A stretch of DNA of 64,000 nucleotides from Roseibium suaedae. GTDB lineage: Bacteria; Pseudomonadota; Alphaproteobacteria; Rhizobiales; Stappiaceae. Location of the stretch: positions 868,001 to 932,000 of the forward strand of contig NZ_FRBW01000001.1 of the NCBI RefSeq assembly GCF_900142725.1, written 5' to 3'. Below the pieces are notes generated by a model that was not told the origin of the DNA, did not search any database, and saw only the letters and a program-made list of their open reading frames with translations. Each line of letters starts with the position of its first letter. Positions within the stretch are counted from its first letter, which is position 1. Both the position numbers and the translations under genes were made by a program. Shown here one piece after another: positions 1-64,000 of this stretch.

Positions 1-1
1 G

Positions 2-802
2 CCCCACCGGCTTGCCTGCCTTCAGGCGCGGCTTGCCATCGACAATTTCGATGAGAGTTTCTTTTCCCGTCAGTTCGCTCTGGAATACGCCTGCCTGTTT
101 GACCAAGTGCTGCCGTGGTTTCATCAGAAGTCCTGGCCCTTTCCCCTGGGAGGCACGTCAAATCACTTCCGCCGGTCCGTTCTGGAGGCGGTCGGCGGCT
201 GGGACAGGTACAATGTGACCGAGTATGCTGATCTTGGCGTCCGGCTTGCCCGGTTCGGATACCGGATTGGCGTTCTCCCCAGCACAACTTTCGAGGAGGC
301 ACCGCTGACCTGGCAGGCCTGGCGGGCGCAGCGCACCCGCTGGTTCAAAGGCTGGATGCAGACCTTTTGCGTTCATTTGAGAGATCCGCGGCAGATCTGG
401 CTTGATCTCGGCTCGGCGCGATGCGGCGTCCTGCTTGCCATGATTGCCGGCAGCTTCCTGATGATGGCCTTGCACCCGTTCATCCTGCTGATCATGGGGG
501 GGTATTTTGCGGGGTTGGCGCCTGTGCCCGGAACGGAAACGCTGGCGGAAAAGGCCTTTCTGACGCTTTGCATCTCTTCGATGTTCCTTGGCTACACCGG
601 GGCGGCCGTGGCGGCCTGGCTGGCCGGAAAGAAGCGGGGCTACAGGCCCAATCCGCTGGATCTGCTGCTGGTGCCTGTCTATTGGGCCTGCGCCAGCGCC
701 GCCTTCTACTGTGCGGTCTGGGAGTTCTTCACAAGGCCGTTTCAGTGGAACAAGACCGCTCACGGTCTCTCCAGCCGCCGGGGTGTTCCAGGCCGGCTTT
801 GA
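2..802 (+). CDS. Membrane glycosyltransferase family 2, 5'-truncated
   Basis: The gene enters the window already open, so only the C-terminal 266 residues are visible. They show the second half of a processive GT2 domain of the cellulose-synthase-like type: GGTSNHFR, then GGWD, the T-E-x acceptor motif region (NVTEYADLG) and the QxxRW-type motif (QRTRW), followed by three hydrophobic membrane segments. Such enzymes polymerise or transfer sugars from nucleotide sugars at the inner membrane. The TED aspartate, normally the catalytic base, reads as Tyr (codon TAT at 234-236), which is unusual. Polysaccharide synthesis or glycolipid formation are both possible; the acceptor cannot be told from this fragment. 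Confidence 0.85.
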   Translation, partial: PHRLACLQARLAIDNFDESFFSRQFALEYACLFDQVLPWFHQKSWPFPLGGTSNHFRRSVLEAVGGWDRYNVTEYADLGVRLARFGYRIGVLPSTTFEEAPLTWQAWRAQRTRWFKGWMQTFCVHLRDPRQIWLDLGSARCGVLLAMIAGSFLMMALHPFILLIMGGYFAGLAPVPGTETLAEKAFLTLCISSMFLGYTGAAVAAWLAGKKRGYRPNPLDLLLVPVYWACASAAFYCAVWEFFTRPFQWNKTAHGLSSRRGVPGRL

Positions 803-954
803 CCAGCTTCTGCGAGGTGCGCTCTTTAAGGTCCGACCGGTGTTACAGCCAGCGCGCGCCGGACGGGGTGCCCTGACCGTCTCACTGTGTTGAAAGGGAC
901 ACAGGGGCATAGCATGTGCCCAAATTATGGCCGTCAGCCCTTGACCTTAAAATA

Positions 955-969
955 TGAGATAATTACTCA
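955..969. promoter_or_regulatory. Candidate iron-responsive operator (TGA-N9-TCA) upstream of TonB receptor
   Basis: TGA and TCA half sites separated by nine bases lie 70 bp before the receptor start; the outer arms extend to TGAG/CTCA. This matches the IRO motif recognised by RirA in rhizobia. The motif is short and occurs by chance about once in 4 kb, so the support is its position in front of a siderophore receptor and the 10-mer AAATATGAGA shared with the second site near 4.2 kb. Confidence 0.5.
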
Positions 970-1038
970 GCTTTAACAGGGCAACGGCATCGCGCGGGAA
1001 GCTGCCGTTCAAGTGACTTAAGCAGGGGTAGCTACTCA

Positions 1039-3213
1039 ATGACCGACCAGATCCGACCGGCCCACGGGGCCGGCGCAAGCCGTGCTGTGATTTTTCAAAA
1101 ATATGCCGGCCTTTGCGCCGTTCTCCTGTCCGGAACCGTGCTTTCAACCGGGTTGCCTGGAAAGGCATTCGCCCAGGAAACCACGGTTCTGGAAGAGATC
1201 GCCGTGTCGAATGGCGGTCAGGATCCGCTGGGCGGCGGGGATGGCTATGTTGCTCCGACCACAACCACGGGCTCCAAGACAGCAACCGACATCAAGGACA
1301 TTCCGCAGTCTGTCTCCGTCGTGACCCGCAAGCAGATCGACGACCGGCAGCCCGCGCAGCTTGAGGATGTGCTGGCCTATACGCCGGGCGTCGCCACGTC
1401 CATCTGGGGCACGGATGACCGGTTCGACCAGTTCCTTATCCGCGGTTTCGATATCGGCACCTCCGGTATTTTCCGTGATGGTCTCAGCCAGAAAGTCATC
1501 AACTTTTCCAGCTTCAAGGTCGAGCCCTATGGCGCCGAGCGCGTGGAAGTGCTCAAGGGCCCGGGCGGTGTGCTTTACGGAGAGAATGACGCCGGTGGTC
1601 TGGTCAATGTGATCACCAAGCGTCCGGTGTTCGATCCGCTTTATGCCGGCTTCCTGAGCTACGGTTCCTTCGACACATTCGAAGCCGGGGCGGATGTTGG
1701 GGGAGCTTTGAATGCAGAGCGCACCATGGCATTCCGTCTGACAGGTCTTGTGCGTCAGGGCTCCACCGAAGTGGACGGTGCGGAAAACGACCGTTACTTC
1801 ATCGCGCCGAGCTTCACCTGGAAGCCGAATGATCAGACCAGCCTGACGATCCTCACGCATTATCAGTCCGACAAGCTGACGCCGAACTCCTTCCTGCCGG
1901 TGGCAGGTCTCAGCTATGATGCCTCGCTCGGCAGCCTGCCGGACAGCTTCATCTTCAGCCAGTCGGACTTCAACAAATTCGATACGGAGAACGGTGCCGT
2001 CGGTTACGAGTTCGAGCATGCCTTCACGGATGCTCTGACTTTCCGCCAGAAGCTGCGTTACGCGGCTCAGAAGACCGACTACCAGCACCTTTATTACAAC
2101 GGCATGGCCAGCGCGACCGAGATGGCCTACGTGGCCTTCACGGTCGACGAGTTTGCGACTATCTTCAATGTCGACAACCAGCTGCAATATGACGCGAATT
2201 TCTCGGGCGTGGAGAACACCCTTCTGGTCGGTGCTGACTACACCCGCCACCAGGTGGATGGTGAGAACGGCTACGGCGGCAACTATCTGATCAGCGTCAC
2301 CAATCCGAACTACAACTTCACGGTCACTGATCCGGCCATCTACTACAAGGGCGTTCAGACGATCGACCGGGTCGGCCTCTATGCGCAGAACCAGTCCCGG
2401 ATCTTCGACAACTGGCTGCTGACCCTGGGCGGACGCCAGTCCTGGCTGAACAACAGCTTTGAAGACGAACTCTATGGCAGCGACACCAGCCAGTTCGATA
2501 CGAACTTCTCGGGTTTTGCCGGGCTTGGCTATGATTTCGCCAATGGCATCACGCCCTATGCGAGCTATTCGGAATCTTTCGTCTCCAATGTCGGCAGCAC
2601 CTTCAGCGGCGAGCTCTACAAGCCTTCCGAGGCGCGGCAGTTCGAAGCCGGGATCAAGTACCGCCCGACGTTCTTCAACGGCTTCTTCACGGTGGCCGTC
2701 TTCGATATCACCAAGACCAATGTGCTGACCTCTGATCCGGTCAACACGGGCTTCAGCGTGCAGACCGGTGAAGTCAATCACCGGGGTGTGGAACTGGAAG
2801 CCAATGTCTCCCTGGGCAGCGGCCTGTCTTTGACCGGGGGCTACACCTATCTCGATGCCGAAATCACCAAGAGCAACGACGGTGATCAGGGCAACCGGCC
2901 GGGCCTCGTTCCCGAGCATCAGGCCTCGCTCTGGGCGAACTATCAGGTTCAGGAGGGCTTGCTCGAAGGCGTGAGCTTCGGGGCGGGCGTTCGCTATATC
3001 GGTGAAAGCTTCGGCGACACGGCCAATACGGTGAAGGTCGACAGCTACACGCTGGTGGACGCGGCCCTGCGTTATGAACGCGAGAACTTTGGTCTGTCCT
3101 TCAACGTCAACAACGTCTTCGACAAGACCTATTACGCCACCTGCAATGGCAGCTCGAGCTGCATTCTGGGCGAAGGCCGGACCTTCAAGGCAATGCTGAC
3201 CGCCAAGTTCTGA
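1039..3213 (+). CDS. TonB-dependent siderophore receptor
   Basis: Outer-membrane receptor of 724 residues for ferric siderophore uptake, energised by TonB-ExbBD. A long signal sequence ends near AFA-QE (residues 44-46), followed by a TonB-box-like segment (TTVLEEIAV), the plug domain (DIPQSVSVVT at 87-96; RGFD; VEVLKGPGGVLYG; GGLVNVITKRP) and a 22-stranded-barrel region ending in the typical aromatic LTAKF. Length and motifs fit the FhuA/FoxA-type TIGR01783 family. An AGGGG sequence lies about 11 bases before the ATG. It heads a locus with esterase, ATPase, binding protein and permease, and the TGA-N9-TCA site upstream suggests iron repression. The exact siderophore is not deducible; a hydroxamate is plausible because the ABC part is FhuBCD-like. 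Confidence 0.95.
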   Translation: MTDQIRPAHGAGASRAVIFQKYAGLCAVLLSGTVLSTGLPGKAFAQETTVLEEIAVSNGGQDPLGGGDGYVAPTTTTGSKTATDIKDIPQSVSVVTRKQIDDRQPAQLEDVLAYTPGVATSIWGTDDRFDQFLIRGFDIGTSGIFRDGLSQKVINFSSFKVEPYGAERVEVLKGPGGVLYGENDAGGLVNVITKRPVFDPLYAGFLSYGSFDTFEAGADVGGALNAERTMAFRLTGLVRQGSTEVDGAENDRYFIAPSFTWKPNDQTSLTILTHYQSDKLTPNSFLPVAGLSYDASLGSLPDSFIFSQSDFNKFDTENGAVGYEFEHAFTDALTFRQKLRYAAQKTDYQHLYYNGMASATEMAYVAFTVDEFATIFNVDNQLQYDANFSGVENTLLVGADYTRHQVDGENGYGGNYLISVTNPNYNFTVTDPAIYYKGVQTIDRVGLYAQNQSRIFDNWLLTLGGRQSWLNNSFEDELYGSDTSQFDTNFSGFAGLGYDFANGITPYASYSESFVSNVGSTFSGELYKPSEARQFEAGIKYRPTFFNGFFTVAVFDITKTNVLTSDPVNTGFSVQTGEVNHRGVELEANVSLGSGLSLTGGYTYLDAEITKSNDGDQGNRPGLVPEHQASLWANYQVQEGLLEGVSFGAGVRYIGESFGDTANTVKVDSYTLVDAALRYERENFGLSFNVNNVFDKTYYATCNGSSSCILGEGRTFKAMLTAKF

Positions 3214-3222
3214 AGATGCCGG

Positions 3223-3248
3223 GCCTGGGCAGAGCGATCTGCCCGGGC
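3223..3248 (+). terminator. Stem-loop after the receptor gene (possible attenuator or mRNA stabiliser)
   Basis: An 11-bp GC-rich stem (GCCTGGGCAGA / TCTGCCCGGGC, one G-U pair) with a GCGA tetraloop begins 10 bases after the receptor stop codon. No T tract follows, so complete termination is unlikely; partial attenuation or protection of the highly expressed receptor message is more likely. It ends directly before an in-frame ATG at 3251, making that ATG a poor start for the next gene. Confidence 0.45.
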
Positions 3249-3289
3249 CAATGCTTTCCTGTAGTTCCAAGACGCGGAAGATACGTCTC

Positions 3290-4207
3290 ATGACCGGATC
3301 GGCCGGGGCCCCTTGCCCGATTGCCCACACGACAGCCCACGACCTCACGTGCGAGCAGAACGGAGAGGTCTATCGTTTTCTCGTGCATGTTCCGGCAGGC
3401 GAGGCCCCGGAAGCTGGCTGGCCGGTTCTCTACATGACCGATGGCAACGCAGTCATCGCCACGGCCGTTGATTGTCTGCGGGCTCAGGCCAGTTATCCTG
3501 GCGGCACGAATGTGTCCCATGGGGTGGTGGTCGCGATCGGCTACCCTACCAGTGAGGCGTATGATCCGCTGAGGCGGTCGTGGGATCTATGCCCGCAGCC
3601 CGGAAAGTCCTATCCACCCTTCTATCCCGGCACTCCTGAGGTTCGGACAGGGGGCGGCAACGAGTTTCTGGAGTTCCTGGAAAATCAAGTGAAGCCGTTT
3701 GTCGGCAGGCTGGCTCCGGTCGATATCAGCAAGCAATCCCTCTACGGCCATTCCTTCGGCGGGCTCTTTGCTCTCTTCACACTCTTCACGAGACCCAAGG
3801 CCTTTCGCAATTATATCGCCGTCAGCCCCGCCATCTCATGGGACGACGGACTTCTCGAACGCTACAGCAAGCCGTTCTTCGCCGATCCTCCAAAGGACCT
3901 CGAAATCTTCGTACACCTTTCTGCTGGGGCCTATGAAGGCGATGGCCTCGCGCCTTTTCAGACACGCGCACCAGATGCGGAAACGCGGTTGAAGAAGAAC
4001 CGGGAGATCCGGACGGCGGGTCTTGCTGAGGAGCTTGCCCGGGATCTGATGGCTCTGCCCGGCGGGAAGATCAGAAGTCATTTCGAGAGCTTTCCCTATG
4101 AGACCCATATGTCTGTCCTGCCGGTCTCGGTCGGCCGCGCGATTCAGACTGCCTTTGCTCTTCAGCCGCTTGGCTGGCTTGAGGCGGGGGAGGAGAATGA
4201 GAATTAA
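3290..4207 (+). CDS. Siderophore esterase-like alpha/beta hydrolase
   Basis: A 305-residue hydrolase of the esterase-D/Fes/IroE type (PF00756). The nucleophile elbow is GHSFGG (Ser about residue 155), an acidic residue is expected in the following beta-strand region, and YETHMSVLP near the C terminus supplies the histidine. No signal peptide is seen, so it probably acts in the cytoplasm, where it would cleave imported siderophore esters to release iron. It lies between the receptor and the ABC transporter genes. I chose the ATG at 3290 because GGAAG lies 9 bases upstream; the earlier in-frame ATG at 3251 sits against a strong stem-loop and lacks a ribosome site. Confidence 0.8.
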   Translation: MTGSAGAPCPIAHTTAHDLTCEQNGEVYRFLVHVPAGEAPEAGWPVLYMTDGNAVIATAVDCLRAQASYPGGTNVSHGVVVAIGYPTSEAYDPLRRSWDLCPQPGKSYPPFYPGTPEVRTGGGNEFLEFLENQVKPFVGRLAPVDISKQSLYGHSFGGLFALFTLFTRPKAFRNYIAVSPAISWDDGLLERYSKPFFADPPKDLEIFVHLSAGAYEGDGLAPFQTRAPDAETRLKKNREIRTAGLAEELARDLMALPGGKIRSHFESFPYETHMSVLPVSVGRAIQTAFALQPLGWLEAGEENEN

Positions 4208-4209
4208 CT

Positions 4210-4241
4210 TGACTAGGAAACTCATAAATATGAGAACCTAG
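4210..4241. promoter_or_regulatory. Candidate iron-responsive operator before the siderophore ABC genes
   Basis: TGA-N9-TCA occurs at 4210-4224, immediately overlapped by a perfect dyad CTCATA-AA-TATGAG (4221-4234) inside a larger imperfect dyad with CTAGG/CCTAG arms (4213-4241). The right half, AAATATGAGA, is identical to ten bases next to the candidate operator in front of the receptor. Position, 57 bp before the ATPase start, fits promoter control by an iron regulator such as RirA. Binding is inferred only. Confidence 0.45.
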
Positions 4242-4297
4242 CCACCATCCGGACGCCGTCTTCCGGCGTCTCCCGCACATGCTGGTTCTGAAGTTTC

Positions 4298-5065
4298 ATG
4301 TTCAAGATCAACTCCGTTTCCTTCGCCATTGGCGACAAGACCCTTTTGCAGCCTCTGGATCTGACCATCGCATCCGGTCGTGTCACGGGTCTGCTCGGCC
4401 ACAATGGCTCCGGCAAGTCCACGCTGCTGAAGCTGCTGGCCCGCCAGATTGCGCCCTCCAGCGGCGAGATCCTGCTGGACGGTGTGCCTTCGAACAAGCT
4501 GAGTGCCCGTGACTTTGCCCGCAAGGTCGCCTATCTGCCCCAGCAGAGCCCGGATACGGATGAACTGACCGTGCGCGAGCTGGTCTCGCTCGGACGGTAC
4601 CCCTGGCACGGGGCGCTGGGCCGCTTTACCGACAAGGACCGCGCCCATGTGGACCGTGCCCTGAAGCGGACCGAGCTTGAGCGCTTCGAGAACCGGATCG
4701 TGACCACGCTGTCCGGCGGTGAGCGCCAGCGCGCGATGATTGCCATGCTGGTTGCCCAGGACAGCGGCTGCCTGCTGCTGGACGAACCGATCTCCGCCCT
4801 CGACATCTCCAATCAGATCGAAGTCATGGAACTGGTGCGCGATTGTGCGGTCGAACATGGCATGACGGTTGTTGTCGTTCTTCACGACGTCAACGTGGCG
4901 GCGCGCTACTGCGATGACATCGTTGCGCTGTCCGGTGGACGGCTCATCGCGCAGGAAACTGCGCAGTCGCTCATGACCGAGAGCCGGCTCGAAGCGATCT
5001 ATGGCGTGCCGATGGGTGTGCTTGCTCACCCGAAGACCGGTGCGCCGATCTCTTATGTTGCTTGA
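4298..5065 (+). CDS. Ferric-siderophore ABC transporter ATP-binding protein
   Basis: FecE/FhuC-type ATPase of 255 residues: Walker A GHNGSGKST (34-42), Q-loop (PQQSP), signature LSGGERQ (138-144), Walker B CLLLDEP (158-164), and a switch histidine in VVVLHDVN. It powers import of the ferric siderophore through the fused permease downstream. Its end overlaps the binding-protein start by 11 bases, indicating translational coupling. Only a weak ribosome site (GAAG) precedes the ATG. This FhuC-type member is expected to work as a homodimer on the cytoplasmic face. Confidence 0.93.
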   Translation: MFKINSVSFAIGDKTLLQPLDLTIASGRVTGLLGHNGSGKSTLLKLLARQIAPSSGEILLDGVPSNKLSARDFARKVAYLPQQSPDTDELTVRELVSLGRYPWHGALGRFTDKDRAHVDRALKRTELERFENRIVTTLSGGERQRAMIAMLVAQDSGCLLLDEPISALDISNQIEVMELVRDCAVEHGMTVVVVLHDVNVAARYCDDIVALSGGRLIAQETAQSLMTESRLEAIYGVPMGVLAHPKTGAPISYVA

Positions 5066-5957
5066 GAAAACCAAGGCAGACACGGGCTTGCGTCTTACCC
5101 GGCGGAGCTTTGCCGCCGGGGCCTTGTCGCTCCTTGCCGTGCCGCAGGTTCTGGCGGCGCCCAATGCCAGGCGGATCATCTGTCTCGACTACGGCCTTGC
5201 CCAGACCCTGATCGAACTGGGGGCGGTGCCTCTGGGATTGGTCAACGCCAATGACTGGGACAGGTGGTGCGGTGAGCCTGCCTTGCCGGACAGCGTCGTC
5301 AATATCGGCGCAACAACCGATGTGAACATGAGCCTGCTGGTGCAGCTCAAGCCGGACCTGATTGTCTCCACGCCCTTTCTGGAAGCCTACCGCTCCCAGC
5401 TCGAGCGAATTGCGCCGGTTGAGAGTTTTCCGATCCACAATGTCGGAGGCTCGCCTTATCCCCATATCCTGGCGGCCACCCGCAAGCTGGCGGAGCTGAC
5501 CGGTCTCGTCAGCGAGGGCGAGGCGCTGATTGCCCGGACGGAAAGCCAGATTGCCGCTGCCTACGACAAGGTCGCTCCGCTTCGGGGCAAGCCACTGGTC
5601 TTTGTCTCCTTTCTCGATACCCGGCACGTGCGCGTCTATGGCCCCGGCGGGAACTATCAGGATGTGCTCGACCTTCTGGAACTGACCAACGGCTGGAACG
5701 GCGCCTCCAACAGCTGGGGTTTTGCCACGGTTGGCTATGAGCAGCTGCCGCCCGACCCGGACGTCACGCTGTTCTGCATGGAGGATGTTCCGCCGGATGT
5801 CTTTCCGACGCTGGAAGGAAGTCCGCTCTGGAACAGCCTGCCCTTTGTAAAGGCTGGCGCCGTCTACAGGCTGCCCCATTGCTTCATGTTCGGAACGCTG
5901 CCCTCCATGTCACGATTTGCCAGAATTCTTTCCGAGGCTGCCGTTCACCATGCCTGA
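5055..5957 (+). CDS. Ferric-siderophore ABC transporter substrate-binding protein, Tat-exported
   Basis: A 300-residue FhuD/FepB-class periplasmic binding protein (PF01497). The N terminus carries a twin-arginine signal (LTRRSFAAG, Arg 16-17) with a hydrophobic core ending near VLAA, as in FhuD. Family features include RRIICLDYGLAQTLIELGA, the early LKPDLIVS strand and the long helix linking two lobes. The ATG at 5055 overlaps the ATPase gene by 11 bases; an earlier in-frame start at 5001 would add residues without signal character. It delivers the siderophore to the fused permease, whose gene overlaps its end by 8 bases. Confidence 0.9.
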   Translation: MLLEKTKADTGLRLTRRSFAAGALSLLAVPQVLAAPNARRIICLDYGLAQTLIELGAVPLGLVNANDWDRWCGEPALPDSVVNIGATTDVNMSLLVQLKPDLIVSTPFLEAYRSQLERIAPVESFPIHNVGGSPYPHILAATRKLAELTGLVSEGEALIARTESQIAAAYDKVAPLRGKPLVFVSFLDTRHVRVYGPGGNYQDVLDLLELTNGWNGASNSWGFATVGYEQLPPDPDVTLFCMEDVPPDVFPTLEGSPLWNSLPFVKAGAVYRLPHCFMFGTLPSMSRFARILSEAAVHHA

Positions 5958-7965
5958 GATGAGCCGGATATCCGACGTGAGAAAGGTTCCGGGAGGCGCC
6001 TGGCTGGTGCTTCTCGCGCTCTTCGCCCTTGCTGCAACCGTTACCAATCTCGGACCGGCGCTTGCGGATCTTGGCGGCAGCGTGATCTTCGGCGTCGATG
6101 ACATGACAAATCAGCCGGCGGTCCAGTTTCACTTCAGCCGTCTGCCGCGCCTTGCCATGGCCTTCCTGGCAGGTGGTGCCCTGGGCGTTGCCGGGGCCTT
6201 GCTGCAGCAGATCCTGCGCAATCCTCTGGCCTCGCCCTCGACCGTCGGCATCGAAGCTGGAGCGCAGCTCGCGCTCGCTGTCACGATGGTGTTCTTTCCG
6301 GTGCTTCTGGGCTGGAGCCGTGATCTCGTCACCCTTGGGGGCGGTAGTCTGGCGATGCTGGGTGTCTTCCTGGTGGCCTGGCAGGCGGGCTTTTCGCCCT
6401 TGTCCGTCATGCTGGCAGGCTTGATGGCCGGGCTCTACGCCAGTGCTTGCGTCACGCTTCTGGCCTTGATGAAGGAACACTATCTTGGCGGCCTCTTCAT
6501 CTGGGGCGGCGGGTCTTTGGTGCAGCAGGACTGGCGTCCCGTTATAAGCCTCCTGCCGCGTGTGGCCGGAGGGCTGGTGCTGGCCTTGCTGTTGCTCCGG
6601 CCTTTGACCTTGCTGTCCCTGGACGAGGGGGCAAAGGGTCTCGGTCTCAAGATTGCGCAGATCCGGGCTGCCGGGCTCGCGATTGCAGCAGCCCTGACCG
6701 GGTTTGTGGTTTCTGCGGTCGGGATCATCGGATTTGTCGGTCTGGCAGCGCCTGCCTTCGCAAGGATGACCGGTGCGCGGACGCCCGCCAGCCGTCTGCT
6801 TCTGTCCGGTATCAGCGGTGCCCTGCTGCTGACAACCACCGATCAGCTGCTTCAGATCCTGGAAAGCGGAACAGGGATCTTCCTGCCGACCGGTGCCGTC
6901 ACTGCCATGCTGGGCGCGCCTTTGCTGCTCGTTCTTGTCCGCAGGCTTCCAGCCCGCGCGCATCGTGCCTCTTCAGCTGAAAAGATCGCTCCCGAGCGCA
7001 GCCGTGCCCCTGTCTGGATGGTCGCGGGCCTTGCCGGGGCTTGCCTGCTGGCGGTCGCGGCTGCGGTTCTGATTGGCCGGGGCATTGATGGCAGCTTCCT
7101 GCTGTCGCCCTTCGACCAGCTTGAGGACTTGCTGCCCTGGCGCCTGCCGCGAACCCTTGTTGCCGGGTCAGCCGGTATCCTTCTGGGGCTTGCGGGTGTC
7201 TTCATCCAGCGTCTGACCGCCAATCCGGCGGCCAGTCCGGAAGTGCTCGGCATCAGTTCCGGTGCCGTCTTCGGCGTCCTTGCGGTGCAGTTCCTGGCCG
7301 CTGGCAGCGGGTATCTGGTGCAGGTAGCGGGGGCATCTGCCGGAGCGCTCGCAGTCTTCGGCATCCTGCTTGCCATGGAACAGCGCCGGTCCCGCAGTTC
7401 GGACAGTCTGCTTTACAGCGGCGTTGCCCTTGGTGCCTTCCTGACAGCGCTGGTCTCAGCCGTGATTGCCTCGGGCGATCCCCGGGCCATGCTGCTTCTG
7501 CAATGGATGACCGGTTCCACGTCCCAGGCCGACTGGACGTCGGCGGCTCTACTGGCGGCCATTGCTTGTGCAGCCCTTCTGGCCGCGCCCCTGTTCTCAC
7601 GGGTACTGACCCTCTTGAAGCTCGGGGATGAAGCCGCGCAGTCGGCAGGCATTGGATTGCGCGCCGCGCGTCTGCTGGTGCTGGTGTTTGCGGCCGTTCT
7701 GACGGCTGTGGCGACGCTCGCGATCGGTCCGCTCAGCTTCGTCGGGCTGATGGCTCCCCATCTTGCCCGCCGCGCCGGTCTCCTGCGCAGCCTGCCGCAA
7801 ATGGCGGGTGCTGCAGCCTTCGGTGGTTTGCTGATGATCCTCGCCGACTATCTCGGGCGGGTGGCCTATTTCCCCTGGCAACTACCTGCCGGGACCATGG
7901 CAACCTTCATTGGTGGCCCGCTTCTGGTCGCGCTGGTCCTGCTGCGCCGGGCGAGAACCGCCTGA
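5950..7965 (+). CDS. fhuB: FhuB-like fused double permease of siderophore ABC importer
   Basis: At 671 residues this is twice the length of a single FecCD permease and contains two homologous halves (roughly 1-335 and 345-671), each with about ten membrane helices and an inner EAA-like loop. Diagnostic repeats are GALGVAGALLQQILRNPLASPSTVGI in the first half (conserved core NPLASP) and its counterpart NPAASPEVLGIS in the second. FVGLAAPAFAR and FVGLMAPHLAR are the paired loops that meet the ATPase. Such one-chain permeases are characteristic of FhuB. The start overlaps the binding-protein gene (ATGCCTGA). This is the last gene of the uptake operon. Confidence 0.92.
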   Translation: MPEMSRISDVRKVPGGAWLVLLALFALAATVTNLGPALADLGGSVIFGVDDMTNQPAVQFHFSRLPRLAMAFLAGGALGVAGALLQQILRNPLASPSTVGIEAGAQLALAVTMVFFPVLLGWSRDLVTLGGGSLAMLGVFLVAWQAGFSPLSVMLAGLMAGLYASACVTLLALMKEHYLGGLFIWGGGSLVQQDWRPVISLLPRVAGGLVLALLLLRPLTLLSLDEGAKGLGLKIAQIRAAGLAIAAALTGFVVSAVGIIGFVGLAAPAFARMTGARTPASRLLLSGISGALLLTTTDQLLQILESGTGIFLPTGAVTAMLGAPLLLVLVRRLPARAHRASSAEKIAPERSRAPVWMVAGLAGACLLAVAAAVLIGRGIDGSFLLSPFDQLEDLLPWRLPRTLVAGSAGILLGLAGVFIQRLTANPAASPEVLGISSGAVFGVLAVQFLAAGSGYLVQVAGASAGALAVFGILLAMEQRRSRSSDSLLYSGVALGAFLTALVSAVIASGDPRAMLLLQWMTGSTSQADWTSAALLAAIACAALLAAPLFSRVLTLLKLGDEAAQSAGIGLRAARLLVLVFAAVLTAVATLAIGPLSFVGLMAPHLARRAGLLRSLPQMAGAAAFGGLLMILADYLGRVAYFPWQLPAGTMATFIGGPLLVALVLLRRARTA

Positions 7966-8007
7966 CAATTCCATTGGCACCGAGCCGGTCTGAACGCACG
8001 AAGGCCG

Positions 8008-8029
8008 CCGGAGAGAAGCTTCCGGTTTT
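8008..8029 (+). terminator. Weak intrinsic terminator after the siderophore operon
   Basis: CCGGA/TCCGG stem with an 8-base loop followed by TTTT, 43 bases after the permease stop. The stem is short, so efficiency is uncertain. Confidence 0.4.
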
Positions 8030-8054
8030 AAAGGTCGGCGATGTGAGGAGAAAG

Positions 8055-8128
8055 TGGAGCGGGTGAAGGGAATCGAACCCTCGTCGTAAGCTTGGGAAGC
8101 TTCTGCTCTACCATTGAGCTACACCCGC
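8055..8128 (-). tRNA. tRNA-Gly (anticodon CCC)
   Basis: On the minus strand the sequence folds as a cloverleaf: acceptor GCGGGTG/CACCCGC, D-arm GCTC...GAGC, anticodon loop TTCCCAA giving CCC, T-arm with GGTTCGATTCC core, discriminator T and a genomically encoded CCA (8055-8057). It reads GGG codons. It stands alone between the siderophore operon and the sodium channel. The anticodon stem has one outer mismatch (G27-A43). Confidence 0.96.
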
Positions 8129-8350
8129 CTGCTGCCCGTTTCTGCTCTGCCGCCGGGGTTCTGTCAAGCGAAAGCACGGGCGATGCACAGTGCTCTGCTC
8201 CAAGTCTCTCTGGCGCCATCGATTTTGCCACTTCTGGCCCTTGCTTGGAGGCATTGGTGCCCCCAAGTTTGCTGCGACCATCTCCAGGCCATTGCAAGCT
8301 CTGACCGGATGGGATCATTCTGACGTGTCCAACCGGAGCTTGAAGACGAG

Positions 8351-9145
8351 ATGCGCGAACGGCTCGCAAAACTGATCGCCAGTCCCGCCTGGGAAATGGG
8401 TGTGATTGTTATCATCACCCTCAACGCCATTACCCTCGGGCTGGAAACCAGTCCCACGATCATGGGCAAGATCGGGCCCTTGCTACTGGTCTTCGACACC
8501 GTGATCCTGACCCTGTTCACGATCGAGATCGTGCTGCGGATCTATGTGCACAGACTGGCCTTTTTCCGGGATCCCTGGAGCCTCTTCGACTTCATCATCG
8601 TGGCAATCGCCCTGATCCCCGCCAGCGGACCGTTCTCCGTCCTGCGCGCGCTGCGGATCCTCCGGGTGCTCCGCCTTGTTTCCATCCTGCCGTCCTTGCG
8701 CAGGGTCATCGGCGGGTTGATCGCGGCCTTGCCCGGCATGGGCTCTATCGTGGTTCTGCTGGCGCTGGTCTTCTATGTCTTCGCTGTCATGGCAACGAAG
8801 CTCTACGGCGCCTCTTTCCCCGAGTGGTTCGGCACGATTGCCCGTTCGATCTACACCCTGTTCCAGGTCATGACGCTGGAAAGCTGGTCCATGGGCATCG
8901 TCCGGCCGGTCATGGAGGTCTATCCGAATGCCTGGATCTTCTTCGTGCCCTTCATCCTGTGCACGTCCTTCACGGTCCTGAACCTCTTTATCGGTATCAT
9001 TGTGTCCGCCATGCAGGAGGAACATGAGGCCGAGGCGGAGACAAGCCGGCAGGCGATGCAGGATGAGGCAGAGCTGATCCTGGCCGAAGTGCGTGCGCTG
9101 CGCCAGGAAGTGGCAGAACTGCGCCGGAGCGGACTGAAATCCTGA
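8351..9145 (+). CDS. Bacterial voltage-gated sodium channel (NaChBac/NavAb type)
   Basis: A single six-helix channel subunit of 264 residues that should form a homotetramer in the inner membrane. S1-S3 precede a clear S4 voltage sensor with arginines every third position (LRALRILRVLRLV, 98-110). S5, pore helix and the selectivity filter TLESWSM (175-181) match the four-glutamate filter of NavAb and NavMs; S6 ends in NLFIGIIVSAMQ, followed by an acidic neck and coiled coil (about 222-258). This predicts a Na+-selective, voltage-activated pore that may couple to motility, pH or Na+ homeostasis. The start ATG is preceded by GGAG. A degenerate paralogue follows 71 bases downstream. Confidence 0.93.
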   Translation: MRERLAKLIASPAWEMGVIVIITLNAITLGLETSPTIMGKIGPLLLVFDTVILTLFTIEIVLRIYVHRLAFFRDPWSLFDFIIVAIALIPASGPFSVLRALRILRVLRLVSILPSLRRVIGGLIAALPGMGSIVVLLALVFYVFAVMATKLYGASFPEWFGTIARSIYTLFQVMTLESWSMGIVRPVMEVYPNAWIFFVPFILCTSFTVLNLFIGIIVSAMQEEHEAEAETSRQAMQDEAELILAEVRALRQEVAELRRSGLKS

Positions 9146-9163
9146 TCTGACATTTTTCTTCAT

Positions 9164-9211
9164 CTTCCCCTTCCTGCCGCGTCCTTCAAATGGGCGGAGA
9201 GGAAGGGGAAG
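9164..9211 (+). promoter_or_regulatory. Perfect 12-bp hairpin that covers the next gene's ribosome binding site
   Basis: Arms 9164-9175 (CTTCCCCTTCCT) and 9200-9211 (AGGAAGGGGAAG) are perfectly complementary, with a further CCGC/GCGG pairing inside the 24-base loop. The right arm is the Shine-Dalgarno sequence for the ATG at 9217. No T tract follows on either strand, so this is not a standard terminator. When folded, it would hide the ribosome site and limit translation of the channel paralogue, or allow it only when upstream translation or a factor opens it. Confidence 0.6.
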
Positions 9212-9216
9212 GCTTG

Positions 9217-10080
9217 ATGGATCAATGGTGGACGTTCCGGCGGCATTTGATACGCCTTCTGGAGCGGCTCGGAGCTTTCCTGGCGGTGCTGCTGATAATC
9301 GCGCTGTCATTGGCCCTGTCAGGGTTTCTGGCCGCAGAGGCTCTGATCCTTGCGGAGCGAGCGCTCAAGCTGCTGATGGTATGCTTCGCGCTTGTCCTCG
9401 CTTCGCATCTGCTGCTTCAGGGCGCTGGCTTCTTGCGCGAGGTCTGGAGCCTTTTCGCCCTGGCCGTGCTGGCCCTGTCCTTCATGCTGGAGTGGCCGGG
9501 GCTGCTGGCGTTGCTCTTGTTGCGCCTCTTTCCGGCATTAGGTCTCTGGCCGGAACTGGCAGCGCTTCTTTGGGCGGGAAAATACCTCGTCAGGATGATC
9601 CGCCAGCTGCTCAGGGGGCTTCTTGCCCTGCTGATCCTGTTTGCCTGCGCAGTCCTGCTTCTGACCGCCGCTTTCGCGGATCTCTATCCTGATCACTTCG
9701 GCACGCTTTCGCGGAGCTTTTTCACTCTGGTCCACGTTCTGGATCTGCTGGGGAGCGAAGCCAATGGTCTTGGCAGTCTGGCCATCTGGCTCGTCATGAC
9801 GGTCTGGGCACTGGCGGCTCTCCTGTGTCTGGCTCATTGCCTGCGGCTGTTGATGCCGGACTTCTGGCAAACACTGGAGCTGGAAGAGGAGCTCGAACTC
9901 GTGCAGGAGGCCACTTCGGAAATGAAGCTCATGCAGCTTGAGACCAGATTGCTGTCGGAGGAGTTCGCCGTGGAGGCGGAAGCCGAGCGGCTGCTTATTC
10001 GTGCGGAGACGGATCGCATCCTGCGTGAAGTGGAGGGGCTGCGGCGGCAGATGCAGCGGTTCACCCGCCCGCGCGGCTGA
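9217..10080 (+). CDS. Degenerate paralogue of the adjacent sodium channel (no filter, no charged S4)
   Basis: This 287-residue membrane protein aligns by eye along its length with the channel upstream. FLREVWSLF (72-80) matches FFRDPWSLF (71-79), and LYPDHFGTLSRSFFTLVHV (156-174) matches the channel's LYGASFPEWFGTIARSIYTLFQV. The filter TLESWSM is replaced by DLLGSEA, and the S4 arginine ladder by a leucine-rich stretch (LLALLLLRLFPALGL). The C-terminal coiled coil is retained and longer (about 218-281). It may be an accessory or dominant-negative subunit, or a decaying copy; its intact frame and strong ribosome site favour function. I chose the ATG at 9217 for its GGAAGGGGAAGG site; the ATG at 9190 lacks one. 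Confidence 0.75.
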   Translation: MDQWWTFRRHLIRLLERLGAFLAVLLIIALSLALSGFLAAEALILAERALKLLMVCFALVLASHLLLQGAGFLREVWSLFALAVLALSFMLEWPGLLALLLLRLFPALGLWPELAALLWAGKYLVRMIRQLLRGLLALLILFACAVLLLTAAFADLYPDHFGTLSRSFFTLVHVLDLLGSEANGLGSLAIWLVMTVWALAALLCLAHCLRLLMPDFWQTLELEEELELVQEATSEMKLMQLETRLLSEEFAVEAEAERLLIRAETDRILREVEGLRRQMQRFTRPRG

Positions 10081-10092
10081 GCTCAGAACAAG

Positions 10093-10129
10093 GATGGCGG
10101 CGCAAGGGCTTGAACCCCTGGCCGCCATC
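10093..10129. terminator. Stem-loop between convergent genes
   Basis: GATGGCGGC (10093-10101) pairs with GCCGCCATC (10121-10129), and an inner GGG/CCC stem closes the loop. It lies between the ends of the channel paralogue and lysS and may end both transcripts, though T tracts are poor. The inner part resembles a tRNA T-arm (GGTTCAAGCC on the minus strand), which is noted separately. Confidence 0.4.
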
Positions 10130-10152
10130 GAAGCAGTTCGTGATTGCGCCTA

Positions 10153-11811
10153 TCAGGCAGCGAAGTCGCCGTTCAGGGCCTTTGCGATCATCGTGCGGGT
10201 TTCGCTGATGCCGTAAAGCGCCACAAACGACCCGAAGCGCGGGCCGCGTTCCTGACCCAGAAGCACCTGATAGAGCATCTGGAAGAAGACGACGGAGACG
10301 CCCGGGCCACCATCGGGACCGGTCTTCTTGGTGTCCTGGTAGCGCTCGATCGGGCGGGCGACATCCAGGATCGCGTCCTGAATGACATTGCCATCCGCAT
10401 CGGCGGGCAGGGCTGCCAGCGCTGCATCCAGCGCTTCAAGGGCTGCACGCTCCACATCGTCAGCTGCCTTGAAAGACTTGGTCGGCTTGACGAAGTCGTC
10501 GAAGTAGCGGATCGCGTAGCCCACCAGCTCATCGAGCTTGGTATGGGTCTGTGCGGTCACGCCAGGTGCATAGCGGGTGATGAAGGCCCACAGCACATCC
10601 TTGTTCTCGGCGTTGGAAGCCGACACCAGGTTCAGCAGCATTGCGAAGGGCACAGGCATGTCGATAGCCGGCACATTGCCGGAATGAATGTGCCAGGCCG
10701 GGTTCATCAGCTTCTGTTCCGCCGACATGGCAGAATACTTCTCCGCATAGGTGAAGTACTCGTCCACGGCCTTCGGGATCACGTCGAAATAGAGCTTCTT
10801 CGCGGTCTTCGGCTTCTGGAACATGTAGAGCGCAAGGCTCTCGGTCGGTGCATAGGTCAGCCACTCGTCGATGGTCAGGCCGTTGCCCTTGGACTTGGAG
10901 ATCTTGGCGCCGTCATCGGCCAGGAACAGCTCATAGACGAAATGCTCCGGCGGGGTGCCGCCCAGGACCTGACAGATCTTGTCATAGACCGGCATGTTCG
11001 GGCCGTGGTCCTTGCCGAACATTTCGAAATCGACGCCAAGGGCGGCCCAGCGGGCGCCAAAGTCCGGCTTCCACTGCAGCTTCACGTGGCCGCCGGTAAC
11101 CGGCAGGGTGCAGTCACGCCCGTCTTCGTCCTGGAAGGTGACGGTGCCGTTCTTGGCATCGACTTCCTTCATCGGCACGTAGAGCACGCGGCCGGAGATC
11201 GGCGAGATCGGAAGGAACGGGCTGTAGGTCGCCCGGCGTTCCTCGCCGAGCGTCGGCAGCATCACGTCCATCAGCGCCTGATACTTTTCAGCTGCCTTCA
11301 GGAGAATGCCGTCCAGCTTGCCGGTCTTGTAATACTCGGTCGCACTGGCGAATTCGTAATCGAAGCCGAAAGTGTCGAGGAACCGGCGGAGCATGGCGTT
11401 GTTGTGGTCGCCAAAGCTCTTGTAGTCGCCGCCGAACGGGTTCGGCACGACGGTCAGCGGCATCTGCAGATAGGGCTCGAGCGCCTTCATGTCCGGAACG
11501 TTTTCCGGAATCTTGCGCATGCCGTCCATGTCATCGGAGAAGCACAGGAGACGGGTCGGGATCTTGTCTTCGGTCAGGATGCGGAAAGCCGTCCGCACCA
11601 TGGTGGTGCGGGCCACTTCGCCAAACGTGCCGATATGCGGCAGGCCCGAGGGGCCGTAGCCGGTCTCGAACAGAACCGGCACTGACGGATCCCGTTTCTC
11701 AACCCGTTTGACCAGTTTGCGTGCTTCTTCGAAGGGCCAGGCTTTGGAAGTCTGGGCCGCCTCGACGAGATCGCGCGAGAGGTCAAGCGGTGGCAGGGAG
11801 CGTTCGGTCAT
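10153..11811 (-). CDS. lysS: Class I lysyl-tRNA synthetase
   Basis: A 552-residue class I (archaeal/alphaproteobacterial-type) LysRS, not related to the common class II enzyme. It charges tRNA-Lys with lysine using ATP. The HIGH motif is HIGT (59-62) and the KMSKS loop is KISKSKGN (303-310); [11 protein letters not shown] and the C-terminal helical anticodon-binding region are also typical. The length matches the family. It is transcribed alone on the minus strand, convergent with the channel paralogue. Confidence 0.96.
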
Positions 11812-12045
11812 CTTTGGTTCTGTTCTGTTTGTTAGGAAAATGGGAGCCGAGCCGGAAGAAACGGGTATTCCCGCACCAGCGAAGGCGCGGCGACACTAGA
11901 AAAGCGCAGCCCCCGCGTCAATGACTAGTGAGAAGGAAAGGGCAGGGAAACGGCCCGATCCCGCTTCCTCCTTGAACGGGACCTGCGGAGGGGTTACCTG
12001 TCGGATTGATTTTGGATGACCGGAAACGCGCGAGGCGCAAGAGAC

Positions 12046-12462
12046 ATGATGAGCGACACGATTAGCATTCAGGAAGCCCTGATCTACGTCATGGTGATCA
12101 CGTCAGCATCTGACGCATCGATGACCGATGCCGAACTAGCAACCATGGGCGGTGTGGTGAAGACCCTTCCGGTGTTTACCGACTATGATCCGGGCAATGT
12201 CCTGCCGGCGGCACAGCGCTGCGGCGAGCGGCTGCAGGAGCCGGAAGGCCTGAGCGATGTTCTGGCTCTGGTGGCGGACACGCTTCCAGTTCATCTCTTC
12301 GACACGGCCTATGCGCTTGCTGTCGAGGTTGCGGCTGCGGATCTGGATGTGTCCAAGGAAGAGCTGCGCATCCTGCAGCTGCTGCGCGACCGGTTCAATC
12401 TCGACAAACTGACCGTTGCGGCCATCGAGCGCGGCGCGATTGCCCGCCACCGCCGCGGCTGA
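12046..12462 (+). CDS. TerB-family protein
   Basis: A small soluble all-helical protein of about 138 residues resembling the TerB tellurite-resistance domain (PF05099). It shows the two acidic signatures of that fold: SASDASMTDAEL near the start and VAAADLDVSKEELRIL in the second half, which bind metal in KP-TerB. No other ter genes are nearby, so a tellurite role is not implied; stand-alone TerB proteins are common in alphaproteobacteria and of unknown function. The start is uncertain: 12046 or 12049 best fit the domain, while 12016 would add ten residues. Confidence 0.7.
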   Translation: MMSDTISIQEALIYVMVITSASDASMTDAELATMGGVVKTLPVFTDYDPGNVLPAAQRCGERLQEPEGLSDVLALVADTLPVHLFDTAYALAVEVAAADLDVSKEELRILQLLRDRFNLDKLTVAAIERGAIARHRRG

Positions 12463-12489
12463 TGACGGCGTGAGGAAATTGGCGCAGCC

Positions 12490-12882
12490 TCAGTTCAGGC
12501 TGCGCACCTCATCAGGCAGATCGAGCGAGAAGGCAGGAATTTCCACGTCGAACTTGGTGCCGTCTTCCCGCTCCATGCCATAGCTGCCGACCATGATGCC
12601 GGAGCTGGTCTTCAGCGGGCAGCCCGAGGAATATTCATAGGTCTCGCCCGGCTCGATCACCGGCTCTTCTCCAACTACGCCCGGACCGCGCACTTCCTCG
12701 ACCCGGCCAAGACCATCCATGATCTTCCAGTAGCGGGTCCGAAGCTGGACCGGCGCATCCGTGTCGTTGCGGATCTCGACCATGTAGGCCCAGACATAGT
12801 GGCCCTTTTCCGGTTCGGACTCGTCATCCAGGTAATATGGCTCAACCGAGACTTCGATGCCTTCGGTAACAGCACGGTACAT
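12490..12882 (-). CDS. apaG: ApaG protein
   Basis: A 130-residue ApaG (PF04379), an immunoglobulin-like beta-sandwich. Conserved features include [15 protein letters not shown] at the start, the [10 protein letters not shown] strand, [13 protein letters not shown], and [19 protein letters not shown]. ApaG is linked genetically to Co2+/Mg2+ resistance and to Ap4A levels; its biochemical role is not settled. I chose the internal ATG at 12882 because family members begin with MY-x-AVT; the ATG at 12897 would add five residues. Confidence 0.95.
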
Positions 12883-13163
12883 GTGCCAGCTCTCCATAGC
12901 GCATTGTGCGGGCGCACAGCGCCCTCTTTGGCCTGCTTATAGGGTGGATAAGGCATTGATGAAAGGGATCAGCTGAGATGCATGTGACAGATCCCGCATT
13001 CCGCGCCAAATTTGATGTCCGGAACCGGAAAGTGCTTGTCCATGAGAGCTGTTGAAGGGGCTTTTGCTGCGCGTGCGAGGCCACGGCAAGGAATAATGAT
13101 CCTCTGAGGAACTATTCCGCTTGCCGCTCGTTATTCTGGCATGAACAGCCACGGAGAGTTGCT

Positions 13164-13349
13164 ATGGAATATGGACTTTTTGGACTTTTGATCCTCGCGC
13201 TCGACATCTACGCGATCCTGAAAGTGATTTCCAGCGGTGCGTCGACGGGGGCAAAGGTGCTCTGGATACTTGGTATCCTGATCTTCCCGGTGCTTGGTTT
13301 CCTGATCTGGCTGATCGCGGGCCCCAATGGCCGCCGGATTTCAGTCTAA
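13164..13349 (+). CDS. PLDc_N-domain small membrane protein
   Basis: A 61-residue protein with two membrane helices separated by a short hydrophilic turn (SSGASTGAK), ending LIWLIAGPNGRR. This is the PLDc_N/phospholipase-D-nuclease N-terminal module (PF13396) standing alone without a catalytic domain. GGAGAG lies 7 bases before the ATG. Stand-alone members are widespread; function unknown. It is followed by a strong terminator shared with metZ. Confidence 0.85.
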   Translation: MEYGLFGLLILALDIYAILKVISSGASTGAKVLWILGILIFPVLGFLIWLIAGPNGRRISV

Positions 13350-13371
13350 AACGCACCAAGGTGTTTGAAAA

Positions 13372-13404
13372 AAAACAGGCCCGGATGCTGTCCGGGCCTG
13401 TTTT
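13372..13404. terminator. Bidirectional intrinsic terminator
   Basis: A 14-bp perfect stem (AAAACAGGCCCGGA / TCCGGGCCTGTTTT) with a 5-base loop, T-rich on the plus side (TTTTGTTTTT) and A-rich on the other (AAAAAAAAC), so it can stop both the PLDc_N gene and metZ. Confidence 0.92.
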
Positions 13405-13427
13405 GTTTTTCTGGATCGCTTTCGCGG

Positions 13428-14627
13428 TCAGATTGCTGCGAGTGCTGCTTCAACGTCTTCAAGAAGGTCCAGCGGATCTTCAAGGCCGACGGACAGCCGG
13501 AGCATGCCATCGGAGATGCCGAGCTCCGCGCGGGCTTCTGCCGCGACGGACTGGTGCGTGGTGGTGGCCGGATGGGTGATCAGGCTCTTGGCGTCGCCCA
13601 GGTTGTTGGAAAGCTTGATGACTTCCAGCGCATTGGTGAAGCGGAAGGCTGCTTCCTTGCCGCCCTCGATCTCGACTGCCAACATGGTGGAGCCGGCACG
13701 CATCTGGCGCTTGGCAACTTCAGCCTGCGGATGGTCGTCGCGGCCCGGATAGATCAGGCGGGAGACCTTGGACTGGCCGGCGAGGAAGTCGGCGATCCGC
13801 GCAGCGCTGGAGGTCTGGCGTTCAACGCGCAGGGCCAGCGTTTCCATGCCCTTGAGCAGAACCCAGGCATTGAAAGGGCTCATGTGCGGGCCGGTATGCT
13901 TGACGAAGGGCATGACCTCGTCGTTGATCCACTTTTCATCGGACAGAACGACGCCGCCCAGACAGCGGCCCTGGCCGTCGATGTGCTTTGTCGCGGAATA
14001 GACGACCACATCAGCGCCGAGCGAGAGCGGCGACTGGTAGAGCGGCGTTGCGAAGACATTGTCGACGATCAGGCGGGCGCCGACCGAATGGGCAATCTGG
14101 GCGACGGCTGCGATGTCGATGACTTCCAGCGTCGGGTTGGTCGGGCTTTCCAGGAACAGGGCGCGGGTGTTCGGCTTGACCGCTGCCTTCCACTGGTCGA
14201 GATCCGTGCCGTCCACCAGGGTGGATTCCACGCCGAAGCGCGGCAGCAAGACTTCCACGATGTAGCGGCAGGAGCCGAAGAGGGCCTTGGCGGCCACCAC
14301 GTGATCACCGGCCTTGACCGAAGCCATCAGCGCCAGGTTGACGGCAGCCATGCCGCTGGCCGTTGCCCGTGCAGCTTCCGCGCCTTCCAGCATGCGGATG
14401 CGGTCTTCGAACATGGCCGTGGTCGGGTTGGCGTAGCGGGAGTAGACAAAACCGGGATCTTCCCCGTTGAAGCGCGCTTCAGCCGCTTCCGCCGTGCCGT
14501 AGACGAACCCCTGGGTCAGGTACATGGCTTCCGATGTCTCGCCATAGGGCGAGCGGGTGGTGCCGCCGTGAACAAGTTGAGTTGCCGGACGCCAGCTCTT
14601 GCCGGTCTTGCTGTTGTTCGTGGTCAT
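13428..14627 (-). CDS. metZ: O-succinylhomoserine sulfhydrylase
   Basis: A 399-residue PLP enzyme of the Cys/Met metabolism family (PF01053) that converts O-succinylhomoserine and sulfide to homocysteine in methionine synthesis. The PLP lysine is in SATKHIDGQGR (Lys 214), with SPTNPTLEV and DNVFATP around the cofactor site and YSRYANPT near the N terminus. It is transcribed alone behind a SAM-II riboswitch and terminator hairpin, so it is expected to be shut off when S-adenosylmethionine is plentiful. MetZ is favoured over MetB or MetC because of the leader and because this sequence type is the alphaproteobacterial MetZ; the distinction is by resemblance. Confidence 0.93.
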   Translation of the reverse strand: MTTNNSKTGKSWRPATQLVHGGTTRSPYGETSEAMYLTQGFVYGTAEAAEARFNGEDPGFVYSRYANPTTAMFEDRIRMLEGAEAARATASGMAAVNLALMASVKAGDHVVAAKALFGSCRYIVEVLLPRFGVESTLVDGTDLDQWKAAVKPNTRALFLESPTNPTLEVIDIAAVAQIAHSVGARLIVDNVFATPLYQSPLSLGADVVVYSATKHIDGQGRCLGGVVLSDEKWINDEVMPFVKHTGPHMSPFNAWVLLKGMETLALRVERQTSSAARIADFLAGQSKVSRLIYPGRDDHPQAEVAKRQMRAGSTMLAVEIEGGKEAAFRFTNALEVIKLSNNLGDAKSLITHPATTTHQSVAAEARAELGISDGMLRLSVGLEDPLDLLEDVEAALAAI

Positions 14628-14644
14628 GTCTTAGCTCCAAACGC

Positions 14645-14674
14645 AAAAACCCCGGCCGTATAGCCAGGGTTTTT
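14645..14674 (-). terminator. Attenuator terminator in the metZ leader
   Basis: On the minus strand AAAAACCCTGGC pairs with GCCGGGGTTTTT (one U-G pair), ending in a T run, 18 bases before the metZ ATG. The upstream GGGTTT can alternatively pair with AAACCC inside the left arm, giving a competing structure. This is the likely expression platform of the riboswitch. Confidence 0.8.
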
Positions 14675-14683
14675 CGCAAACCC

Positions 14684-14742
14684 GGCCTTTTTAGCAACTT
14701 ATTTAACGTGGCTGCAAGCCGGCCGGCTCAAATCACCACGAA
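14684..14742 (-). promoter_or_regulatory. SAM-II riboswitch
   Basis: The minus strand carries the SAM-II consensus: CGTGGTGATTTG, the pseudoknotted GCTTGCAGCCACG (pairing CGTGG/CCACG), then TTAAATAAGTTGCTAAAAAGG. This class binds S-adenosylmethionine and is found mainly in alphaproteobacteria before metA, metX or metZ. It lies directly before the attenuator and metZ, so ligand binding should lower metZ expression. Confidence 0.93.
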
Positions 14743-14925
14743 GTGCTGCCTCAATAGGCCAATTGAGCCCTGCCGTCAATCTGGCCGTCCAAATCGGCTC
14801 CAGGGTCAGGAGTTGCCCGTATGTTTGCAACTTTGGCCGCTGAAAGCGGTTGGCGGCAGGCTTTCGATCCGCTAAGCACACTGTTCAATCTCAGTTCTCG
14901 ATAAAGATACCGTGCAGGACGGACC

Positions 14926-16029
14926 ATGACAGCAGCACCGACGGGCATTTTGCCGGCGCACACCATCGAAGCGATGTTCGCGGATGGCACGATCTTCGCC
15001 GGAACGCCTCCTGTCTCCGGCCAGATTCAGCCTGCCAGTCTCGACCTGCGCCTCGGTCATACGGCGTTCCGTGTCCGCGCAAGTTTCCTGCCGGGCGAGG
15101 GCACTTCGGTCATGCAGCGCCTTGAGGCGCTCAAGCTGCACACGTTCGACATCAGCGAAGGCGCGGTGCTCGAGACCGGCTGCGTCTATATCGTGCCCTT
15201 GCAGGAAACGCTGGATCTTCCTGCCGATATCTCCGCGACCGCCAATCCGAAAAGCTCGACCGGGCGTCTGGACGTCTTTACTCGCGTGATCACCGATCAT
15301 GGCGTGGCCTTCGACACGGTGCCTGCAGGCTACAGCGGTCCGCTTTATGCCGAAATCTCGCCGCTCACCTTCCCGATCCTGGTGCGCGCTGGCTCCCGTC
15401 TCAGCCAGATCCGGTTCCGGCGCGGCCTCTCCGTCATCAGCGATGCGGATCTGGAGGCCGTGCACAAGGTTCATACCCTGATGAGCGGCGGCAACGAGCG
15501 CATCGGCGGCGGCGTCCAGCTGTCCATCGATCTGGAGGGCTCCGGCCCCGGTTCGCTGGTGGGCTACCGTGCCAAGCATCATTCGGGCCTGATCGACGTG
15601 GACCTGCCGCGCGAACAGGAACCGCTGGATTTCTGGGAGCCGATCTACCGCCGGGGCGCTGCCGAGCTGATCCTCGATCCGAACGAGTTCTACATCCTGG
15701 TCAGCCAGGAAGCGGTACATGTTCCGCCGGATTATGCGGCTGAAATGGTGCCGTTCGATGCGCTGGTCGGTGAGTTCCGCGTGCATTACGCCGGCTTCTT
15801 TGATCCGGGCTTCGGCCACGATCAGGCCGGCGGCGTCGGTTCGCGTGCGGTGCTGGAAGTTCGCTCCCATGATGTGCCCTTCATTCTCGAGCACGGGCAG
15901 ACCATCGGCCGCCTCGTCTATGAAAAGATGGCGGAGCGTCCGCGCACCCTCTACGGCGAAGGCATCGGTTCCAACTATCAGGGTCAGGCCCTGAAGCTCT
16001 CCAAGCATTTCAAGTCACCAGCCCTTTGA
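14926..16029 (+). CDS. dcd: 2'-deoxycytidine 5'-triphosphate deaminase, double-length form
   Basis: A 367-residue Dcd of the long alphaproteobacterial type (PF06559), about twice the length of the E. coli enzyme, with two dUTPase-like beta-barrel halves. The N-terminal half carries QPASLDLRLG and NPKSSTGRLDVFTRVITDHG; the second half repeats the fold (AKHHSGLIDVDL; VGSRAVLEVRSHDVPF). It deaminates dCTP to dUTP for thymidylate synthesis. Eight bases separate it from the next gene, so the two are probably cotranscribed. Confidence 0.93.
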   Translation: MTAAPTGILPAHTIEAMFADGTIFAGTPPVSGQIQPASLDLRLGHTAFRVRASFLPGEGTSVMQRLEALKLHTFDISEGAVLETGCVYIVPLQETLDLPADISATANPKSSTGRLDVFTRVITDHGVAFDTVPAGYSGPLYAEISPLTFPILVRAGSRLSQIRFRRGLSVISDADLEAVHKVHTLMSGGNERIGGGVQLSIDLEGSGPGSLVGYRAKHHSGLIDVDLPREQEPLDFWEPIYRRGAAELILDPNEFYILVSQEAVHVPPDYAAEMVPFDALVGEFRVHYAGFFDPGFGHDQAGGVGSRAVLEVRSHDVPFILEHGQTIGRLVYEKMAERPRTLYGEGIGSNYQGQALKLSKHFKSPAL

Positions 16030-16036
16030 TCAGGCC

Positions 16037-16585
16037 ATGAGCCATCAGACGATCGAGCGTGAATTCGAAGGCTTTCTGGAAGACAGGAAGTCGCGGTTTC
16101 TCGCTTATCTGGTGCCTCTTGCGACTTTTGAGGCGCGGCTGGAGGCGCTCAGGGCCGAGCATCGCAAGGCCAACCATTTCGTCACGGCGCATCGGCATAT
16201 CCTGGAGGATGGCCGGATCGAGGAAAGCGGCAAGGACGACGGCGAACCAGCAGGTACCTCCGGCATGCCGACCTTGCGGGTGATGCAAGGCGCGCGTCTG
16301 GTTGAAACCGCCGTCATCGTCGTGCGCTATTTCGGCGGTGTGAAACTCGGGGGAGGCGGGCTGGCCAGGGCCTATTCGGGGGCTGCTGCCGATGCGATCG
16401 CCAAGGCCGAGCTGATCCCCTTTGTCCGGCGGGCCCAGCGAACGCTGGAGGCTGCCTTTGCCGCAAGTTCGGATCTGGAACGCCAGATCGCCCTCCTTGG
16501 CCTGACTGTCATCACCAGAGACTACACGGCGGAGGGTGTCCGTCTGGTCGTTGAAGGGCCAGAGGACAAGATTGCGGAGCTTTAG
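16037..16585 (+). CDS. YigZ/IMPACT family protein
   Basis: A 182-residue UPF0029/IMPACT family member (PF01205). The hallmark DDGEPAGTSGMP and RYFGGVKLGGGGLARAY are complete, and a C-terminal ferredoxin-like half (DUF1949-like) is present, as in YigZ. Family members associate with translation; the bacterial role is not well defined. It follows dcd closely and ends overlapping the last codon of the convergent gene. Confidence 0.92.
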   Translation: MSHQTIEREFEGFLEDRKSRFLAYLVPLATFEARLEALRAEHRKANHFVTAHRHILEDGRIEESGKDDGEPAGTSGMPTLRVMQGARLVETAVIVVRYFGGVKLGGGGLARAYSGAAADAIAKAELIPFVRRAQRTLEAAFAASSDLERQIALLGLTVITRDYTAEGVRLVVEGPEDKIAEL

Positions 16586-17526
16586 GGCTCCTGCCCGGTA
16601 AAGCTGGCCGTGCCTTGGTCCTGGGGCAAGCCCAGCGGGTTCAGAAGGTCGGGCCCGGTCTCCTGCTGCATTCCCTCAGGCGCGCTCAGGCTGTCATCAA
16701 GACTGGTGCGCAGGGACGCGCCCTCCTGAACAGACGGCAGCAATGTCTCGTCAAGGGCTTCGGGCGCTTCTGCAGTTTGCGGCAGTTCCGTCAGCCATTC
16801 AGACTGCCATTGGCCTGCCTTTTGTTCCCGTGCCTTGTTCATCAATGCAGCGAAGTCCTCCGGTGCGCCTTCATCCGGCACGGCCCAGCCGTTCTCCACC
16901 ATCCAGGCTGCCAGATTGATCGGCCCTCTGCTGCAGTTTGCCGACAGTGCGTTGGGGCCTTCCTCCGCAACCTTTTCACAGGCGATCTTGTTCATCCGGA
17001 TCAGCCCGCGCAGGGCGGTTCTGGCCCTGACCCCGCAAGGCCACTGTCCGCCCACCCGGGACACGCAGGTTTCCTTGAGGCCAAGCGGCTTGATCCAGGC
17101 GAGGCGAACCGTGAAGGCCTTGGTCTTCAGGGTTCCGGCATCCACGACTTCTGGTCTGTGCAGTTCGAGCGGCCCTTCGGGGAGAGGATCCACCGGTGGA
17201 TTGACCCGCTCGAGATAGATCTCGGAAGGTTCGATCCGCTTGATCGGCGCAGTGACGACCGGCGTGCGCATGCCGTCCGGCGAGACATTGCGCAACTGGC
17301 GCGGCAAGGGCACGGCAGAATTATCCGCAAGCTTTGTGGGCGCTTCCGGAGCGGGCGTGGGCGCTGCGGGCAGGGCGGGGACGTCTGCGGTCTTCGCCAG
17401 GACCGGTGATGGGTCTGTCTCCGGCTCTGGTGGATCACTCAAGACGAGCCAGGTGACCCCGCCGGCAAAGGCGAGCGCGAGAAAGACCGGAAAGGGGATG
17501 CGTCGGAGGCCGGAGAATGCGCTCAT
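16582..17526 (-). CDS. Membrane-anchored SNase-like protein, catalytic residues lost
   Basis: A 314-residue protein: one N-terminal membrane anchor (about 10-30), a proline-rich linker, an SNase (thermonuclease) fold at about 120-243, and an acidic tail. Fold landmarks remain: VVDAGTL (127-133), VRLAWIKPLG (140-149), WPCG (162-165), LAAWMVENGWAV (205-216). Active SNases show VVDGDTL and VRLxGIDAPE plus a later RDRYGR; here the second Asp, the Asp/Glu of the DAPE loop and the later Arg are replaced. It is thus probably a binding or structural domain in the periplasm. The ATG overlaps the stop of the upstream S24-like gene (ATGA), so the pair is coupled. Confidence 0.72.
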   Translation of the reverse strand: MSAFSGLRRIPFPVFLALAFAGGVTWLVLSDPPEPETDPSPVLAKTADVPALPAAPTPAPEAPTKLADNSAVPLPRQLRNVSPDGMRTPVVTAPIKRIEPSEIYLERVNPPVDPLPEGPLELHRPEVVDAGTLKTKAFTVRLAWIKPLGLKETCVSRVGGQWPCGVRARTALRGLIRMNKIACEKVAEEGPNALSANCSRGPINLAAWMVENGWAVPDEGAPEDFAALMNKAREQKAGQWQSEWLTELPQTAEAPEALDETLLPSVQEGASLRTSLDDSLSAPEGMQQETGPDLLNPLGLPQDQGTASFTGQEP

Positions 17527-18161
17527 TGGCTTGCCCACAGGATACGTCCCAGCCATTCGATCTGGTCATGGGCAAGATGAACTGCTTCGCTGGGCTGGTC
17601 GAGCGCGCTGAACTGCATTCCGGCCTGGGTCCGCCGTTCCATGGTCAGTATCGAAAGGCCCCGGCCATGGATCTTTGCCAGCACCCTGTCGCCGCGCCGG
17701 ACAGCCGTGAGGGGAGCAATGATCAGGACATCACCGGCCCGATAGATTGGCAGCTGGTCGTCGCCGCTGACCTCAAGCGCAAAGAGGCCCTTGTTCGCCG
17801 GGTCTGGAAAGGCGATCTCGCCCCAGAGGCTGCCGGAGGGCAGCCCTTTGGTGTCAAAGGCTTCCTGGCGTGAAGCCTCACTGAAGCCTGTGCAAGGCAT
17901 CATCCGGCTGGCGGGAGCTGGTTTTTCTTTCCCGGTTGCCAGCGTGGCGACGAAGGCTTCGACCGGTTCGCCCGTCGCCTCCAGGATCTTTGCCAGCGAC
18001 TCGGTCGAGGGCCAGCGCGGCCTGCCGTCTCCGGCAAACCGTTTGGAAGGGTTGAATGTCGTCGGATCAAGCCCGGCCCGTTTCGCCAGACCCGAAGGAG
18101 ACAGGCCATAGCGGCGGGCAAGCCCGTCAATCGCCGCCCAGACCTGCGCATGCGACAGCAT
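17523..18161 (-). CDS. HTH/S24-like regulator lacking the Ser-Lys dyad
   Basis: A 212-residue LexA/CI-type protein: N-terminal helix-turn-helix (LSPSGLAKRAGLDPTTFNPSK) and C-terminal S24 peptidase-like fold (LFALEVSGDDQLPIYRAGDVLII, then RRGDRVLAKIHG, ending IEWLGRILWASQ). Related alphaproteobacterial proteins have SGDSMEP and a lysine in a following EVxAK strand; here the serine is Asp (SGDDQLP, 132-138) and the strand reads LSILTMERR without that lysine. Self-cleavage is therefore unlikely. The start at 18161 gives a clean HTH N terminus; the in-frame ATG at 18242 would add 27 basic residues. It is coupled to the SNase-like gene by an ATGA overlap. Confidence 0.8.
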   Translation of the reverse strand: MLSHAQVWAAIDGLARRYGLSPSGLAKRAGLDPTTFNPSKRFAGDGRPRWPSTESLAKILEATGEPVEAFVATLATGKEKPAPASRMMPCTGFSEASRQEAFDTKGLPSGSLWGEIAFPDPANKGLFALEVSGDDQLPIYRAGDVLIIAPLTAVRRGDRVLAKIHGRGLSILTMERRTQAGMQFSALDQPSEAVHLAHDQIEWLGRILWASQ

Positions 18162-18404
18162 GTGGTGCCTCCTCGATATTCTCCGGCTGACAGGAATAAA
18201 AACCTCTTTCGCGATTATGTGGACGCGGGAATTGAGTGTCAAAGCGTTCCGGTGTGAAAGGATGCAGCAATCCGGGGTTTACCAGGCGCACGCGGCTTGC
18301 CGCAGCCCCTGAGGAACGGTAGGTTCCGCGCGAATTCCTTGCCGCCGGACAAGGGCGCGGGCCGCGCTGCCCCCTCCGGTGTGCCTGTCACAAGAAGGTG
18401 CCAG

Positions 18405-18749
18405 ATGGTCCACATCTACAAGATCGTTCCACAAGACATGTGGCAGGCTGCCGAAGCGGAGGGTGTTTTTCACGGTGCTCCGGTCGATCTGGCGGATGGC
18501 TACATTCACTTCTCGACGTCTGCGCAGGCACGGGAAACCGCAGCCAAGCACTTCAAGGGCCAGACCGGACTTCTGCTGGCAGCCTTTGATGCCGGCCAGT
18601 TCGGCAGCGACATGAAGTGGGAGCCGTCCCGCGGCGGTGCCCTGTTCCCGCATCTCTACACGAGCCTTGCCACCAGCGCTGCCCTTTGGGTCAAGCCGCT
18701 GCCGCTGGGCGATGATGGTCAGCACGTATTCCCGGAAATGGACCAATGA
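18405..18749 (+). CDS. DUF952 family protein
   Basis: A 114-residue DUF952 protein (PF06108), recognised by HIYKIVPQDMW at the start and ADGYIHFSTSAQARETA, with LYTSLATSAALWVKPLPL near the end. Function is unknown; the fold resembles ADP-ribosyltransferase-like families. AAGGTG lies before the ATG. Its stop overlaps the pyrD start (ATGA), a common arrangement in Rhizobiales, so it is cotranslated with pyrD. Confidence 0.9.
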   Translation: MVHIYKIVPQDMWQAAEAEGVFHGAPVDLADGYIHFSTSAQARETAAKHFKGQTGLLLAAFDAGQFGSDMKWEPSRGGALFPHLYTSLATSAALWVKPLPLGDDGQHVFPEMDQ

Positions 18750-19843
18750 GCTTTTCCCTGCTTGAGAAACTGGCCCTCAAGGGGCTTCACCAGATGGACG
18801 CGGAAGCTGCCCATGGTGTGACGATCAAGGCCCTGAAGACCGGGCTGGTTCCCACTTGCGCCAGGTCTGCGGATACAAGACTGTCCCGGCGGATCTGGGA
18901 TCTCCAATTTCCCAATCCGGTCGGCATGGCAGCCGGGTTCGACAAGAATGGCGAAGTGCCGGATGCGCTGCTGAAGGCCGGTTTCGGCTTTACGGAAGTG
19001 GGCTCCGTGACGCCGAAGCCTCAGCCGGGCAATCCGAAGCCGCGCGTGTTCCGCCTGCCCAAGGACCAGGGCGTGATCAACCGCTTCGGCTTCAACAACG
19101 AAGGTCACATTGCCCTGCGCCAGCGCATGGAAGCGCGCAAGGGCAGGCCCGGGATCGTCGGGATCAATGTTGGTGCCAACAAGGACGCCACGGACCGTGT
19201 GGCCGACTATGTCGCCGGTATCGATGCCTTTGCCGATCTGGCTCATTATTTCACGGTCAATGTGTCCTCGCCCAACACGCCCGGCCTGCGCAATCTCCAG
19301 GCGCGCGACGCCTTGGCGGAACTGCTCTCCGGCGTGATGTCCGCGCGGGACAGCCAGACCCAGAAGCTCGGCCGGAAGGTTCCGGTGCTGCTCAAGATCG
19401 CCCCGGACGTTGAGGACCGCGAGCTTTCGGAGATCTGCGAGGAGGTTCTGGCCAAGCAGGTGGACGGGCTGATCGTCTCCAACACCACCATTTCCCGGGA
19501 AGGCCTGTCAGCGGATGCCAATGCGGATCAGGCCGGCGGTCTCTCCGGCCGTCCCCTGTTCCGCCGTTCTACCATTGTGCTGGCGAAGGTGCGCAAGCTC
19601 GTGGGGCCGGACTTGCCGCTGATCGGCGTTGGCGGTGTCGACAGCGCCGAAGCGGCCTGGGCCAAGATCACCGCAGGCGCGGATCTGGTGCAGCTCTATT
19701 CCGCGCTGGTCTATGAGGGCATGGGCCTGGTCGGGCAGATCCTTGATGGTCTTGCCGAACAGCTGGACCGCAATGGCTTTTCCAGCCTGCAAGATGCGGT
19801 CGGCATCAATGCGGATGGCTGGGCCAAGGCCTCCCTCACCTGA
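18746..19843 (+). CDS. pyrD: Dihydroorotate dehydrogenase (quinone), class 2
   Basis: A 365-residue class 2 enzyme that oxidises dihydroorotate to orotate with electrons passed to quinone, the fourth step of pyrimidine synthesis. The N-terminal amphipathic membrane-binding helices precede PVGMAAGFDKNGEVPDALLKAGFGF. The FMN/substrate site includes INRFGFNNEG and NVSSPNTPGLRNLQ with the class 2 catalytic serine; GVGGVDSAEAAWAKITAGADLVQLYSALVYEG binds the FMN phosphate. It overlaps the DUF952 gene by four bases. Confidence 0.96.
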   Translation: MSFSLLEKLALKGLHQMDAEAAHGVTIKALKTGLVPTCARSADTRLSRRIWDLQFPNPVGMAAGFDKNGEVPDALLKAGFGFTEVGSVTPKPQPGNPKPRVFRLPKDQGVINRFGFNNEGHIALRQRMEARKGRPGIVGINVGANKDATDRVADYVAGIDAFADLAHYFTVNVSSPNTPGLRNLQARDALAELLSGVMSARDSQTQKLGRKVPVLLKIAPDVEDRELSEICEEVLAKQVDGLIVSNTTISREGLSADANADQAGGLSGRPLFRRSTIVLAKVRKLVGPDLPLIGVGGVDSAEAAWAKITAGADLVQLYSALVYEGMGLVGQILDGLAEQLDRNGFSSLQDAVGINADGWAKASLT

Positions 19844-19873
19844 GACAAAGCTTGAGCTCCGCGTGAGCGGGGC

Positions 19874-21247
19874 TCAGACGGGCAAAAGCGAGCTGCCGGG
19901 CTCTGGAAACAGATCCGCCCGGCGCTTCCGGCAGATCAGCCAGAGGCTGAACCCCCGCATGCCGAAGAAGATGTTCAGCGCCAGCCATAGTCCATGGTTT
20001 CCGAGTATCGGAAACAGGACGTAGAAGGCTGCGATGAAGACCGCGAGAGACAGCAGCATCATGTTGCGCATGTCCCGCGACCAGGTGGCGCCAATGAAGA
20101 CGCCATCCATCAGGAAGGCAAGAACACCCGAGAGGGGCGTCAGGGCTGACCAGATCAGATAGGCCTTTCCGGTTTCACGGACGGCGGCATCGGTTGTCAT
20201 CAGATCGAGAAGGGCTGGACCGGCACTCAGGAAGATGGCCGCGAGCACGCCCGCCAGAACGTAGCTCCAGAGGCTGGTGATCTTCAGGGCCAGGTCAAAG
20301 GCCTTCCGGTTTCTCGCTCCGACCGCGCGGCCTGCAAACTGTTCGGCAGCCGTCGCCAGACCGTCGAGGAAATAGCTGGCCACCAGAAACAGCTTGTCCA
20401 GAAGCGCATTGGCCGCAAGCAAAACGTCGCCCTGCGCCGCAGACTTGCTGGTGAAGAAGCCGAAGGCGCTGAGCAGGCAGAAGGACCGGATCATGATGTC
20501 CCGGTTCACCGCCATCATCCGCAAGAGCAGGCGCTTGTCGAAGATCGTCTCGCGCGCCGGCCAGGGCGTATGGCGGGCCGAACGGAGGAAGAGACTGGCG
20601 CCCAGAAGCGCCGTGACGGCCTCGCTGATGACCGTTCCGGCCGCGACGCCTTCCACGCTCCAGTCCAGCCAGAGCACGAAGATCAGGGACAGGACGATGT
20701 TGAGACCGTTGCTGACCAGCTGCAGCAAAAGGCCCGTACCTGCGCGGCCGATGCCGAGAAACCAGCCAAGGATGGCATAATTGGCCAGCAGGAACGGGGC
20801 ACTGTAGATCCGCGTCGAGAAATAGCGCTCCGTTGCGTCCTGGACCTCGGCGCTGCCGCCGATCAGCCTCAGGCCCACTCCCAGGGCAAGGCTCTGGACC
20901 AGCAGGATGGCAAGTCCGATAAGGCAGGCAACGATCAGGGCGCGCAGGGCGGTTGCCTTGATCTCGATCTGGTCATCCGCTCCGAGGGCCTGGGCGGTGA
21001 GACCCGTGGTGCCCGAGCGCAGGAAACTGAAGCTCATGAACAGCACGTCAAAGATTACGCCGCCGACCGCGATGCCGCCAAGCAGAGCCGGGTCGCCAAG
21101 CTGGCCGATGACCGCGGTGTCGACAATCCCGAGCAGGGGCGTCGACAGATAGGCAAGGGTCATCGGGACGGCGATGGCCAGCACACTGCGATGCGTGACC
21201 GAGAAGGCCTGAGCCTGCGAAGAGGCCTGGGAAGAAGAGACGGTCAT
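19874..21247 (-). CDS. MATE-family multidrug/metabolite exporter
   Basis: A 457-residue inner-membrane transporter with twelve helices in two MatE repeats (PF01554). LAYLSTPLLGIVDTAVIGQLGD is typical of the DinF/NorM N-terminal repeat, and AANALLDKLFLVASYFLDG belongs to the second. Export of toxic compounds against H+ or Na+ is expected; the substrate is unknown. The start at 21247 is chosen because upstream codons to 21352 encode basic, non-family sequence. Confidence 0.9.
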   Translation of the reverse strand: MTVSSSQASSQAQAFSVTHRSVLAIAVPMTLAYLSTPLLGIVDTAVIGQLGDPALLGGIAVGGVIFDVLFMSFSFLRSGTTGLTAQALGADDQIEIKATALRALIVACLIGLAILLVQSLALGVGLRLIGGSAEVQDATERYFSTRIYSAPFLLANYAILGWFLGIGRAGTGLLLQLVSNGLNIVLSLIFVLWLDWSVEGVAAGTVISEAVTALLGASLFLRSARHTPWPARETIFDKRLLLRMMAVNRDIMIRSFCLLSAFGFFTSKSAAQGDVLLAANALLDKLFLVASYFLDGLATAAEQFAGRAVGARNRKAFDLALKITSLWSYVLAGVLAAIFLSAGPALLDLMTTDAAVRETGKAYLIWSALTPLSGVLAFLMDGVFIGATWSRDMRNMMLLSLAVFIAAFYVLFPILGNHGLWLALNIFFGMRGFSLWLICRKRRADLFPEPGSSLLPV

Positions 21248-21417
21248 GGGGAATCCTGAAGGAAGCCAGAACCGGATAGTCAGTGGCCGCCACCGGAAGG
21301 TCAAGACAATCCACAATCGGCCCGAGGGATGACCGATTGCCGCGTGCGTCATCGTGGCTCTGGTGTTTCTTGTCGTGAGCGCACAGGATTCAGCCTCCTC
21401 AGAACAGGAAGCTTTCC

Positions 21418-21867
21418 ATGTGCCCCGTCAAAAAAACCTCCCATCCGCTGGAATCGCATATCTGGCTCCTTGTCGAACCGGGCGACTTTGTCGATGGTTA
21501 TTCGGTTCCCTCCGAACGCGGGGCCAGAGAGGCCGCAGAGACAGGGCTGGCCATGCCTGGCTGGGCCAATTTGCTCCTGAGGCTGCGGAACCTTCTTGTG
21601 CGCCCCTTTGGCCTGAAGACCTCGCGGCCTGCAACAGGCGATGCAATCGGGATGTTTCCCGTCACCTTTGAAAACAGCCGGGAAATCATGCTTGGCATGC
21701 CCGACAAGCATCTGGATTTCCGGATTTCGGTGATGCGTGAGGACGGGCACATTCACATGGCCACCTGGGTGCAGCCGAAGAATGTCTTCGGGCGGCTCTA
21801 TCTGGCGGCCGTCATGCCGTTCCACATCCTGATTGTACGCGATGCGCTCAGACGCATCGGAAAATGA
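21418..21867 (+). CDS. DUF2867-like protein
   Basis: A 149-residue protein that resembles DUF2867 (START-like fold, often fused behind short-chain dehydrogenase domains). Visible features: DFVDGYSVPSERGA near the N terminus, GMFPVTFENSREIMLG, DFRISVMREDGHIHMATWVQPKNVFGRLYLAAVMPFHILIVRDALRRI. No signal peptide. It stands between the divergent MATE gene and the deacetylase-like gene. Assignment is by resemblance of the C-terminal block; function unknown. Confidence 0.75.
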   Translation: MCPVKKTSHPLESHIWLLVEPGDFVDGYSVPSERGAREAAETGLAMPGWANLLLRLRNLLVRPFGLKTSRPATGDAIGMFPVTFENSREIMLGMPDKHLDFRISVMREDGHIHMATWVQPKNVFGRLYLAAVMPFHILIVRDALRRIGK

Positions 21868-21935
21868 CGGGCATACCCCGTGCCGATTTTTCACTGGGAG
21901 CTTGAACCATAGCTCCGGTGAATTATGACTTCTGT

Positions 21936-22850
21936 ATGCCTGTTCCGATTGTTCATCATCCTGCTTATTGCGCGGATCTTCCTGAAGGCCACCGGTTTCC
22001 GATGGACAAGTTCCGTGCGGTTGCTGCCCAGTTGACTGCCGAGGGATTGGTAGCAGGCGGCAAGTTCCATCGCCCGCGCCCCGCACCGTTCGAATGGGTG
22101 GCTCTCGCCCATGATCCTGCCTATGTCGATCAGGTGTTTTCCTGTTCGGTACCTCATGCGGTTGCCCGCGAAATCGGCTTTCCGATGAAAGAGGACATTG
22201 CCCTGCGCGCGCGCTGTGCGACCGGCGGCTCGGTACTGACCGGCTATCTGGCGCTGGAGCACGGCATTGCCTGCAACACAGCCGGGGGAAGCCATCATGC
22301 CCGCTGGAAGCATGGAGCGGGCTTCTGTGTCTTCAACGATGTGGCGGTCGCGATCCGGGTGATGCAAGCCGATGGAGTGATCCGGCGGGCTCTGGTGATC
22401 GACCTCGACGTTCATCAGGGCGATGGTACGGCTGACATCTTTGCCGGTGACAGCAGCGTCTTCACCTTTTCCATGCACTCCGAGAAGAACTATCCGGTGC
22501 GCAAGGTGCCCTCCGTGCTGGATATCGGACTTGAGGATGGGGTGGGCGATGCGGCCTATCTCGATCGTCTGAGGCCGGCTCTGGACACGGTCCTGGAGGC
22601 GGGGCCTTTCGACATTGTCTTCTACAACGCCGGGGTCGATCCCTTCGCAGGCGACCGTCTTGGCCGGTTGTCGCTGACACAGGAAGGGCTTATGGCGCGG
22701 GACAAGATGGTCATCGAGACTTTGCGCGCCAGTGGGCTGCCGCTGGCCGGCGTGTTGGGCGGGGGCTATTCCACCGACATCGAAGAACTTGCGGACCGGC
22801 ACTGCAACTTGCACCGGGCCGCCGCCGCGTCATTTCTAGCGGATTGCTAG
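21936..22850 (+). CDS. Histone deacetylase-like zinc hydrolase
   Basis: A class II-type HDAC/acetoin-utilization/acetylpolyamine amidohydrolase family member (PF00850), about 304 residues. The active site is intact: GGSHHARWKHGAGFCVFND (His pair), IDLDVHQGDGT (Asp and His zinc ligands), YNAGVDPFAGDRLG (second Asp ligand) and GGGYSTD (transition-state Tyr region). It may deacetylate small molecules or protein lysines. The start is uncertain: GTG at 21918 or ATG at 21936; neither has a well-spaced ribosome site. It ends three bases from a convergent gene. Confidence 0.88.
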   Translation: MPVPIVHHPAYCADLPEGHRFPMDKFRAVAAQLTAEGLVAGGKFHRPRPAPFEWVALAHDPAYVDQVFSCSVPHAVAREIGFPMKEDIALRARCATGGSVLTGYLALEHGIACNTAGGSHHARWKHGAGFCVFNDVAVAIRVMQADGVIRRALVIDLDVHQGDGTADIFAGDSSVFTFSMHSEKNYPVRKVPSVLDIGLEDGVGDAAYLDRLRPALDTVLEAGPFDIVFYNAGVDPFAGDRLGRLSLTQEGLMARDKMVIETLRASGLPLAGVLGGGYSTDIEELADRHCNLHRAAAASFLADC

Positions 22851-22853
22851 GGC

Positions 22854-23129
22854 TTACTTTCCCCGTCCGGCAGACAGGATGCGGGAGAGGAGCCAGATCG
22901 GGACGACGATGATGGCGCCCAGTACGAAATAGCGCATCAGGTTGCCGACCGCCGCGAAGCCCATGTTCCAGAGCCGTTCGATGAAGTCGAGGGCATGATA
23001 GAACAGGCTGAGCGGATCCAGGTTGAGCGCGGAGAGGATGACCCCGACCACGAAGGACAGGAAGACCAGCCGCAGGATGACCTGAGCAGGCGAGCCTCCC
23101 ATGAACCGGGCCAGATTGTGATCGGACAT
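22854..23129 (-). CDS. DUF6460-like small membrane protein
   Basis: A 91-residue protein with two membrane helices (about 19-36 and 65-85) joined by an amphipathic segment (LSLFYHALDFIERLWNMGF). It resembles DUF6460, a rhizobial family of unknown function. It converges with the deacetylase gene with a three-base gap. Confidence 0.75.
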   Translation of the reverse strand: MSDHNLARFMGGSPAQVILRLVFLSFVVGVILSALNLDPLSLFYHALDFIERLWNMGFAAVGNLMRYFVLGAIIVVPIWLLSRILSAGRGK

Positions 23130-23723
23130 GACGTGTCTCCTGACTGCGCGAAACGGCGCTACTGCCTACTTAGGTTGGAACCGCGTTGACCGCAATGGCA
23201 GGTTCGCATCCTCTGTTGTGTCGGTGTTGAACAAGTGACCTGCCGCAGCTGACCGCAAGCATGAGTGGCAAAAGGGGTCTGGAAAAGTGCAATATTGGCA
23301 TCTACTGTTAAGATTGAAGGCTTTTGTGCCAAATACAAACACCCTTAATTGAGGTATACCTCAGCGTTAGGAAGGGATGTGTTGAGCGCAGGACTTGCGG
23401 CCTGCATCTCTTCTGGTTCAGCTCGCCGGATGGCGGGACAGCCGGTCACATAAGAACCCTGAAGCACTCGCCCCATCGGTAGCGCAGGTTTCGATTTCGG
23501 CGCCCGCCTGAACAGAGCATATAATGGCTGAACCTGTCGTGATGCCAGGGTTTCACTGGGGATTGCATGTTGGCGGACTTGCAGTCTCAATCAGGTGAAA
23601 CTCCGATGAAGGTGCCCGGTCCCTCCCTCCCGGTGCTCTTCGCAGGTATCAAGTTGGCGCGGGACACCCGGATTGGGTCGTCCCGCGCTCCTCTTCCTTC
23701 CGAAGATTTGAAATCTGGCTCTT
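23130..23723. other. 594-bp intergenic stretch, no convincing gene
   Basis: Short open frames here lack ribosome sites and family character. The one distinct element is a perfect 14-bp palindrome, TGAGGTATACCTCA, at 23350-23363, a possible regulator site with no obvious target, since it lies between the promoter of one minus-strand gene and the end of another. Confidence 0.6.
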
Positions 23724-24800
23724 CTAACGAAGCCTTGCGTTTTTCTCGCTCACAGCCTGCGGCGCAGAAGCTTCCATGCGCAGCCCCCGCGGCGAGACGC
23801 CGTACCATTGCTTGACGGCTCTGGAGAATGCGCTGATATCGGAAAAGCCGAGGTGCTGGGAAATTTCCCCGACTGGCCAGTCCGTCTCCATCAGATAGGT
23901 TTGCGCCCGGCGCTTGCGCACATCATCCAGCAGTTTTCGGAACGTCGTTCCTTCGCTTTCAAGTGTGCGCTGGAGAGAGCGCTCGGACATGCCAAGCGCC
24001 TGGGCGATGGCCCTGACGGAACAGTCCCCCTTCTGCATCTCCGAACTGATGGCAGCGGTGATTGAACTGATGGCCGAAGGTTGAGAGGTTGCTTCCGCAA
24101 GAGCCCGGCGGGCCGCGCCTTCCACGATCACATAGAGATTGGCTTCTGATCCTGACGGTTTGCGATCCAGAAGCGAAGCGGAGATCAAAAGGCGTGTCGT
24201 TTGACAGTTGAAACGCACGCGCTGGGCGTAGGGCTTCAAAAACTCCGGCATGGTCTTGAGAGGCAGGGAGGCGAATTCGATCCGCATCGGCAGGGCGGTA
24301 TCCTGTTCGAGCATGCGCTCCAGCCGGCCGACCAGATAGGCCATGAACGCCATGCTGTAGATCGTGCGAGGGCCGAACCGGTCGGGCAAATCCCAGGTCA
24401 GAATGCCGTCCTGCGCGGTCTCCTGATAGGTAAGGCCGATGCAATTGCTGCGCAGCGGATAGAAGATGCTCCAGTTCTTCAGAGCCTGGCGAATGCTCGG
24501 AGCAAATAATGCCATGTAGTCGAAACTTCCCGCATCCCCTCTGGGCAACCGGTGAAAGCCGTCGAACAGGGCGTCGTGATCGTTGCAGGAGGCGCCGAAA
24601 TCTTCAAATAGGGCCAGCGTTGGCTGGATCGGGATCCTGTTGTCCGGACTCAGAAGCATGCAGGCGTTCAAATGGGACTTGGCAATGATCCGCTGCCAGT
24701 CTGCCCCTGCTTTCGCAGCCAGGTTCTCCAGCAGAATGACCGGGCCAGCCGTGACCCATTCATCCGCACCCGGATTAAGAAGTTTCGCCCGGTTTGGCAT
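23724..24800 (-). CDS. AraC-family regulator with OruR/ArgR-like N-terminal domain
   Basis: A 358-residue transcription factor. The N-terminal two thirds matches the arabinose-binding-like domain PF12625 found in OruR, ToxT-like and related AraC proteins; the C terminus (about 250-345) holds two HTH motifs: VRAIAQALGMSERSLQRTL and VGEISQHLGFSDISAFSRAVKQW, ending SPRGLRM. It is a paralogue of the regulator 340 bp upstream, same strand. Target genes and ligand are unknown; no clear metabolic genes are adjacent. Confidence 0.9.
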   Translation of the reverse strand: MPNRAKLLNPGADEWVTAGPVILLENLAAKAGADWQRIIAKSHLNACMLLSPDNRIPIQPTLALFEDFGASCNDHDALFDGFHRLPRGDAGSFDYMALFAPSIRQALKNWSIFYPLRSNCIGLTYQETAQDGILTWDLPDRFGPRTIYSMAFMAYLVGRLERMLEQDTALPMRIEFASLPLKTMPEFLKPYAQRVRFNCQTTRLLISASLLDRKPSGSEANLYVIVEGAARRALAEATSQPSAISSITAAISSEMQKGDCSVRAIAQALGMSERSLQRTLESEGTTFRKLLDDVRKRRAQTYLMETDWPVGEISQHLGFSDISAFSRAVKQWYGVSPRGLRMEASAPQAVSEKNARLR

Positions 24801-25136
24801 CGCTCCCCGCTGCCTCCCGCAAGGTACGCCCCTTGCTCATTCATTGGACAATCAAGACGTTATGATCTGGTCAAAGAAAAGGTAATGCATCTGATTTATT
24901 CTGTATATTGATAATAATTCTAATTTTTTGCTAAAATAGATAAAACATTTATATATCATATCAGCATTACCAGTAGATTTACTATGGTGCGATTTTAAAA
25001 GATATATCATTTATATTATTATAATTGTTTTTACTTACTTTTGCCCTCGTTAGGTTATTCAAATAACTCGGTTTTCTATTTGGGATTGAGGCGAGAGGAA
25101 AAAGTCTCCTCGCATAACCCAACCAATTCCGGCAAT
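24801..25136. other. AT-rich spacer between two AraC paralogues
   Basis: From about 24,885 to 25,080 the sequence is very AT-rich, unlike the rest of the window. It contains the direct repeat ATATATCAT (about 24,952 and 25,003) and a dyad GTTATT-CA-AATAAC (25054-25067). No gene is seen. It may hold the promoter of the downstream AraC gene and a nucleoid-protein binding region, or mark foreign DNA. Confidence 0.65.
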
Positions 25137-26138
25137 CTAGTGACGCAGGTTTCGCGGCGAAGTGCCAAACCAGGTCTTTACCGCTCGCGAAAAAGTGCTC
25201 AACTCGGAGAAGCCGAGAAGATAGGCAATTTCTTTCATCGGCAACTTTGTGCCCAGAATGTATCTCTCGGCAGCCTCCCGCCGGAAGTCCTCGCTTAGTT
25301 GGCGGAACGAGGTTCCTTCCGCTTCCAGCGTGCGTTGAAGCGAGCGGGCAGAGACCCCCAATTGGTCGGCAACTGTGTTCAGGTTGAAATTGCCCAGCTT
25401 CATGCAGTCCGCCATGGCATCCATGACGGGTGATAGCTTGGTCTTGCTGGAATTGTGCTGTTCCAGTTCCTCTTTGGCTGCCTGAACAAGAATGGCATAG
25501 AGATTCCGGTCGCCGCCCACGGGCCGCCGGTCAAGAAGATCCTTCGGCAGGATCACCGCGTTGCGGGTCTGATTGAAGGCAATCCGATCAGCATATTTTT
25601 CCAGAAATTTGCTGGGTCCTGAAGGGCGTTCTGCGGCCAGCTCAATCCTTAGTGGGGCAATTTCCTCACCAATCGCGGTTTCGAACCGGCGAATGGCCCA
25701 GCCAACCCGTCCGAACATGTTCTGGCGCCAGCAGCCGAAGTCATCAACGATCGGCCATTCGAAACACCCTTCGTTTTCCGTCTCCCGGAACTCGAGAAGA
25801 TAGACGTTGTTGCGCATCCGGATGTAATTCACCCAGGACTGGCAGGATTCTCTCAAGGTCGGGGCGCAACTGAAGAGATAGTCAAAGACGGAAAATGTGC
25901 CCAGGTCGATGTCGTAGAAAATATCGAACATGATGGCATCGTTGCCGACATAGGTCGCCGCGTCTTCGAACACGCCGAACCAGGCTCTGAACGGAGCTGT
26001 TCCTTCCGCATCGTCAAGTGCCGCAAGGTCGAACTGGTATTTGCGGGCCAGATCCCGCCAGTTCATGCCGCTCGTAAGAGGATGATCGCGTAAAACGCGC
26101 AGAGCTTCGCATCTGCACCAGTCATTTTTCACGTTCAT
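25137..26138 (-). CDS. AraC-family regulator, paralogue of the neighbour
   Basis: About 333 residues with the same architecture as the 23.7 kb regulator: a divergent ligand-binding-like N-terminal domain and C-terminal double HTH (LNTVADQLGVSARSLQRTLEAEG; MKEIAYLLGFSELSTFSRAVKTW; ending TSPRNLRH). The HTH halves of the two paralogues are very similar, the N domains much less so, suggesting duplicated DNA-binding with different signals. Start choice is uncertain: ATG at 26138 follows GGGGCG; ATG 26183 and TTG 26201 are in frame. Confidence 0.88.
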   Translation of the reverse strand: MNVKNDWCRCEALRVLRDHPLTSGMNWRDLARKYQFDLAALDDAEGTAPFRAWFGVFEDAATYVGNDAIMFDIFYDIDLGTFSVFDYLFSCAPTLRESCQSWVNYIRMRNNVYLLEFRETENEGCFEWPIVDDFGCWRQNMFGRVGWAIRRFETAIGEEIAPLRIELAAERPSGPSKFLEKYADRIAFNQTRNAVILPKDLLDRRPVGGDRNLYAILVQAAKEELEQHNSSKTKLSPVMDAMADCMKLGNFNLNTVADQLGVSARSLQRTLEAEGTSFRQLSEDFRREAAERYILGTKLPMKEIAYLLGFSELSTFSRAVKTWFGTSPRNLRH

Positions 26139-26328
26139 CAGACGACGCCCCGTTCGACTGCTTGTCGTTTCTCCCAATGCCATCCTGTCACAAAATGCCA
26201 AGATATGGAATTAAATGCAAAAAATTTCGACAAAAAAGTAATCTTTGGCCGTTTTGCTGGGGTCGTGCCCTAAAGTTTCGTCATGTCGAATGTTGCGTTG
26301 CATGCCGCCCCGCATGTCCGATGAACAA

Positions 26329-26367
26329 CAAAAATCCCGCAGAACGTGCGGGGACGTTCTGCGGGAT
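26329..26367 (-). terminator. Intrinsic terminator of the beta-oxidation operon
   Basis: A 14-bp perfect stem (ATCCCGCAGAACGT / ACGTTCTGCGGGAT) with a 6-base loop, followed on the minus strand by a T run (26334-26329), 24 bases after the fadJ-like stop. Confidence 0.93.
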
Positions 26368-26390
26368 CTGTAATCGAGTGGACCAGACGG

Positions 26391-28610
26391 TCAGGCGGCT
26401 TCTTCGACCTGAACTTCTGCCTTTTCGGGCGGGAACCGTCCGTAGAAGGTCTCGTTGCCCTTGGCCATGTCGCGCAGCAGCTTGTTCGGCTTGAAGCGCG
26501 GGCCCCATTTGCGGGTGAACTTCTTGCAAAGCTCCACGAAGGCGGCCGTGCCCATGGTGTCGATGTAGCTCAGCGTGCCGCCGGAGTAGGGGGCAAAGCC
26601 GAAGCCGAGGATCGAGCCGACATCGGCCTCGCGCACGTCGGTCAGGCACTTCTCCTCGAAGATGCGGGCGGTCTCAAGCGCCTGCATCACCAGAAGCCGC
26701 TGCTTCAGCTCCTCGATGTGGAAGCTGGATGCTGGCTTGGGCTGGCCGGTGACCTCCGGAATGCCTGGCCACAGCTTCTTGTTCTTGCCCTCGTAGTCAT
26801 AAAAGCCTTTGGCGTTCTTGCGGCCAAAGCGCTCGCGCTTGACCACCATCTCTTCCAGGATGTTGTCCAGCGGGCCTTCGACATATTTCACGCCCAGGTC
26901 CTTGCGGGTAGCGGAGACGATCTTCCAGGCCAGATCCAGCGCGACTTCGTCGCCCAGCGACAGCGGGCCGACGGGCATGCCCGCCATCTTGCCGGCATTC
27001 TCGATCATGGCGGCAGGCACGCCATCCGCCAGCATCATCAGGCCTTCGCGGATGTAGGTCATCACCACGCGGGACGTGTAGAAGCCGCGGCTGTCGTTGA
27101 CGACGATCGGCGTCTTCTTGATGGCCTTGATGTAGTCGAGTGCCATGGACAGGGCTCTGTCCGAGGTCTTCTTGCCCATGATCACTTCGACCAGCATCAT
27201 CTTGTCGACAGGCGAGAAGAAGTGAATGCCGATGAAGTTCTTCGGGCGGCTGGACGCTTCGGCCAGAGACGTGATCGGCAAGGTAGAGGTGTTGGAGGCA
27301 TAGATCGCGCGGGGCTTCATCGCCGCCTCGGCCTTCTCCGTTACCTGGCGCTTGACTTCCCGGTCTTCGAACACGGCCTCGATCACGAGATCGCAGTCGC
27401 CAAGAGCGTCGTAGTCAGCGGTGGCGGTGATCTTGGCCAGCAGCTTGTCCTTCTGCTCCTGGGTGGCGTGGCCACGCTGGACGGACTTGGTGATCAGGCT
27501 TTCCGAATGGGTCTTGCCCTTGTCGGCAGCTTCCTGGTCCCGGTCGATCAGCACAACGTCGATGCCGGCCTGCGCGGTGACATAGGCAATGCCTGCTCCC
27601 ATGAAGCCTGCGCCGAGAATGCCGACCTTCTTGATCTTGTTCGGGCGCTGGCCTGCCGGGCGGCGGGCGCCCTTGTTCAGCTCCTGCATGGAGACGAAAA
27701 GCGACCGGATCATGTTCGCGGCTTCCGGCGTCTGAAGCACCTTGGCGAAGTAGCGGCTCTCGACCTGAAGGGCGAGATCCATCGGCAGCTGCAGACCCTC
27801 CACGACCGCGCTCATCAGGTAGCGCGGGCCGGGATAGTTGTCATAGGTCTCCCGGCGGTAGATGGCATTGGCGGCCGGCCAGAACTGGAAACCGGCCGGC
27901 GAATAGACCGGGCCGTTCGGCAGCTTGAAACCCTTCTTGTCCCAGGGCTTGACCGGGTCGACACCGGCTGCGAGCAGCTTGCGCGCCGCGTCCACCAGTT
28001 TCTTTGAAGGGGCCAGGTCGTCGACGAGCTTGAGCTGCTTGGCCTGTGCACCGCGCAGGGTCTTGCCCTGCAGCAGGAACTGCATGCCCTGCTGGCCATC
28101 GGCCATGCGCATGACGCGCTGTGTGCCACCGGCGCCCGGGAAAAGCCCGACCTTCACTTCCGGCAGGCCCATCTTGAAGCCATCGTCCTCTGAGCCGAGG
28201 CGGGCATGACAGGCGAGTGCCAGTTCCGTGCCGCCGCCCATGCAGGTGCCGTTGATCGCCGCGACAAACGGCTTGCCGCAGGTTTCAAGTTTCCGGTAGA
28301 TCAGCGACAGCTTGCGCGAGCCCTCGAAGAGAGCCTTGGCGGCCGCTTCCGGGTCCTTGGCACGCTGCTTGTGGAAGTCGGTCAGAAGGCCTTCCAGCAT
28401 GGTCAGGTCAGCGCCGCCGGAGAAGGCGGCCTTGCCGGAAGTGATGATGGCGCCCTTGACGGCTTCATCGCCCGCAATCTGATCAACGATCTGGTTCAGC
28501 TCTTCCATGACCGTGAGGTCGATGACGTTCATGGATTTGCCCGGCATATCCCAGGTGATCAGGGCAATGCCGTCGGAACCGGTTTCAACGGTGAAGTTCT
28601 TGTAGGTCAT
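26391..28610 (-). CDS. fadJ: FadJ-like fatty oxidation protein (enoyl-CoA hydratase / 3-hydroxyacyl-CoA dehydrogenase)
   Basis: A 739-residue bifunctional enzyme. The N-terminal crotonase domain has [15 protein letters not shown] (oxyanion hole) and [18 protein letters not shown] (catalytic Glu region); the dehydrogenase half opens with the NAD-binding [17 protein letters not shown] and continues with [15 protein letters not shown] and [14 protein letters not shown]. It hydrates trans-2-enoyl-CoA and oxidises the 3-hydroxy product. Start at 28610 is supported by GGAGACAAAA. It is last in the acyl-CoA dehydrogenase-GST-thiolase-FadJ operon, 22 bases after the thiolase. Confidence 0.95.
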
Positions 28611-28632
28611 TTTTGTCTCCTCCGGTTCGCTC

Positions 28633-29841
28633 TCAAACGCGCTCGATGATCGTCGCGGTGCCCATCCCTGCGCCAATGCACAGGGTGACAATGGCGGTGT
28701 TCAGGTCGCGGCGTTCCAGTTCGTCCAGAACCGTACCAAGGATCATGGCGCCGGTTGCGCCCAGCGGATGGCCCATGGCAATGGCGCCGCCGTTGACGTT
28801 GACGATCTCCGGATCAAGCTTGAAGGCCTGCTGATAGCGCAGGACAACCGAGGCAAAGGCTTCGTTGATCTCGACGAGATCGATGTCCTTCATGGTCATC
28901 TTGGCGTTTTTCAGCAGCTTTTCGGTCACATCCACTGGTCCGGTCAGCATGAGAGCCGGCTCGGAGCCGATGTTGGCGAAGGCCTTGATCCGGCCGCGCG
29001 GCTTCAGGCCCGCAGAACGTCCGGCCGAAGAGGAGCCGATCAGCACGGCCGCGGCACCGTCCACGATCCCGGAGGAATTGCCGGCATGGTGCACGTGACG
29101 GACGCTTTCCAGTTCCGGATGTGCCTGGATGGCGACCCCGTCAAAGCCCCCCATGGCACCCATCATCTCGAAGGACGGATTGAGCGCACCCAGCGACTGC
29201 ATGTCCGTTTCCGGGCGCATGTGCTCATCCCGGTCCAGAATGGTGATGCCGTTGATGTCCTTGACCGGAACCACCGACTTTTCGAAGCGGCCCTTGTTCC
29301 AGGCTTTGGCAGCACGCTTCTGGCTTTCCACCGCATAGGCGTCGCAGTCGGTGCGGCTGAAGCCGTATTTGGTTGCGATCAGGTCGGCGGATACACCCTG
29401 TGGCATGAAATAGGAGGGAACAGCCACCATCGGATCAATCGGCCATGCCCCGCCGGACGCGCCAAGACCGATGCGGCTCATGCTTTCCACGCCGCCTGCG
29501 ATCACGAGCTTGTGCTGGCCGGACATGACCTGTGCCGCAGCCATGTTGACCGCGTCGAGGCCCGAAGCGCAGAAGCGGTTGATCTGCATGCCCGGAACGG
29601 AGGTGTCGTAATCCGCGTCAAAGACGGCCGCGCGGGCAATGTCGCCGCCGGCTTCGCCCACAGGGTCAACGCAGCCGAGGATCACATCGTCGACGCGGGA
29701 TGTGTCCAGGCCGTTGCGCTCGCGCAGGGCCTCAAGGGTGGTTGCGGCCAGACGAACGGCAGGCACTTCGTGCAGGGCGCCGTCCTTCTTGCCACGGCCG
29801 CGTGGCGTGCGCACGTGGTCGTAGATAAATGCTTCCGCCAT
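28633..29841 (-). CDS. Acetyl-CoA C-acetyltransferase (beta-oxidation thiolase)
   Basis: A 402-residue thiolase with the acyl-carrying cysteine in [12 protein letters not shown] (Cys 91), the histidine in [15 protein letters not shown] and the second cysteine in CIGAGMGTA. It cleaves 3-ketoacyl-CoA to acetyl-CoA and a shortened acyl-CoA, completing the cycle run by the next gene. Operon position with FadJ favours degradation (FadA/FadI role) over polyhydroxybutyrate synthesis. GGAGGACACC precedes the start. Confidence 0.95.
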
Positions 29842-29866
29842 GGTGTCCTCCTCAAATTATGATCTT

Positions 29867-30505
29867 TTACGACTTGGCCGGCAGGGGATGGCCGGGCATC
29901 AGGTCGTAAGGTGATTTCCAGCCGGGCAGGGCACGGATTGCGTCCAGCCAGCGGTTGATGTTCGGATATGCGCTGAAGTCGATGCCGATCTCGTCCGGCC
30001 AGAACAGGTAGCCGCAGAGCGAGAAGTCAGCGATCGTGGGCCGGTCACCGACGGTGAAGCTGCGCCCGTTCAGATGCGCATCCAGCACCGCATAGGCGCC
30101 CTTCGCCCGGCCTTCGAGCCAGGCCGTAACCTCGGTCTCGCCGGTCTTGGCAAACATGCGCAGGAACCGGAGCGTCGCCGTGTAGCTGGTCAGCTTGTGG
30201 TTATCGAACAGGATCCAGCGCAGGACTTCGCGGCGCTCTTCCTCATTCTTCCAGCCGAAGGTTCCAAGCTCGGACGTCAGATAGTCCAGGATCACGCCGG
30301 ACTGGGTGAGCCGGGTGCCCTTGTGGTCCAGAACCGGGATCTCGCCCATTTCGTTGACGGTTTCCCGGAACTCGGGTGAGCGGGAGGCGCCGTTGAAGAA
30401 ATCGACCCATTGCGGCGTCCAGTCCGCGCCGCTGAGTTCCAGCATCAGGGCAACCTTGTAGGCATTCCCGGACTGGGCGAAACAATGAAGCGTATAGTCG
30501 GACAT
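29867..30505 (-). CDS. Glutathione S-transferase family protein within the beta-oxidation operon
   Basis: A 212-residue GST: thioredoxin-like N domain (MSDYTLHCFAQSGNAYKVALML; EIPVLDHKGTRLTQSGVILDYL with the cis-Pro and glutathione-binding Ser) and an all-helical C domain with VGDRPTIADFSLCGYLFW. It lies 25 bases from the thiolase and 82 from the acyl-CoA dehydrogenase on the same strand, so it is cotranscribed. It might conjugate or reduce reactive enoyl/epoxy acyl products; the substrate is inferred from context only. Confidence 0.9.
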   Translation of the reverse strand: MSDYTLHCFAQSGNAYKVALMLELSGADWTPQWVDFFNGASRSPEFRETVNEMGEIPVLDHKGTRLTQSGVILDYLTSELGTFGWKNEEERREVLRWILFDNHKLTSYTATLRFLRMFAKTGETEVTAWLEGRAKGAYAVLDAHLNGRSFTVGDRPTIADFSLCGYLFWPDEIGIDFSAYPNINRWLDAIRALPGWKSPYDLMPGHPLPAKS

Positions 30506-30587
30506 GACATGACTTTCCTATGCGGGGGCCGGCCATTCGGCCAGCAAGGAAGGGTGCCAGGCGGGCTCCCTCCCTGCCGGTTCAGGA

Positions 30588-32384
30588 TCAGAACTGGGCA
30601 GCGTCCAGCGACATCATGGTGTCTGCGCCGGAGGAGATCCGGGCCAGATGCGCTCCGGTTTCAGGCATCAGGCGTTCCATGAAGAAGGTGGCGAAAGTGA
30701 GCTTGGCTTTCAGCCACTCTTCCTTGCCATCTGCACCGGCGGCCAGCTTGGCGTTCACGGTCTTGACGATCTTCGCCCACATGTAGCCAAGGGCAACCAG
30801 GCCGAAGAGGTGCATGTAGTCGACGGAGCCGCCGCCCGCATGATCCGGGTTCTTCATGGCGTTGTTCATGAACCACATGGTCGCCTGCTGCAGATGATCA
30901 AGGCCCTGCTTCAGCGGCTTCAGATAGGGCTGAAGCGCTTCGTCCTCGCCGTTTTCCTTCAGGAAAGCGTTGACCTCCGCAAAGAAGCCCATCACGGCGC
31001 GGCCGCCATTGGCGGGCAGCTTGCGGCCGACCAGATCCAGTGCCTGGATGCCGTTTGCGCCTTCATAGATCATGGCGATGCGGGCATCACGGACGAACTG
31101 TTCCATGCCCCATTCGGCAATGTAGCCGTGGCCGCCGAACATCTGCTGGGCGTTGACCGCATTGGCAAAGCCAGTATCGGTGAGAACGCCCTTCAGGACC
31201 GGGGTCATCAGGCCCATCATGTCATCGGCCTTGGTGCGGGCCTTTTCATCCGGCGAGCGGTGGGAGACGTCCCCCTGAAGGGCCGTCCAAAGGACGAGGG
31301 CGCGGGCCGCTTCGTTGAAGGAGCGGATCTGCATCAGCACGCGGCGCACGTCCGGGTGAACGATGATCGGATCTGCTGCCTTGTCCGGTGCCTTCGGGCC
31401 AGTCAGGGCGCGGCCCTGGATGCGATCCTTGGCATAGACAACAGCATTCTGATAGGCGACTTCTGACTGGGCCAGGCCCTGAACCGCGACGCCGAGACGG
31501 GCCTCGTTCATCATGGTGAACATGGCGCGCAGGCCCTTGTTCTCTTCGCCAACGAGCCAGCCGGTAGCCGCGTCATAGTTCATGACGCAGGTGGCATTGG
31601 CGTGGATGCCCATCTTGTGTTCGATGGAGCCGCAGGAAACGCCGTTGGCTGCGCCGATCGAACCGTCGTCGCCGACGCTCTTCTTCGGGACGACAAACAG
31701 GGAAATGCCCTTCACGCCTTCCGGTGCGCCTTCGATCCGGGCCAGAACCAGATGGACGATGTTGTCCACCATGTCGTGCTCGCCTGCGGAAATGAAGATC
31801 TTGGTGCCGGTGATCTTGTAACTGCCGTCTGCCTGGGGCACGGCCTTGGTGCGGATGAGACCCAGATCCGTGCCGCAATGGGGCTCGGTCAGGTTCATCG
31901 TGCCGGTCCATTCGCCGGAGATCATCTTCGGCAGATACTTGGCCTTGATTTCGTCGCTGGCATGCAGGGTCAGGGCCGCCACGGCGCCGGCGGTCAGGCC
32001 CGGATACATGGCAAAGGCCATGTTGGACGCGGACAGATATTCGTTGAGGACAATGGCCAGCGTGTGCGGCAGGCCCTGGCCGCCAAACTCCGGATCGGCA
32101 GACAGCGTGCCCCAGCCAGCTTCGCAGAAGGCGTCGTAAGCGGCCTTGAAGCCCTTGGGCGGGGTGACGGTGCCGTCGTCGTGCCGGGTGCAGCCTTCCT
32201 GATCGCCGGAGAGGTTCAGCGGCTGGAGCACTTCTTCGGAAAACTTCGCGCCTTCGCGCAGGATCGCTTCCAGAAGGTCGCCGCTTGCATCTGCAAAGCC
32301 GGGCAGGTCGGCATAAGCGTCGAGGCCCAGAACGTCGTTGAGCAGGAAAAGCGTGTCGTCGACAGGTGCGGTATAGCTCGGCAT
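30588..32384 (-). CDS. Acyl-CoA dehydrogenase, long form with C-terminal extension
   Basis: A 598-residue FAD acyl-CoA dehydrogenase of the type with an extra C-terminal domain (PF12806), longer than the usual 380-400. [23 protein letters not shown] and [15 protein letters not shown] bind FAD/substrate; the catalytic glutamate region is [21 protein letters not shown]. It performs the first step of beta-oxidation. The ATG at 32384 has an AGGATT ribosome site, and a 20-bp palindrome sits 37 bases upstream, so this gene heads the operon. An upstream in-frame ATG at 32525 would read through that operator and is rejected. Confidence 0.93.
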
Positions 32385-32420
32385 GGAAATCCTCCCAGAT
32401 TTGCCGGTGACTGCTGTGCT

Positions 32421-32440
32421 TGACGTTTCCGTAAACGTCA
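32421..32440. promoter_or_regulatory. Palindromic operator of the beta-oxidation operon (LiuR/MerR-like)
   Basis: TGACGTTT and AAACGTCA are perfect 8-bp arms separated by CCGT, 37 bases upstream of the acyl-CoA dehydrogenase. The form resembles sites reported for LiuR-type MerR regulators of acyl-CoA catabolism. A related palindrome precedes the neighbouring MerR gene. Likely the regulator's binding site; inferred. Confidence 0.65.
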
Positions 32441-32710
32441 CCTTGTCTTGTTTATAGTCAGGCTCATTCTTCTCAGCAAGGGGGTGTCCCAGGGGAAACG
32501 TGTGCTTATTTTTGCGATTTTCCACCCATCTGAGGCATTTTTCGGGTTTGCCGTAACGAAACGAGAGGCGCCTGAGGCCGTTTTTGTCCGTTTTTCGCAG
32601 TTTCCCGAATGAAGCGCTTCTGCGCGCAATCCGTCAATCGAAATCCGGAAACACGCATCGGGGGCAGCGGGAAAGGGTTGCTCCTGCAAATTTGCCTAAG
32701 GACAGGCAAG

Positions 32711-32740
32711 AAAAAACCCGCTCCGGAGCCGGAGCGGGTT
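32711..32740 (-). terminator. Intrinsic terminator of the MerR gene
   Basis: AACCCGCTCCG/CGGAGCGGGTT stem (11 bp, GAGC loop) followed on the minus strand by six T, 28 bases after the MerR stop codon. Confidence 0.93.
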
Positions 32741-32767
32741 CAAAGGTCTGCCGGTCTGATGAGGAGA

Positions 32768-33232
32768 TTACTCCTCGCCAGAGGCTTCCTTGTGCTTGAG
32801 CATGCCGGAGACGATTTCCACGGTGCGGGAAAGCTCCTCGATGGCCTGCTCGATATCCCGGCGCTGTTCTTCCAGAACGGCGATCTGGTCGGAGAAGCGC
32901 GACAGGGCGACGCGCAACTGGGTGACCTGGCCATCGCGCAGATCATAAAGATCCAGCATGTCGCGGATCTCGGTCAGCGAGAAGCCGACGCGCTTGCCCA
33001 TCAGAACCAGCTTCAGGCGGGCACGGTCCCGGCGGGTGTAGACCCGGTTCAGACCATCACGCTTGGGGTTGAGGAGGCCCTTGTCTTCATAGAAGCGCAA
33101 GGTGCGCAGGGTGCATTTGAATTCCTTGGCAAGGTCGCCAATCGTGAACTGGATCTTCTTCGTGCTTTCGTCGCGTGCTGCAACGACATCAACGAGTTCG
33201 TTCTCGTCCAGTATCGAAAGTGCTTCGCTCAT
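32768..33232 (-). CDS. MerR-family regulator, probable control of the beta-oxidation operon
   Basis: A 154-residue MerR protein. The winged HTH is FTIGDLAKEFKCTLRTLRFYEDKGLLNPKRDGLNRVYTRRD, typical of the acyl-CoA/LiuR branch (TxRTxRFYEDxGLL), followed by a coiled-coil dimerisation helix (about 105-145). No cysteine cluster for metal sensing is seen, so an acyl-CoA-type effector is likelier. AGGAAAG precedes the ATG at 33232; earlier in-frame codons to 33385 lack family character. A palindrome similar to the fad operator lies 155 bp upstream, suggesting autoregulation. Confidence 0.85.
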   Translation of the reverse strand: MSEALSILDENELVDVVAARDESTKKIQFTIGDLAKEFKCTLRTLRFYEDKGLLNPKRDGLNRVYTRRDRARLKLVLMGKRVGFSLTEIRDMLDLYDLRDGQVTQLRVALSRFSDQIAVLEEQRRDIEQAIEELSRTVEIVSGMLKHKEASGEE

Positions 33233-33658
33233 TACGTCTTTCCTGTCCGGGCGGAGGGGCCGGAGGTCTTTATCTTCATGCAAAGCCGGTTCCTTTGGCG
33301 ACGGGGTTACCCGTCGTTTTGCCAAGTCTCTTCCGGCGAATGTGGATAAGGCCGCGCGCGCTCCGGCGCGTGTCTTGATAATCACGTGTACCTTACGCGA
33401 AGGTCAAGGTCCAGCGTCAGCAACTCCAACAACGCAGTTTCGTTAACCGGGGATGTTGGCCGCGGGTGCGGATTTTTCCCGATAATCAGGTTGCCAAAGC
33501 GGCCGGTGTTGCATTTGGCAATGCCGATTAACGCCGTGTTTACCCTGTTCGGAGAAAGATTCCGTAAATGCTGCCCTGATTGTTTGTAGTGAGTTTTTCG
33601 TCGTGCAGCCCAAAACAGTTCATGAGCGGTCTCCGGATCGCAGGCCAGGGTTCAGAAT
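33233..33658. other. 426-bp region between the MerR gene and the podJ-like gene
   Basis: Holds divergent promoters. The only clear element is the operator-like palindrome at 33387-33407. No gene is supported; open frames on both strands here are extensions of neighbours. Confidence 0.6.
33387..33407. promoter_or_regulatory. Second LiuR-like palindrome, upstream of the MerR gene
   Basis: ACCTT-ACGCG-AAGGT (33390-33404) forms the core; the flanks read TTGACCTT...GTAAGGTACA on the minus strand and match the fad operator at 15 or so of 21 positions (TTGACxTTxxCGTAA). Position before the regulator's own gene suggests autoregulation. Confidence 0.5.
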
Positions 33659-36600
33659 ATGCCGGCTTGGAAAACACGTGAGGCAGGACGCCTTCATCGC
33701 GATGGTCACATGAAGCGTGACGAGCGGTCCGGACAGTATTCCGACGACGCTTATGCGAGCGATCCAAGGCGCATGCAGGAAGAACCCGCCAGCCGTGTCG
33801 AGCGGCTGACGCGAACCGCCACCTCTCTCGGACGGACCCGTGTTCCCGCCGGCGGCCATGCTGTCGACGAAGGGGAAATGGAAGCCGTTGCCAGCGAGCT
33901 GGACCGGCTGTTGAGCGACCGGGCACCGCGTGGCGGCCGCAGAGCGCCCGCAAGGGCAGCCCGCCGCCAGCCAGAACCGGCTTGGCGCGATGAAGCGTCC
34001 TTCCGCGATACCTATGAGCAGGAAGACGACGTCTATGCCTATGAGGCTGAGGATGTCGGTCTGGACGACGAGTGGGATACGGTGGAAGCCGTTGCCCCGC
34101 GCCGCGCTTCACGCGAACAGGCAGCTCCCGCACAGGAGCCCCGCCGTCCGGCTCCCCGCGTTGCCCCGCGCCGTCCTGCAGAAGCCTATGCTGCGCCTGC
34201 CAGATACGACGAGGAACGGCCTTTCGCGGATGGTCCCTACGAGGACGAATCCCGCCGCGAGGAGGCAGCTTCCTACAGCGCAGCCCGCTATGAGGATGGC
34301 GAGACGGAACGTCCCTATTATGCCGAACGCGAGCCCTTCCGGTCGCGCCGCCCGCTGGCTGAACGGCCGCCCGCAGCGCCGGACATGTCGATCTACAAGG
34401 ATCTGAGCCGCCGGATCGATGCCCTGCGCAAGCCGCAGGAAGAAGCTTACAAGATGGTGCGCGAGGAGCTCGGCTCACTCAAGGCCGCCATCGGCACCTA
34501 TACGGCTGGAACCGATGAAAAGGTCGGGCAGCAGAACAGCGAGCTGCGCCGCCTTGCCGAAATGGTCTCCCGCCTGCGGGTTGAACGCACCGATGACACC
34601 TTTGCACGCGAAGTGCGCAAGGAAGTCGCCGAATTGAAGACCATGGTGGGGCGCACCAATGTGGACGGGGCCTTGAAAAGCCTCGAGCACGGCTATGCCC
34701 ATATTCTCCAGCGTCTGGACGAACTGACCCGCGCAACCGTTGATCCGCGCATTCTGCACAGCGTGACCGAACGCCTGTCTGAGATCGAGGATGCGTTTGC
34801 CGCGCTGCCGCGCGGCGAGCAGATGTCCCTGCTTCAGGACCGCGTTGCCGATATTTCCGAACGGGTCGAGCACCTGCTGCGCCAGAACAGCCGGTCCGAG
34901 ATCGAGCCGCTCCGCGCAGAGCTGCGTGACGTGCGCGCCTTTGTCGAAGACATTGACGTTTCCGGCCTGGTCGAAGCCATCGATGACCGCATGAAGGTTG
35001 TCTCAGGCCGTCTGGACGATATCGAAAAGCTTGCCCATCACCAGAAGGGTCTCGACAGCCGTCTTTCCGCAATGGAAGACCGTCTGCCTGATGCCGATGT
35101 GCTGAACCGTCTTCAGGGGCGTCTGGAAGACATTGTCGGCATGATGTCTGGCGACCGGAGCGGGCAGGGCGATCCGGCCCATCTCATCGGCGTTGACACC
35201 AAGCTTCAGGAAATCTCCAGCCGTCTCGACCGCATGGAAAAGGTCGTACCGGCTCCGTCATCGGAACCCGCTGCCTTCTCTGCCATCGAGCAACGCCTGG
35301 ATGCGATCTCCGGCAAGATCGAAGCCATCGAGAAAAAGGCTGAGCGCACCACGGCGGCGCAGGTCCAGGCGCTCGCCGGCATGGCTGGCAAGAGCAGCAA
35401 GGTCCTGAGCGATCTGCAGTCCCGCATCGAGACGCTGACCACCGAGCTGGACCGTCCGCGCGAAAGCGTGACCACCAATGATATTGCCCGGCTGAGCCAG
35501 GAAATCAGCGACATGCGGGCGAAGCTTGAGGCCCGTCCGCAAACTTCCGCGCTTGAGCAGCGGATCAGCGAGCTGGCGGATGCGGTTGCCCGTGGCGGGG
35601 ATGCAGGCGATGATCCGCGTCTTGAATATCTAGCCACCAAGGTTGCCAGCCTTGCCGAACAGATCGAAAGCGTCAGCCATCTGGATGATGACGTTTCCCG
35701 CTTCGGCGCTGTGCTTGCCCGGATCGAGGACGGCCTGAATTCCTCCCGTACCGATGCGGCTGAAATCGCCAAGGCGGCAGCGCGTGAGGCTGTTGCCGCA
35801 CGGCCCGCGACCAAGTCGGCCCAGTATGACGATGCCATCGAGGGCCTGCAGTCGGATCTTCGCCGCCTTCTGGATGCGGCAGAAGGGGCCGATGAGCGGA
35901 CCCGCAACACCTTCAAGGGCGTTCAGGACATTCTGTCTGCGCTGACCGACCGGCTGGATCATCTGGAACGCTCCGGTTCGCGTCCGCGCGCCGAAGCACC
36001 TGAAGTGCCATCTGCGCCGTCTCGCAAGCTGAGCCTGCGTCGGAAGGTCGAGAAGGAAGAAGACCGTCCGGTTGAGCGCGTGCGCGACCGGAAGGCAGAT
36101 TTTATTGCCGCTGCCCGCCGCGCCGCTCAGGCCGCCTCCGAGGAAGCGGCCAGCATTGAAGCCCAGATGGGCCGCGAGCCGTCCAAGCCTCAGGCCGAGG
36201 ATGCGCCGGGCAAGGCGCGGGCCGGATGGCTGCGCAAGGTTCTCAAGCGCTCCGACGAAACGGGCGAACCTGCTCAGAGCCCGTCCGAGGCGATCAAGGC
36301 CCGTGCCTTGGGCCGGGAAGATGTGCGCCGTGCTCCTGTTGTCGAAGTGCCGCGTGAGACCAAGGAACTGGACGAGCCGGATCATGCCGGTCTCGAAGAG
36401 GACGCCGCGCCCGCAGGCGGCGGCGGACGCAAGCGCGCTCTGCTCTTTGCTGCGGCTGCTGTCGTTCTGGCTCTCGGTACGCTGCAGGTGTTCCGCGCTG
36501 TGACCGGTGGGTCCGATACGGGTGCAGACCTTCTGGCCGAAGCGCCGATGGAACAGATGGAAGGCGCGCAGGATCTGGCAGAGGCGCAAGGGGAGCTGCC

Positions 36601-37831
36601 GGCCGTCCCGTCCGATACGGCTTCCGATCTGGCTAGCCTGTCGCCGGAAAGCGGATCTTCTGAAAGCCTGACCCCGGAAGTACCGGCGGCGCAGAGCCAG
36701 TTGCCGGCTCCGGCAGAGACCCCGATGGCCGCACCTTCCGCAGGCCCTGTGCCTGCGCCCATGGCCCAGAATCCGGCAGCCCTTGCTGATGCCGGCGCCG
36801 TTGCGCCTTCGGCAGGCACTGCAGAAAATCCTCAGGCTCCTCTGGCCTTCTCTTCACCCAGTGCCACTCCGGGCAGTTTCGGTACAGCGCCAGTGCAGCC
36901 TGGATCGTCCTTCAGCTCTGAAGATCCGGGCGTGCTGTCTGCAAGTCTTGAAGCGGCTCTGCCGCCGGAAGATGTTGGTCCGTTGGCCCTGCGCAAGGCT
37001 GCAGCAGGCGGCGATGCCGCAGCTGCCTTCATCATCGGCGTGAAATACACCGAGGGCGAAGGCATCACGGCTGATCTGGCAGAGGCTGCCAAGTGGTATC
37101 AGAAGGCTGCCGACAAGAACCTTGCTCCGGCCCAATACCGTCTGGCCAGCCTTTACGAAAAGGGCCGTGGCGTTGAGCAGGATATAGCCAAGGCAAAGGA
37201 CTGGTACTCGCGCGCAGCGGAAGCCGGCAACGCCAAGGCGATGCACAATCTGGCGGTTCTCTATGCGGAAGGCTCGGACAGCGCTCCGGATTTCGCCAAA
37301 GCCGCGAAGTGGTTCGAGGAAGCCGCGAATTACGGCGTCAAGGACAGCCTGTTCAACCTCGGCATTCTCTATGCCCGCGGTCTGGGCGTCGAGAAGGACC
37401 TGATCGCGAGCTACAAGTGGTTTGCCATCGCCGCCGAACAGGGCGACCGGGACGCAGCCAAGAAGCGGGACGATGTGGCCAACATGATGGACGAGCCCAC
37501 ACTGGCGCTTGCCCGCAAGGCCGTCGAAACCTTCCAGCTCAAGACCCCGCAGGATGCGGCCAACAAGGTCGTTGCAGATCCGTCCTGGGTCGTTGGCGCG
37601 GCGTCTCCTGGAGCAGCCGTTGGCTTTGAAGGCATCCCCAATTACGAGGCAATGGTCCGCAAGGCCCAGGACGAGTTGAATCGTCTCGGCTTTGAAACGG
37701 GAACTCCGGACGGGCAGATGGGGCCGCGCACCCGCAGCGCCATCCGCGCCTTCCAGCGCAGTCTGGGCAAGCCGGAAACCGGTGAGGTTGATAACGACCT
37801 TATCAAGGAACTGGAAAGCCAATCCATCTAG
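33659..37831 (+). CDS. podJ: PodJ-like polarity protein (coiled coil, TM, Sel1 repeats, peptidoglycan-binding)
   Basis: A 1390-residue single-pass protein. Order: an acidic/Pro-Arg-rich disordered N terminus (to about 210), a long coiled-coil region (about 240-780), a charged linker, one membrane helix (about 925-943), a Pro-Ala-rich periplasmic linker, Sel1-type TPR repeats (about 1119-1267; AAKWYQKAADKN, AKDWYSRAAEAGN, AKWFEEAANYG) and a C-terminal peptidoglycan-binding domain (about 1327-1387; GxxDGQMGPRTRSAIRAFQ). This layout matches PodJ, which marks a pole and organises other polar proteins in Caulobacter and Agrobacterium. Start is either 33659 or ATG 33710. Orthology is by architecture; another Sel1/coiled-coil cell-envelope factor is possible. 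Confidence 0.8.
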   Translation: MPAWKTREAGRLHRDGHMKRDERSGQYSDDAYASDPRRMQEEPASRVERLTRTATSLGRTRVPAGGHAVDEGEMEAVASELDRLLSDRAPRGGRRAPARAARRQPEPAWRDEASFRDTYEQEDDVYAYEAEDVGLDDEWDTVEAVAPRRASREQAAPAQEPRRPAPRVAPRRPAEAYAAPARYDEERPFADGPYEDESRREEAASYSAARYEDGETERPYYAEREPFRSRRPLAERPPAAPDMSIYKDLSRRIDALRKPQEEAYKMVREELGSLKAAIGTYTAGTDEKVGQQNSELRRLAEMVSRLRVERTDDTFAREVRKEVAELKTMVGRTNVDGALKSLEHGYAHILQRLDELTRATVDPRILHSVTERLSEIEDAFAALPRGEQMSLLQDRVADISERVEHLLRQNSRSEIEPLRAELRDVRAFVEDIDVSGLVEAIDDRMKVVSGRLDDIEKLAHHQKGLDSRLSAMEDRLPDADVLNRLQGRLEDIVGMMSGDRSGQGDPAHLIGVDTKLQEISSRLDRMEKVVPAPSSEPAAFSAIEQRLDAISGKIEAIEKKAERTTAAQVQALAGMAGKSSKVLSDLQSRIETLTTELDRPRESVTTNDIARLSQEISDMRAKLEARPQTSALEQRISELADAVARGGDAGDDPRLEYLATKVASLAEQIESVSHLDDDVSRFGAVLARIEDGLNSSRTDAAEIAKAAAREAVAARPATKSAQYDDAIEGLQSDLRRLLDAAEGADERTRNTFKGVQDILSALTDRLDHLERSGSRPRAEAPEVPSAPSRKLSLRRKVEKEEDRPVERVRDRKADFIAAARRAAQAASEEAASIEAQMGREPSKPQAEDAPGKARAGWLRKVLKRSDETGEPAQSPSEAIKARALGREDVRRAPVVEVPRETKELDEPDHAGLEEDAAPAGGGGRKRALLFAAAAVVLALGTLQVFRAVTGGSDTGADLLAEAPMEQMEGAQDLAEAQGELPAVPSDTASDLASLSPESGSSESLTPEVPAAQSQLPAPAETPMAAPSAGPVPAPMAQNPAALADAGAVAPSAGTAENPQAPLAFSSPSATPGSFGTAPVQPGSSFSSEDPGVLSASLEAALPPEDVGPLALRKAAAGGDAAAAFIIGVKYTEGEGITADLAEAAKWYQKAADKNLAPAQYRLASLYEKGRGVEQDIAKAKDWYSRAAEAGNAKAMHNLAVLYAEGSDSAPDFAKAAKWFEEAANYGVKDSLFNLGILYARGLGVEKDLIASYKWFAIAAEQGDRDAAKKRDDVANMMDEPTLALARKAVETFQLKTPQDAANKVVADPSWVVGAASPGAAVGFEGIPNYEAMVRKAQDELNRLGFETGTPDGQMGPRTRSAIRAFQRSLGKPETGEVDNDLIKELESQSI

Positions 37832-37975
37832 AGTGAGACTTGCGGCCGGGGCCTCGCATCAAAACCTGCGGAGCCCCCCGTTTGTCATGGTTGACAGACC
37901 TTCCAAAGAGGGTCTTTAACCAGTAGTCGTTCAGAGGATCCCGGACCGGGCGCCCGCAAACTTCGGCCAGTTACA

Positions 37976-38905
37976 GTGCAACTTTACCTGCCCATCGCCG
38001 AGATACCGGTCAACATCTTTGTCATCTTCGGCATGGGAGGAGCTGTGGGCTTCCTCTCGGGGCTGTTTGGCATTGGTGGCGGTTTTCTACTGACCCCGCT
38101 CCTGATCTTCTCAGGCATTCCCCCTGCGGTTTCCGTGGCGACCGTCACGACCCAGGTCGTTGCCTCTTCCGCCTCGGCGGTTATCACCTACTGGCGCCGC
38201 AAGGCGATCGACTTCAAGCTCGCCTTCATGCTGCTGATCGGTGGTATCGCCGGATCCGCGCTTGGTGTTGTCCTCTTCGATGTGCTGCAGTCCCTCGGTC
38301 AGCTGGATCTGGTCATTTCCATTTCCTACGTGACTTTTCTGGGCACAATTGGCGGGTTGATGCTGGTGGAATCGCTCCGGGCGATCCGCCGCCGGCGCAC
38401 GGGTCACGTTCCCTCGGCCCGGCGTCCCGGGCAGCACAACTGGATCCACGGCTTGCCGTTCAAGATGCGGTTCCGCCAATCCAAGCTCTATGTCAGCGTG
38501 ATACCGATCCTGTTCCTCGGCAGCTCCATCGGCTTCCTGGGCACGGTTCTGGGCATAGGCGGCGGCTTCATGATGGTGCCCGCGCTGATCTATCTTCTGC
38601 GGGTGCCGACCGGCATCGTCATCGGCACGTCGCTGCTGCAGATCCTTTTCACCATGGCGGCGGCGACAATCCTGCATTCCATGTCGACCCAGACTGTCGA
38701 TATCGTTCTGGCGCTGACGCTGATGATCGGCGGCGTGATCGGCGCACAGTTTGGCGCGCGCATGGGGCAGAACCTGCGCGGGGAGCATTTGCGCCTGCTG
38801 CTGGCGCTGCTCGTGCTGGGCGTCGGCCTTCGCTTCGCTATCGACCTGCTGCTGACACCTGAAAACGTCTATTCCATCGCGATCATGAAGGGGGCTGGCG
38901 CATGA
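37976..38905 (+). CDS. TauE/SafE-family permease
   Basis: A 309-residue sulfite-exporter TauE/SafE family protein (PF01925) with about eight membrane helices and two related halves, each opening with GFLSGLFGIGGGFLLTPLLIF and GFLGTVLGIGGGFMMVPALIYLL (the diagnostic GIGGGF motifs). It probably exports sulfite, sulfoacetate or another organosulfur anion. The start is a GTG at 37976. Its last four bases overlap the next gene (ATGA). Confidence 0.9.
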   Translation: MQLYLPIAEIPVNIFVIFGMGGAVGFLSGLFGIGGGFLLTPLLIFSGIPPAVSVATVTTQVVASSASAVITYWRRKAIDFKLAFMLLIGGIAGSALGVVLFDVLQSLGQLDLVISISYVTFLGTIGGLMLVESLRAIRRRRTGHVPSARRPGQHNWIHGLPFKMRFRQSKLYVSVIPILFLGSSIGFLGTVLGIGGGFMMVPALIYLLRVPTGIVIGTSLLQILFTMAAATILHSMSTQTVDIVLALTLMIGGVIGAQFGARMGQNLRGEHLRLLLALLVLGVGLRFAIDLLLTPENVYSIAIMKGAGA

Positions 38906-39753
38906 CCTCCTTCGCGAGCTGCCTGACATCCCCGCTGGCCGGGGCCATCGTCGCCCTTTCGCTGCTGGCGTCCTCGTCGATGACCATGGCACAGGTCAAG
39001 CTCGGGCAGACGACTCAGGCTGGGGGGCAGCAGGAAATCGCGACCCAGGATTTGGTCACGTCCATGTCGTCCGACATCGTCTCGATCCAGTCCAATTTCA
39101 CAGGAACCGAGATCGTCATCTTCGGGCAGATCTCCGATGGTCTGAAGAAGAGCCATCCGGATTCTAAATACGATCTGGCGATCACCGTGGAAGGCCCCAG
39201 CCAGGACATCACCACCCGCCGCAAGGACCGCTTTCTGGGTGTCTGGATCAACCGTCACTACGAGACCTTCCAGAACGTGCCGTCCTTCTATGCTGCGGCC
39301 ACGACCCGTAATGTCGGTGATCTGGCGCACCGGGATGTGCTGGATGACAATGCCATCGGCCTCTTCCACCTCAATCTGCCGGTCTCCGGCCATTCCGGGG
39401 TGCCGGTGAATGACCGGGATGATTTCCGCAAGGCCTTCCTGGAGCTGCGGCAGCAGGAGGGGCTCTATTCCGAGCGCCCCGGCGCCATCCAGTTCCTGAC
39501 CAACACCATGTTCCGGACAACGGTTCCACTACCGGCCAACATTCCGGTCGGGGCCTACAAGGTGCGCAGTTTTCTGTTTGAAGATGGTTCACTTCTGGCC
39601 CGCCAGGAAGCGCAGCTTTATGTCGGCAAGGTCGGCTTCGAGCAGCTGACCTTCAACTTGTCCCGGAACTACCCGTTCTTCTACGGATTGCTGGCGGTTG
39701 TACTGGCGGTTCTGACCGGCTGGCTGGCAGGCGTCATCTTCCGCCGCGACTAA
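38902..39753 (+). CDS. TIGR02186 family membrane-anchored periplasmic protein
   Basis: A 283-residue protein with an N-terminal signal sequence (to about residue 30), a periplasmic region and one C-terminal membrane helix (about 258-279) ending FRRD. Features of the TIGR02186/Alph_Pro_TM family include SSDIVSIQSNFTGTEIVIFGQI, WVW-like GVWINRHYETFQNVPSFYAAATTR and FRTTVPLPANIPVGAYKV. This family is almost always next to a TauE/SafE gene in alphaproteobacteria, and here the two overlap, so it is probably a partner of that permease. Its biochemical role is unknown. Confidence 0.92.
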   Translation: MTSFASCLTSPLAGAIVALSLLASSSMTMAQVKLGQTTQAGGQQEIATQDLVTSMSSDIVSIQSNFTGTEIVIFGQISDGLKKSHPDSKYDLAITVEGPSQDITTRRKDRFLGVWINRHYETFQNVPSFYAAATTRNVGDLAHRDVLDDNAIGLFHLNLPVSGHSGVPVNDRDDFRKAFLELRQQEGLYSERPGAIQFLTNTMFRTTVPLPANIPVGAYKVRSFLFEDGSLLARQEAQLYVGKVGFEQLTFNLSRNYPFFYGLLAVVLAVLTGWLAGVIFRRD

Positions 39754-39782
39754 ACGGTTCTTCCACTTTCACGAAGAAAATC

Positions 39783-39805
39783 ATGCGCCCATTGAATGGG
39801 CGCAT
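39783..39805. terminator. Hairpin between convergent genes
   Basis: ATGCGCCCAT/ATGGGCGCAT stem with a 3-base loop lies between the stop codons of the TIGR02186 gene and pdeM. The minus strand continues GATTTTCTTC, so it may terminate the pdeM-helicase transcript. Confidence 0.6.
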
Positions 39806-39829
39806 GGTCAATGCTGGGAAGAAGCTGGT

Positions 39830-40561
39830 TCAGTCGGCGATCAGGCGCGAGGCCGTGAAGGGATAAAGCCGGTTTTCGCCGAGGAGAAAGGCCGAGAAGC
39901 GGCGTCTCTCGAACAGGGTCTCATAGGCCTTGTCCATGACGTTCAGGCCGCCGGTCAGCGCGCCAAAGGCCGGCAGAACAAGCCGCGAGCCGTCGGTGAC
40001 GAAACAGGGGCGGCGGAGCGACCGTCCAAAGCGGCGCACACGGCCTGCGGGATGCAGGTGTCCGCAAACCTCGCCATCGGCCGCATTGATGCCTTCAACG
40101 GGTTCGTGGCGGAACGTCAGGGCACCAAGGGTGATTTCGTCGACCGTTTCCCCGCACAGCCGCACAGGCGCGATCGGGTCATGATTTCCGGTGACCCAGA
40201 TCCATTCCCGGTTCAGCTGCAAGGTGGTCAGCATGGCCCGGTATGCGGGGGGAAGACGGTCGGAGCCGCCCATGTCATGGAAACTGTCGCCGAGGGCAAT
40301 GACTCGTGCCGGGTCAAAGGCGTCGATCACCGCAGCCAGCTTTTCCAGCGTTGCGGCGGTATCATAAGGCGGCAGCATCACGCCGCGCCGGGCGTAGGAT
40401 GAGCCTTTTTCAAGGTGAAGATCAGCGACAACCAGGGTGGATTCTTCCGGCCACCAGAGAACGCCGCTGTCGTGCAAGCCGATGGTCTGGCCATTGATCT
40501 GAATGTCATGGCAGACCGGGACGACCATGAAGTCGCGCATATGGGACGGCAGCAAACTCAT
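39830..40561 (-). CDS. pdeM: Ligase-associated DNA damage response endonuclease PdeM
   Basis: A 243-residue calcineurin-like metallophosphoesterase. Metal-binding motifs: VVADLHLEKGSSYARRG (D-x-H), ALGDSFHDMGG (GD), TGNHD, HEPVEG, and CGHLHPA (GHxH). It belongs to the PdeM family encoded beside a DEXH helicase, MBL exonuclease and ATP-dependent DNA ligase. The ATG overlaps the helicase stop (ATGA), so helicase and nuclease are made together. Confidence 0.93.
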   Translation of the reverse strand: MSLLPSHMRDFMVVPVCHDIQINGQTIGLHDSGVLWWPEESTLVVADLHLEKGSSYARRGVMLPPYDTAATLEKLAAVIDAFDPARVIALGDSFHDMGGSDRLPPAYRAMLTTLQLNREWIWVTGNHDPIAPVRLCGETVDEITLGALTFRHEPVEGINAADGEVCGHLHPAGRVRRFGRSLRRPCFVTDGSRLVLPAFGALTGGLNVMDKAYETLFERRRFSAFLLGENRLYPFTASRLIAD

Positions 40562-43071
40562 TTGCTCATCGCCTCGCTCACGAGGTCATCCGCAGCTTCA
40601 CTCAAGATGCTTTCCATAGCCTCGCCGTAAATCGGTTCGCGCCCGATTTCCAAGAGAACCGGGACAGCCAGAGGGGATACGCGTTGCAAGGAAGTATGCG
40701 CGATTCGACCCCTGATGCGGGCAAGAAGTTCGCCCAGCCGTGAGATATCCAGAAGTCCTTCCGCGGCATCGTTCCAGGTCGCCTCCAGCAGGATGTGGCC
40801 GGGTTCATGACGCCGCAATACGTCATAAATGAGGTCGGAGGAAACAGTTATTTGGCGGCCCGATTTTTCCTGCCCCGGATGCCTGCGCTCGATCAGTCCG
40901 GCAATGACCGCGCAGTTGCGGAAGGTGCGCTTCAGCAGGCTGGAATCCGCCAGCCAGGCATCCAGGTCGTCGCCGAGAATGTCTTCCTCGAACAAGGTGT
41001 CCAGGCTCAGTTTGCCGCTGGAAAACAGGGTCTGCAGGTCACCAAGGCCCCAGACGGCCAGGGCATAGTCACTGGCCACAAAGCCCATCGGGCGCGCGCC
41101 CCATCTCTCAAGCCGCTTCGTCAGCAGCATGCCGAGGGTCTGATGGGCAAGGCGGCCCTCAAACGGATAGCAGACCATGTAATGGCGCCCTGCACGGGGA
41201 AAGGTTTCCACCAGCAGTCCATTGCGGTCCGGCAGACGAGATTTGTCCTGCTGAAGCTCCAGCCACTCGCGCACCTGAGAGGGCAGGCGCTGCCAGCTCT
41301 GCGGCGTGGACAGGATGCCGCGCACCCGGTCGGCAAGATAGGTGGAGAGGGGAAACTTGCCGCCTTGATAGGAGGGGATCATCGGCGTCTGGGCCTTGGA
41401 CCTCGAAACCTGGGCCTCGTTTTCGCTCAAGCCTTCGAAACGCAGGATCTCGCCGCCGAAGATGAAGGTGTCGCCGGGAGCAAGTTGCTCGATAAACCAT
41501 TCCTCGATCTGCCCCAGAACCCGCCCGCCGCGGCCGACCGGTGTCCGGCGGCCCTCCGCCCGTGAGCGCACCAGCCTGACCTTCAGCATGGGGGCTTCGA
41601 CAATGGTGCCCACATTCAACCGGTATTGCTGGGCGATCTTGGGATTGGCAATGCGCCAGTGGCCGTTCTGGTCCAGCTTCAGCCGCGCGTATCGGTCGTA
41701 GGTCTTGAGCGCGTAGCCGCCGGTCGCGACGAAATCCAGCGCCCGGTCGAAACTCTCGCGGCTCAGATGCCGGTAGGTCTCGCAGGAGCGGATCTCATTG
41801 TAGGTCTCTTCCGCGTCGAGGGGCGCTGCGCAGGCGAGGCCGAGAAGGTGCTGGGTAAGCACGTCGAGCGCCCCCTTGCGCAGGGGAGGCGTATCCTGGT
41901 CCCCGTCTTCCGAGGCGGCGAGGGCGGCCTGGCATTCGAGAACCTCGAACCGGTTGGCCGGGACCAGGATGGCCTTGGACGGCTCGTCCATGCGGTGGTT
42001 GGCGCGGCCGATGCGCTGGGCAAGACGGCTGGCCCCCTTGGGCGCGCCGATGTTGATCACCAGATCGATGTCGCCCCAGTCGATGCCCATGTCCAGGGAG
42101 GATGTGGCGACCACCGCCCTGAGGACACCGGCTGCCATCGCGCCTTCCACCTTTCGCCGCTGGCCTGCGTCCAGGGAGCCGTGGTGCAGGGCAATCGGCA
42201 GCGTGTCCTCGTTGATCCGCCAGAGTTCCTGAAAGATGCTTTCGGCCTGGGAGCGGGTGTTCACGAACAGCAGCGTGACCTGGTGTCCCTTGATGAGCCG
42301 GTACATATCCTCCACCGCATAGCGGGCCGTGTGGCTCGCCCAGGGCAGGCGCTCGCCGGAGTCCAGAATGGAGATATCCGGCTTGGCCCCGCCCTTCACC
42401 TCCACCAGATCCGCCAGGGCGCGGTGCTCCGGATCCGGCTGGCCCACCAGATAGGCTTGCAGATCTTCCGGCTGGGCGACGGTCGCACTCAGACCAATGG
42501 TTCTGAGGTTCGGAGCAAGCCGGCGCAGACGGGCCAGGCCCAGAGCCAGAAGGTCACCGCGCTTGGAGGTAACCAGCGCATGCAGCTCGTCCAGAATGAC
42601 CGTGCGCACGGACCTGAGCACCTGTTCCGATGCCGGATCGGACAGGAGCAGGGCGATCTGCTCCGGCGTGGTCAGGAGCATGTCCGGCGGGTTGACCTTC
42701 TGGCGTTGCCGCTTGTGGGTCGGCGTGTCGCCGGTACGGGTCTCGATCCGGATCTTGAGACCCATTTCCGCAACAGGCGCTTCAAGGTTCCGGGCAATAT
42801 CGACCGCAAGCGCCTTCAACGGGGAGATATAGAGCGTGTGAACGCCCTTGCTGCCTGCGCTTCCGGGCTTTCTGCGGCCTGCTTCGCTATCGAGTTCGAC
42901 CAGGCTCGGCAGAAAGCCGGCAAGGGTCTTGCCCGCGCCCGTCGGTGCGATCAGCAGTGTCGACTTTCCTTCCGCCAGCTTGCCGATGAGATCGAGCTGA
43001 TGCTGCCGGGGTGACCAGCCGCGAGACTGGAACCAGGTCTGGAATCGGGGAGGAAGAAGGCCGGTTTGCAT
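40558..43071 (-). CDS. Ligase-associated DNA damage response DEXH-box helicase (Lhr-like)
   Basis: An 837-residue SF2 helicase of the Lhr type: Walker A APTGAGKT (42-49), motif Ia SPLKALAVD, DELH in VILDELHALVTSKRG, SAT in LSATVAQPEDL, then helicase C with VATSSLDMGIDWGDIDLVINIGAP and QRIGRANHR, followed by the winged-helix and Lhr-associated C-terminal domains. It tracks 3'-5' on single strands in a DNA repair context. It starts divergently from the exonuclease gene and is coupled to pdeM. Confidence 0.94.
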   Translation of the reverse strand: MQTGLLPPRFQTWFQSRGWSPRQHQLDLIGKLAEGKSTLLIAPTGAGKTLAGFLPSLVELDSEAGRRKPGSAGSKGVHTLYISPLKALAVDIARNLEAPVAEMGLKIRIETRTGDTPTHKRQRQKVNPPDMLLTTPEQIALLLSDPASEQVLRSVRTVILDELHALVTSKRGDLLALGLARLRRLAPNLRTIGLSATVAQPEDLQAYLVGQPDPEHRALADLVEVKGGAKPDISILDSGERLPWASHTARYAVEDMYRLIKGHQVTLLFVNTRSQAESIFQELWRINEDTLPIALHHGSLDAGQRRKVEGAMAAGVLRAVVATSSLDMGIDWGDIDLVINIGAPKGASRLAQRIGRANHRMDEPSKAILVPANRFEVLECQAALAASEDGDQDTPPLRKGALDVLTQHLLGLACAAPLDAEETYNEIRSCETYRHLSRESFDRALDFVATGGYALKTYDRYARLKLDQNGHWRIANPKIAQQYRLNVGTIVEAPMLKVRLVRSRAEGRRTPVGRGGRVLGQIEEWFIEQLAPGDTFIFGGEILRFEGLSENEAQVSRSKAQTPMIPSYQGGKFPLSTYLADRVRGILSTPQSWQRLPSQVREWLELQQDKSRLPDRNGLLVETFPRAGRHYMVCYPFEGRLAHQTLGMLLTKRLERWGARPMGFVASDYALAVWGLGDLQTLFSSGKLSLDTLFEEDILGDDLDAWLADSSLLKRTFRNCAVIAGLIERRHPGQEKSGRQITVSSDLIYDVLRRHEPGHILLEATWNDAAEGLLDISRLGELLARIRGRIAHTSLQRVSPLAVPVLLEIGREPIYGEAMESILSEAADDLVSEAMSK

Positions 43072-43192
43072 GACCTTCTATGTATGTCCGATCCGGCGGG
43101 AAGGCGAGGAGAACCATTGCTCGAGGCTGGCAAAGAACAATCACGGCAAACGGCTGTCTGGATTATTCCAACGGGAAACCTACACTCTCCTT

Positions 43193-44242
43193 ATGTCCAA
43201 TCTTCTGACCCAGACTCCGGAGGGGCTTTTCTGTCCTCAGATCAATGCGTATATCGATCCGGTTCGCCCGGTCGAGCGCGCTCTGATCACGCATGGTCAT
43301 GCGGATCATGCAAGGGCGGGGCATGGAGCCGTACTGGCAACGCGGCAGACCCTCGACATCATGGCAATCCGCTATGGCGAGGCCTTTTGCGCCAGCGCTC
43401 AGTCGCTGGACTATGGCGAGAGGCTGCAGGTCTCCGGCGTGACCATCTCCCTGCATCCGGCAGGTCATGTGCTTGGGTCCGCGCAGATCCGCCTTGAGGG
43501 TAAAGGCGGGCGCACGGTCATTTCCGGGGACTACAAGCGCCGGGCCGACCCGACCTGCGCGCCCTTTGAACTTGTGCTCTGCGAGACGTTCATCACCGAG
43601 GCGACTTTCGGGTTGCCGGTGTTCCGGCATCCGCCTGCGGGCGAGGAGGTCCGCAAGCTTCTGGCTTCCCTCGGTCTCTTTCCCGAAAAGGTGCATCTTG
43701 TCGGAGCCTATTCACTCGGAAAGGCACAGAGGGTCATCGCCGAGCTTCGGGCAGCTGGCTATGAGCGGACGATCTATCTTCACGGAGCGCTGGAGCGGCT
43801 GACGCAGTATTACCAGTCACAGGGTATCGATCTGGGGATGGTCGAGCCTGTCGCAAGCCGCAGCAAGGAACTGGCGGGTGAGATTGTACTGTGTCCGCCC
43901 GGGCAGTTGACGGACCGCTGGAGCCGCCGTTTTGGCGACTGCGTCACGGCGGTTGCCTCTGGCTGGATGCGTGTCAGGGCGAGAGCCCGGCAGAGAGGTG
44001 CCGTTTTACCTCTCGTGGTTTCCGATCATGCTGACTGGGACGACCTGTGCCGGACCATCGGCGAAACCGGTGCCGAGCAGGTCTGGGTGACCCATGGTGC
44101 TGAAGAAGCCCTTGTATATTGGTGTGAAACCCATGGACGAAAGGCACGGCCGCTCAATATGATAGGCTACGGAGACGGGGAGGAGGCTGATGGCCCCGTT
44201 CACTTTGAAGCACAGGCGGGAGCGCAAAATCATGTCGGATGA
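43193..44242 (+). CDS. Ligase-associated DNA damage response exonuclease (MBL fold)
   Basis: A 349-residue metallo-beta-lactamase/beta-CASP-type nuclease. The zinc motif HGHADH is at 34-39; LHPAGHVLGSAQI and ISGDYKRRAD supply further ligands, and LHG...and SDHADW lie in the C-terminal part. Homologues process 3' ends with the ligase and helicase of the same island. ATG 43193 starts the conserved core; the in-frame ATG at 43070 would overlap the divergent helicase promoter. It overlaps the next gene by 11 bases. The ligase gene usually present in this set is not in the window. Confidence 0.93.
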   Translation: MSNLLTQTPEGLFCPQINAYIDPVRPVERALITHGHADHARAGHGAVLATRQTLDIMAIRYGEAFCASAQSLDYGERLQVSGVTISLHPAGHVLGSAQIRLEGKGGRTVISGDYKRRADPTCAPFELVLCETFITEATFGLPVFRHPPAGEEVRKLLASLGLFPEKVHLVGAYSLGKAQRVIAELRAAGYERTIYLHGALERLTQYYQSQGIDLGMVEPVASRSKELAGEIVLCPPGQLTDRWSRRFGDCVTAVASGWMRVRARARQRGAVLPLVVSDHADWDDLCRTIGETGAEQVWVTHGAEEALVYWCETHGRKARPLNMIGYGDGEEADGPVHFEAQAGAQNHVG

Positions 44243-44678
44243 CCGGGACGCAGGACTGGACTTGACCCGCGATGACGAGATCTCCGGAGAGGTCAGTGAT
44301 CAGGTCGAATCCGAAGAGGCAATTGCGGCGCTCTTTGAAGACTATCTGGCCGGCTTCAACGATTTTGATCCGGAGCAGATCTGCGACTGCTTTGCGTTGC
44401 CTGCCACCATCTGGCAGCACGACCGCGGCTATGTCTTTCATGATGAAGACGAGCTGATGGAAAACATCGAGGCGCTGCTCGAGGCCCTCGACAAGGAAGG
44501 CGTGAGCCTCTCAAGTTTCCAGGTTTCAGCCAGCCACATCAGCGGCATCACGGCCATGGTGAGCCTCGACTGGCAGCAGGAGAATGCGGACGGTGAAGCC
44601 GTATTCGAGTTCACTTGCCATTATCACATGATGTTTGACGGCGAGGCCTGGTCCATCGTCATGATCATCAATGAATAA
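44232..44678 (+). CDS. NTF2-like small protein
   Basis: A 148-residue acidic soluble protein. After a charged N terminus, EEAIAALFEDYLAGFNDFDPEQICDCFALPATIW and the later strands (YHMMFDGEAWSIVMIINE) resemble a SnoaL/NTF2-like cone fold, which serves as enzyme or ligand-binding scaffold. Its start overlaps the exonuclease by 11 bases, so it may belong to the repair unit, although no known family member is recognised. Function not assigned. Confidence 0.6.
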   Translation: MSDDRDAGLDLTRDDEISGEVSDQVESEEAIAALFEDYLAGFNDFDPEQICDCFALPATIWQHDRGYVFHDEDELMENIEALLEALDKEGVSLSSFQVSASHISGITAMVSLDWQQENADGEAVFEFTCHYHMMFDGEAWSIVMIINE

Positions 44679-44726
44679 GTCCTGGACCGCTTTCTGAAAC
44701 TCTGCCTAGGACCTTGGACCAGGGCC

Positions 44727-45071
44727 TTAGACAAACACCCGTGCGAGAGTTGTGACGGCCATGGCCGTGGCAGCTCTTCGGGGGCCTGTCTGGTCGATCC
44801 CGGTCTCACCAGCGAGGCTGTCGGGAACAATCAGGGCGATCCGGTTCAGGTCGGATGCATCGAGATGATCCAGATCGGCAGATTTTGCGGCATCCTCGGC
44901 GGCAAAGCGGATCTTGTCGAACAAGGATACGAGGGCCTGCCAGACTTCCACGGGCGGGCCGTCCGCCGTGTTGCACCAGCGAGATATCTGCGCCTGATCG
45001 ACGCTCAGAAATTGGGCCGCGCCTTCTTCGGTGAAACCGAATAGGTCTATGATCGCCTTGAAATTGCTCAT
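44727..45071 (-). CDS. Small HTH protein of unrecognised family
   Basis: A 114-residue protein. FTEEGAAQFLSVDQAQISRWCNTADGPPVEVWQAL looks like a Cro/XRE-type helix-turn-helix with a recognition helix QISRW, followed by a helical region. No ligand domain is seen. A 15-bp palindrome lies 44 bases upstream of the ATG, in the right place for self-repression. It is alone on the minus strand. Confidence 0.65.
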   Translation of the reverse strand: MSNFKAIIDLFGFTEEGAAQFLSVDQAQISRWCNTADGPPVEVWQALVSLFDKIRFAAEDAAKSADLDHLDASDLNRIALIVPDSLAGETGIDQTGPRRAATAMAVTTLARVFV

Positions 45072-45114
45072 GTTCCGTGTCCGAAGAGAACGCGTAAGCG
45101 CCGGATTTTGACAT

Positions 45115-45129
45115 TATTGCACTGCAATA
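45115..45129. promoter_or_regulatory. Palindrome TATTGCA-C-TGCAATA upstream of the HTH gene
   Basis: A perfect 15-bp palindrome, 44-58 bases before the HTH gene start. Size, symmetry and location fit an autoregulatory operator. Inferred only. Confidence 0.45.
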
Positions 45130-45211
45130 TGGCGAAATGTCGAGGGTTTAACTCTTCTGAGGTTAAAAAGTTCCCCGGCTTAGTCCTTGCCTGTCGCGCG
45201 TATCGGCGTCG

Positions 45212-45244
45212 AAAAAGGCCGCAGCCTTTGGCGGACTGCGGCCT
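45212..45244 (-). terminator. Intrinsic terminator of the chemoreceptor gene
   Basis: AGGCCGCAG/CTGCGGCCT stem with an 11-base loop; on the minus strand it is followed by TTTTT. It lies 32 bases after the chemoreceptor stop. Confidence 0.9.
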
Positions 45245-45275
45245 CTTGAGGGTCTGTTTCGGGCTGAGGCCTTAA

Positions 45276-46958
45276 TCAGGCTGCGGTCAATTGCTTCAGG
45301 AATTCCTCGACGGAGCCGCGCAACTGACGGGTCTGGCGGCTGACCAGGTCGCTGGAGGTCTGAACCAGAACCGTCGCCTCGTTCACCTTCTCGGTGCTGG
45401 ACTGCAGGCGGCCCATGTTTTCGGTCACTTCGCTGGTGCGCGATGCGGTGTTCTGGGAGTTGCTGGCAATTTCGCCCGTGGCAGCGCCCTGCTGTTCGAT
45501 GGCCTCGTTGATCGAGCGGGTGTGCTCGTCAATCGTACGCATGGTGCGCGTGATGCCTTCGATCGCCTTCACGGCCGTGGCGGTAGACGACTGGATTGCG
45601 GAAATCTGCGTGCTGATTTCGTCGGTTGCCCGGGCGGTCTGGCTGGCCAGCTCCTTCACTTCCGCAGCCACAACGGCAAAGCCCTTGCCGGCTTCCCCGG
45701 CGCGGGCTGCCTCGATGGTGGCATTGAGGGCCAGGAGGTTGGTTTGTTCGGCAATAGCCTGAATGAGCGTGATGACTTCGCCAATGCGCTCTGCTGCAGT
45801 CGCAAGGCCTTCGATGTTTTCGTTGCTCGTTTCCGCCTGTTTGGTGCCTTCCGCGACCACCTTGGCGGTGGTCTCGATCTGGCGTCCGAGTTCCATGATC
45901 GACACGGACAGTTCTTCAGCGGCTGACGCGACGGTTTCGACACTGTGGGAGGCGAGTTCTGCGGAGGAAGCCGTGCCACTGACGGTCTCACTGGAGGAGA
46001 CTGCCACATCTCCCAGAAGCTGCGTGGCGGAGGTCAGATCGCCGGATGCGGAATCCAGATCCGTCAGGAACCGGTCGGTGCGGGAGCGGAACTGCTGGGC
46101 AAGATCGGAGAGCAGCTTGCGGCGGTCTTCTTCGCTCGCCTGTTCGCGCTGCCGGATTTCTTCCGAAAGGCGCTGCTGTTCCATGACCGAAGCCTGGAAC
46201 ACACTGAGGGCCTGCTTCAGCTCGCCCATCTCATCGGAGGACTGCCATTGGGGGAGGGCATGGCTGGTGTTGCCATCGGCAAAGGCGCGGGCAGCTTCCG
46301 CCAGTTCTCCCGCCCGGCTCGCGACCCGCTTGCTCAGGAAGATCCAGCCAAGGATCGCCACCAGCATGCAGACACCGACGCCGATCAACTGAATGGTACC
46401 AGCCCATTCGATGCGTTTTTCCAGGTCGGACGCATATTGGTCCATGTCGTCGTGAATGACTTCTTCTGCTTCATCCGCGAGAGAGATCAGCGCCTCAAAG
46501 GAGGCATCAAATTTCACGTCTGCGTCAGAGCCAGCAATGTCCTTGCCGACATTGGTGTAGCGGGCACGGGCGACGTCGACGAACGTGTCGAGTTGCTTGA
46601 GCACTTCCGCCATCTTGGACCGGACTGTCTCGGATTCTGTCGGGTAGAACGTGCCCTCGTCATTCGTACCGCCATTGATCACTGCGTTGGCGTAGAAACG
46701 GGTATCTTCCAGAAGTCCCCAGACCTCATCGATACTTTCACCCGCATCGCCGGACATGATCTCTTCAAAGAGAAGGTGGGCGTGGGTTGCGGATAGTTTG
46801 ATTTCCATGGCTGCATCGCCAAGGGGAGCCAGCTCTCTCCCGAGCGCGAGGCCATCCGAGCCAACCTGTTTCGCGGTCAGGTAGGTGATCATGCCGGACG
46901 CCATGACAGCAATCATGATGCCGGAGAACAGCGCCATAACCTTGGTTGAGATCTTCAT
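45276..46958 (-). CDS. Methyl-accepting chemotaxis protein
   Basis: A 560-residue chemoreceptor: membrane helix (about 7-29), a periplasmic helical sensor domain (about 30-186, four-helix-bundle type), second membrane helix (187-209), HAMP domain and a long cytoplasmic coiled coil with the highly conserved hairpin tip ([37 protein letters not shown]). No C-terminal NWETF-type CheR tether is present. It signals to CheA/CheW; the ligand is unknown. Transcribed alone with its own terminator. Confidence 0.95.
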
Positions 46959-47097
46959 GCCAGAGTCCTTCTGGGAATATTCTGTCTGGCACGTATTCTT
47001 ACTGACTTGCCTTTACTCTTCGTTACCTTGGCGAAAGTGTCAGGATCTATCGTATTTAAATCAACTTCTGGATGTTTTATTTAGGAGGTTGAGAAAT

Positions 47098-47991
47098 TTA
47101 GCCTTGCGCGAACATCCAGTTCAGGATCAGCCGCCAGTCAGTCATGCGGATCGGCGTGCCGTGGCTGCCGGTGTCAAACAGCGTGAACTTGACCGGGTAT
47201 CCAGGTGCGCTTTCGCGGATTTTCTTGAAGAAGTTTGCCTGTTCTTCCCAGTTGTAAACCCTGTCGTCGCTGCCATGGCCCATGTAGATCGGCACGCGGC
47301 GGCTCAATACTGAGCGGGACAGGATTGCGGGGTCATTTGGCGAGCCCATGAGCATCACGCCGCTGAGCAGACTGGCGGATGTGTCCGATTTCAACAGGTT
47401 CCAGCAGATGATGCCCCCCATGGAGCCGCAGGAGACAACGACCTTCGCACCGGGAGACAGCTGCTTTTGATAGCGCACCAGGGCCGTGATGTCCTGGGTG
47501 CCCTTGCCGGTGAAGTCTGTAATGTCGGCAGACAGATAGGCGCCGCCATTGCGGACCATCAGGTTCTTGATGCGGTTGAAGTTGCCGCCAAAGCTGACGT
47601 CGTTCATGCCCTGAAAGCGGTTGCCGCCCTGGCCGTGAATATAGATGACCACGAATTTCGCGCCACCCTTCGCCTTGCCGACCCCCATGTAGCGGATCGC
47701 GCGGCCATTGGCTTGAAGCGTATAATCTTCCTGGCTGCTCTTGGGCTTGTAGGAGACGTAGTGGCCGAAGACTTCCTGCTCGTCGACCTTGTCCCGGTCG
47801 CGCAGGTCTCTCTGCTTGGAATAGTCGACGGCGACGAAATCGCCGTCAAAATGTGTGGCGGTAATCTTCGGGTAGCGGAACAGCTTGTCCTTGTACGGGG
47901 CCAGGGCCTCTGCCTGAGCATGGACCGCTCCGGTCAAGGCCAGTCCCAGACCAAGTATCGTTGCCCAAGCCGTTGCCCGAAACTGTCGCAT
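47098..47991 (-). CDS. Secreted alpha/beta hydrolase
   Basis: A 297-residue exported protein: strong AAGGAG ribosome site, signal peptide (MRQFRATAWATILGLGLALTGAVHAQA), then an alpha/beta-hydrolase fold with IYIHGQGGNRFQG (oxyanion loop), nucleophile elbow CGSMGG, acid in GHGSDDRVY and histidine in GSHGTP. It is likely a periplasmic carboxylesterase or lipase-like enzyme; substrate unknown. The ATG at 47991 is preferred over 48066, which would precede the signal sequence with basic residues. Confidence 0.85.
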   Translation of the reverse strand: MRQFRATAWATILGLGLALTGAVHAQAEALAPYKDKLFRYPKITATHFDGDFVAVDYSKQRDLRDRDKVDEQEVFGHYVSYKPKSSQEDYTLQANGRAIRYMGVGKAKGGAKFVVIYIHGQGGNRFQGMNDVSFGGNFNRIKNLMVRNGGAYLSADITDFTGKGTQDITALVRYQKQLSPGAKVVVSCGSMGGIICWNLLKSDTSASLLSGVMLMGSPNDPAILSRSVLSRRVPIYMGHGSDDRVYNWEEQANFFKKIRESAPGYPVKFTLFDTGSHGTPIRMTDWRLILNWMFAQG

Positions 47992-48295
47992 GATGCTCCT
48001 TCCCACCGGTTGCCCTATCAAGGCTGATTTGCCCAAATCATAGACGCTTCGCCCCCTGCGCCGCAATGCAGGGACAGCAGATGCGAAACGAAGGGCGGGG
48101 ACAGTTTCCTGCTCCGGCTCCTGTCAGAACTGCGTAAGAAAATTGCATTTTGCATTGGTGTTTTTCCTAGGTCCTTGAAGAAAAACGATCCTTCTGGGCG
48201 CAGTTAATGGATTGGTAACCATAATTTCCTGAGACTTGCTTTCCAAAGGTGAGGGCGCAGAAGGCGTCTTTCGGGTCAAGCCAGGAGAAATGAAC
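47992..48295. other. 304-bp divergent intergenic region
   Basis: Contains the promoters of the divergent hydrolase and ParA-like genes, including the A/T-richer stretch around 48,130-48,240 that should carry the ParA promoter. I see no repeat or small gene. Confidence 0.5.
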
Positions 48296-49000
48296 ATGCC
48301 GGTTATTTCCTTTGCCAATGCCAAGGGTGGAGCGGGCAAGACCACAGCAGCGCTTCTGCTTGCGACGGAAATTGCCGACCGGGGGAAGCGTGTGACGATC
48401 TTCGACGCCGATCCGCAGAAATGGATCTCTACTTGGGCAGATCTCCCCGGGCGGCCAAGAAATATCTCCGTGGTGAGCCAGATCACACCGGCGTCCCTGG
48501 CGGAGCAGATCATGGATGCGGCCGAGGACAGCGATTATGTGATCGTGGATCTTGAAGGCACTGAAAACCTGATCGTTGCCAATGCGCTGTCCGTGTCCGA
48601 CCTCGTCGTGGTGCCGATCCAGGGCTCCAGCATGGATGCCCGGGGCGGCGCCAAGATCCTGACGCTGATCAAGAAGCTGGAGAAGGTGGTCAAGCATGAC
48701 ATCCGCCATTGCGTGGCCCTGACCCGCACCAACGCGGCCGTGACCACCCGGGCGCTGAAGGCCGTGCAGGAGTTCCTGGCGGTCAAGGGCATTGACGTGC
48801 TGATGACGCCGATCGTGGAGCGGGCTGCCTATCGCGATCTCTTCGAGTTTGGCGGTGGTCTTCGAGCCCAGGATCCGCGCCAGGTGACCAATCTGGACAA
48901 GGCCCAGGAAAACGCCGCGCTGTTTGCAGCTGAAATCCTGGAGCGGGTGCAGGTGCTGCCGACCCGGCGCTGGTATCACGTCTTCAAGCGGGCAGGTTGA
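48296..49000 (+). CDS. ParA/VirC1-like ATPase without a ParB partner
   Basis: A 234-residue P-loop ATPase of the MinD/ParA class with deviant Walker A KGGAGKTT, switch regions DADPQKWISTW and IVDLEGTE, and VVVPIQGSSMDARG. Such proteins form ATP-dependent dimers that bind DNA or membranes and position cargo. No ParB-like gene or parS is seen nearby, so it is an orphan, in the line of VirC1 and other single ParA-like genes of rhizobia. The ATG at 48296 has AGGAG at optimal spacing (8); the ATG at 48290 is too close to it. Confidence 0.85.
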   Translation: MPVISFANAKGGAGKTTAALLLATEIADRGKRVTIFDADPQKWISTWADLPGRPRNISVVSQITPASLAEQIMDAAEDSDYVIVDLEGTENLIVANALSVSDLVVVPIQGSSMDARGGAKILTLIKKLEKVVKHDIRHCVALTRTNAAVTTRALKAVQEFLAVKGIDVLMTPIVERAAYRDLFEFGGGLRAQDPRQVTNLDKAQENAALFAAEILERVQVLPTRRWYHVFKRAG

Positions 49001-49156
49001 CCTTCAGCATGGGCATTTCATCGGGGCAGCTCATTTAGAGTGTGCCGACTAGGTGAATACCCGTTTGTCGCGATGTGTCTGATCGCGCTAAGCTCCCGAT
49101 GATTCAGAGGGTGGGAAGGAATGAACTTTCCACCCTTGACCTATGGGGGTTCTGCA

Positions 49157-50116
49157 ATGCTGTGCCGGTTTGTTCCACGCTCACTCGTGTTGGCCTTGGC
49201 TGCCTTGCCCCTTGCCGGCTGCTGGGAGGACGACGGGTCCACCGCTCTCGGCACCCTGGAGCGCGACCGTGTGGCGCTGACGGCAACGGCTGCGGAAGTG
49301 GTCATGGACCTGCCGGTGCCCCAGGGAACGAAGGTCACGAAGGGGACCATTCTGGTCAAGCTGGACGATACGGCCCAGCAGGCCATCGTCAATCAGGCCC
49401 GGGCAGAAGTCTCCAAGGCCAAGGCGGAGCTGACCAAGCTTCAAAATGGCGCGCGCGAGGAAGAAATCGCGGAAGCCAGGGCGACCGTGGCCGGTGCCAA
49501 GGCCTCCTTGCTGGAAGCGGACACCACGTACAAACGCACGCAGGATCTGACCGGCCGCGGCACCTCCAGTCAGGCACAGCTGGATACGGCCCAGGCCGCA
49601 CGGGATTCCGCCGAAGCCAAGCTGCAGATTGCTCAGGAACAGCTGCGCCAGCTGGTCAATGGAGCGAGAGCTGAAGACCTCGACATTGCCAGGGCCGGAT
49701 TGGAAGCTGCTGAAGCCATCCTTGCCAGCGCCGAAAAGACCCTGGACGATCTCACGATCCGCGCTTCCCGGGATGGCACCTTGAACAACCTGCCCTGGAA
49801 CCTGGGTGAACGGGTGACCGTCGGCAGCCCTCTGGCGGTGCTGCTGGCAGGCGAAGCGCCCTATGCGCGGGTCTATGTGCCCGAGCCGCACCGGGTTGCC
49901 ATCAAGGAAGGCGACAAGCTGCAAGTCCGCATCGATGGTCTGGACCAGACCATGGAAGGGACCGTGCGCTGGATTTCGTCCGAACCCTCTTTCACGCCTT
50001 ACTATGCGCTCAACCAGTCCGACAGGGCGCGGCTGATGTATGTGGCGGAGGTGCAATTGCCCGACAGCGCCTCCAGCCTGCCGGATGGCGTGCCGGCCCA
50101 GGTTCTCCTCAAGTGA
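49157..50116 (+). CDS. HlyD-family membrane fusion lipoprotein of an ABC exporter
   Basis: A 319-residue periplasmic adaptor. A signal with lipobox (LPLAGC, Cys about 22) anchors it as a lipoprotein; a lipoyl/barrel-sandwich domain (LPVPQGTKVTKGTILVKLDD) is split by two long coiled-coil helices (about 85-200), then LTIRASRDGTLNNLPWNLGERVTVGSPLAVLL. It links the inner-membrane transporter to an outer-membrane channel. GGGGG 7 bases before ATG 49157 supports this start. The stop overlaps the ATPase GTG. Confidence 0.9.
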   Translation: MLCRFVPRSLVLALAALPLAGCWEDDGSTALGTLERDRVALTATAAEVVMDLPVPQGTKVTKGTILVKLDDTAQQAIVNQARAEVSKAKAELTKLQNGAREEEIAEARATVAGAKASLLEADTTYKRTQDLTGRGTSSQAQLDTAQAARDSAEAKLQIAQEQLRQLVNGARAEDLDIARAGLEAAEAILASAEKTLDDLTIRASRDGTLNNLPWNLGERVTVGSPLAVLLAGEAPYARVYVPEPHRVAIKEGDKLQVRIDGLDQTMEGTVRWISSEPSFTPYYALNQSDRARLMYVAEVQLPDSASSLPDGVPAQVLLK

Positions 50117-51051
50117 GTGCCGGCATGGGTGAAACAGTCATCACCGCGCGGGGGATGACCAAGTCCTTCAAGGGCTTCAAGGCGGTGGACGGGATGAACC
50201 TGACCATCGAACGGGGCATGATTTACGGTTTCCTCGGCCCCAATGGCTGCGGCAAGACGACGGCGATGCGGATGCTGACCGGCTTGCTGACGCCGAGCGC
50301 AGGCACTGTCGAGGTGCTCGGCATGAGCGTGCCCCGTGACGCCGAGGCCTTGAAGTATCACATCGGCTACATGACCCAGGCTTTCTCGCTCTATGGCGAT
50401 CTGACGGTCATGGAAAACCTGAAGTTCATGGCGGAAATCTACGGGATTGAGCCATCCGCGCAAAAGGGGCGGATCGCCGAGTTGCTGGAACGCTATGAGC
50501 TGACGGAGCTGTCCGACCGCTTTGCGGGCAAGATGAGTGGCGGTCAGCGCCAGCGCCTTGCCCTTGCCGCCGCCGTCCTGCATGAGCCGCAGCTTCTGTT
50601 CCTGGATGAGCCGACCTCTGCGGTCGATCCTGAATCGCGCCGCCATTTCTGGGAGCAGCTCTTCGATCTGTGCGATGCCGGCACCAGCATTGTCGTCAGC
50701 ACCCATTTCATGGACGAAGCCGAACGCTGCCACCGGATTGCGATCATGGAAGCGGGGCAAGTGCGGGCCGATGGCCGGCCGCAGGATCTGATGAACGCCA
50801 TGGGCGCCAGCGTTGTCGAGCTGGAAGGCCCGACCCTGCGCGAAATCAGGCGGAAGCTTCTGACGGTCGAGGGCATCGTGTCTGCCGCCCAGCTTGGAGC
50901 GCGGCTGCGTGTGCTTGTCAGCAAATCCATTTCCGATCCTGTCGCCTTTCTGACCGGCAGGGCGGAGACCGCAGGGGCAACCTTGATCGAACAGGTCCGG
51001 CCGAATCTGGAAGACGTCTTTGTCACTTCCACAGGGGAGGGGCGGCAATGA
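50113..51051 (+). CDS. ABC exporter ATP-binding protein
   Basis: A 312-residue ABC-2-type ATPase: Walker A GPNGCGKTT, Q-loop (YMTQAFSLYGDL), signature MSGGQRQRLALA, Walker B LLFLDEPTS, switch His in VSTHFMDEAERC, plus a C-terminal regulatory region. It powers the single permease downstream, which should form a homodimer. The GTG at 50113 overlaps the HlyD stop; ATG 50125 is an alternative. It overlaps the permease by ATGA. Confidence 0.93.
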   Translation: MSAGMGETVITARGMTKSFKGFKAVDGMNLTIERGMIYGFLGPNGCGKTTAMRMLTGLLTPSAGTVEVLGMSVPRDAEALKYHIGYMTQAFSLYGDLTVMENLKFMAEIYGIEPSAQKGRIAELLERYELTELSDRFAGKMSGGQRQRLALAAAVLHEPQLLFLDEPTSAVDPESRRHFWEQLFDLCDAGTSIVVSTHFMDEAERCHRIAIMEAGQVRADGRPQDLMNAMGASVVELEGPTLREIRRKLLTVEGIVSAAQLGARLRVLVSKSISDPVAFLTGRAETAGATLIEQVRPNLEDVFVTSTGEGRQ

Positions 51052-52229
51052 GTGCACCAAAACGGCCAACCGGCCTTTCTCCCCGCCGTTCCGCGCGCCG
51101 CATCTGGGCGATCTTCTCGAAAGAACTGGCGCAGCTCAGGCGGGACCGGATGACCTTCGGCATGGTCATCATGATCCCTCTGATCCAGCTCATCCTGTTC
51201 GGATATGCGATCAACACCAATGTGCGGGACATTCCCGTGGCCGTGGTCGACCAGAGCCAGACCGGCATCAGCCGGACGCTGATCCAGATCGTCCAGGCCA
51301 CACAGGTGGTCAAGGTCACAGAACGCCTGCCGACGCCGGAAGCTGCCGAAGAGGCGATCAAGGCCGCCCGGGTGCGCGCCGCGCTGATCATTCCGGCGGA
51401 TGTGGATGGACGCCTTGCCCGCTCTTCCAGCATTGGTCTCGGCACACCGGCTTCCACCGACGAGGAAACCAGCCGGCCTGTCGCGCAGTGGATCGTGGAC
51501 GGGTCTGACACCATGATTGCCTCGGCGATCAAGAGCCTGCGGGCGATGCCTCTGACCGAAGTCTTCCGGAAGGCTCCCAACCGTTCGACGCCGACTTTCG
51601 AAGTCTCGCTGTTCTACAATCCGGAGCAGCGCACCGCCGTCAACATCGTGCCGGGTCTTGTCGGTATGATCCTGACCATGACCATGATCATGTTCACCTC
51701 CGCCGCCATCGTGCGGGAGAGGGAGCGGGGCAACATGGAAATGCTGATCAACACGCCGGTCAAATCGATGGAGCTGATGATCGGCAAGATCATTCCCTAC
51801 ATCTTCATCGGCCTGATCCAGACGGCGATCATTCTTGGTCTGGGCAACGTGCTGTTCAACGTGCCCATGGGCGCTCGGATGCTGGATCTGTTTGTCGGTA
51901 CGCTGCTGTTCATCGGCTCCAGCCTGTCTCTGGGGCTGGTTCTGTCGACCCTTGCCCAGAGCCAGCTTCAGGCCACGCAGATGACCATCTTCGTGCTCCT
52001 GCCCTCAATCCTGCTGTCGGGCTTTGCCTTTCCCTATGAGGGCATGCCGGTGATCGCCCAATATATCGCTGAGGTTCTGCCTGCGACCCATTTCATGCGG
52101 ATGATCCGTGGCTTCGTGCTCCGGGACGCCGGACTTGCCGAATTGCACAAGGATGCGCTTTGGCTGGCGGGTTTTCTGGTCATCGGGCTGACGCTGGCGG
52201 CCCTGAGGTTCAAGAAACGGCTGGATTGA
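51048..52229 (+). CDS. ABC-2 type permease
   Basis: A 393-residue inner-membrane permease resembling YhhJ/YbhR: N-terminal TM (about 35-55), a large periplasmic domain, then five helices with VRERERGNMEMLINTPVKSMELMIGKIIPY, the typical ABC2 coupling segment. With HlyD and the ATPase it makes an efflux system for hydrophobic drugs or metabolites. The open frame extends far upstream but the ATGA junction at 51048 fixes the start. Confidence 0.92.
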   Translation: MSAPKRPTGLSPRRSARRIWAIFSKELAQLRRDRMTFGMVIMIPLIQLILFGYAINTNVRDIPVAVVDQSQTGISRTLIQIVQATQVVKVTERLPTPEAAEEAIKAARVRAALIIPADVDGRLARSSSIGLGTPASTDEETSRPVAQWIVDGSDTMIASAIKSLRAMPLTEVFRKAPNRSTPTFEVSLFYNPEQRTAVNIVPGLVGMILTMTMIMFTSAAIVRERERGNMEMLINTPVKSMELMIGKIIPYIFIGLIQTAIILGLGNVLFNVPMGARMLDLFVGTLLFIGSSLSLGLVLSTLAQSQLQATQMTIFVLLPSILLSGFAFPYEGMPVIAQYIAEVLPATHFMRMIRGFVLRDAGLAELHKDALWLAGFLVIGLTLAALRFKKRLD

Positions 52230-52313
52230 CCGGCCTGTTGGGCGGGATACCACTGTTTGGAGGATCTGGCTCGATTTCTTGAAGATTGGAGCTGAATCAG
52301 CCATCGTCGGGGC

Positions 52314-52778
52314 ATGAAGCGCGATCTTGATCAAACCGACCGGCGGATATTGGCCGAACTGCAACGCAACGGACGCCTGACCCATCAGGAGCTGAGCGAA
52401 CGGGTGGGGCTTTCCCCGACCCCCTGTGCCCGGCGGGTCCACAATCTGGAAACGGCCGGGTTCATCGATGGCTATTCGGCCCGTATCGATGAAGAGAAGA
52501 TGGGGTTCGGCCTGACGGCTTTCCTGTCGGTCAAACTGGATCAGCAGATCGATGACCGGCTGGTGAGTTTCGAAAAGGCGCTGGCTGCCTGTCCCGAGGT
52601 GGTGGATTGCTGGCTAATGACGGGAACGCGGGACTATCTCTTGCGCGTTGCCGTTTCCAGCATGGAAGAATTCGAGCGCTTCCTGACTGGCCGCCTCACC
52701 AAGGTCCCCGGTGTCGCCTCCATCGAATCCTCCCTCGCCATCCGCCGCGTGAAAGGCCAGATGTCGCGGCTGGGTTAG
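52314..52778 (+). CDS. Lrp/AsnC-family regulator
   Basis: A 154-residue Lrp-type protein: HTH DRRILAELQRNGRLTHQELSERVGLSPTPCARRV and a C-terminal RAM (ligand-binding) domain with TGTRDYLLRVAV. It is followed on the opposite strand by a 2-oxoacid dehydrogenase E1-like gene, reminiscent of MdeR regulating MdeB in Pseudomonas. Ligand is probably an amino acid. Confidence 0.93.
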   Translation: MKRDLDQTDRRILAELQRNGRLTHQELSERVGLSPTPCARRVHNLETAGFIDGYSARIDEEKMGFGLTAFLSVKLDQQIDDRLVSFEKALAACPEVVDCWLMTGTRDYLLRVAVSSMEEFERFLTGRLTKVPGVASIESSLAIRRVKGQMSRLG

Positions 52779-52796
52779 GTGGAGAACACCTCTCCG

Positions 52797-52910
52797 TCGT
52801 CCTGCCATGGCTTGACCATGGCATCCATTCCGTGACCTCGCCTCAAGGAAAGGCCGTGCTTTCAGGAGGGGGAACGGCATGGATTCCGGGTCAAGCCCGG
52901 AATGACGGCG
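52797..52910. repeat. Inverted intergenic repeat made of two palindromic units
   Basis: Unit one contains GCCATGG-CTTGA-CCATGGC (52804-52822); unit two contains ATTCCGGG-TCAAG-CCCGGAAT (52883-52903). Read in reverse complement, unit two resembles unit one (CCGTCxTxC...GGCTTGACC...ATCCAT), so they form an inverted pair with palindromic centres. This is like the short dispersed palindromes (REP/RPE-like) common in rhizobial genomes. It lies between the Lrp gene and the convergent E1-like gene. Confidence 0.7.
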
Positions 52911-52992
52911 GGAGGAGAGGCTGGGTTCTCTATCCAGCCCCTTAGAGCGAAGTTGACGCGGGCAGGGAAGAGGGAACGCGGCCTTTCCCTCC

Positions 52993-55356
52993 TCAGGCAA
53001 AGGCCTTCTTGCCGCTGGTCAGCTGGCTGATGGAGGCGGCGAGGGCGGTGCGGTCGATGCGGAAGTGGCGGTAAAGGTCGCCGATGGTTCCGGTCTGGCC
53101 GAAATGCTCCACCCCGTGCGGAATGGTCTTGTGGCCAGCGACAGCGCCGAGCCAGGACAGGGTCGCCGGGTGCCCGTCGATGACGGTCACGAGGGCGCAA
53201 TGGCTGGGCAGCGGGTCGAGCAGCGTCTCCACATGGCTCTTGGCATTCGGGTTGCCACGGGCGCGTTCCCGCTGGGCGGCCGTCCAGCCTGCGTTGAGCC
53301 GGTCGGCTGAGGTGACAGCCAGAACGCCGATGTCCCGACGGGTTTCGCCGATCATGCCGGCGGCCGCGATGGCTTCGTCCGCCACAGCCCCCTGATAGGC
53401 GATCACGACGGAGCAGTTCGGGCCGGGCTTGCGCAGCCAGTAGGCCCCGTCGACCGCACCCTGGCGGAAGGCATCGTCGCTGCGGCTGATGGGTTGTTCC
53501 ATCGGCTTGGTGGTCAGGCGCAGATAGACGGAGCCGCCGGTATCATCGCGCAACCATGTGCGCTCGTCCGGATCGCCCTCGCCATCGCGCTGCATGTAGT
53601 CAAAGGCCCATTCCATGATCACCGCCAGCTCATCGGCAAAGGCGGGTTCAAAGGCGGCAATGCCGTCCTGGCTCATGCCGATCAGCGGCGTGCCGATGGA
53701 TTGGTGAGCGCCACCTTCGGGAGCAAGCGTCACGCCCGACGGCGTTCCGGCGATGATGAAGCGGGCGTTCTGGTAACAGGCATAGTTGAGCGCATCGAGG
53801 CCGCGGCAGACGAAGGGGTCATAAACCGTGCCGATGGGAATGACACGCTTGCCCCAGACGCTGTGGGAGAGGCCCGCAGCGCCCAGAAGCAGGAACAAGT
53901 TCATTTCCGCGATACCCAGCTCGATATGCTGGCCTTCGGGCGCGAAGTTCCACTTGGCGGTGGAGGGAATGCGGTGCTCGATGAACGCATCCTTGAGTTC
54001 GTTGCGGGCAAAAAGCTTGCGCCGGTTAACCCAGGGACCAAGGCTGGTAGTGCCCGTCACATCCGGTGAGGTAGTCATGATGCGGGAGGCTAGGTCGCTG
54101 CCGCCCTTGGCGAGATCATCGAGGATCTTGCCGAAGGCGGTTTGCGTGGAAATTTCCCGCTCGGTGTCGATGGCAATCGCCGGCACGCTCAGGCGGTCAT
54201 CCGAAAAGCGCCTCGGGCCATTTTCAAAGAAGGGAACGGTCTTCAGGAAGGACTGGAGACCGGAGACGTCCTTTACCGTGGCAAAGGGCTCCCATTCCTG
54301 ACCTTCCGGAACACCCATGTGCTTCTGCCAGTCAGCCATCTGGGTCTTGGTCATCAGGCCGCCGTGGTTGTCCTTGTGACCGGCAATTGGCGTGCCCCAG
54401 CCCTTGATCGTATAGGCCAGGAAGCAGACAGGCCGGTCATGGGCGATGCCTGCAAAGACATCGGCCATGGTCTCGACGCAGTTGCCGCCAAGGTTCTCCA
54501 TCAGGGCGGCCAGCTCCGCATCCGAACGGCCTTCGATGAGGGCGGTCACGTCCCCCTGATCGCCCAGGTCGTCCATCAGCCGCTTGCGCCAGACAGCGCC
54601 GCCCATATAGGTCAGCGCGGAGTATTCCGCATTCGGACAGTCATCGATCCACGCGCGCAGCTTGCCGCCGCCCGGTTCCTTGAAGGCGGCCTGCTGCAGC
54701 ACCCCATACTTGACCTTGACGACATCCCAGCCGAAGGCCTCAAAGATCTTCTCGACCCGGCCGAACAGGCCTTCGCGGACGATGCCGTCCAGGGACTGGC
54801 GATTATAGTCGACGATCCACCAGGTGTTGCGCAGGTCGTTCTTCCAACCCTCCTGCAGCACTTCGTAGATGTTGCCTTCGTCCAGTTCCGCGTCGCCTGC
54901 CAGAGCGACCATGCGCCCGAACGGGGCGTCCTTGCCCCAGGTCTTGGCGGTGATGAAATCCTGTACCATGGAGGCCATTGCAGTAATGCCGACGCCCAGG
55001 CCGACCGAGCCGGTGGAGAAGTCGACGTCGTCAATGTCCTTGGTGCGGCTCGGGTAACTCTGCACCCCGCCGAAGCCGCGGAAATTCTCCATCTTCTCGC
55101 GGGTCTGGTTGCCCATGAGATAGTGCATGGCGTGGAAGATGGGGGACGCATGCGGCTTGACTGCGACCCTGTCTTCCGGCTTCAGGGCGGAGAAATAGAG
55201 GGCCGTCATGATCGAGACCATGGAGGCAGAAGAGGCCTGGTGCCCGCCCACCTTGATGCCATCCGTCTTGGGGCGCAGGTGATTGGCGTTGTGGATCATC
55301 CAGTGCGAGAGCCAAAGCAGGCGCTGCTCGATGGTCTTCAGATGGGCATTGCTCAT
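52993..55356 (-). CDS. Homodimeric E1-type 2-oxoacid dehydrogenase / transketolase-like enzyme
   Basis: A 787-residue TPP enzyme of the AceE/MdeB type, N- and C-halves on one chain. TPP binding is shown by GDAELDEGNIYEVLQEGWKN (GDx..N-like) and VDYNRQSLDG; HIELGIAEMNLFLLLGAAG contains the activating glutamate, and APEGGAHQSIGTPLIGM a substrate-site His region. No lipoyl domain is present and no E2/E3 gene adjoins. Candidates are a 2-oxobutyrate or pyruvate dehydrogenase E1, or a rhizobial transketolase-like enzyme. GGAGGAAG precedes ATG 55356. The Lrp gene is convergent. Confidence 0.85.
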   Translation of the reverse strand: MSNAHLKTIEQRLLWLSHWMIHNANHLRPKTDGIKVGGHQASSASMVSIMTALYFSALKPEDRVAVKPHASPIFHAMHYLMGNQTREKMENFRGFGGVQSYPSRTKDIDDVDFSTGSVGLGVGITAMASMVQDFITAKTWGKDAPFGRMVALAGDAELDEGNIYEVLQEGWKNDLRNTWWIVDYNRQSLDGIVREGLFGRVEKIFEAFGWDVVKVKYGVLQQAAFKEPGGGKLRAWIDDCPNAEYSALTYMGGAVWRKRLMDDLGDQGDVTALIEGRSDAELAALMENLGGNCVETMADVFAGIAHDRPVCFLAYTIKGWGTPIAGHKDNHGGLMTKTQMADWQKHMGVPEGQEWEPFATVKDVSGLQSFLKTVPFFENGPRRFSDDRLSVPAIAIDTEREISTQTAFGKILDDLAKGGSDLASRIMTTSPDVTGTTSLGPWVNRRKLFARNELKDAFIEHRIPSTAKWNFAPEGQHIELGIAEMNLFLLLGAAGLSHSVWGKRVIPIGTVYDPFVCRGLDALNYACYQNARFIIAGTPSGVTLAPEGGAHQSIGTPLIGMSQDGIAAFEPAFADELAVIMEWAFDYMQRDGEGDPDERTWLRDDTGGSVYLRLTTKPMEQPISRSDDAFRQGAVDGAYWLRKPGPNCSVVIAYQGAVADEAIAAAGMIGETRRDIGVLAVTSADRLNAGWTAAQRERARGNPNAKSHVETLLDPLPSHCALVTVIDGHPATLSWLGAVAGHKTIPHGVEHFGQTGTIGDLYRHFRIDRTALAASISQLTSGKKAFA

Positions 55357-55545
55357 GGGTCTTCCTCCAGCGTTCCGTGGAGAGTAGCTGGCTATATTAG
55401 CCGGTTCTGAGCAAATATGGCTGGTCTGTACGTCGAATTTGCAGGATTCCACCATTCGAAGAAGAATTTATGGTGGAATGCGCTAGAGAACACGTCCCGG
55501 ATGAAGCTTCATGTGTGCCGCCTTGACCCTGCGTCGCATTTAGCT

Positions 55546-56265
55546 TCAAAACCGGGCACGCAGGGCAGGGGAGGCAGCAAGAGCCGTGCGTTCTGCTGGC
55601 ACTTCTCTTTCCTCGAAGCTTGCGAGGAATTCGAAGAGGTCGTCGCGAAGGCACTGAGCCGTTGAGAGGGACTGCCAGATGGGGCCGAGAGAGGTCTGGA
55701 TCTGTTCAAGATTGTCCTGGGTCAACCCTTCGACAAGCACCACCAGATTGACGATATCGCCGCCTGACTGCTGCTCTTGTGCAAAGACCTCATAGGCTTG
55801 ATTGGGCTCTCCGTCTCCAATCGTGTAGCCCAGAATTCTGCCGCTCATGCGCTGGGCCTCGAGGCTTTGTTCAAGCCGGGCTGAGATGGCATCTACCTGC
55901 ATCCTGCCGACCGTGTAGGCCTGGATCAGGGCATGCCGTCCCATGCCCCGGCCGGCGGATTTGAGAGGCTGCGCCGGAATGCGCAGCACATGGGAGAAGT
56001 GTTCGCGCATGCGGGCGGACCAGTCCGTCGGGTTCTTCACCAGATCGAAATAGACCGGGTTGTCGATCGCCTGGAAACTGCCGAGTTCATAAAGCGTGAA
56101 ATAGTGATTTCGCCCGTCTCGCGGGCTGGAGCGGTAGCGCCGCGCCGACAGGATACCCGGTGTCGTCAGCCGCTCCGGCACATGTTCGAACGTATGCCAG
56201 GTTTCATATTCCTCCTCGAGGGAGACCGGATAATCGTTCCAAAGGGCAAGGAAGGCGGTTTTCAT
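55546..56265 (-). CDS. Unrecognised protein with two barrel-like halves, in the dehydrogenase operon
   Basis: A 239-residue soluble protein. The N half (MKTAFLALWNDYPVSLEEEYETWHTFEHVPERL, then YRSS...HYFTLYEL) looks like a dimeric alpha+beta-barrel (EthD/DUF4286-like) with a conserved-looking EHVPER; the C half repeats a similar beta-alpha-beta pattern (AYTVGRMQVDAISARLEQSL; NLVVLVEG). It overlaps the dehydrogenase stop by four bases (ATGA). It could be an isomerase, dehydratase or binding protein acting on the same substrate. Function not assigned. Confidence 0.6.
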   Translation of the reverse strand: MKTAFLALWNDYPVSLEEEYETWHTFEHVPERLTTPGILSARRYRSSPRDGRNHYFTLYELGSFQAIDNPVYFDLVKNPTDWSARMREHFSHVLRIPAQPLKSAGRGMGRHALIQAYTVGRMQVDAISARLEQSLEAQRMSGRILGYTIGDGEPNQAYEVFAQEQQSGGDIVNLVVLVEGLTQDNLEQIQTSLGPIWQSLSTAQCLRDDLFEFLASFEEREVPAERTALAASPALRARF

Positions 56266-57293
56266 CTGTCGTCCCCGATCTTCAGCACGACCTTGGAGGC
56301 GATGCGCTGCTTTGACAGGGCGAACCCGTCCATGGCCTCTGCGAGCGGCAGGTGATGAGAGATCAGTCCGCCCATCAGTCCCTGGTTCTGATCGAGAAAA
56401 TCGATGATTTCGTCCCAGGTTCGGGCAGGTGCGCGATAGGAGCCACGGATCTGCTGGTGCATGCGCACCAGACGGGTGAGGTCCACCTCGGCGGGGCGCG
56501 GATGAATGCCGACAACAGCGAGAATGCCGCGCTTCTTCAGGACCTGCAGACAGGGATTGATCAGGGCAGGAACACCAGCTGCTTCAATCACCGCGTCGAA
56601 GGCGCCATGCTCGGCCAAGGCCTCTCCCATGGGGGTGTCGGCTGTATCAATGAGATGCTCGAAGCCGGCCGCCCGCAGAGCGGACAGGCGCGGGCCATCC
56701 TGGCGGCCAAGGACCACGACCTCTGCTCCCTTGGCCCGGGCGAGGATCGCGATACCCTGTCCGATGAAGCCCGGCCCCACCACGAGAACCTTCTGGCCCG
56801 CACTGACCTCTGCCGTGGCAACAGCTTCCGCACAGACGGTCATCGGTTCTGTCAGGGCTGCAATGGCAAGGTCGAGACTGTCCGGCAGGACATGGCAGTT
56901 CTTTGCGGGCACGCAGACGAATTCGGCAAAGGCACCGTTCCGGCCAATGCCGACGCCTTTGCGTCCCGTGCAATTGTCCTCGTCTCCCGAAAGGCAGAAG
57001 CGGCATTGCCCGCAGGTGGTGGAGGGGCGTGCCGTTATCTGCTTGCCCACAAGTGCCGGATCCACACCGGGGCCGGTAGTCATGACCGTTCCGGAGAACT
57101 CATGCCCGAGGGTGACGGGCATGGCCTTTTCCATGGATTCATATCCAGGCGTCCATTCGGCAATGTGAATGTCCGTGCCGCAAATCGCCGCGGAATGAAC
57201 CTTCACCAGAACCTCACCGGCCTCTGGAACCGGTTCTGCGCACGAGCGGAATTCCAGCCCGGCGGCGGGCCGGACTTTTTGCAATGCCTGCAT
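56262..57293 (-). CDS. Zinc-dependent MDR alcohol/polyol dehydrogenase
   Basis: A 343-residue medium-chain dehydrogenase similar to threonine/sorbitol dehydrogenases. Catalytic zinc ligands Cys 38 (ICGTD) and His-Glu 64-65 (GHEFSG); structural zinc cysteines at 94, 97, 100 and 108; NAD-binding VVGPGFIGQGIAILARAKGAEVVV. It oxidises an alcohol or hydroxyacid. It is 30 bases after the ABC permease in the same transcript, so it probably acts on the imported compound. Confidence 0.9.
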   Translation of the reverse strand: MQALQKVRPAAGLEFRSCAEPVPEAGEVLVKVHSAAICGTDIHIAEWTPGYESMEKAMPVTLGHEFSGTVMTTGPGVDPALVGKQITARPSTTCGQCRFCLSGDEDNCTGRKGVGIGRNGAFAEFVCVPAKNCHVLPDSLDLAIAALTEPMTVCAEAVATAEVSAGQKVLVVGPGFIGQGIAILARAKGAEVVVLGRQDGPRLSALRAAGFEHLIDTADTPMGEALAEHGAFDAVIEAAGVPALINPCLQVLKKRGILAVVGIHPRPAEVDLTRLVRMHQQIRGSYRAPARTWDEIIDFLDQNQGLMGGLISHHLPLAEAMDGFALSKQRIASKVVLKIGDDR

Positions 57294-57323
57294 GGTGATG
57301 GTCTCCGGAAAACTGGCGGGCTA

Positions 57324-58154
57324 TCAGCCGCGCCAGCCAAGGAAGTGTTTTTCGAGACGGCCGATGAGGTAGCTCACGATCAGACCCATGACCGACAGAA
57401 TGGTCACGCCTGCGAAGAGCTTCTCCAGGTCATAAAGCGAGCCGGCTTCCAGGATGTAGGAGCCGATGCCGTATTGGGCGCCGAGCATTTCGGCGGCAAC
57501 CAGCAGAATGATCGCGATGGAGATCGAAACCCGCAGACCGGAGAGGATCGCCGGGAACGCGCCGGGAAGCACGATCTTGCGGACGATTGACCACCAGCTG
57601 AGGCCGAAGCTCTGGCCCATGCGGATCAGGGTGCGGTCCACGTTGTCGACGGCGCCATAGGTGGCAACGACGGTCGGCGTGAAGGTGCCAAATGCGATCA
57701 GCATGTATTTGGACATTTCGTCGATGCCGAACCAGATAACGAAGAGTGGCAAGAGCGCGATCTTCGGGATCGGGAAAAGAGCTGCGACCAGAGGGACAAG
57801 ACCGGCGCGGGCATAGCTGAAGAGGCCGATCACGACACCGAGGGAAATGCCTGCGGAAATGCCGAGGAATGCGCCGACGAGCAGACGTTCGAGCGAGGGG
57901 AAGAGATGCTTCCACAGAAGCCCTGTTTCCCAGAGCTGGACAAAGGTTTCTAGCACCGCGGAAGGCCGGGGCAGGGTCAGGCTGGAGATGAAGCCCGTTC
58001 GCGTGCCGATTTCGGCGATGGCAATCAGCGCTGCAAACAGAACCAGGCTGACGCCGCGCACCGGCACGGGAGCAAAGCCGCCGCCCCGGAAGGCGACCGG
58101 CTTTGCGGGTTCAGTCTGGGGGAGGCTGGTGAGGGAGCTTGCAAGATCAGACAT
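57324..58154 (-). CDS. ABC importer permease (SsuC/TauC family)
   Basis: A 276-residue permease with six membrane helices and an EAA loop (YGAVDNVDRTLIRMGQSFGLSWWSIVRKIVLPGAFPAILSGLR). This family (PF00528) includes SsuC, TauC and NrtB, and transports small anions such as sulfonates, nitrate and riboflavin/pyrimidine precursors. It overlaps the ATPase by eight bases. Confidence 0.92.
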   Translation of the reverse strand: MSDLASSLTSLPQTEPAKPVAFRGGGFAPVPVRGVSLVLFAALIAIAEIGTRTGFISSLTLPRPSAVLETFVQLWETGLLWKHLFPSLERLLVGAFLGISAGISLGVVIGLFSYARAGLVPLVAALFPIPKIALLPLFVIWFGIDEMSKYMLIAFGTFTPTVVATYGAVDNVDRTLIRMGQSFGLSWWSIVRKIVLPGAFPAILSGLRVSISIAIILLVAAEMLGAQYGIGSYILEAGSLYDLEKLFAGVTILSVMGLIVSYLIGRLEKHFLGWRG

Positions 58155-58914
58155 TCACCAGTTCCTCGTCTGCGGCCTTGGCCTCTTCTCTCATCAATTC
58201 CCAGAGCTGGGCCTGCTTTTCATCCAGCAGCGGGTCGCCCAGATGACGGTCTGTGAGCGGAATGTCGATGTCGACGATCTCGCGGATCTGGCCGGGGCGG
58301 CGCGACAGGACCACCACACGGTGCCCGAGCCGAACGGCCTCGTTGAGATTGTGAGTGACATAGACGGAGGTGAACGGTTGGCGGGTCCACAGGGAGACCA
58401 GATCGTCCATCAGAAGTTCGCGGGTCTGGCTGTCGAGCGCCGACAGGGGCTCGTCCATCAGCATCACCGCAGGTTTCACGGCCAGTGCCCGGCTGATGGC
58501 AACACGCTGGCGCATGCCGCCGGACAGCTGCTTCGGCAAGGCGTTGCGGAAGTCCGAGAGCTTCGTGCGCTCAAGGACATCCGTCACGATGTCATTCATG
58601 TCGCGCTGGCTGATGCCGTGGTCCTCAAGGACAAGCTTGATGTTGCCCTCGACGGTGCGCCACGGCAGCAGCGCGAAATGCTGGAAGACATAGGTCAAGG
58701 GATTGAGCGAATCCGCCGGCGGTTCGCCGATCTGAAGAACCTCACCCTTGGACGGGCGTTCAAGGCCGCCGAGAAACCGCAGCAAGGTGGACTTTCCGCA
58801 GCCGGACGGTCCGATCAGGCAGACGATCTGTCCCTTCGGGATCTCCAGGGAGATGTCCTTCAGGACTTCGACGGAGCCATAGTAATGGCTGATATTGTTG
58901 AGCTTCAGATCCAT
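58147..58914 (-). CDS. ABC importer ATP-binding protein (SsuB/TauB family)
   Basis: A 255-residue ATPase: Walker A GPSGCGKST (35-43), signature LSGGMRQRVAISRAL, Walker B VMLMDEPLSALD, switch His in VTHNLNEAV. It fits nitrate/sulfonate-type importers and pairs with the overlapping permease gene and the upstream binding-protein gene. Confidence 0.95.
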   Translation of the reverse strand: MDLKLNNISHYYGSVEVLKDISLEIPKGQIVCLIGPSGCGKSTLLRFLGGLERPSKGEVLQIGEPPADSLNPLTYVFQHFALLPWRTVEGNIKLVLEDHGISQRDMNDIVTDVLERTKLSDFRNALPKQLSGGMRQRVAISRALAVKPAVMLMDEPLSALDSQTRELLMDDLVSLWTRQPFTSVYVTHNLNEAVRLGHRVVVLSRRPGQIREIVDIDIPLTDRHLGDPLLDEKQAQLWELMREEAKAADEELVNV

Positions 58915-58965
58915 TTGACCTCCTGGCGGAGGCTCATGAGCCTCCGCATGCTGATCACCGGGTGA

Positions 58966-59988
58966 TCAGATCGTCTTGACGTAGGACGTGTCGAACAGCT
59001 GGTCGTTGGAGATGGAATCCTTGACCATGCCTTCGGACTTGAACCACTCGAGCTGTTCAACGCAGCTGTCGAGCGACAGGGCCAGGTCCTGGTTGATGCG
59101 CATGGCGCCATCGATCAGGTTCTGCTTGGCAACGTCTGCCGCGCTGCCGGTTTCAACGTATTTGTGAACGATGGCAGCGAGAGCGTCGATCTCGGCGCTG
59201 TCGGCGGTCTTGTCCACGAAGGCAGCGTTGTAGTCGGCGATGGCCTTGGAATAGGCTGCAACGAAGGATTCAGTCAGAGCGCGCTCTTCCTTGGCATTCT
59301 TCGTCGAGGTGAAGGCCGTGGTCACCTGGTAGTTCGGTGCATAGTCGGAAACGAGACCGATCTGCTTGGCAGCGCCTTCACGGATCAGCTTCTTGGCAAC
59401 GCTCGGCTGGATGGCCCAGGCGTCGATCTGGCCGGTGGACAGTGCACCGACGATGGCGCCGAGCTTCTGCAGCGGACGCAGCTCGATGTCCGACAGCTTG
59501 ACGTTGTTGGCTTCAGCAATCTTGTGCGCCATGAAGTGGAAGGAAGAACCGGCGGTGGTGATGCCGAAGGTCTTGCCGGCCAGCTTGGACGGATCGGTCA
59601 GGCCAGCGTCATAAGCCTTGTTGGAGGCCAGGACGACTGCGCCCGGCAGGCCCTTTTCTTCGCGCAGGGCGCCGCCGATGACCTTGACCGCATCCTTCTG
59701 CGCCAGGCTGATCAGGCCGCCGCTCATGGCGGTCACGCCGAAGTCGGCATCGCCGGAGGCAATGGCGACAGCCATCGGCTGGGCAGCTTCGAAGAACTTC
59801 AGGTCGATCTCAAGACCGGCTTCCTTGAAGTAACCGCGTTCGAAGGCGATGAAGCTCGGAGCATGGCTGGCGAGATGCAGAACCGCAAGGTTGCGCGTTG
59901 CGGCGAACGCAGGCAGACCGAATGCGGCGGAAGCGCCCAATGCGCCCATGCCATACAGCGCCTGACGGCGGTTGATCTTGAATTCCAT
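58966..59988 (-). CDS. ABC importer substrate-binding protein (NMT1/SsuA-like)
   Basis: A 340-residue exported binding protein with a Tat-like signal (NRRQALYGMGALGASAAFGLPAFA) and an NMT1/THI5-type core (SHAPSFIAFERGYFKEAGLEIDLKFFEAAQPMAVAIASGDADFGVTAMSGG). This class binds sulfonates, nitrate, aromatic or pyrimidine compounds. AGGAGG before ATG 59988 fixes the start; the upstream ATG at 60048 would destroy the signal. It is the first gene of the minus-strand operon leading to the dehydrogenase. Confidence 0.93.
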   Translation of the reverse strand: MEFKINRRQALYGMGALGASAAFGLPAFAATRNLAVLHLASHAPSFIAFERGYFKEAGLEIDLKFFEAAQPMAVAIASGDADFGVTAMSGGLISLAQKDAVKVIGGALREEKGLPGAVVLASNKAYDAGLTDPSKLAGKTFGITTAGSSFHFMAHKIAEANNVKLSDIELRPLQKLGAIVGALSTGQIDAWAIQPSVAKKLIREGAAKQIGLVSDYAPNYQVTTAFTSTKNAKEERALTESFVAAYSKAIADYNAAFVDKTADSAEIDALAAIVHKYVETGSAADVAKQNLIDGAMRINQDLALSLDSCVEQLEWFKSEGMVKDSISNDQLFDTSYVKTI

Positions 59989-60131
59989 AATTTCCTCCTC
60001 CGGTGTGCAGCGCCCTTGAGGCGTCGCTGGGGCTTTATTAGCCATCACGGATTATCCATGACAACAAACAATGATTATGCCTCTCATGTCTTCAGAGCAT
60101 GACAGGTGTTCGGGCGGTATACTGCGCAAGG

Positions 60132-61079
60132 TCAGCGCAGTGAAGGCAGGTTGGTCAGGTTTTGGCCAAGAATTTCAATGAATTTCTGCAGACTGGCGGA
60201 ATGAGGGCGCCGCCGGTTCCACAGCACGTGGATATCAAATTGAGGCGCATCTTCAATCTGTCTGACCACAAGATTGCTGCCCAAAGGACCCAGAACCGTC
60301 ATCTGATCCACCAGAACGATGCCCATTTCCTCGTTTGCCAGGGCCAGTGCCGTGTCCGAGAAGCGGGCAAAGGCCTTGATATTCACCTCCACCTTGAAGC
60401 GGTCGAGGAAGCTGTCGACCACGCGCTGATGGGCGCCGCCCTGGGCAAAGGCGATGAAATCCGCACCTGCAAGATCCGCTGCCCGGATCACATCTGCCCC
60501 TGACAGGGGATGCGATTTCGGAATAACCGCAACGAGATCCCCATGTCCCACCCGCTGGGAAGCGATGGAGGGATGATCCAGGGACGCAATGGTCACAATG
60601 GCCTCGCCGCGGCCCGTGGTCAGATATTCGGCCACCTGATCGACCGGCAGGACGTCGAAGAAGAGTTCGATCCCCGGAACGGTCTGGGACAGGGCCTTGA
60701 GGGCCTGCGGCACCAGGGCCCGCGCCACGCTGGCGGTGGAGCCGATCCGGAAGACAGCCGTCTCGCCGCGGGCGATCCGCTCGATCTGCATTCCGACACT
60801 TGCGACCTGCTTGAGCACCGGATCGATGGCGGCATAGATCTCCAGCGCCTCGGAGGTCGGAACCAGGCCCGTGCGGTAGCGCGTGAACAGGGAGATCGAC
60901 AGCTGGTCTTCAATACGCCGGATGGTTCGGCTCAAAGCGGGCTGGGACACGTTCAGCATGCGCGATGCGCCGGTAATGGACCTGGTTTCCATGACCGTGT
61001 GAAAGACCTCGATCTGACGCAGGCTGAGTAGCGGCTGCGCCGGAGTGCGGGGGATATCATCCAAATCGTCAATTCCCAT
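60132..61079 (-). CDS. LysR-family regulator 1
   Basis: A LysR protein of about 315 residues: N-terminal HTH (SLRQIEVFHTVMETRSITGASRMLNVSQPALSRTIRRIEDQL) and a periplasmic-binding-protein-like effector domain. It sits upstream, same strand, of the ABC operon and is likely to control it. Start 61079 is not strongly supported; ATG 61121 is possible. Confidence 0.92.
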   Translation of the reverse strand: MGIDDLDDIPRTPAQPLLSLRQIEVFHTVMETRSITGASRMLNVSQPALSRTIRRIEDQLSISLFTRYRTGLVPTSEALEIYAAIDPVLKQVASVGMQIERIARGETAVFRIGSTASVARALVPQALKALSQTVPGIELFFDVLPVDQVAEYLTTGRGEAIVTIASLDHPSIASQRVGHGDLVAVIPKSHPLSGADVIRAADLAGADFIAFAQGGAHQRVVDSFLDRFKVEVNIKAFARFSDTALALANEEMGIVLVDQMTVLGPLGSNLVVRQIEDAPQFDIHVLWNRRRPHSASLQKFIEILGQNLTNLPSLR

Positions 61080-61277
61080 GGCGGGCTTTCGGGAAACCTT
61101 GCGTGAACTGGGAACTGGCATTGTCCGGATCAAACGCGGCCTCCCAACCGTCGGATCCTGGACCTTCCTCCTGCCTATACGTCCGGAAGATTGCCGCAGG
61201 GTTCCACACATAGGACAAGGAAGACCCGGGAACAATGGCGCAAGGCGGAATGTGGCCCGGGAGAAGTCGTCCGGGCT

Positions 61278-62177
61278 TCAGACGCTGGCGGCAATGCTGC
61301 GCAGCTCGCTCAAGAGCGCATCGGCTGCAACGGGGCGCGGCCGCAGCCGGTAGAAGTGAAGATAGGCGGTGATCTCGACACTGTTTTCCAGCGGCAGGGC
61401 GACAAGCCCGCGGGACCGGCAATCCATCGCTGAAAACGCATCGAGAATGGTGACGCCAATGCCTTCGACCGCGAAGGAGAGGGCAGCCTCCGCGAAGTGG
61501 ACGAAGACCGAGGTCTCGCGTGTCACGTTCCAGCGCCGGAAGGTCTCGTCGATATGAATGCCGTGGGTGGTTGCCGGCGCAAAGGAAATGAGAGGTTCAC
61601 CGGCGATGTCTCTGGGAGAGACGGAGGAACGTGCGGCAAGCCGGTGGCCCTCGGGAACCACGCAGACGAGGTGAGAGCGGGCAATTTCGACGGTCTCGAT
61701 CAGCGGGTCTTCGACCGTGGCAATTGTCGCCACACACGACCCCTGGCCGAAGAGCAGATAGTCACGCACATCGCGCTGGGAGAGCGAGTCGCAGTAATAG
61801 GTCGCAGCCGCTTCCTTGAGCTGAAGCTGGCGCACGGCCTTGGGCACCAGCCGTGTGCCGATGCTGGGGGTCGCGCCAAAACGGAACGTGGTGCCCTTGC
61901 CCTTGGCGATGGCATAGACCGCTTCGGACAGCATTTCCGATTGCTGATGAACCCGCTCGACCTCCGTCAGAATGAGCCGGGCTTCTTCCGTCGGGATCAT
62001 GCGGCCGGAGATGCGGGCAAACAGCGAGATGCCGAGCTGATCCTCAAGCCGCTTGATCGCCACCGACAGATTGGGCTGTGACACGCCCAGATGCTTGGCC
62101 GCCGCTGTCAGCGAATTCGTGGCCATGACGGTGCGGAAGATTTCCAGATGACGCTGTTTCAGTTTCGGCTTGATCAC
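61278..62177 (-). CDS. LysR-family regulator 2
   Basis: A 299-residue LysR protein (HTH: LKQRHLEIFRTVMATNSLTAAAKHLGVSQPNLSVAIKRLEDQL). It is a related but distinct regulator to the one 200 bp downstream, divergent from the shikimate-dehydrogenase-like gene with a 110-bp intergenic region containing a 17-bp dyad, a typical LysR arrangement. Confidence 0.93.
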   Translation of the reverse strand: MIKPKLKQRHLEIFRTVMATNSLTAAAKHLGVSQPNLSVAIKRLEDQLGISLFARISGRMIPTEEARLILTEVERVHQQSEMLSEAVYAIAKGKGTTFRFGATPSIGTRLVPKAVRQLQLKEAAATYYCDSLSQRDVRDYLLFGQGSCVATIATVEDPLIETVEIARSHLVCVVPEGHRLAARSSVSPRDIAGEPLISFAPATTHGIHIDETFRRWNVTRETSVFVHFAEAALSFAVEGIGVTILDAFSAMDCRSRGLVALPLENSVEITAYLHFYRLRPRPVAADALLSELRSIAASV

Positions 62178-62195
62178 GGCGGGGTCGGTCCAGTC

Positions 62196-62212
62196 TATAA
62201 ATTTTGATTATA
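62196..62212. promoter_or_regulatory. Candidate LysR box between LysR-2 and the shikimate-dehydrogenase-like gene
   Basis: TATAA-ATTTTGA-TTATA dyad (17 bp) in the divergent promoter region, fitting the T-N11-A LysR pattern. TGATTAT-x-C resembles part of the sequence before the ABC operon (60071-60080). Confidence 0.45.
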
Positions 62213-62287
62213 CATCTCGTCCGTTTGCATATTGGCGTCAATGCCTGGTGGTTTCTATCCTTGCGCTATTCAACGAAGGACATCCCC

Positions 62288-63106
62288 ATGATCGGCGCCG
62301 AGACACGGCTGGTCGCGATGATCGGTTTTCCCATCGCGCAGGTGAAATCCCCCGCAAACTTCAACCGGCATTTCGACACCCAGAACGATGACCGGGCGAT
62401 GATTGCCATGGAGCTGACGCCAGAGGCGGTGAAGGATTTCATCGCAACGGCAAGGGGATGGACCAATCTGGACGGGTTTGTCGTGACGATCCCTCACAAG
62501 GGTGCTGTCGCCGAGCTTGTGGACGAGATGAGCCCGCGGGCGCGGTTTCTGGGCGCCGTCAATGCAGTCCGCCGTGATCCCGATGGGCGCCTGACTGGCG
62601 ACATGACCGATGGCACCGGCTTTGTCGAAGCCTTGAAGCAGCGCCATTTCTCAGTGGCGGGCAAGTCCGCGCTGGTGGTGGGCGCTGGCGGTGCAGGCAG
62701 TGCCATCTCGCTCGCACTGGCCGATGAAGGCCTGTCACACCTCGTGCTTCGTGATCTGGACGGCAACCGGGCCGGGGCTTTGGCGGCGAAACTGCGCCTG
62801 GCCTATGGCTCTTGCACCGTCGAGACCGGCATACCGGCCGAGGGGGCCTTTGACCTTGTCGTCAATTGTTCCCCCATGGGCATGAGCCCCGGTGATGCGC
62901 TTCCGGTCTCAGAAAACCTTCTCGATCAGATGCCCGCCGGTTCTTTGGCCGCAGATGTGGTCACCTCTCCCGAAATCACGCCTTTCCTTGAAGCTGCCCG
63001 GAAGCGCGGGCTGGCCATCCAGACCGGCGCGGAAATGGCGGCTGCCCAGATGATCCAGCTCGGCCAGGCCATGGGCATTTTCAGCGCGGAGAACTCCAAT
63101 GCGTAA
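62288..63106 (+). CDS. Shikimate-dehydrogenase-like oxidoreductase with an altered substrate site
   Basis: A 272-residue AroE-family enzyme: catalytic lysine in VVTIPHKG, aspartate in GDMTDGTGF, NADP-binding VVGAGGAGSA. The substrate-binding SxSPxxHN motif of AroE (two serines) reads QVKSPANFN, so the first serine and histidine are lost, and it is not the housekeeping AroE. It likely reduces or oxidises a related cyclitol/quinate-type or hydroxyacid compound. GAAGGA precedes ATG 62288. The next gene overlaps its stop by eight bases. Confidence 0.85.
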   Translation: MIGAETRLVAMIGFPIAQVKSPANFNRHFDTQNDDRAMIAMELTPEAVKDFIATARGWTNLDGFVVTIPHKGAVAELVDEMSPRARFLGAVNAVRRDPDGRLTGDMTDGTGFVEALKQRHFSVAGKSALVVGAGGAGSAISLALADEGLSHLVLRDLDGNRAGALAAKLRLAYGSCTVETGIPAEGAFDLVVNCSPMGMSPGDALPVSENLLDQMPAGSLAADVVTSPEITPFLEAARKRGLAIQTGAEMAAAQMIQLGQAMGIFSAENSNA

Positions 63107-64000
63107 TCTCCGCAAGGAAAAAGCCGATGTGGTGGTGGTTGGCGGCGGTGCTGCGGGCATGAGCGCAGCTGTGGCCGCCGCGCGCCTCGGTGGCCGCGTG
63201 ATCCTTGTCGAGTGTTACGGCTTTCTCGGTGGAGCCGCCTCCAATTCCCTGGTGCTGGCTTATTGCGGTTTCTTTCAGCGGGGCACGGAGCCGGTTCTGG
63301 CGGTCGGAGGCATCGGCAAGGAGTTGCTGGATGAACTGGAAACGCTTGGCCAGCCTTCAAATCCCATCGTTTCCAAGAGCGGCAACTGGATCGTCATGCT
63401 CGATCCGGAGGCGGTCAAGTTTGCCTTTGACCGCCTGTGCGGCGCCGCCGGTGTGGAGGTCCTTCTCCATAGCCGTTTGGTCGCCGCTGAGGTCTGCGAT
63501 GGACGCGTAAAAGCTGTGACGCTAGCCGATCATGCCGGTGAGGTGGTTCTGGAGGCTGAGAGCTTCGTTGATGCAAGCGGCGAGGCAACCCTGTCTCATC
63601 TGGCAGGTGTGCCGATGCGGGTGAGCAGTCTGGCCGGGGACAAGGTGCAGCCTGCTTCCCTGCCGGTCCGGATCGGCGGTGTCGCTCCTGGGGCCGCTCT
63701 CGATCACAAGCGCATGGCAGAGATCATCAAGGTCTATAACGAGACCGCTATTACCCCGGTCTCCAGACCGGATGGCGGCGTTATTTCCCGTCTGCCTGTG
63801 TCCGGGGATGTATGGTGGATGACTGTCGATCTCGAGACGGGTGGCCTTGAAGGCGCCGATCTCAGCAGGGTCGAACAGGAGGCACGCCGTCAGGCTTGGC
63901 GGAACCTGTCCCTGCTGAAGCAGTTGCCCGGGTTCGAACAAGCCTATCTTGTTTCCACTGGGCCGCAGATTGGTATCCGGGAAACACGTCGTCCCAAGTC
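63099..64000 (+). CDS. FAD-dependent oxidoreductase, 3'-truncated by the window
   Basis: The first 300 residues of an FAD-dependent oxidoreductase (PF12831-like): MRNLRKEKADVVVVGGGAAGMSAAVAAARLGG holds the dinucleotide fold, with ECYGFLGGAASNSL as the second FAD motif and SGEATLSHLAGVP further on. It begins inside the shikimate-dehydrogenase-like gene (8-base overlap), implying coupled synthesis. The window ends in frame; the C terminus is unseen. Confidence 0.88.
   Translation, partial: MRNLRKEKADVVVVGGGAAGMSAAVAAARLGGRVILVECYGFLGGAASNSLVLAYCGFFQRGTEPVLAVGGIGKELLDELETLGQPSNPIVSKSGNWIVMLDPEAVKFAFDRLCGAAGVEVLLHSRLVAAEVCDGRVKAVTLADHAGEVVLEAESFVDASGEATLSHLAGVPMRVSSLAGDKVQPASLPVRIGGVAPGAALDHKRMAEIIKVYNETAITPVSRPDGGVISRLPVSGDVWWMTVDLETGGLEGADLSRVEQEARRQAWRNLSLLKQLPGFEQAYLVSTGPQIGIRETRRPK

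Follow-up and report, generated by a model that had tools for sequence, protein, structure and literature searches.

Bacterial voltage-gated sodium channels serve as structural models for their animal counterparts and are treated as homotetramers; to our knowledge, their role and regulation in the bacteria themselves are poorly known. In Roseibium suaedae (genome size 5.14 Mb), a gene for such a channel is followed directly by a second reading frame that resembles it and lacks its selectivity filter, and the question raised by this locus is whether the second product acts on the channel, works apart from it, or is a duplicate in decay. We analysed the window of 64,000 nucleotides that contains the pair (G000:C5:868001-932000, where G000 denotes the R. 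suaedae genome). A preliminary description had proposed that the paralogue may co-assemble with the channel through a coiled coil and make the pore less conductive or less voltage-dependent, or act as a regulator. That interpretation of a channel and its partner is partly supported: we infer co-assembly from the sequences, and an effect on the current is putative.

The channel gene and the reading frame behind it

Both reading frames lie where they had been placed, with the channel gene at positions 8351–9145 (forward strand, 264 amino acids) and the paralogue directly behind it at 9217–10080 (forward strand, 287 amino acids). The former encodes a protein with a TLESWS filter, S4 arginines and a C-terminal coiled coil; it matches the Pfam family Ion_trans (PF00520; E 5.7e-43, 147 bits) as well as NavAb and NavMs chains in the PDB (E down to 1.1e-86), and judged by these features its product is an ordinary NavAb-like sodium channel. 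An orthologue is present in 42 of 45 Roseibium genomes; the other three (G018, G024 and G066) gave no channel match at E 1e-20, and none to a profile built from the paralogues. The R. suaedae genome contains two more genes with Ion_trans matches (G000:C5:276931-277503 and G000:C6:500039-500692), and at E 0.001 the paralogue profile matched neither.

Within the window, a tRNA-Gly(CCC) gene (8055–8128, reverse strand) is followed by the channel, the paralogue and then, on the opposite strand and convergent with the pair, lysS (10153–11811, reverse strand), the product of which we take to be a class I lysyl-tRNA synthetase. Across the genus this tRNA gene usually accompanies the channel: of 26 loci, drawn from 25 of the 42 channel-bearing genomes (one is represented twice), 25 hold both genes on a single fetched piece, about 1 kb apart in L154, and no tRNA-Gly was found near the channel in L143. 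The channel of the window therefore occupies the position that is normal for it, and the site immediately following is where the paralogue arose or has been kept.

The longer reading frame of the paralogue opens at 9190, and its most likely start is instead the ATG at 9217, which lies behind a purine tract (9200–9211) and 71 bases past the channel's stop codon. Because a consensus scan of this short gap predicted neither a terminator nor a promoter, the two genes probably share one transcript. Just 5' of the start, the gap also holds an inverted repeat (9164–9211, forward strand) with perfect 12-base arms (9164–9175 and 9200–9211), the second of which is the purine-rich ribosome-binding stretch itself; the predicted hairpin would bury it. 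In the window this hairpin has a stability z-score of -3.42, equalled in none of 200 shuffles, and the structures at the same place in the other three carriers of the pair are weaker (z -1.37, -0.65 and -1.29). The hairpin is strong in the window only, and is kept out of our main claim.

Descent of the paralogue and what it has kept

The likeness of the two proteins had been noted by eye, from motif pairs in S3 (FLREVWSLF and FFRDPWSLF) and in the S5-pore region (LYPDHFGTLSRSFFTL and LYGASFPEWFGTIARSIYTL) that we found as quoted, and an HMM search had been suggested as a check against mere hydrophobic resemblance. A profile of the four paralogues alone (the window's own and three from related genomes) matched solved NavAb-type chains with E-values down to 6.9e-17, so that the homology extends beyond the hydrophobic helices and the protein is a true channel paralogue. 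When applied to 4042 reading frames from 80 named channel loci (the best 80 of 453), the profile gave a match at E<1e-5 in all 80; the first match without the filter had an E-value of 0.12, apart from the R. polysiphoniae paralogue, which is itself in the profile. It also matched 42 of the 45 genus genomes, where matches other than the paralogues fell at the channel's own places (E 4.7e-9 or better). Among 149 reading frames matched at E ≤ 1e-4 in loci L001–L161, a set that contains repeats of the same genes, 15 had no filter pattern, and each of these 15 was a copy of one of the four paralogues. At a limit of E 10, Ion_trans (PF00520) was matched by three of the four (best 4e-10), and the window paralogue by itself matched no Pfam or NCBIfam family. 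By these profile comparisons, the paralogue is a descendant of the channel.

We then counted conserved positions, taking as reference the 84 that at least 90% of 38 channels share. Of these, 22 are retained in the window paralogue and 24 in that of R. polysiphoniae; by region (counts that depend on the alignment) the two retain 4 and 2 of nine positions in S4, 1 and 4 of 17 in S6, 3 and 0 of eight in the filter, and 5 of 11 each in the P1 helix. The absence of the TLESWS filter, as previously claimed for the window, extends to all four paralogues (pattern test included), and the region in its place differs between paralogues and varies in length between lineages. The described loss of the S4 arginine ladder was borne out as well, but not to the last residue: of R99, R102, R105 and R108, one is retained in each of the two aligned paralogues (window and R. 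polysiphoniae), that of the window being aligned to channel R102. The conserved acids of S2 and S3 are not retained throughout, and all four paralogues retain five strongly hydrophobic windows, like channels. From the lost filter alone, the paralogue would be expected not to conduct by itself.

AlphaFold2 models of the window and R. polysiphoniae paralogues (mean pLDDT 87.3 and 84.4; pTM 0.48 and 0.49) display in both lineages an S6 helix that continues into one long tail helix, unbroken from residue 188 to 283 in the window, with pLDDT values of 90–98 over most of the tail block and 78–79 at both of its ends. A second pore helix of at least four residues is present in the R. polysiphoniae model and absent in that of the window. 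When the window model was compared with PDB structures using Foldseek, the 50 matches listed (of 91 at E ≤ 0.001) were all NavAb, CavAb, NavMs or Nav1.7/NavAb entries, among which TM-scores by query length were modest (0.39–0.47). Since 38 of the 40 rows in the model alignment were channels, channel likeness is partly built into these single-chain predictions, which lend weak support to a helical channel-like fold and none to assembly.

The paralogue's lengthened neck and its coiled-coil tail (9859–10065, forward strand; residues 215–283) are strongly conserved. Over 37–41 residues its coil aligns with that of the channel with zero gaps (scores of 61–73 versus shuffle maxima of 42–59), a similarity reached in none of 200 shuffles and none of 200 heptad-phase shuffles, with a small margin for the window pair (61 versus a shuffle maximum of 57). 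By this measure the two coils are homologous along an ungapped alignment. A single cross comparison of coils scored 69 versus 73 for the cognate pair, giving no sign of co-variation. The distance from the pore helix to the coil is 103–110 residues in the paralogues versus 83 in the channel, which places the coil 20–27 residues further along the chain.

Selection on the paralogue and its history

Nonsense mutations in close relatives, which the preliminary description had named in advance as evidence against its reading, occur in none of the four paralogue copies. Substitutions were counted by the Nei-Gojobori method in two pairs of genomes, G000/G029 (the window genome and its relative) and G009/G026 (R. 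polysiphoniae and its relative). In the former pair, 151.2 of 446 nonsynonymous and 97.8 of 169 synonymous sites have changed in the membrane part (pN/pS 0.58, p 7.7e-8), and 24.5 of 167 and 42.5 of 52, respectively, in the tail (pN/pS 0.18, p 3e-19). In the latter, the corresponding counts are 28.5 of 504 and 15.5 of 180 for the membrane part (pN/pS 0.66, Fisher p 0.16, indistinguishable from neutral) and 3 of 174 and 16 of 48 for the tail (pN/pS 0.05, p 1.4e-9), which is thus the best-kept part of the protein in both pairs. The membrane part of the channel, counted in the same way, has pN/pS values of 0.15 (G000/G029) and 0.00 (G009/G026). Under a simple neutral model, none of 2000 runs left the whole reading frame open at the G000–G029 distance, and the mean hydropathy of the membrane part dropped to 0.06, versus 1.17–1.29 observed; at the smaller distance, 1.45% of runs kept the frame open. 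Given these counts and this model, together with the absence of stops and the retention of the helices, the paralogue is, as read from its sequence, not a pseudogene, and selection preserves it, the tail far more than the membrane part. A tail kept in this way is what would be expected if it pairs with the channel coil.

The channel-paralogue pair occurs in four of the 45 Roseibium genomes, which belong to two lineages: that of the window with G029, and that of R. polysiphoniae (contig NZ_JACYXJ010000006.1 in the genus sample) with G026. The proposed conservation of synteny holds in two lineages of one genus, with the paralogue directly behind the channel in all four carriers, and the pair is not absent from relatives, being present in three genomes besides that of the window. 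In a family sample of 87 genomes, the 45 of the genus included, the paralogue was again found in four. Samples of the order (397 genomes) and class (385 genomes), in which at most six candidates were scored per genome and distant degenerate paralogues may escape, yielded the window's own paralogue only, the best other match reaching 72 and 75 bits, respectively, versus at least 422. A search of plasmid records gave no match. A scan of a contig collection with the paralogue alignment missed the R. polysiphoniae gene that this collection contains, and its negative outcome is left out of account. The same junction in R. limicola brings the channel and lysS together directly, as convergent genes with no paralogue between them, and the profile detected no paralogue relics between the two genes in R. 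limicola or R. aestuarii. The R. limicola junction (L162, 4700–4790) is short and holds a GC-rich hairpin with T after it.

Support for a clade of the four paralogues is 100/100, in a tree with very long branches, a bootstrap that has not settled and one row of odd composition. The only alternative tested, in which the window-lineage paralogues join their own channels (the outcome expected of a separate duplication in that lineage), was rejected (p 3.6e-5). The carriers themselves are not one clade in a lysS tree of 30 of the 45 genomes, where, with modest support, R. limicola joins R. polysiphoniae/G026 and R. sediminis (G014) joins the window lineage; in a channel tree of 35 genomes, the two lineages of carriers are separated by well-supported branches, and R. 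polysiphoniae has R. limicola and R. aestuarii as its neighbours. Because the four paralogues form one clade, a single tandem duplication within a Roseibium ancestor is the likelier history and is well supported by the sequences; the paralogue tree and the patchy set of carriers could be brought into agreement by one gain with later losses or by transfer from one lineage to the other.

A link between gain of the paralogue and faster evolution of the channel was considered and dropped, since R. limicola (G015) and R. aestuarii (G016), both without the paralogue, show the speed-up too: 7 and 8 conserved channel positions are changed in these two, as compared with 10 and 4 in the lineages that carry the paralogue and 0–2 in the other 29 genomes.

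A putative partner of the channel

We give about an even chance to the reading that the paralogue is a regulatory partner of the channel, anchored in the membrane and acting through its tail, possibly as a silent subunit. After tandem duplication of the NavAb-like channel gene in a Roseibium ancestor, the second copy would have lost its filter and gating charges while keeping its place in the membrane and a long coiled coil at its C-terminus. Its tail would pair with the homologous coil of the channel, and its membrane part would above all anchor it, being at most a subunit that neither conducts nor senses voltage. The sodium current would then be expected to be lowered or retuned, either through mixed silent tetramers or through sequestration or clamping of the channel tail. 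The paralogue is well placed to interfere in this manner because its coil is homologous to that of the channel and it is probably encoded on the same transcript. The drifted pore and S6, and a coil lying so much further along the chain, argue against a classical in-pore silent subunit and against tight co-assembly; with pore surfaces drifted and the neck longer, we favour a looser, tail-led contact over a subunit of the KvS kind. A more specific version, to which we would give somewhat less than even weight, is a heteromeric channel with a dedicated, co-encoded silent subunit that pairs by its coil, such that stoichiometry (perhaps metered by the hairpin) sets the current; it would be the first among bacterial voltage-gated channels.

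What is reported on coils in this family bears on these proposals in different ways. According to PMC3791462, the coil of NavMs stabilises the tetramer and links inactivation to opening, with the linker conferring inactivation, and the C-terminal domain or coil of other bacterial sodium channels is reported to be non-essential for tetramer assembly, which counts against the proposed partner role. PMC9303580 describes greatly reduced membrane expression of NaChBac without its cytoplasmic domain, restored by a foreign tetramerisation domain.

Several other explanations have to be set beside that of a regulatory partner. The strict retention of a tail attached to a drifting membrane part, the extended neck that the channel lacks, and the loss of many pore and S6 positions would all fit a stand-alone membrane-anchored coiled-coil protein that stays off the channel, forms its own oligomer and binds some other partner with its tail. 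We consider this unlikely, though deserving of real weight, in view of the ungapped homology of the tail with the channel coil and of the gene's position, which is immediately after the channel in both of the diverged lineages. The partly kept P1 helix and the helical channel-like model might instead point to a homomeric channel in its own right with a new, non-sodium pore; such a channel is improbable, as the paralogues do not agree in their filter region, which is of different length in the two lineages, most positions of the filter, P2 and S6 are gone, and the window model (unlike that of R. polysiphoniae) has no second pore helix.

The remaining two explanations concern the history of the gene. 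That the carriers are not one clade on either the lysS or the channel tree would be accounted for by two independent duplications that converged, which we nevertheless regard as quite improbable: the paralogues form a single clade, a grouping of those from the window lineage with their channels was rejected (a result that is not final, given the long branches and unsettled bootstrap), all paralogues have the neck extension in common, and their tails are very similar. A functionless duplicate on its way to being lost would explain why the gene is missing from 41 of the 45 genus genomes and why the membrane part is near neutral in R. polysiphoniae/G026; the sequence evidence is strongly against it, with frames open in two diverged lineages, zero stops, helices kept and a highly constrained tail in that same pair of genomes, and its probability is in our estimate very low.

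A selected degenerate partner, if that preferred reading is true, would be either a native heteromer or a tail-binding regulator, and would show, in a testable system of two small genes, how a single tandem duplication can give rise to silent subunits. Among the matches listed from the open-access PMC literature, none describes a bacterial sodium-channel paralogue that does not conduct, and the terms 'heterotetramer' and 'tandem' are absent from the text of PMC7041947.

The paralogue resembles the BacNav channels in its descent, its predicted helical plan, part of its P1 helix and a C-terminal coil that can be aligned without gaps; it differs from them in lacking the TLESW filter, in having a single S4 arginine, in not keeping the S2 and S3 acids throughout, and in its longer neck. 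The silent KvS subunits (Kv5, Kv6, Kv8 and Kv9, partners of Kv2) keep their filter and S4 far better than the Roseibium paralogue does. They are comparable in that the paralogue is probably unable to form a functional homotetramer and may modify a sister that does function, and in that, as expected of a silent subunit, it is found together with that sister, which lies directly upstream in all four carriers. Unlike it, KvS proteins are eukaryotic potassium-channel subunits, the heteromers of which have been shown, whereas those of the paralogue are putative. MCUb, a paralogue of the mitochondrial calcium uniporter, inhibits its channel-forming sister and is similar as a regulatory channel paralogue, in an unrelated channel. 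Tandem sodium-channel genes are also present in three loci of about 4 kb (L254, L255 and L256) from three genomes of another alphaproteobacterial genus; these share with the Roseibium locus the arrangement of two channel genes in tandem and differ from it in that both genes keep an intact TLESWSMG filter and the S4 arginines, such that their products would be a natural case for heteromers of two working subunits.
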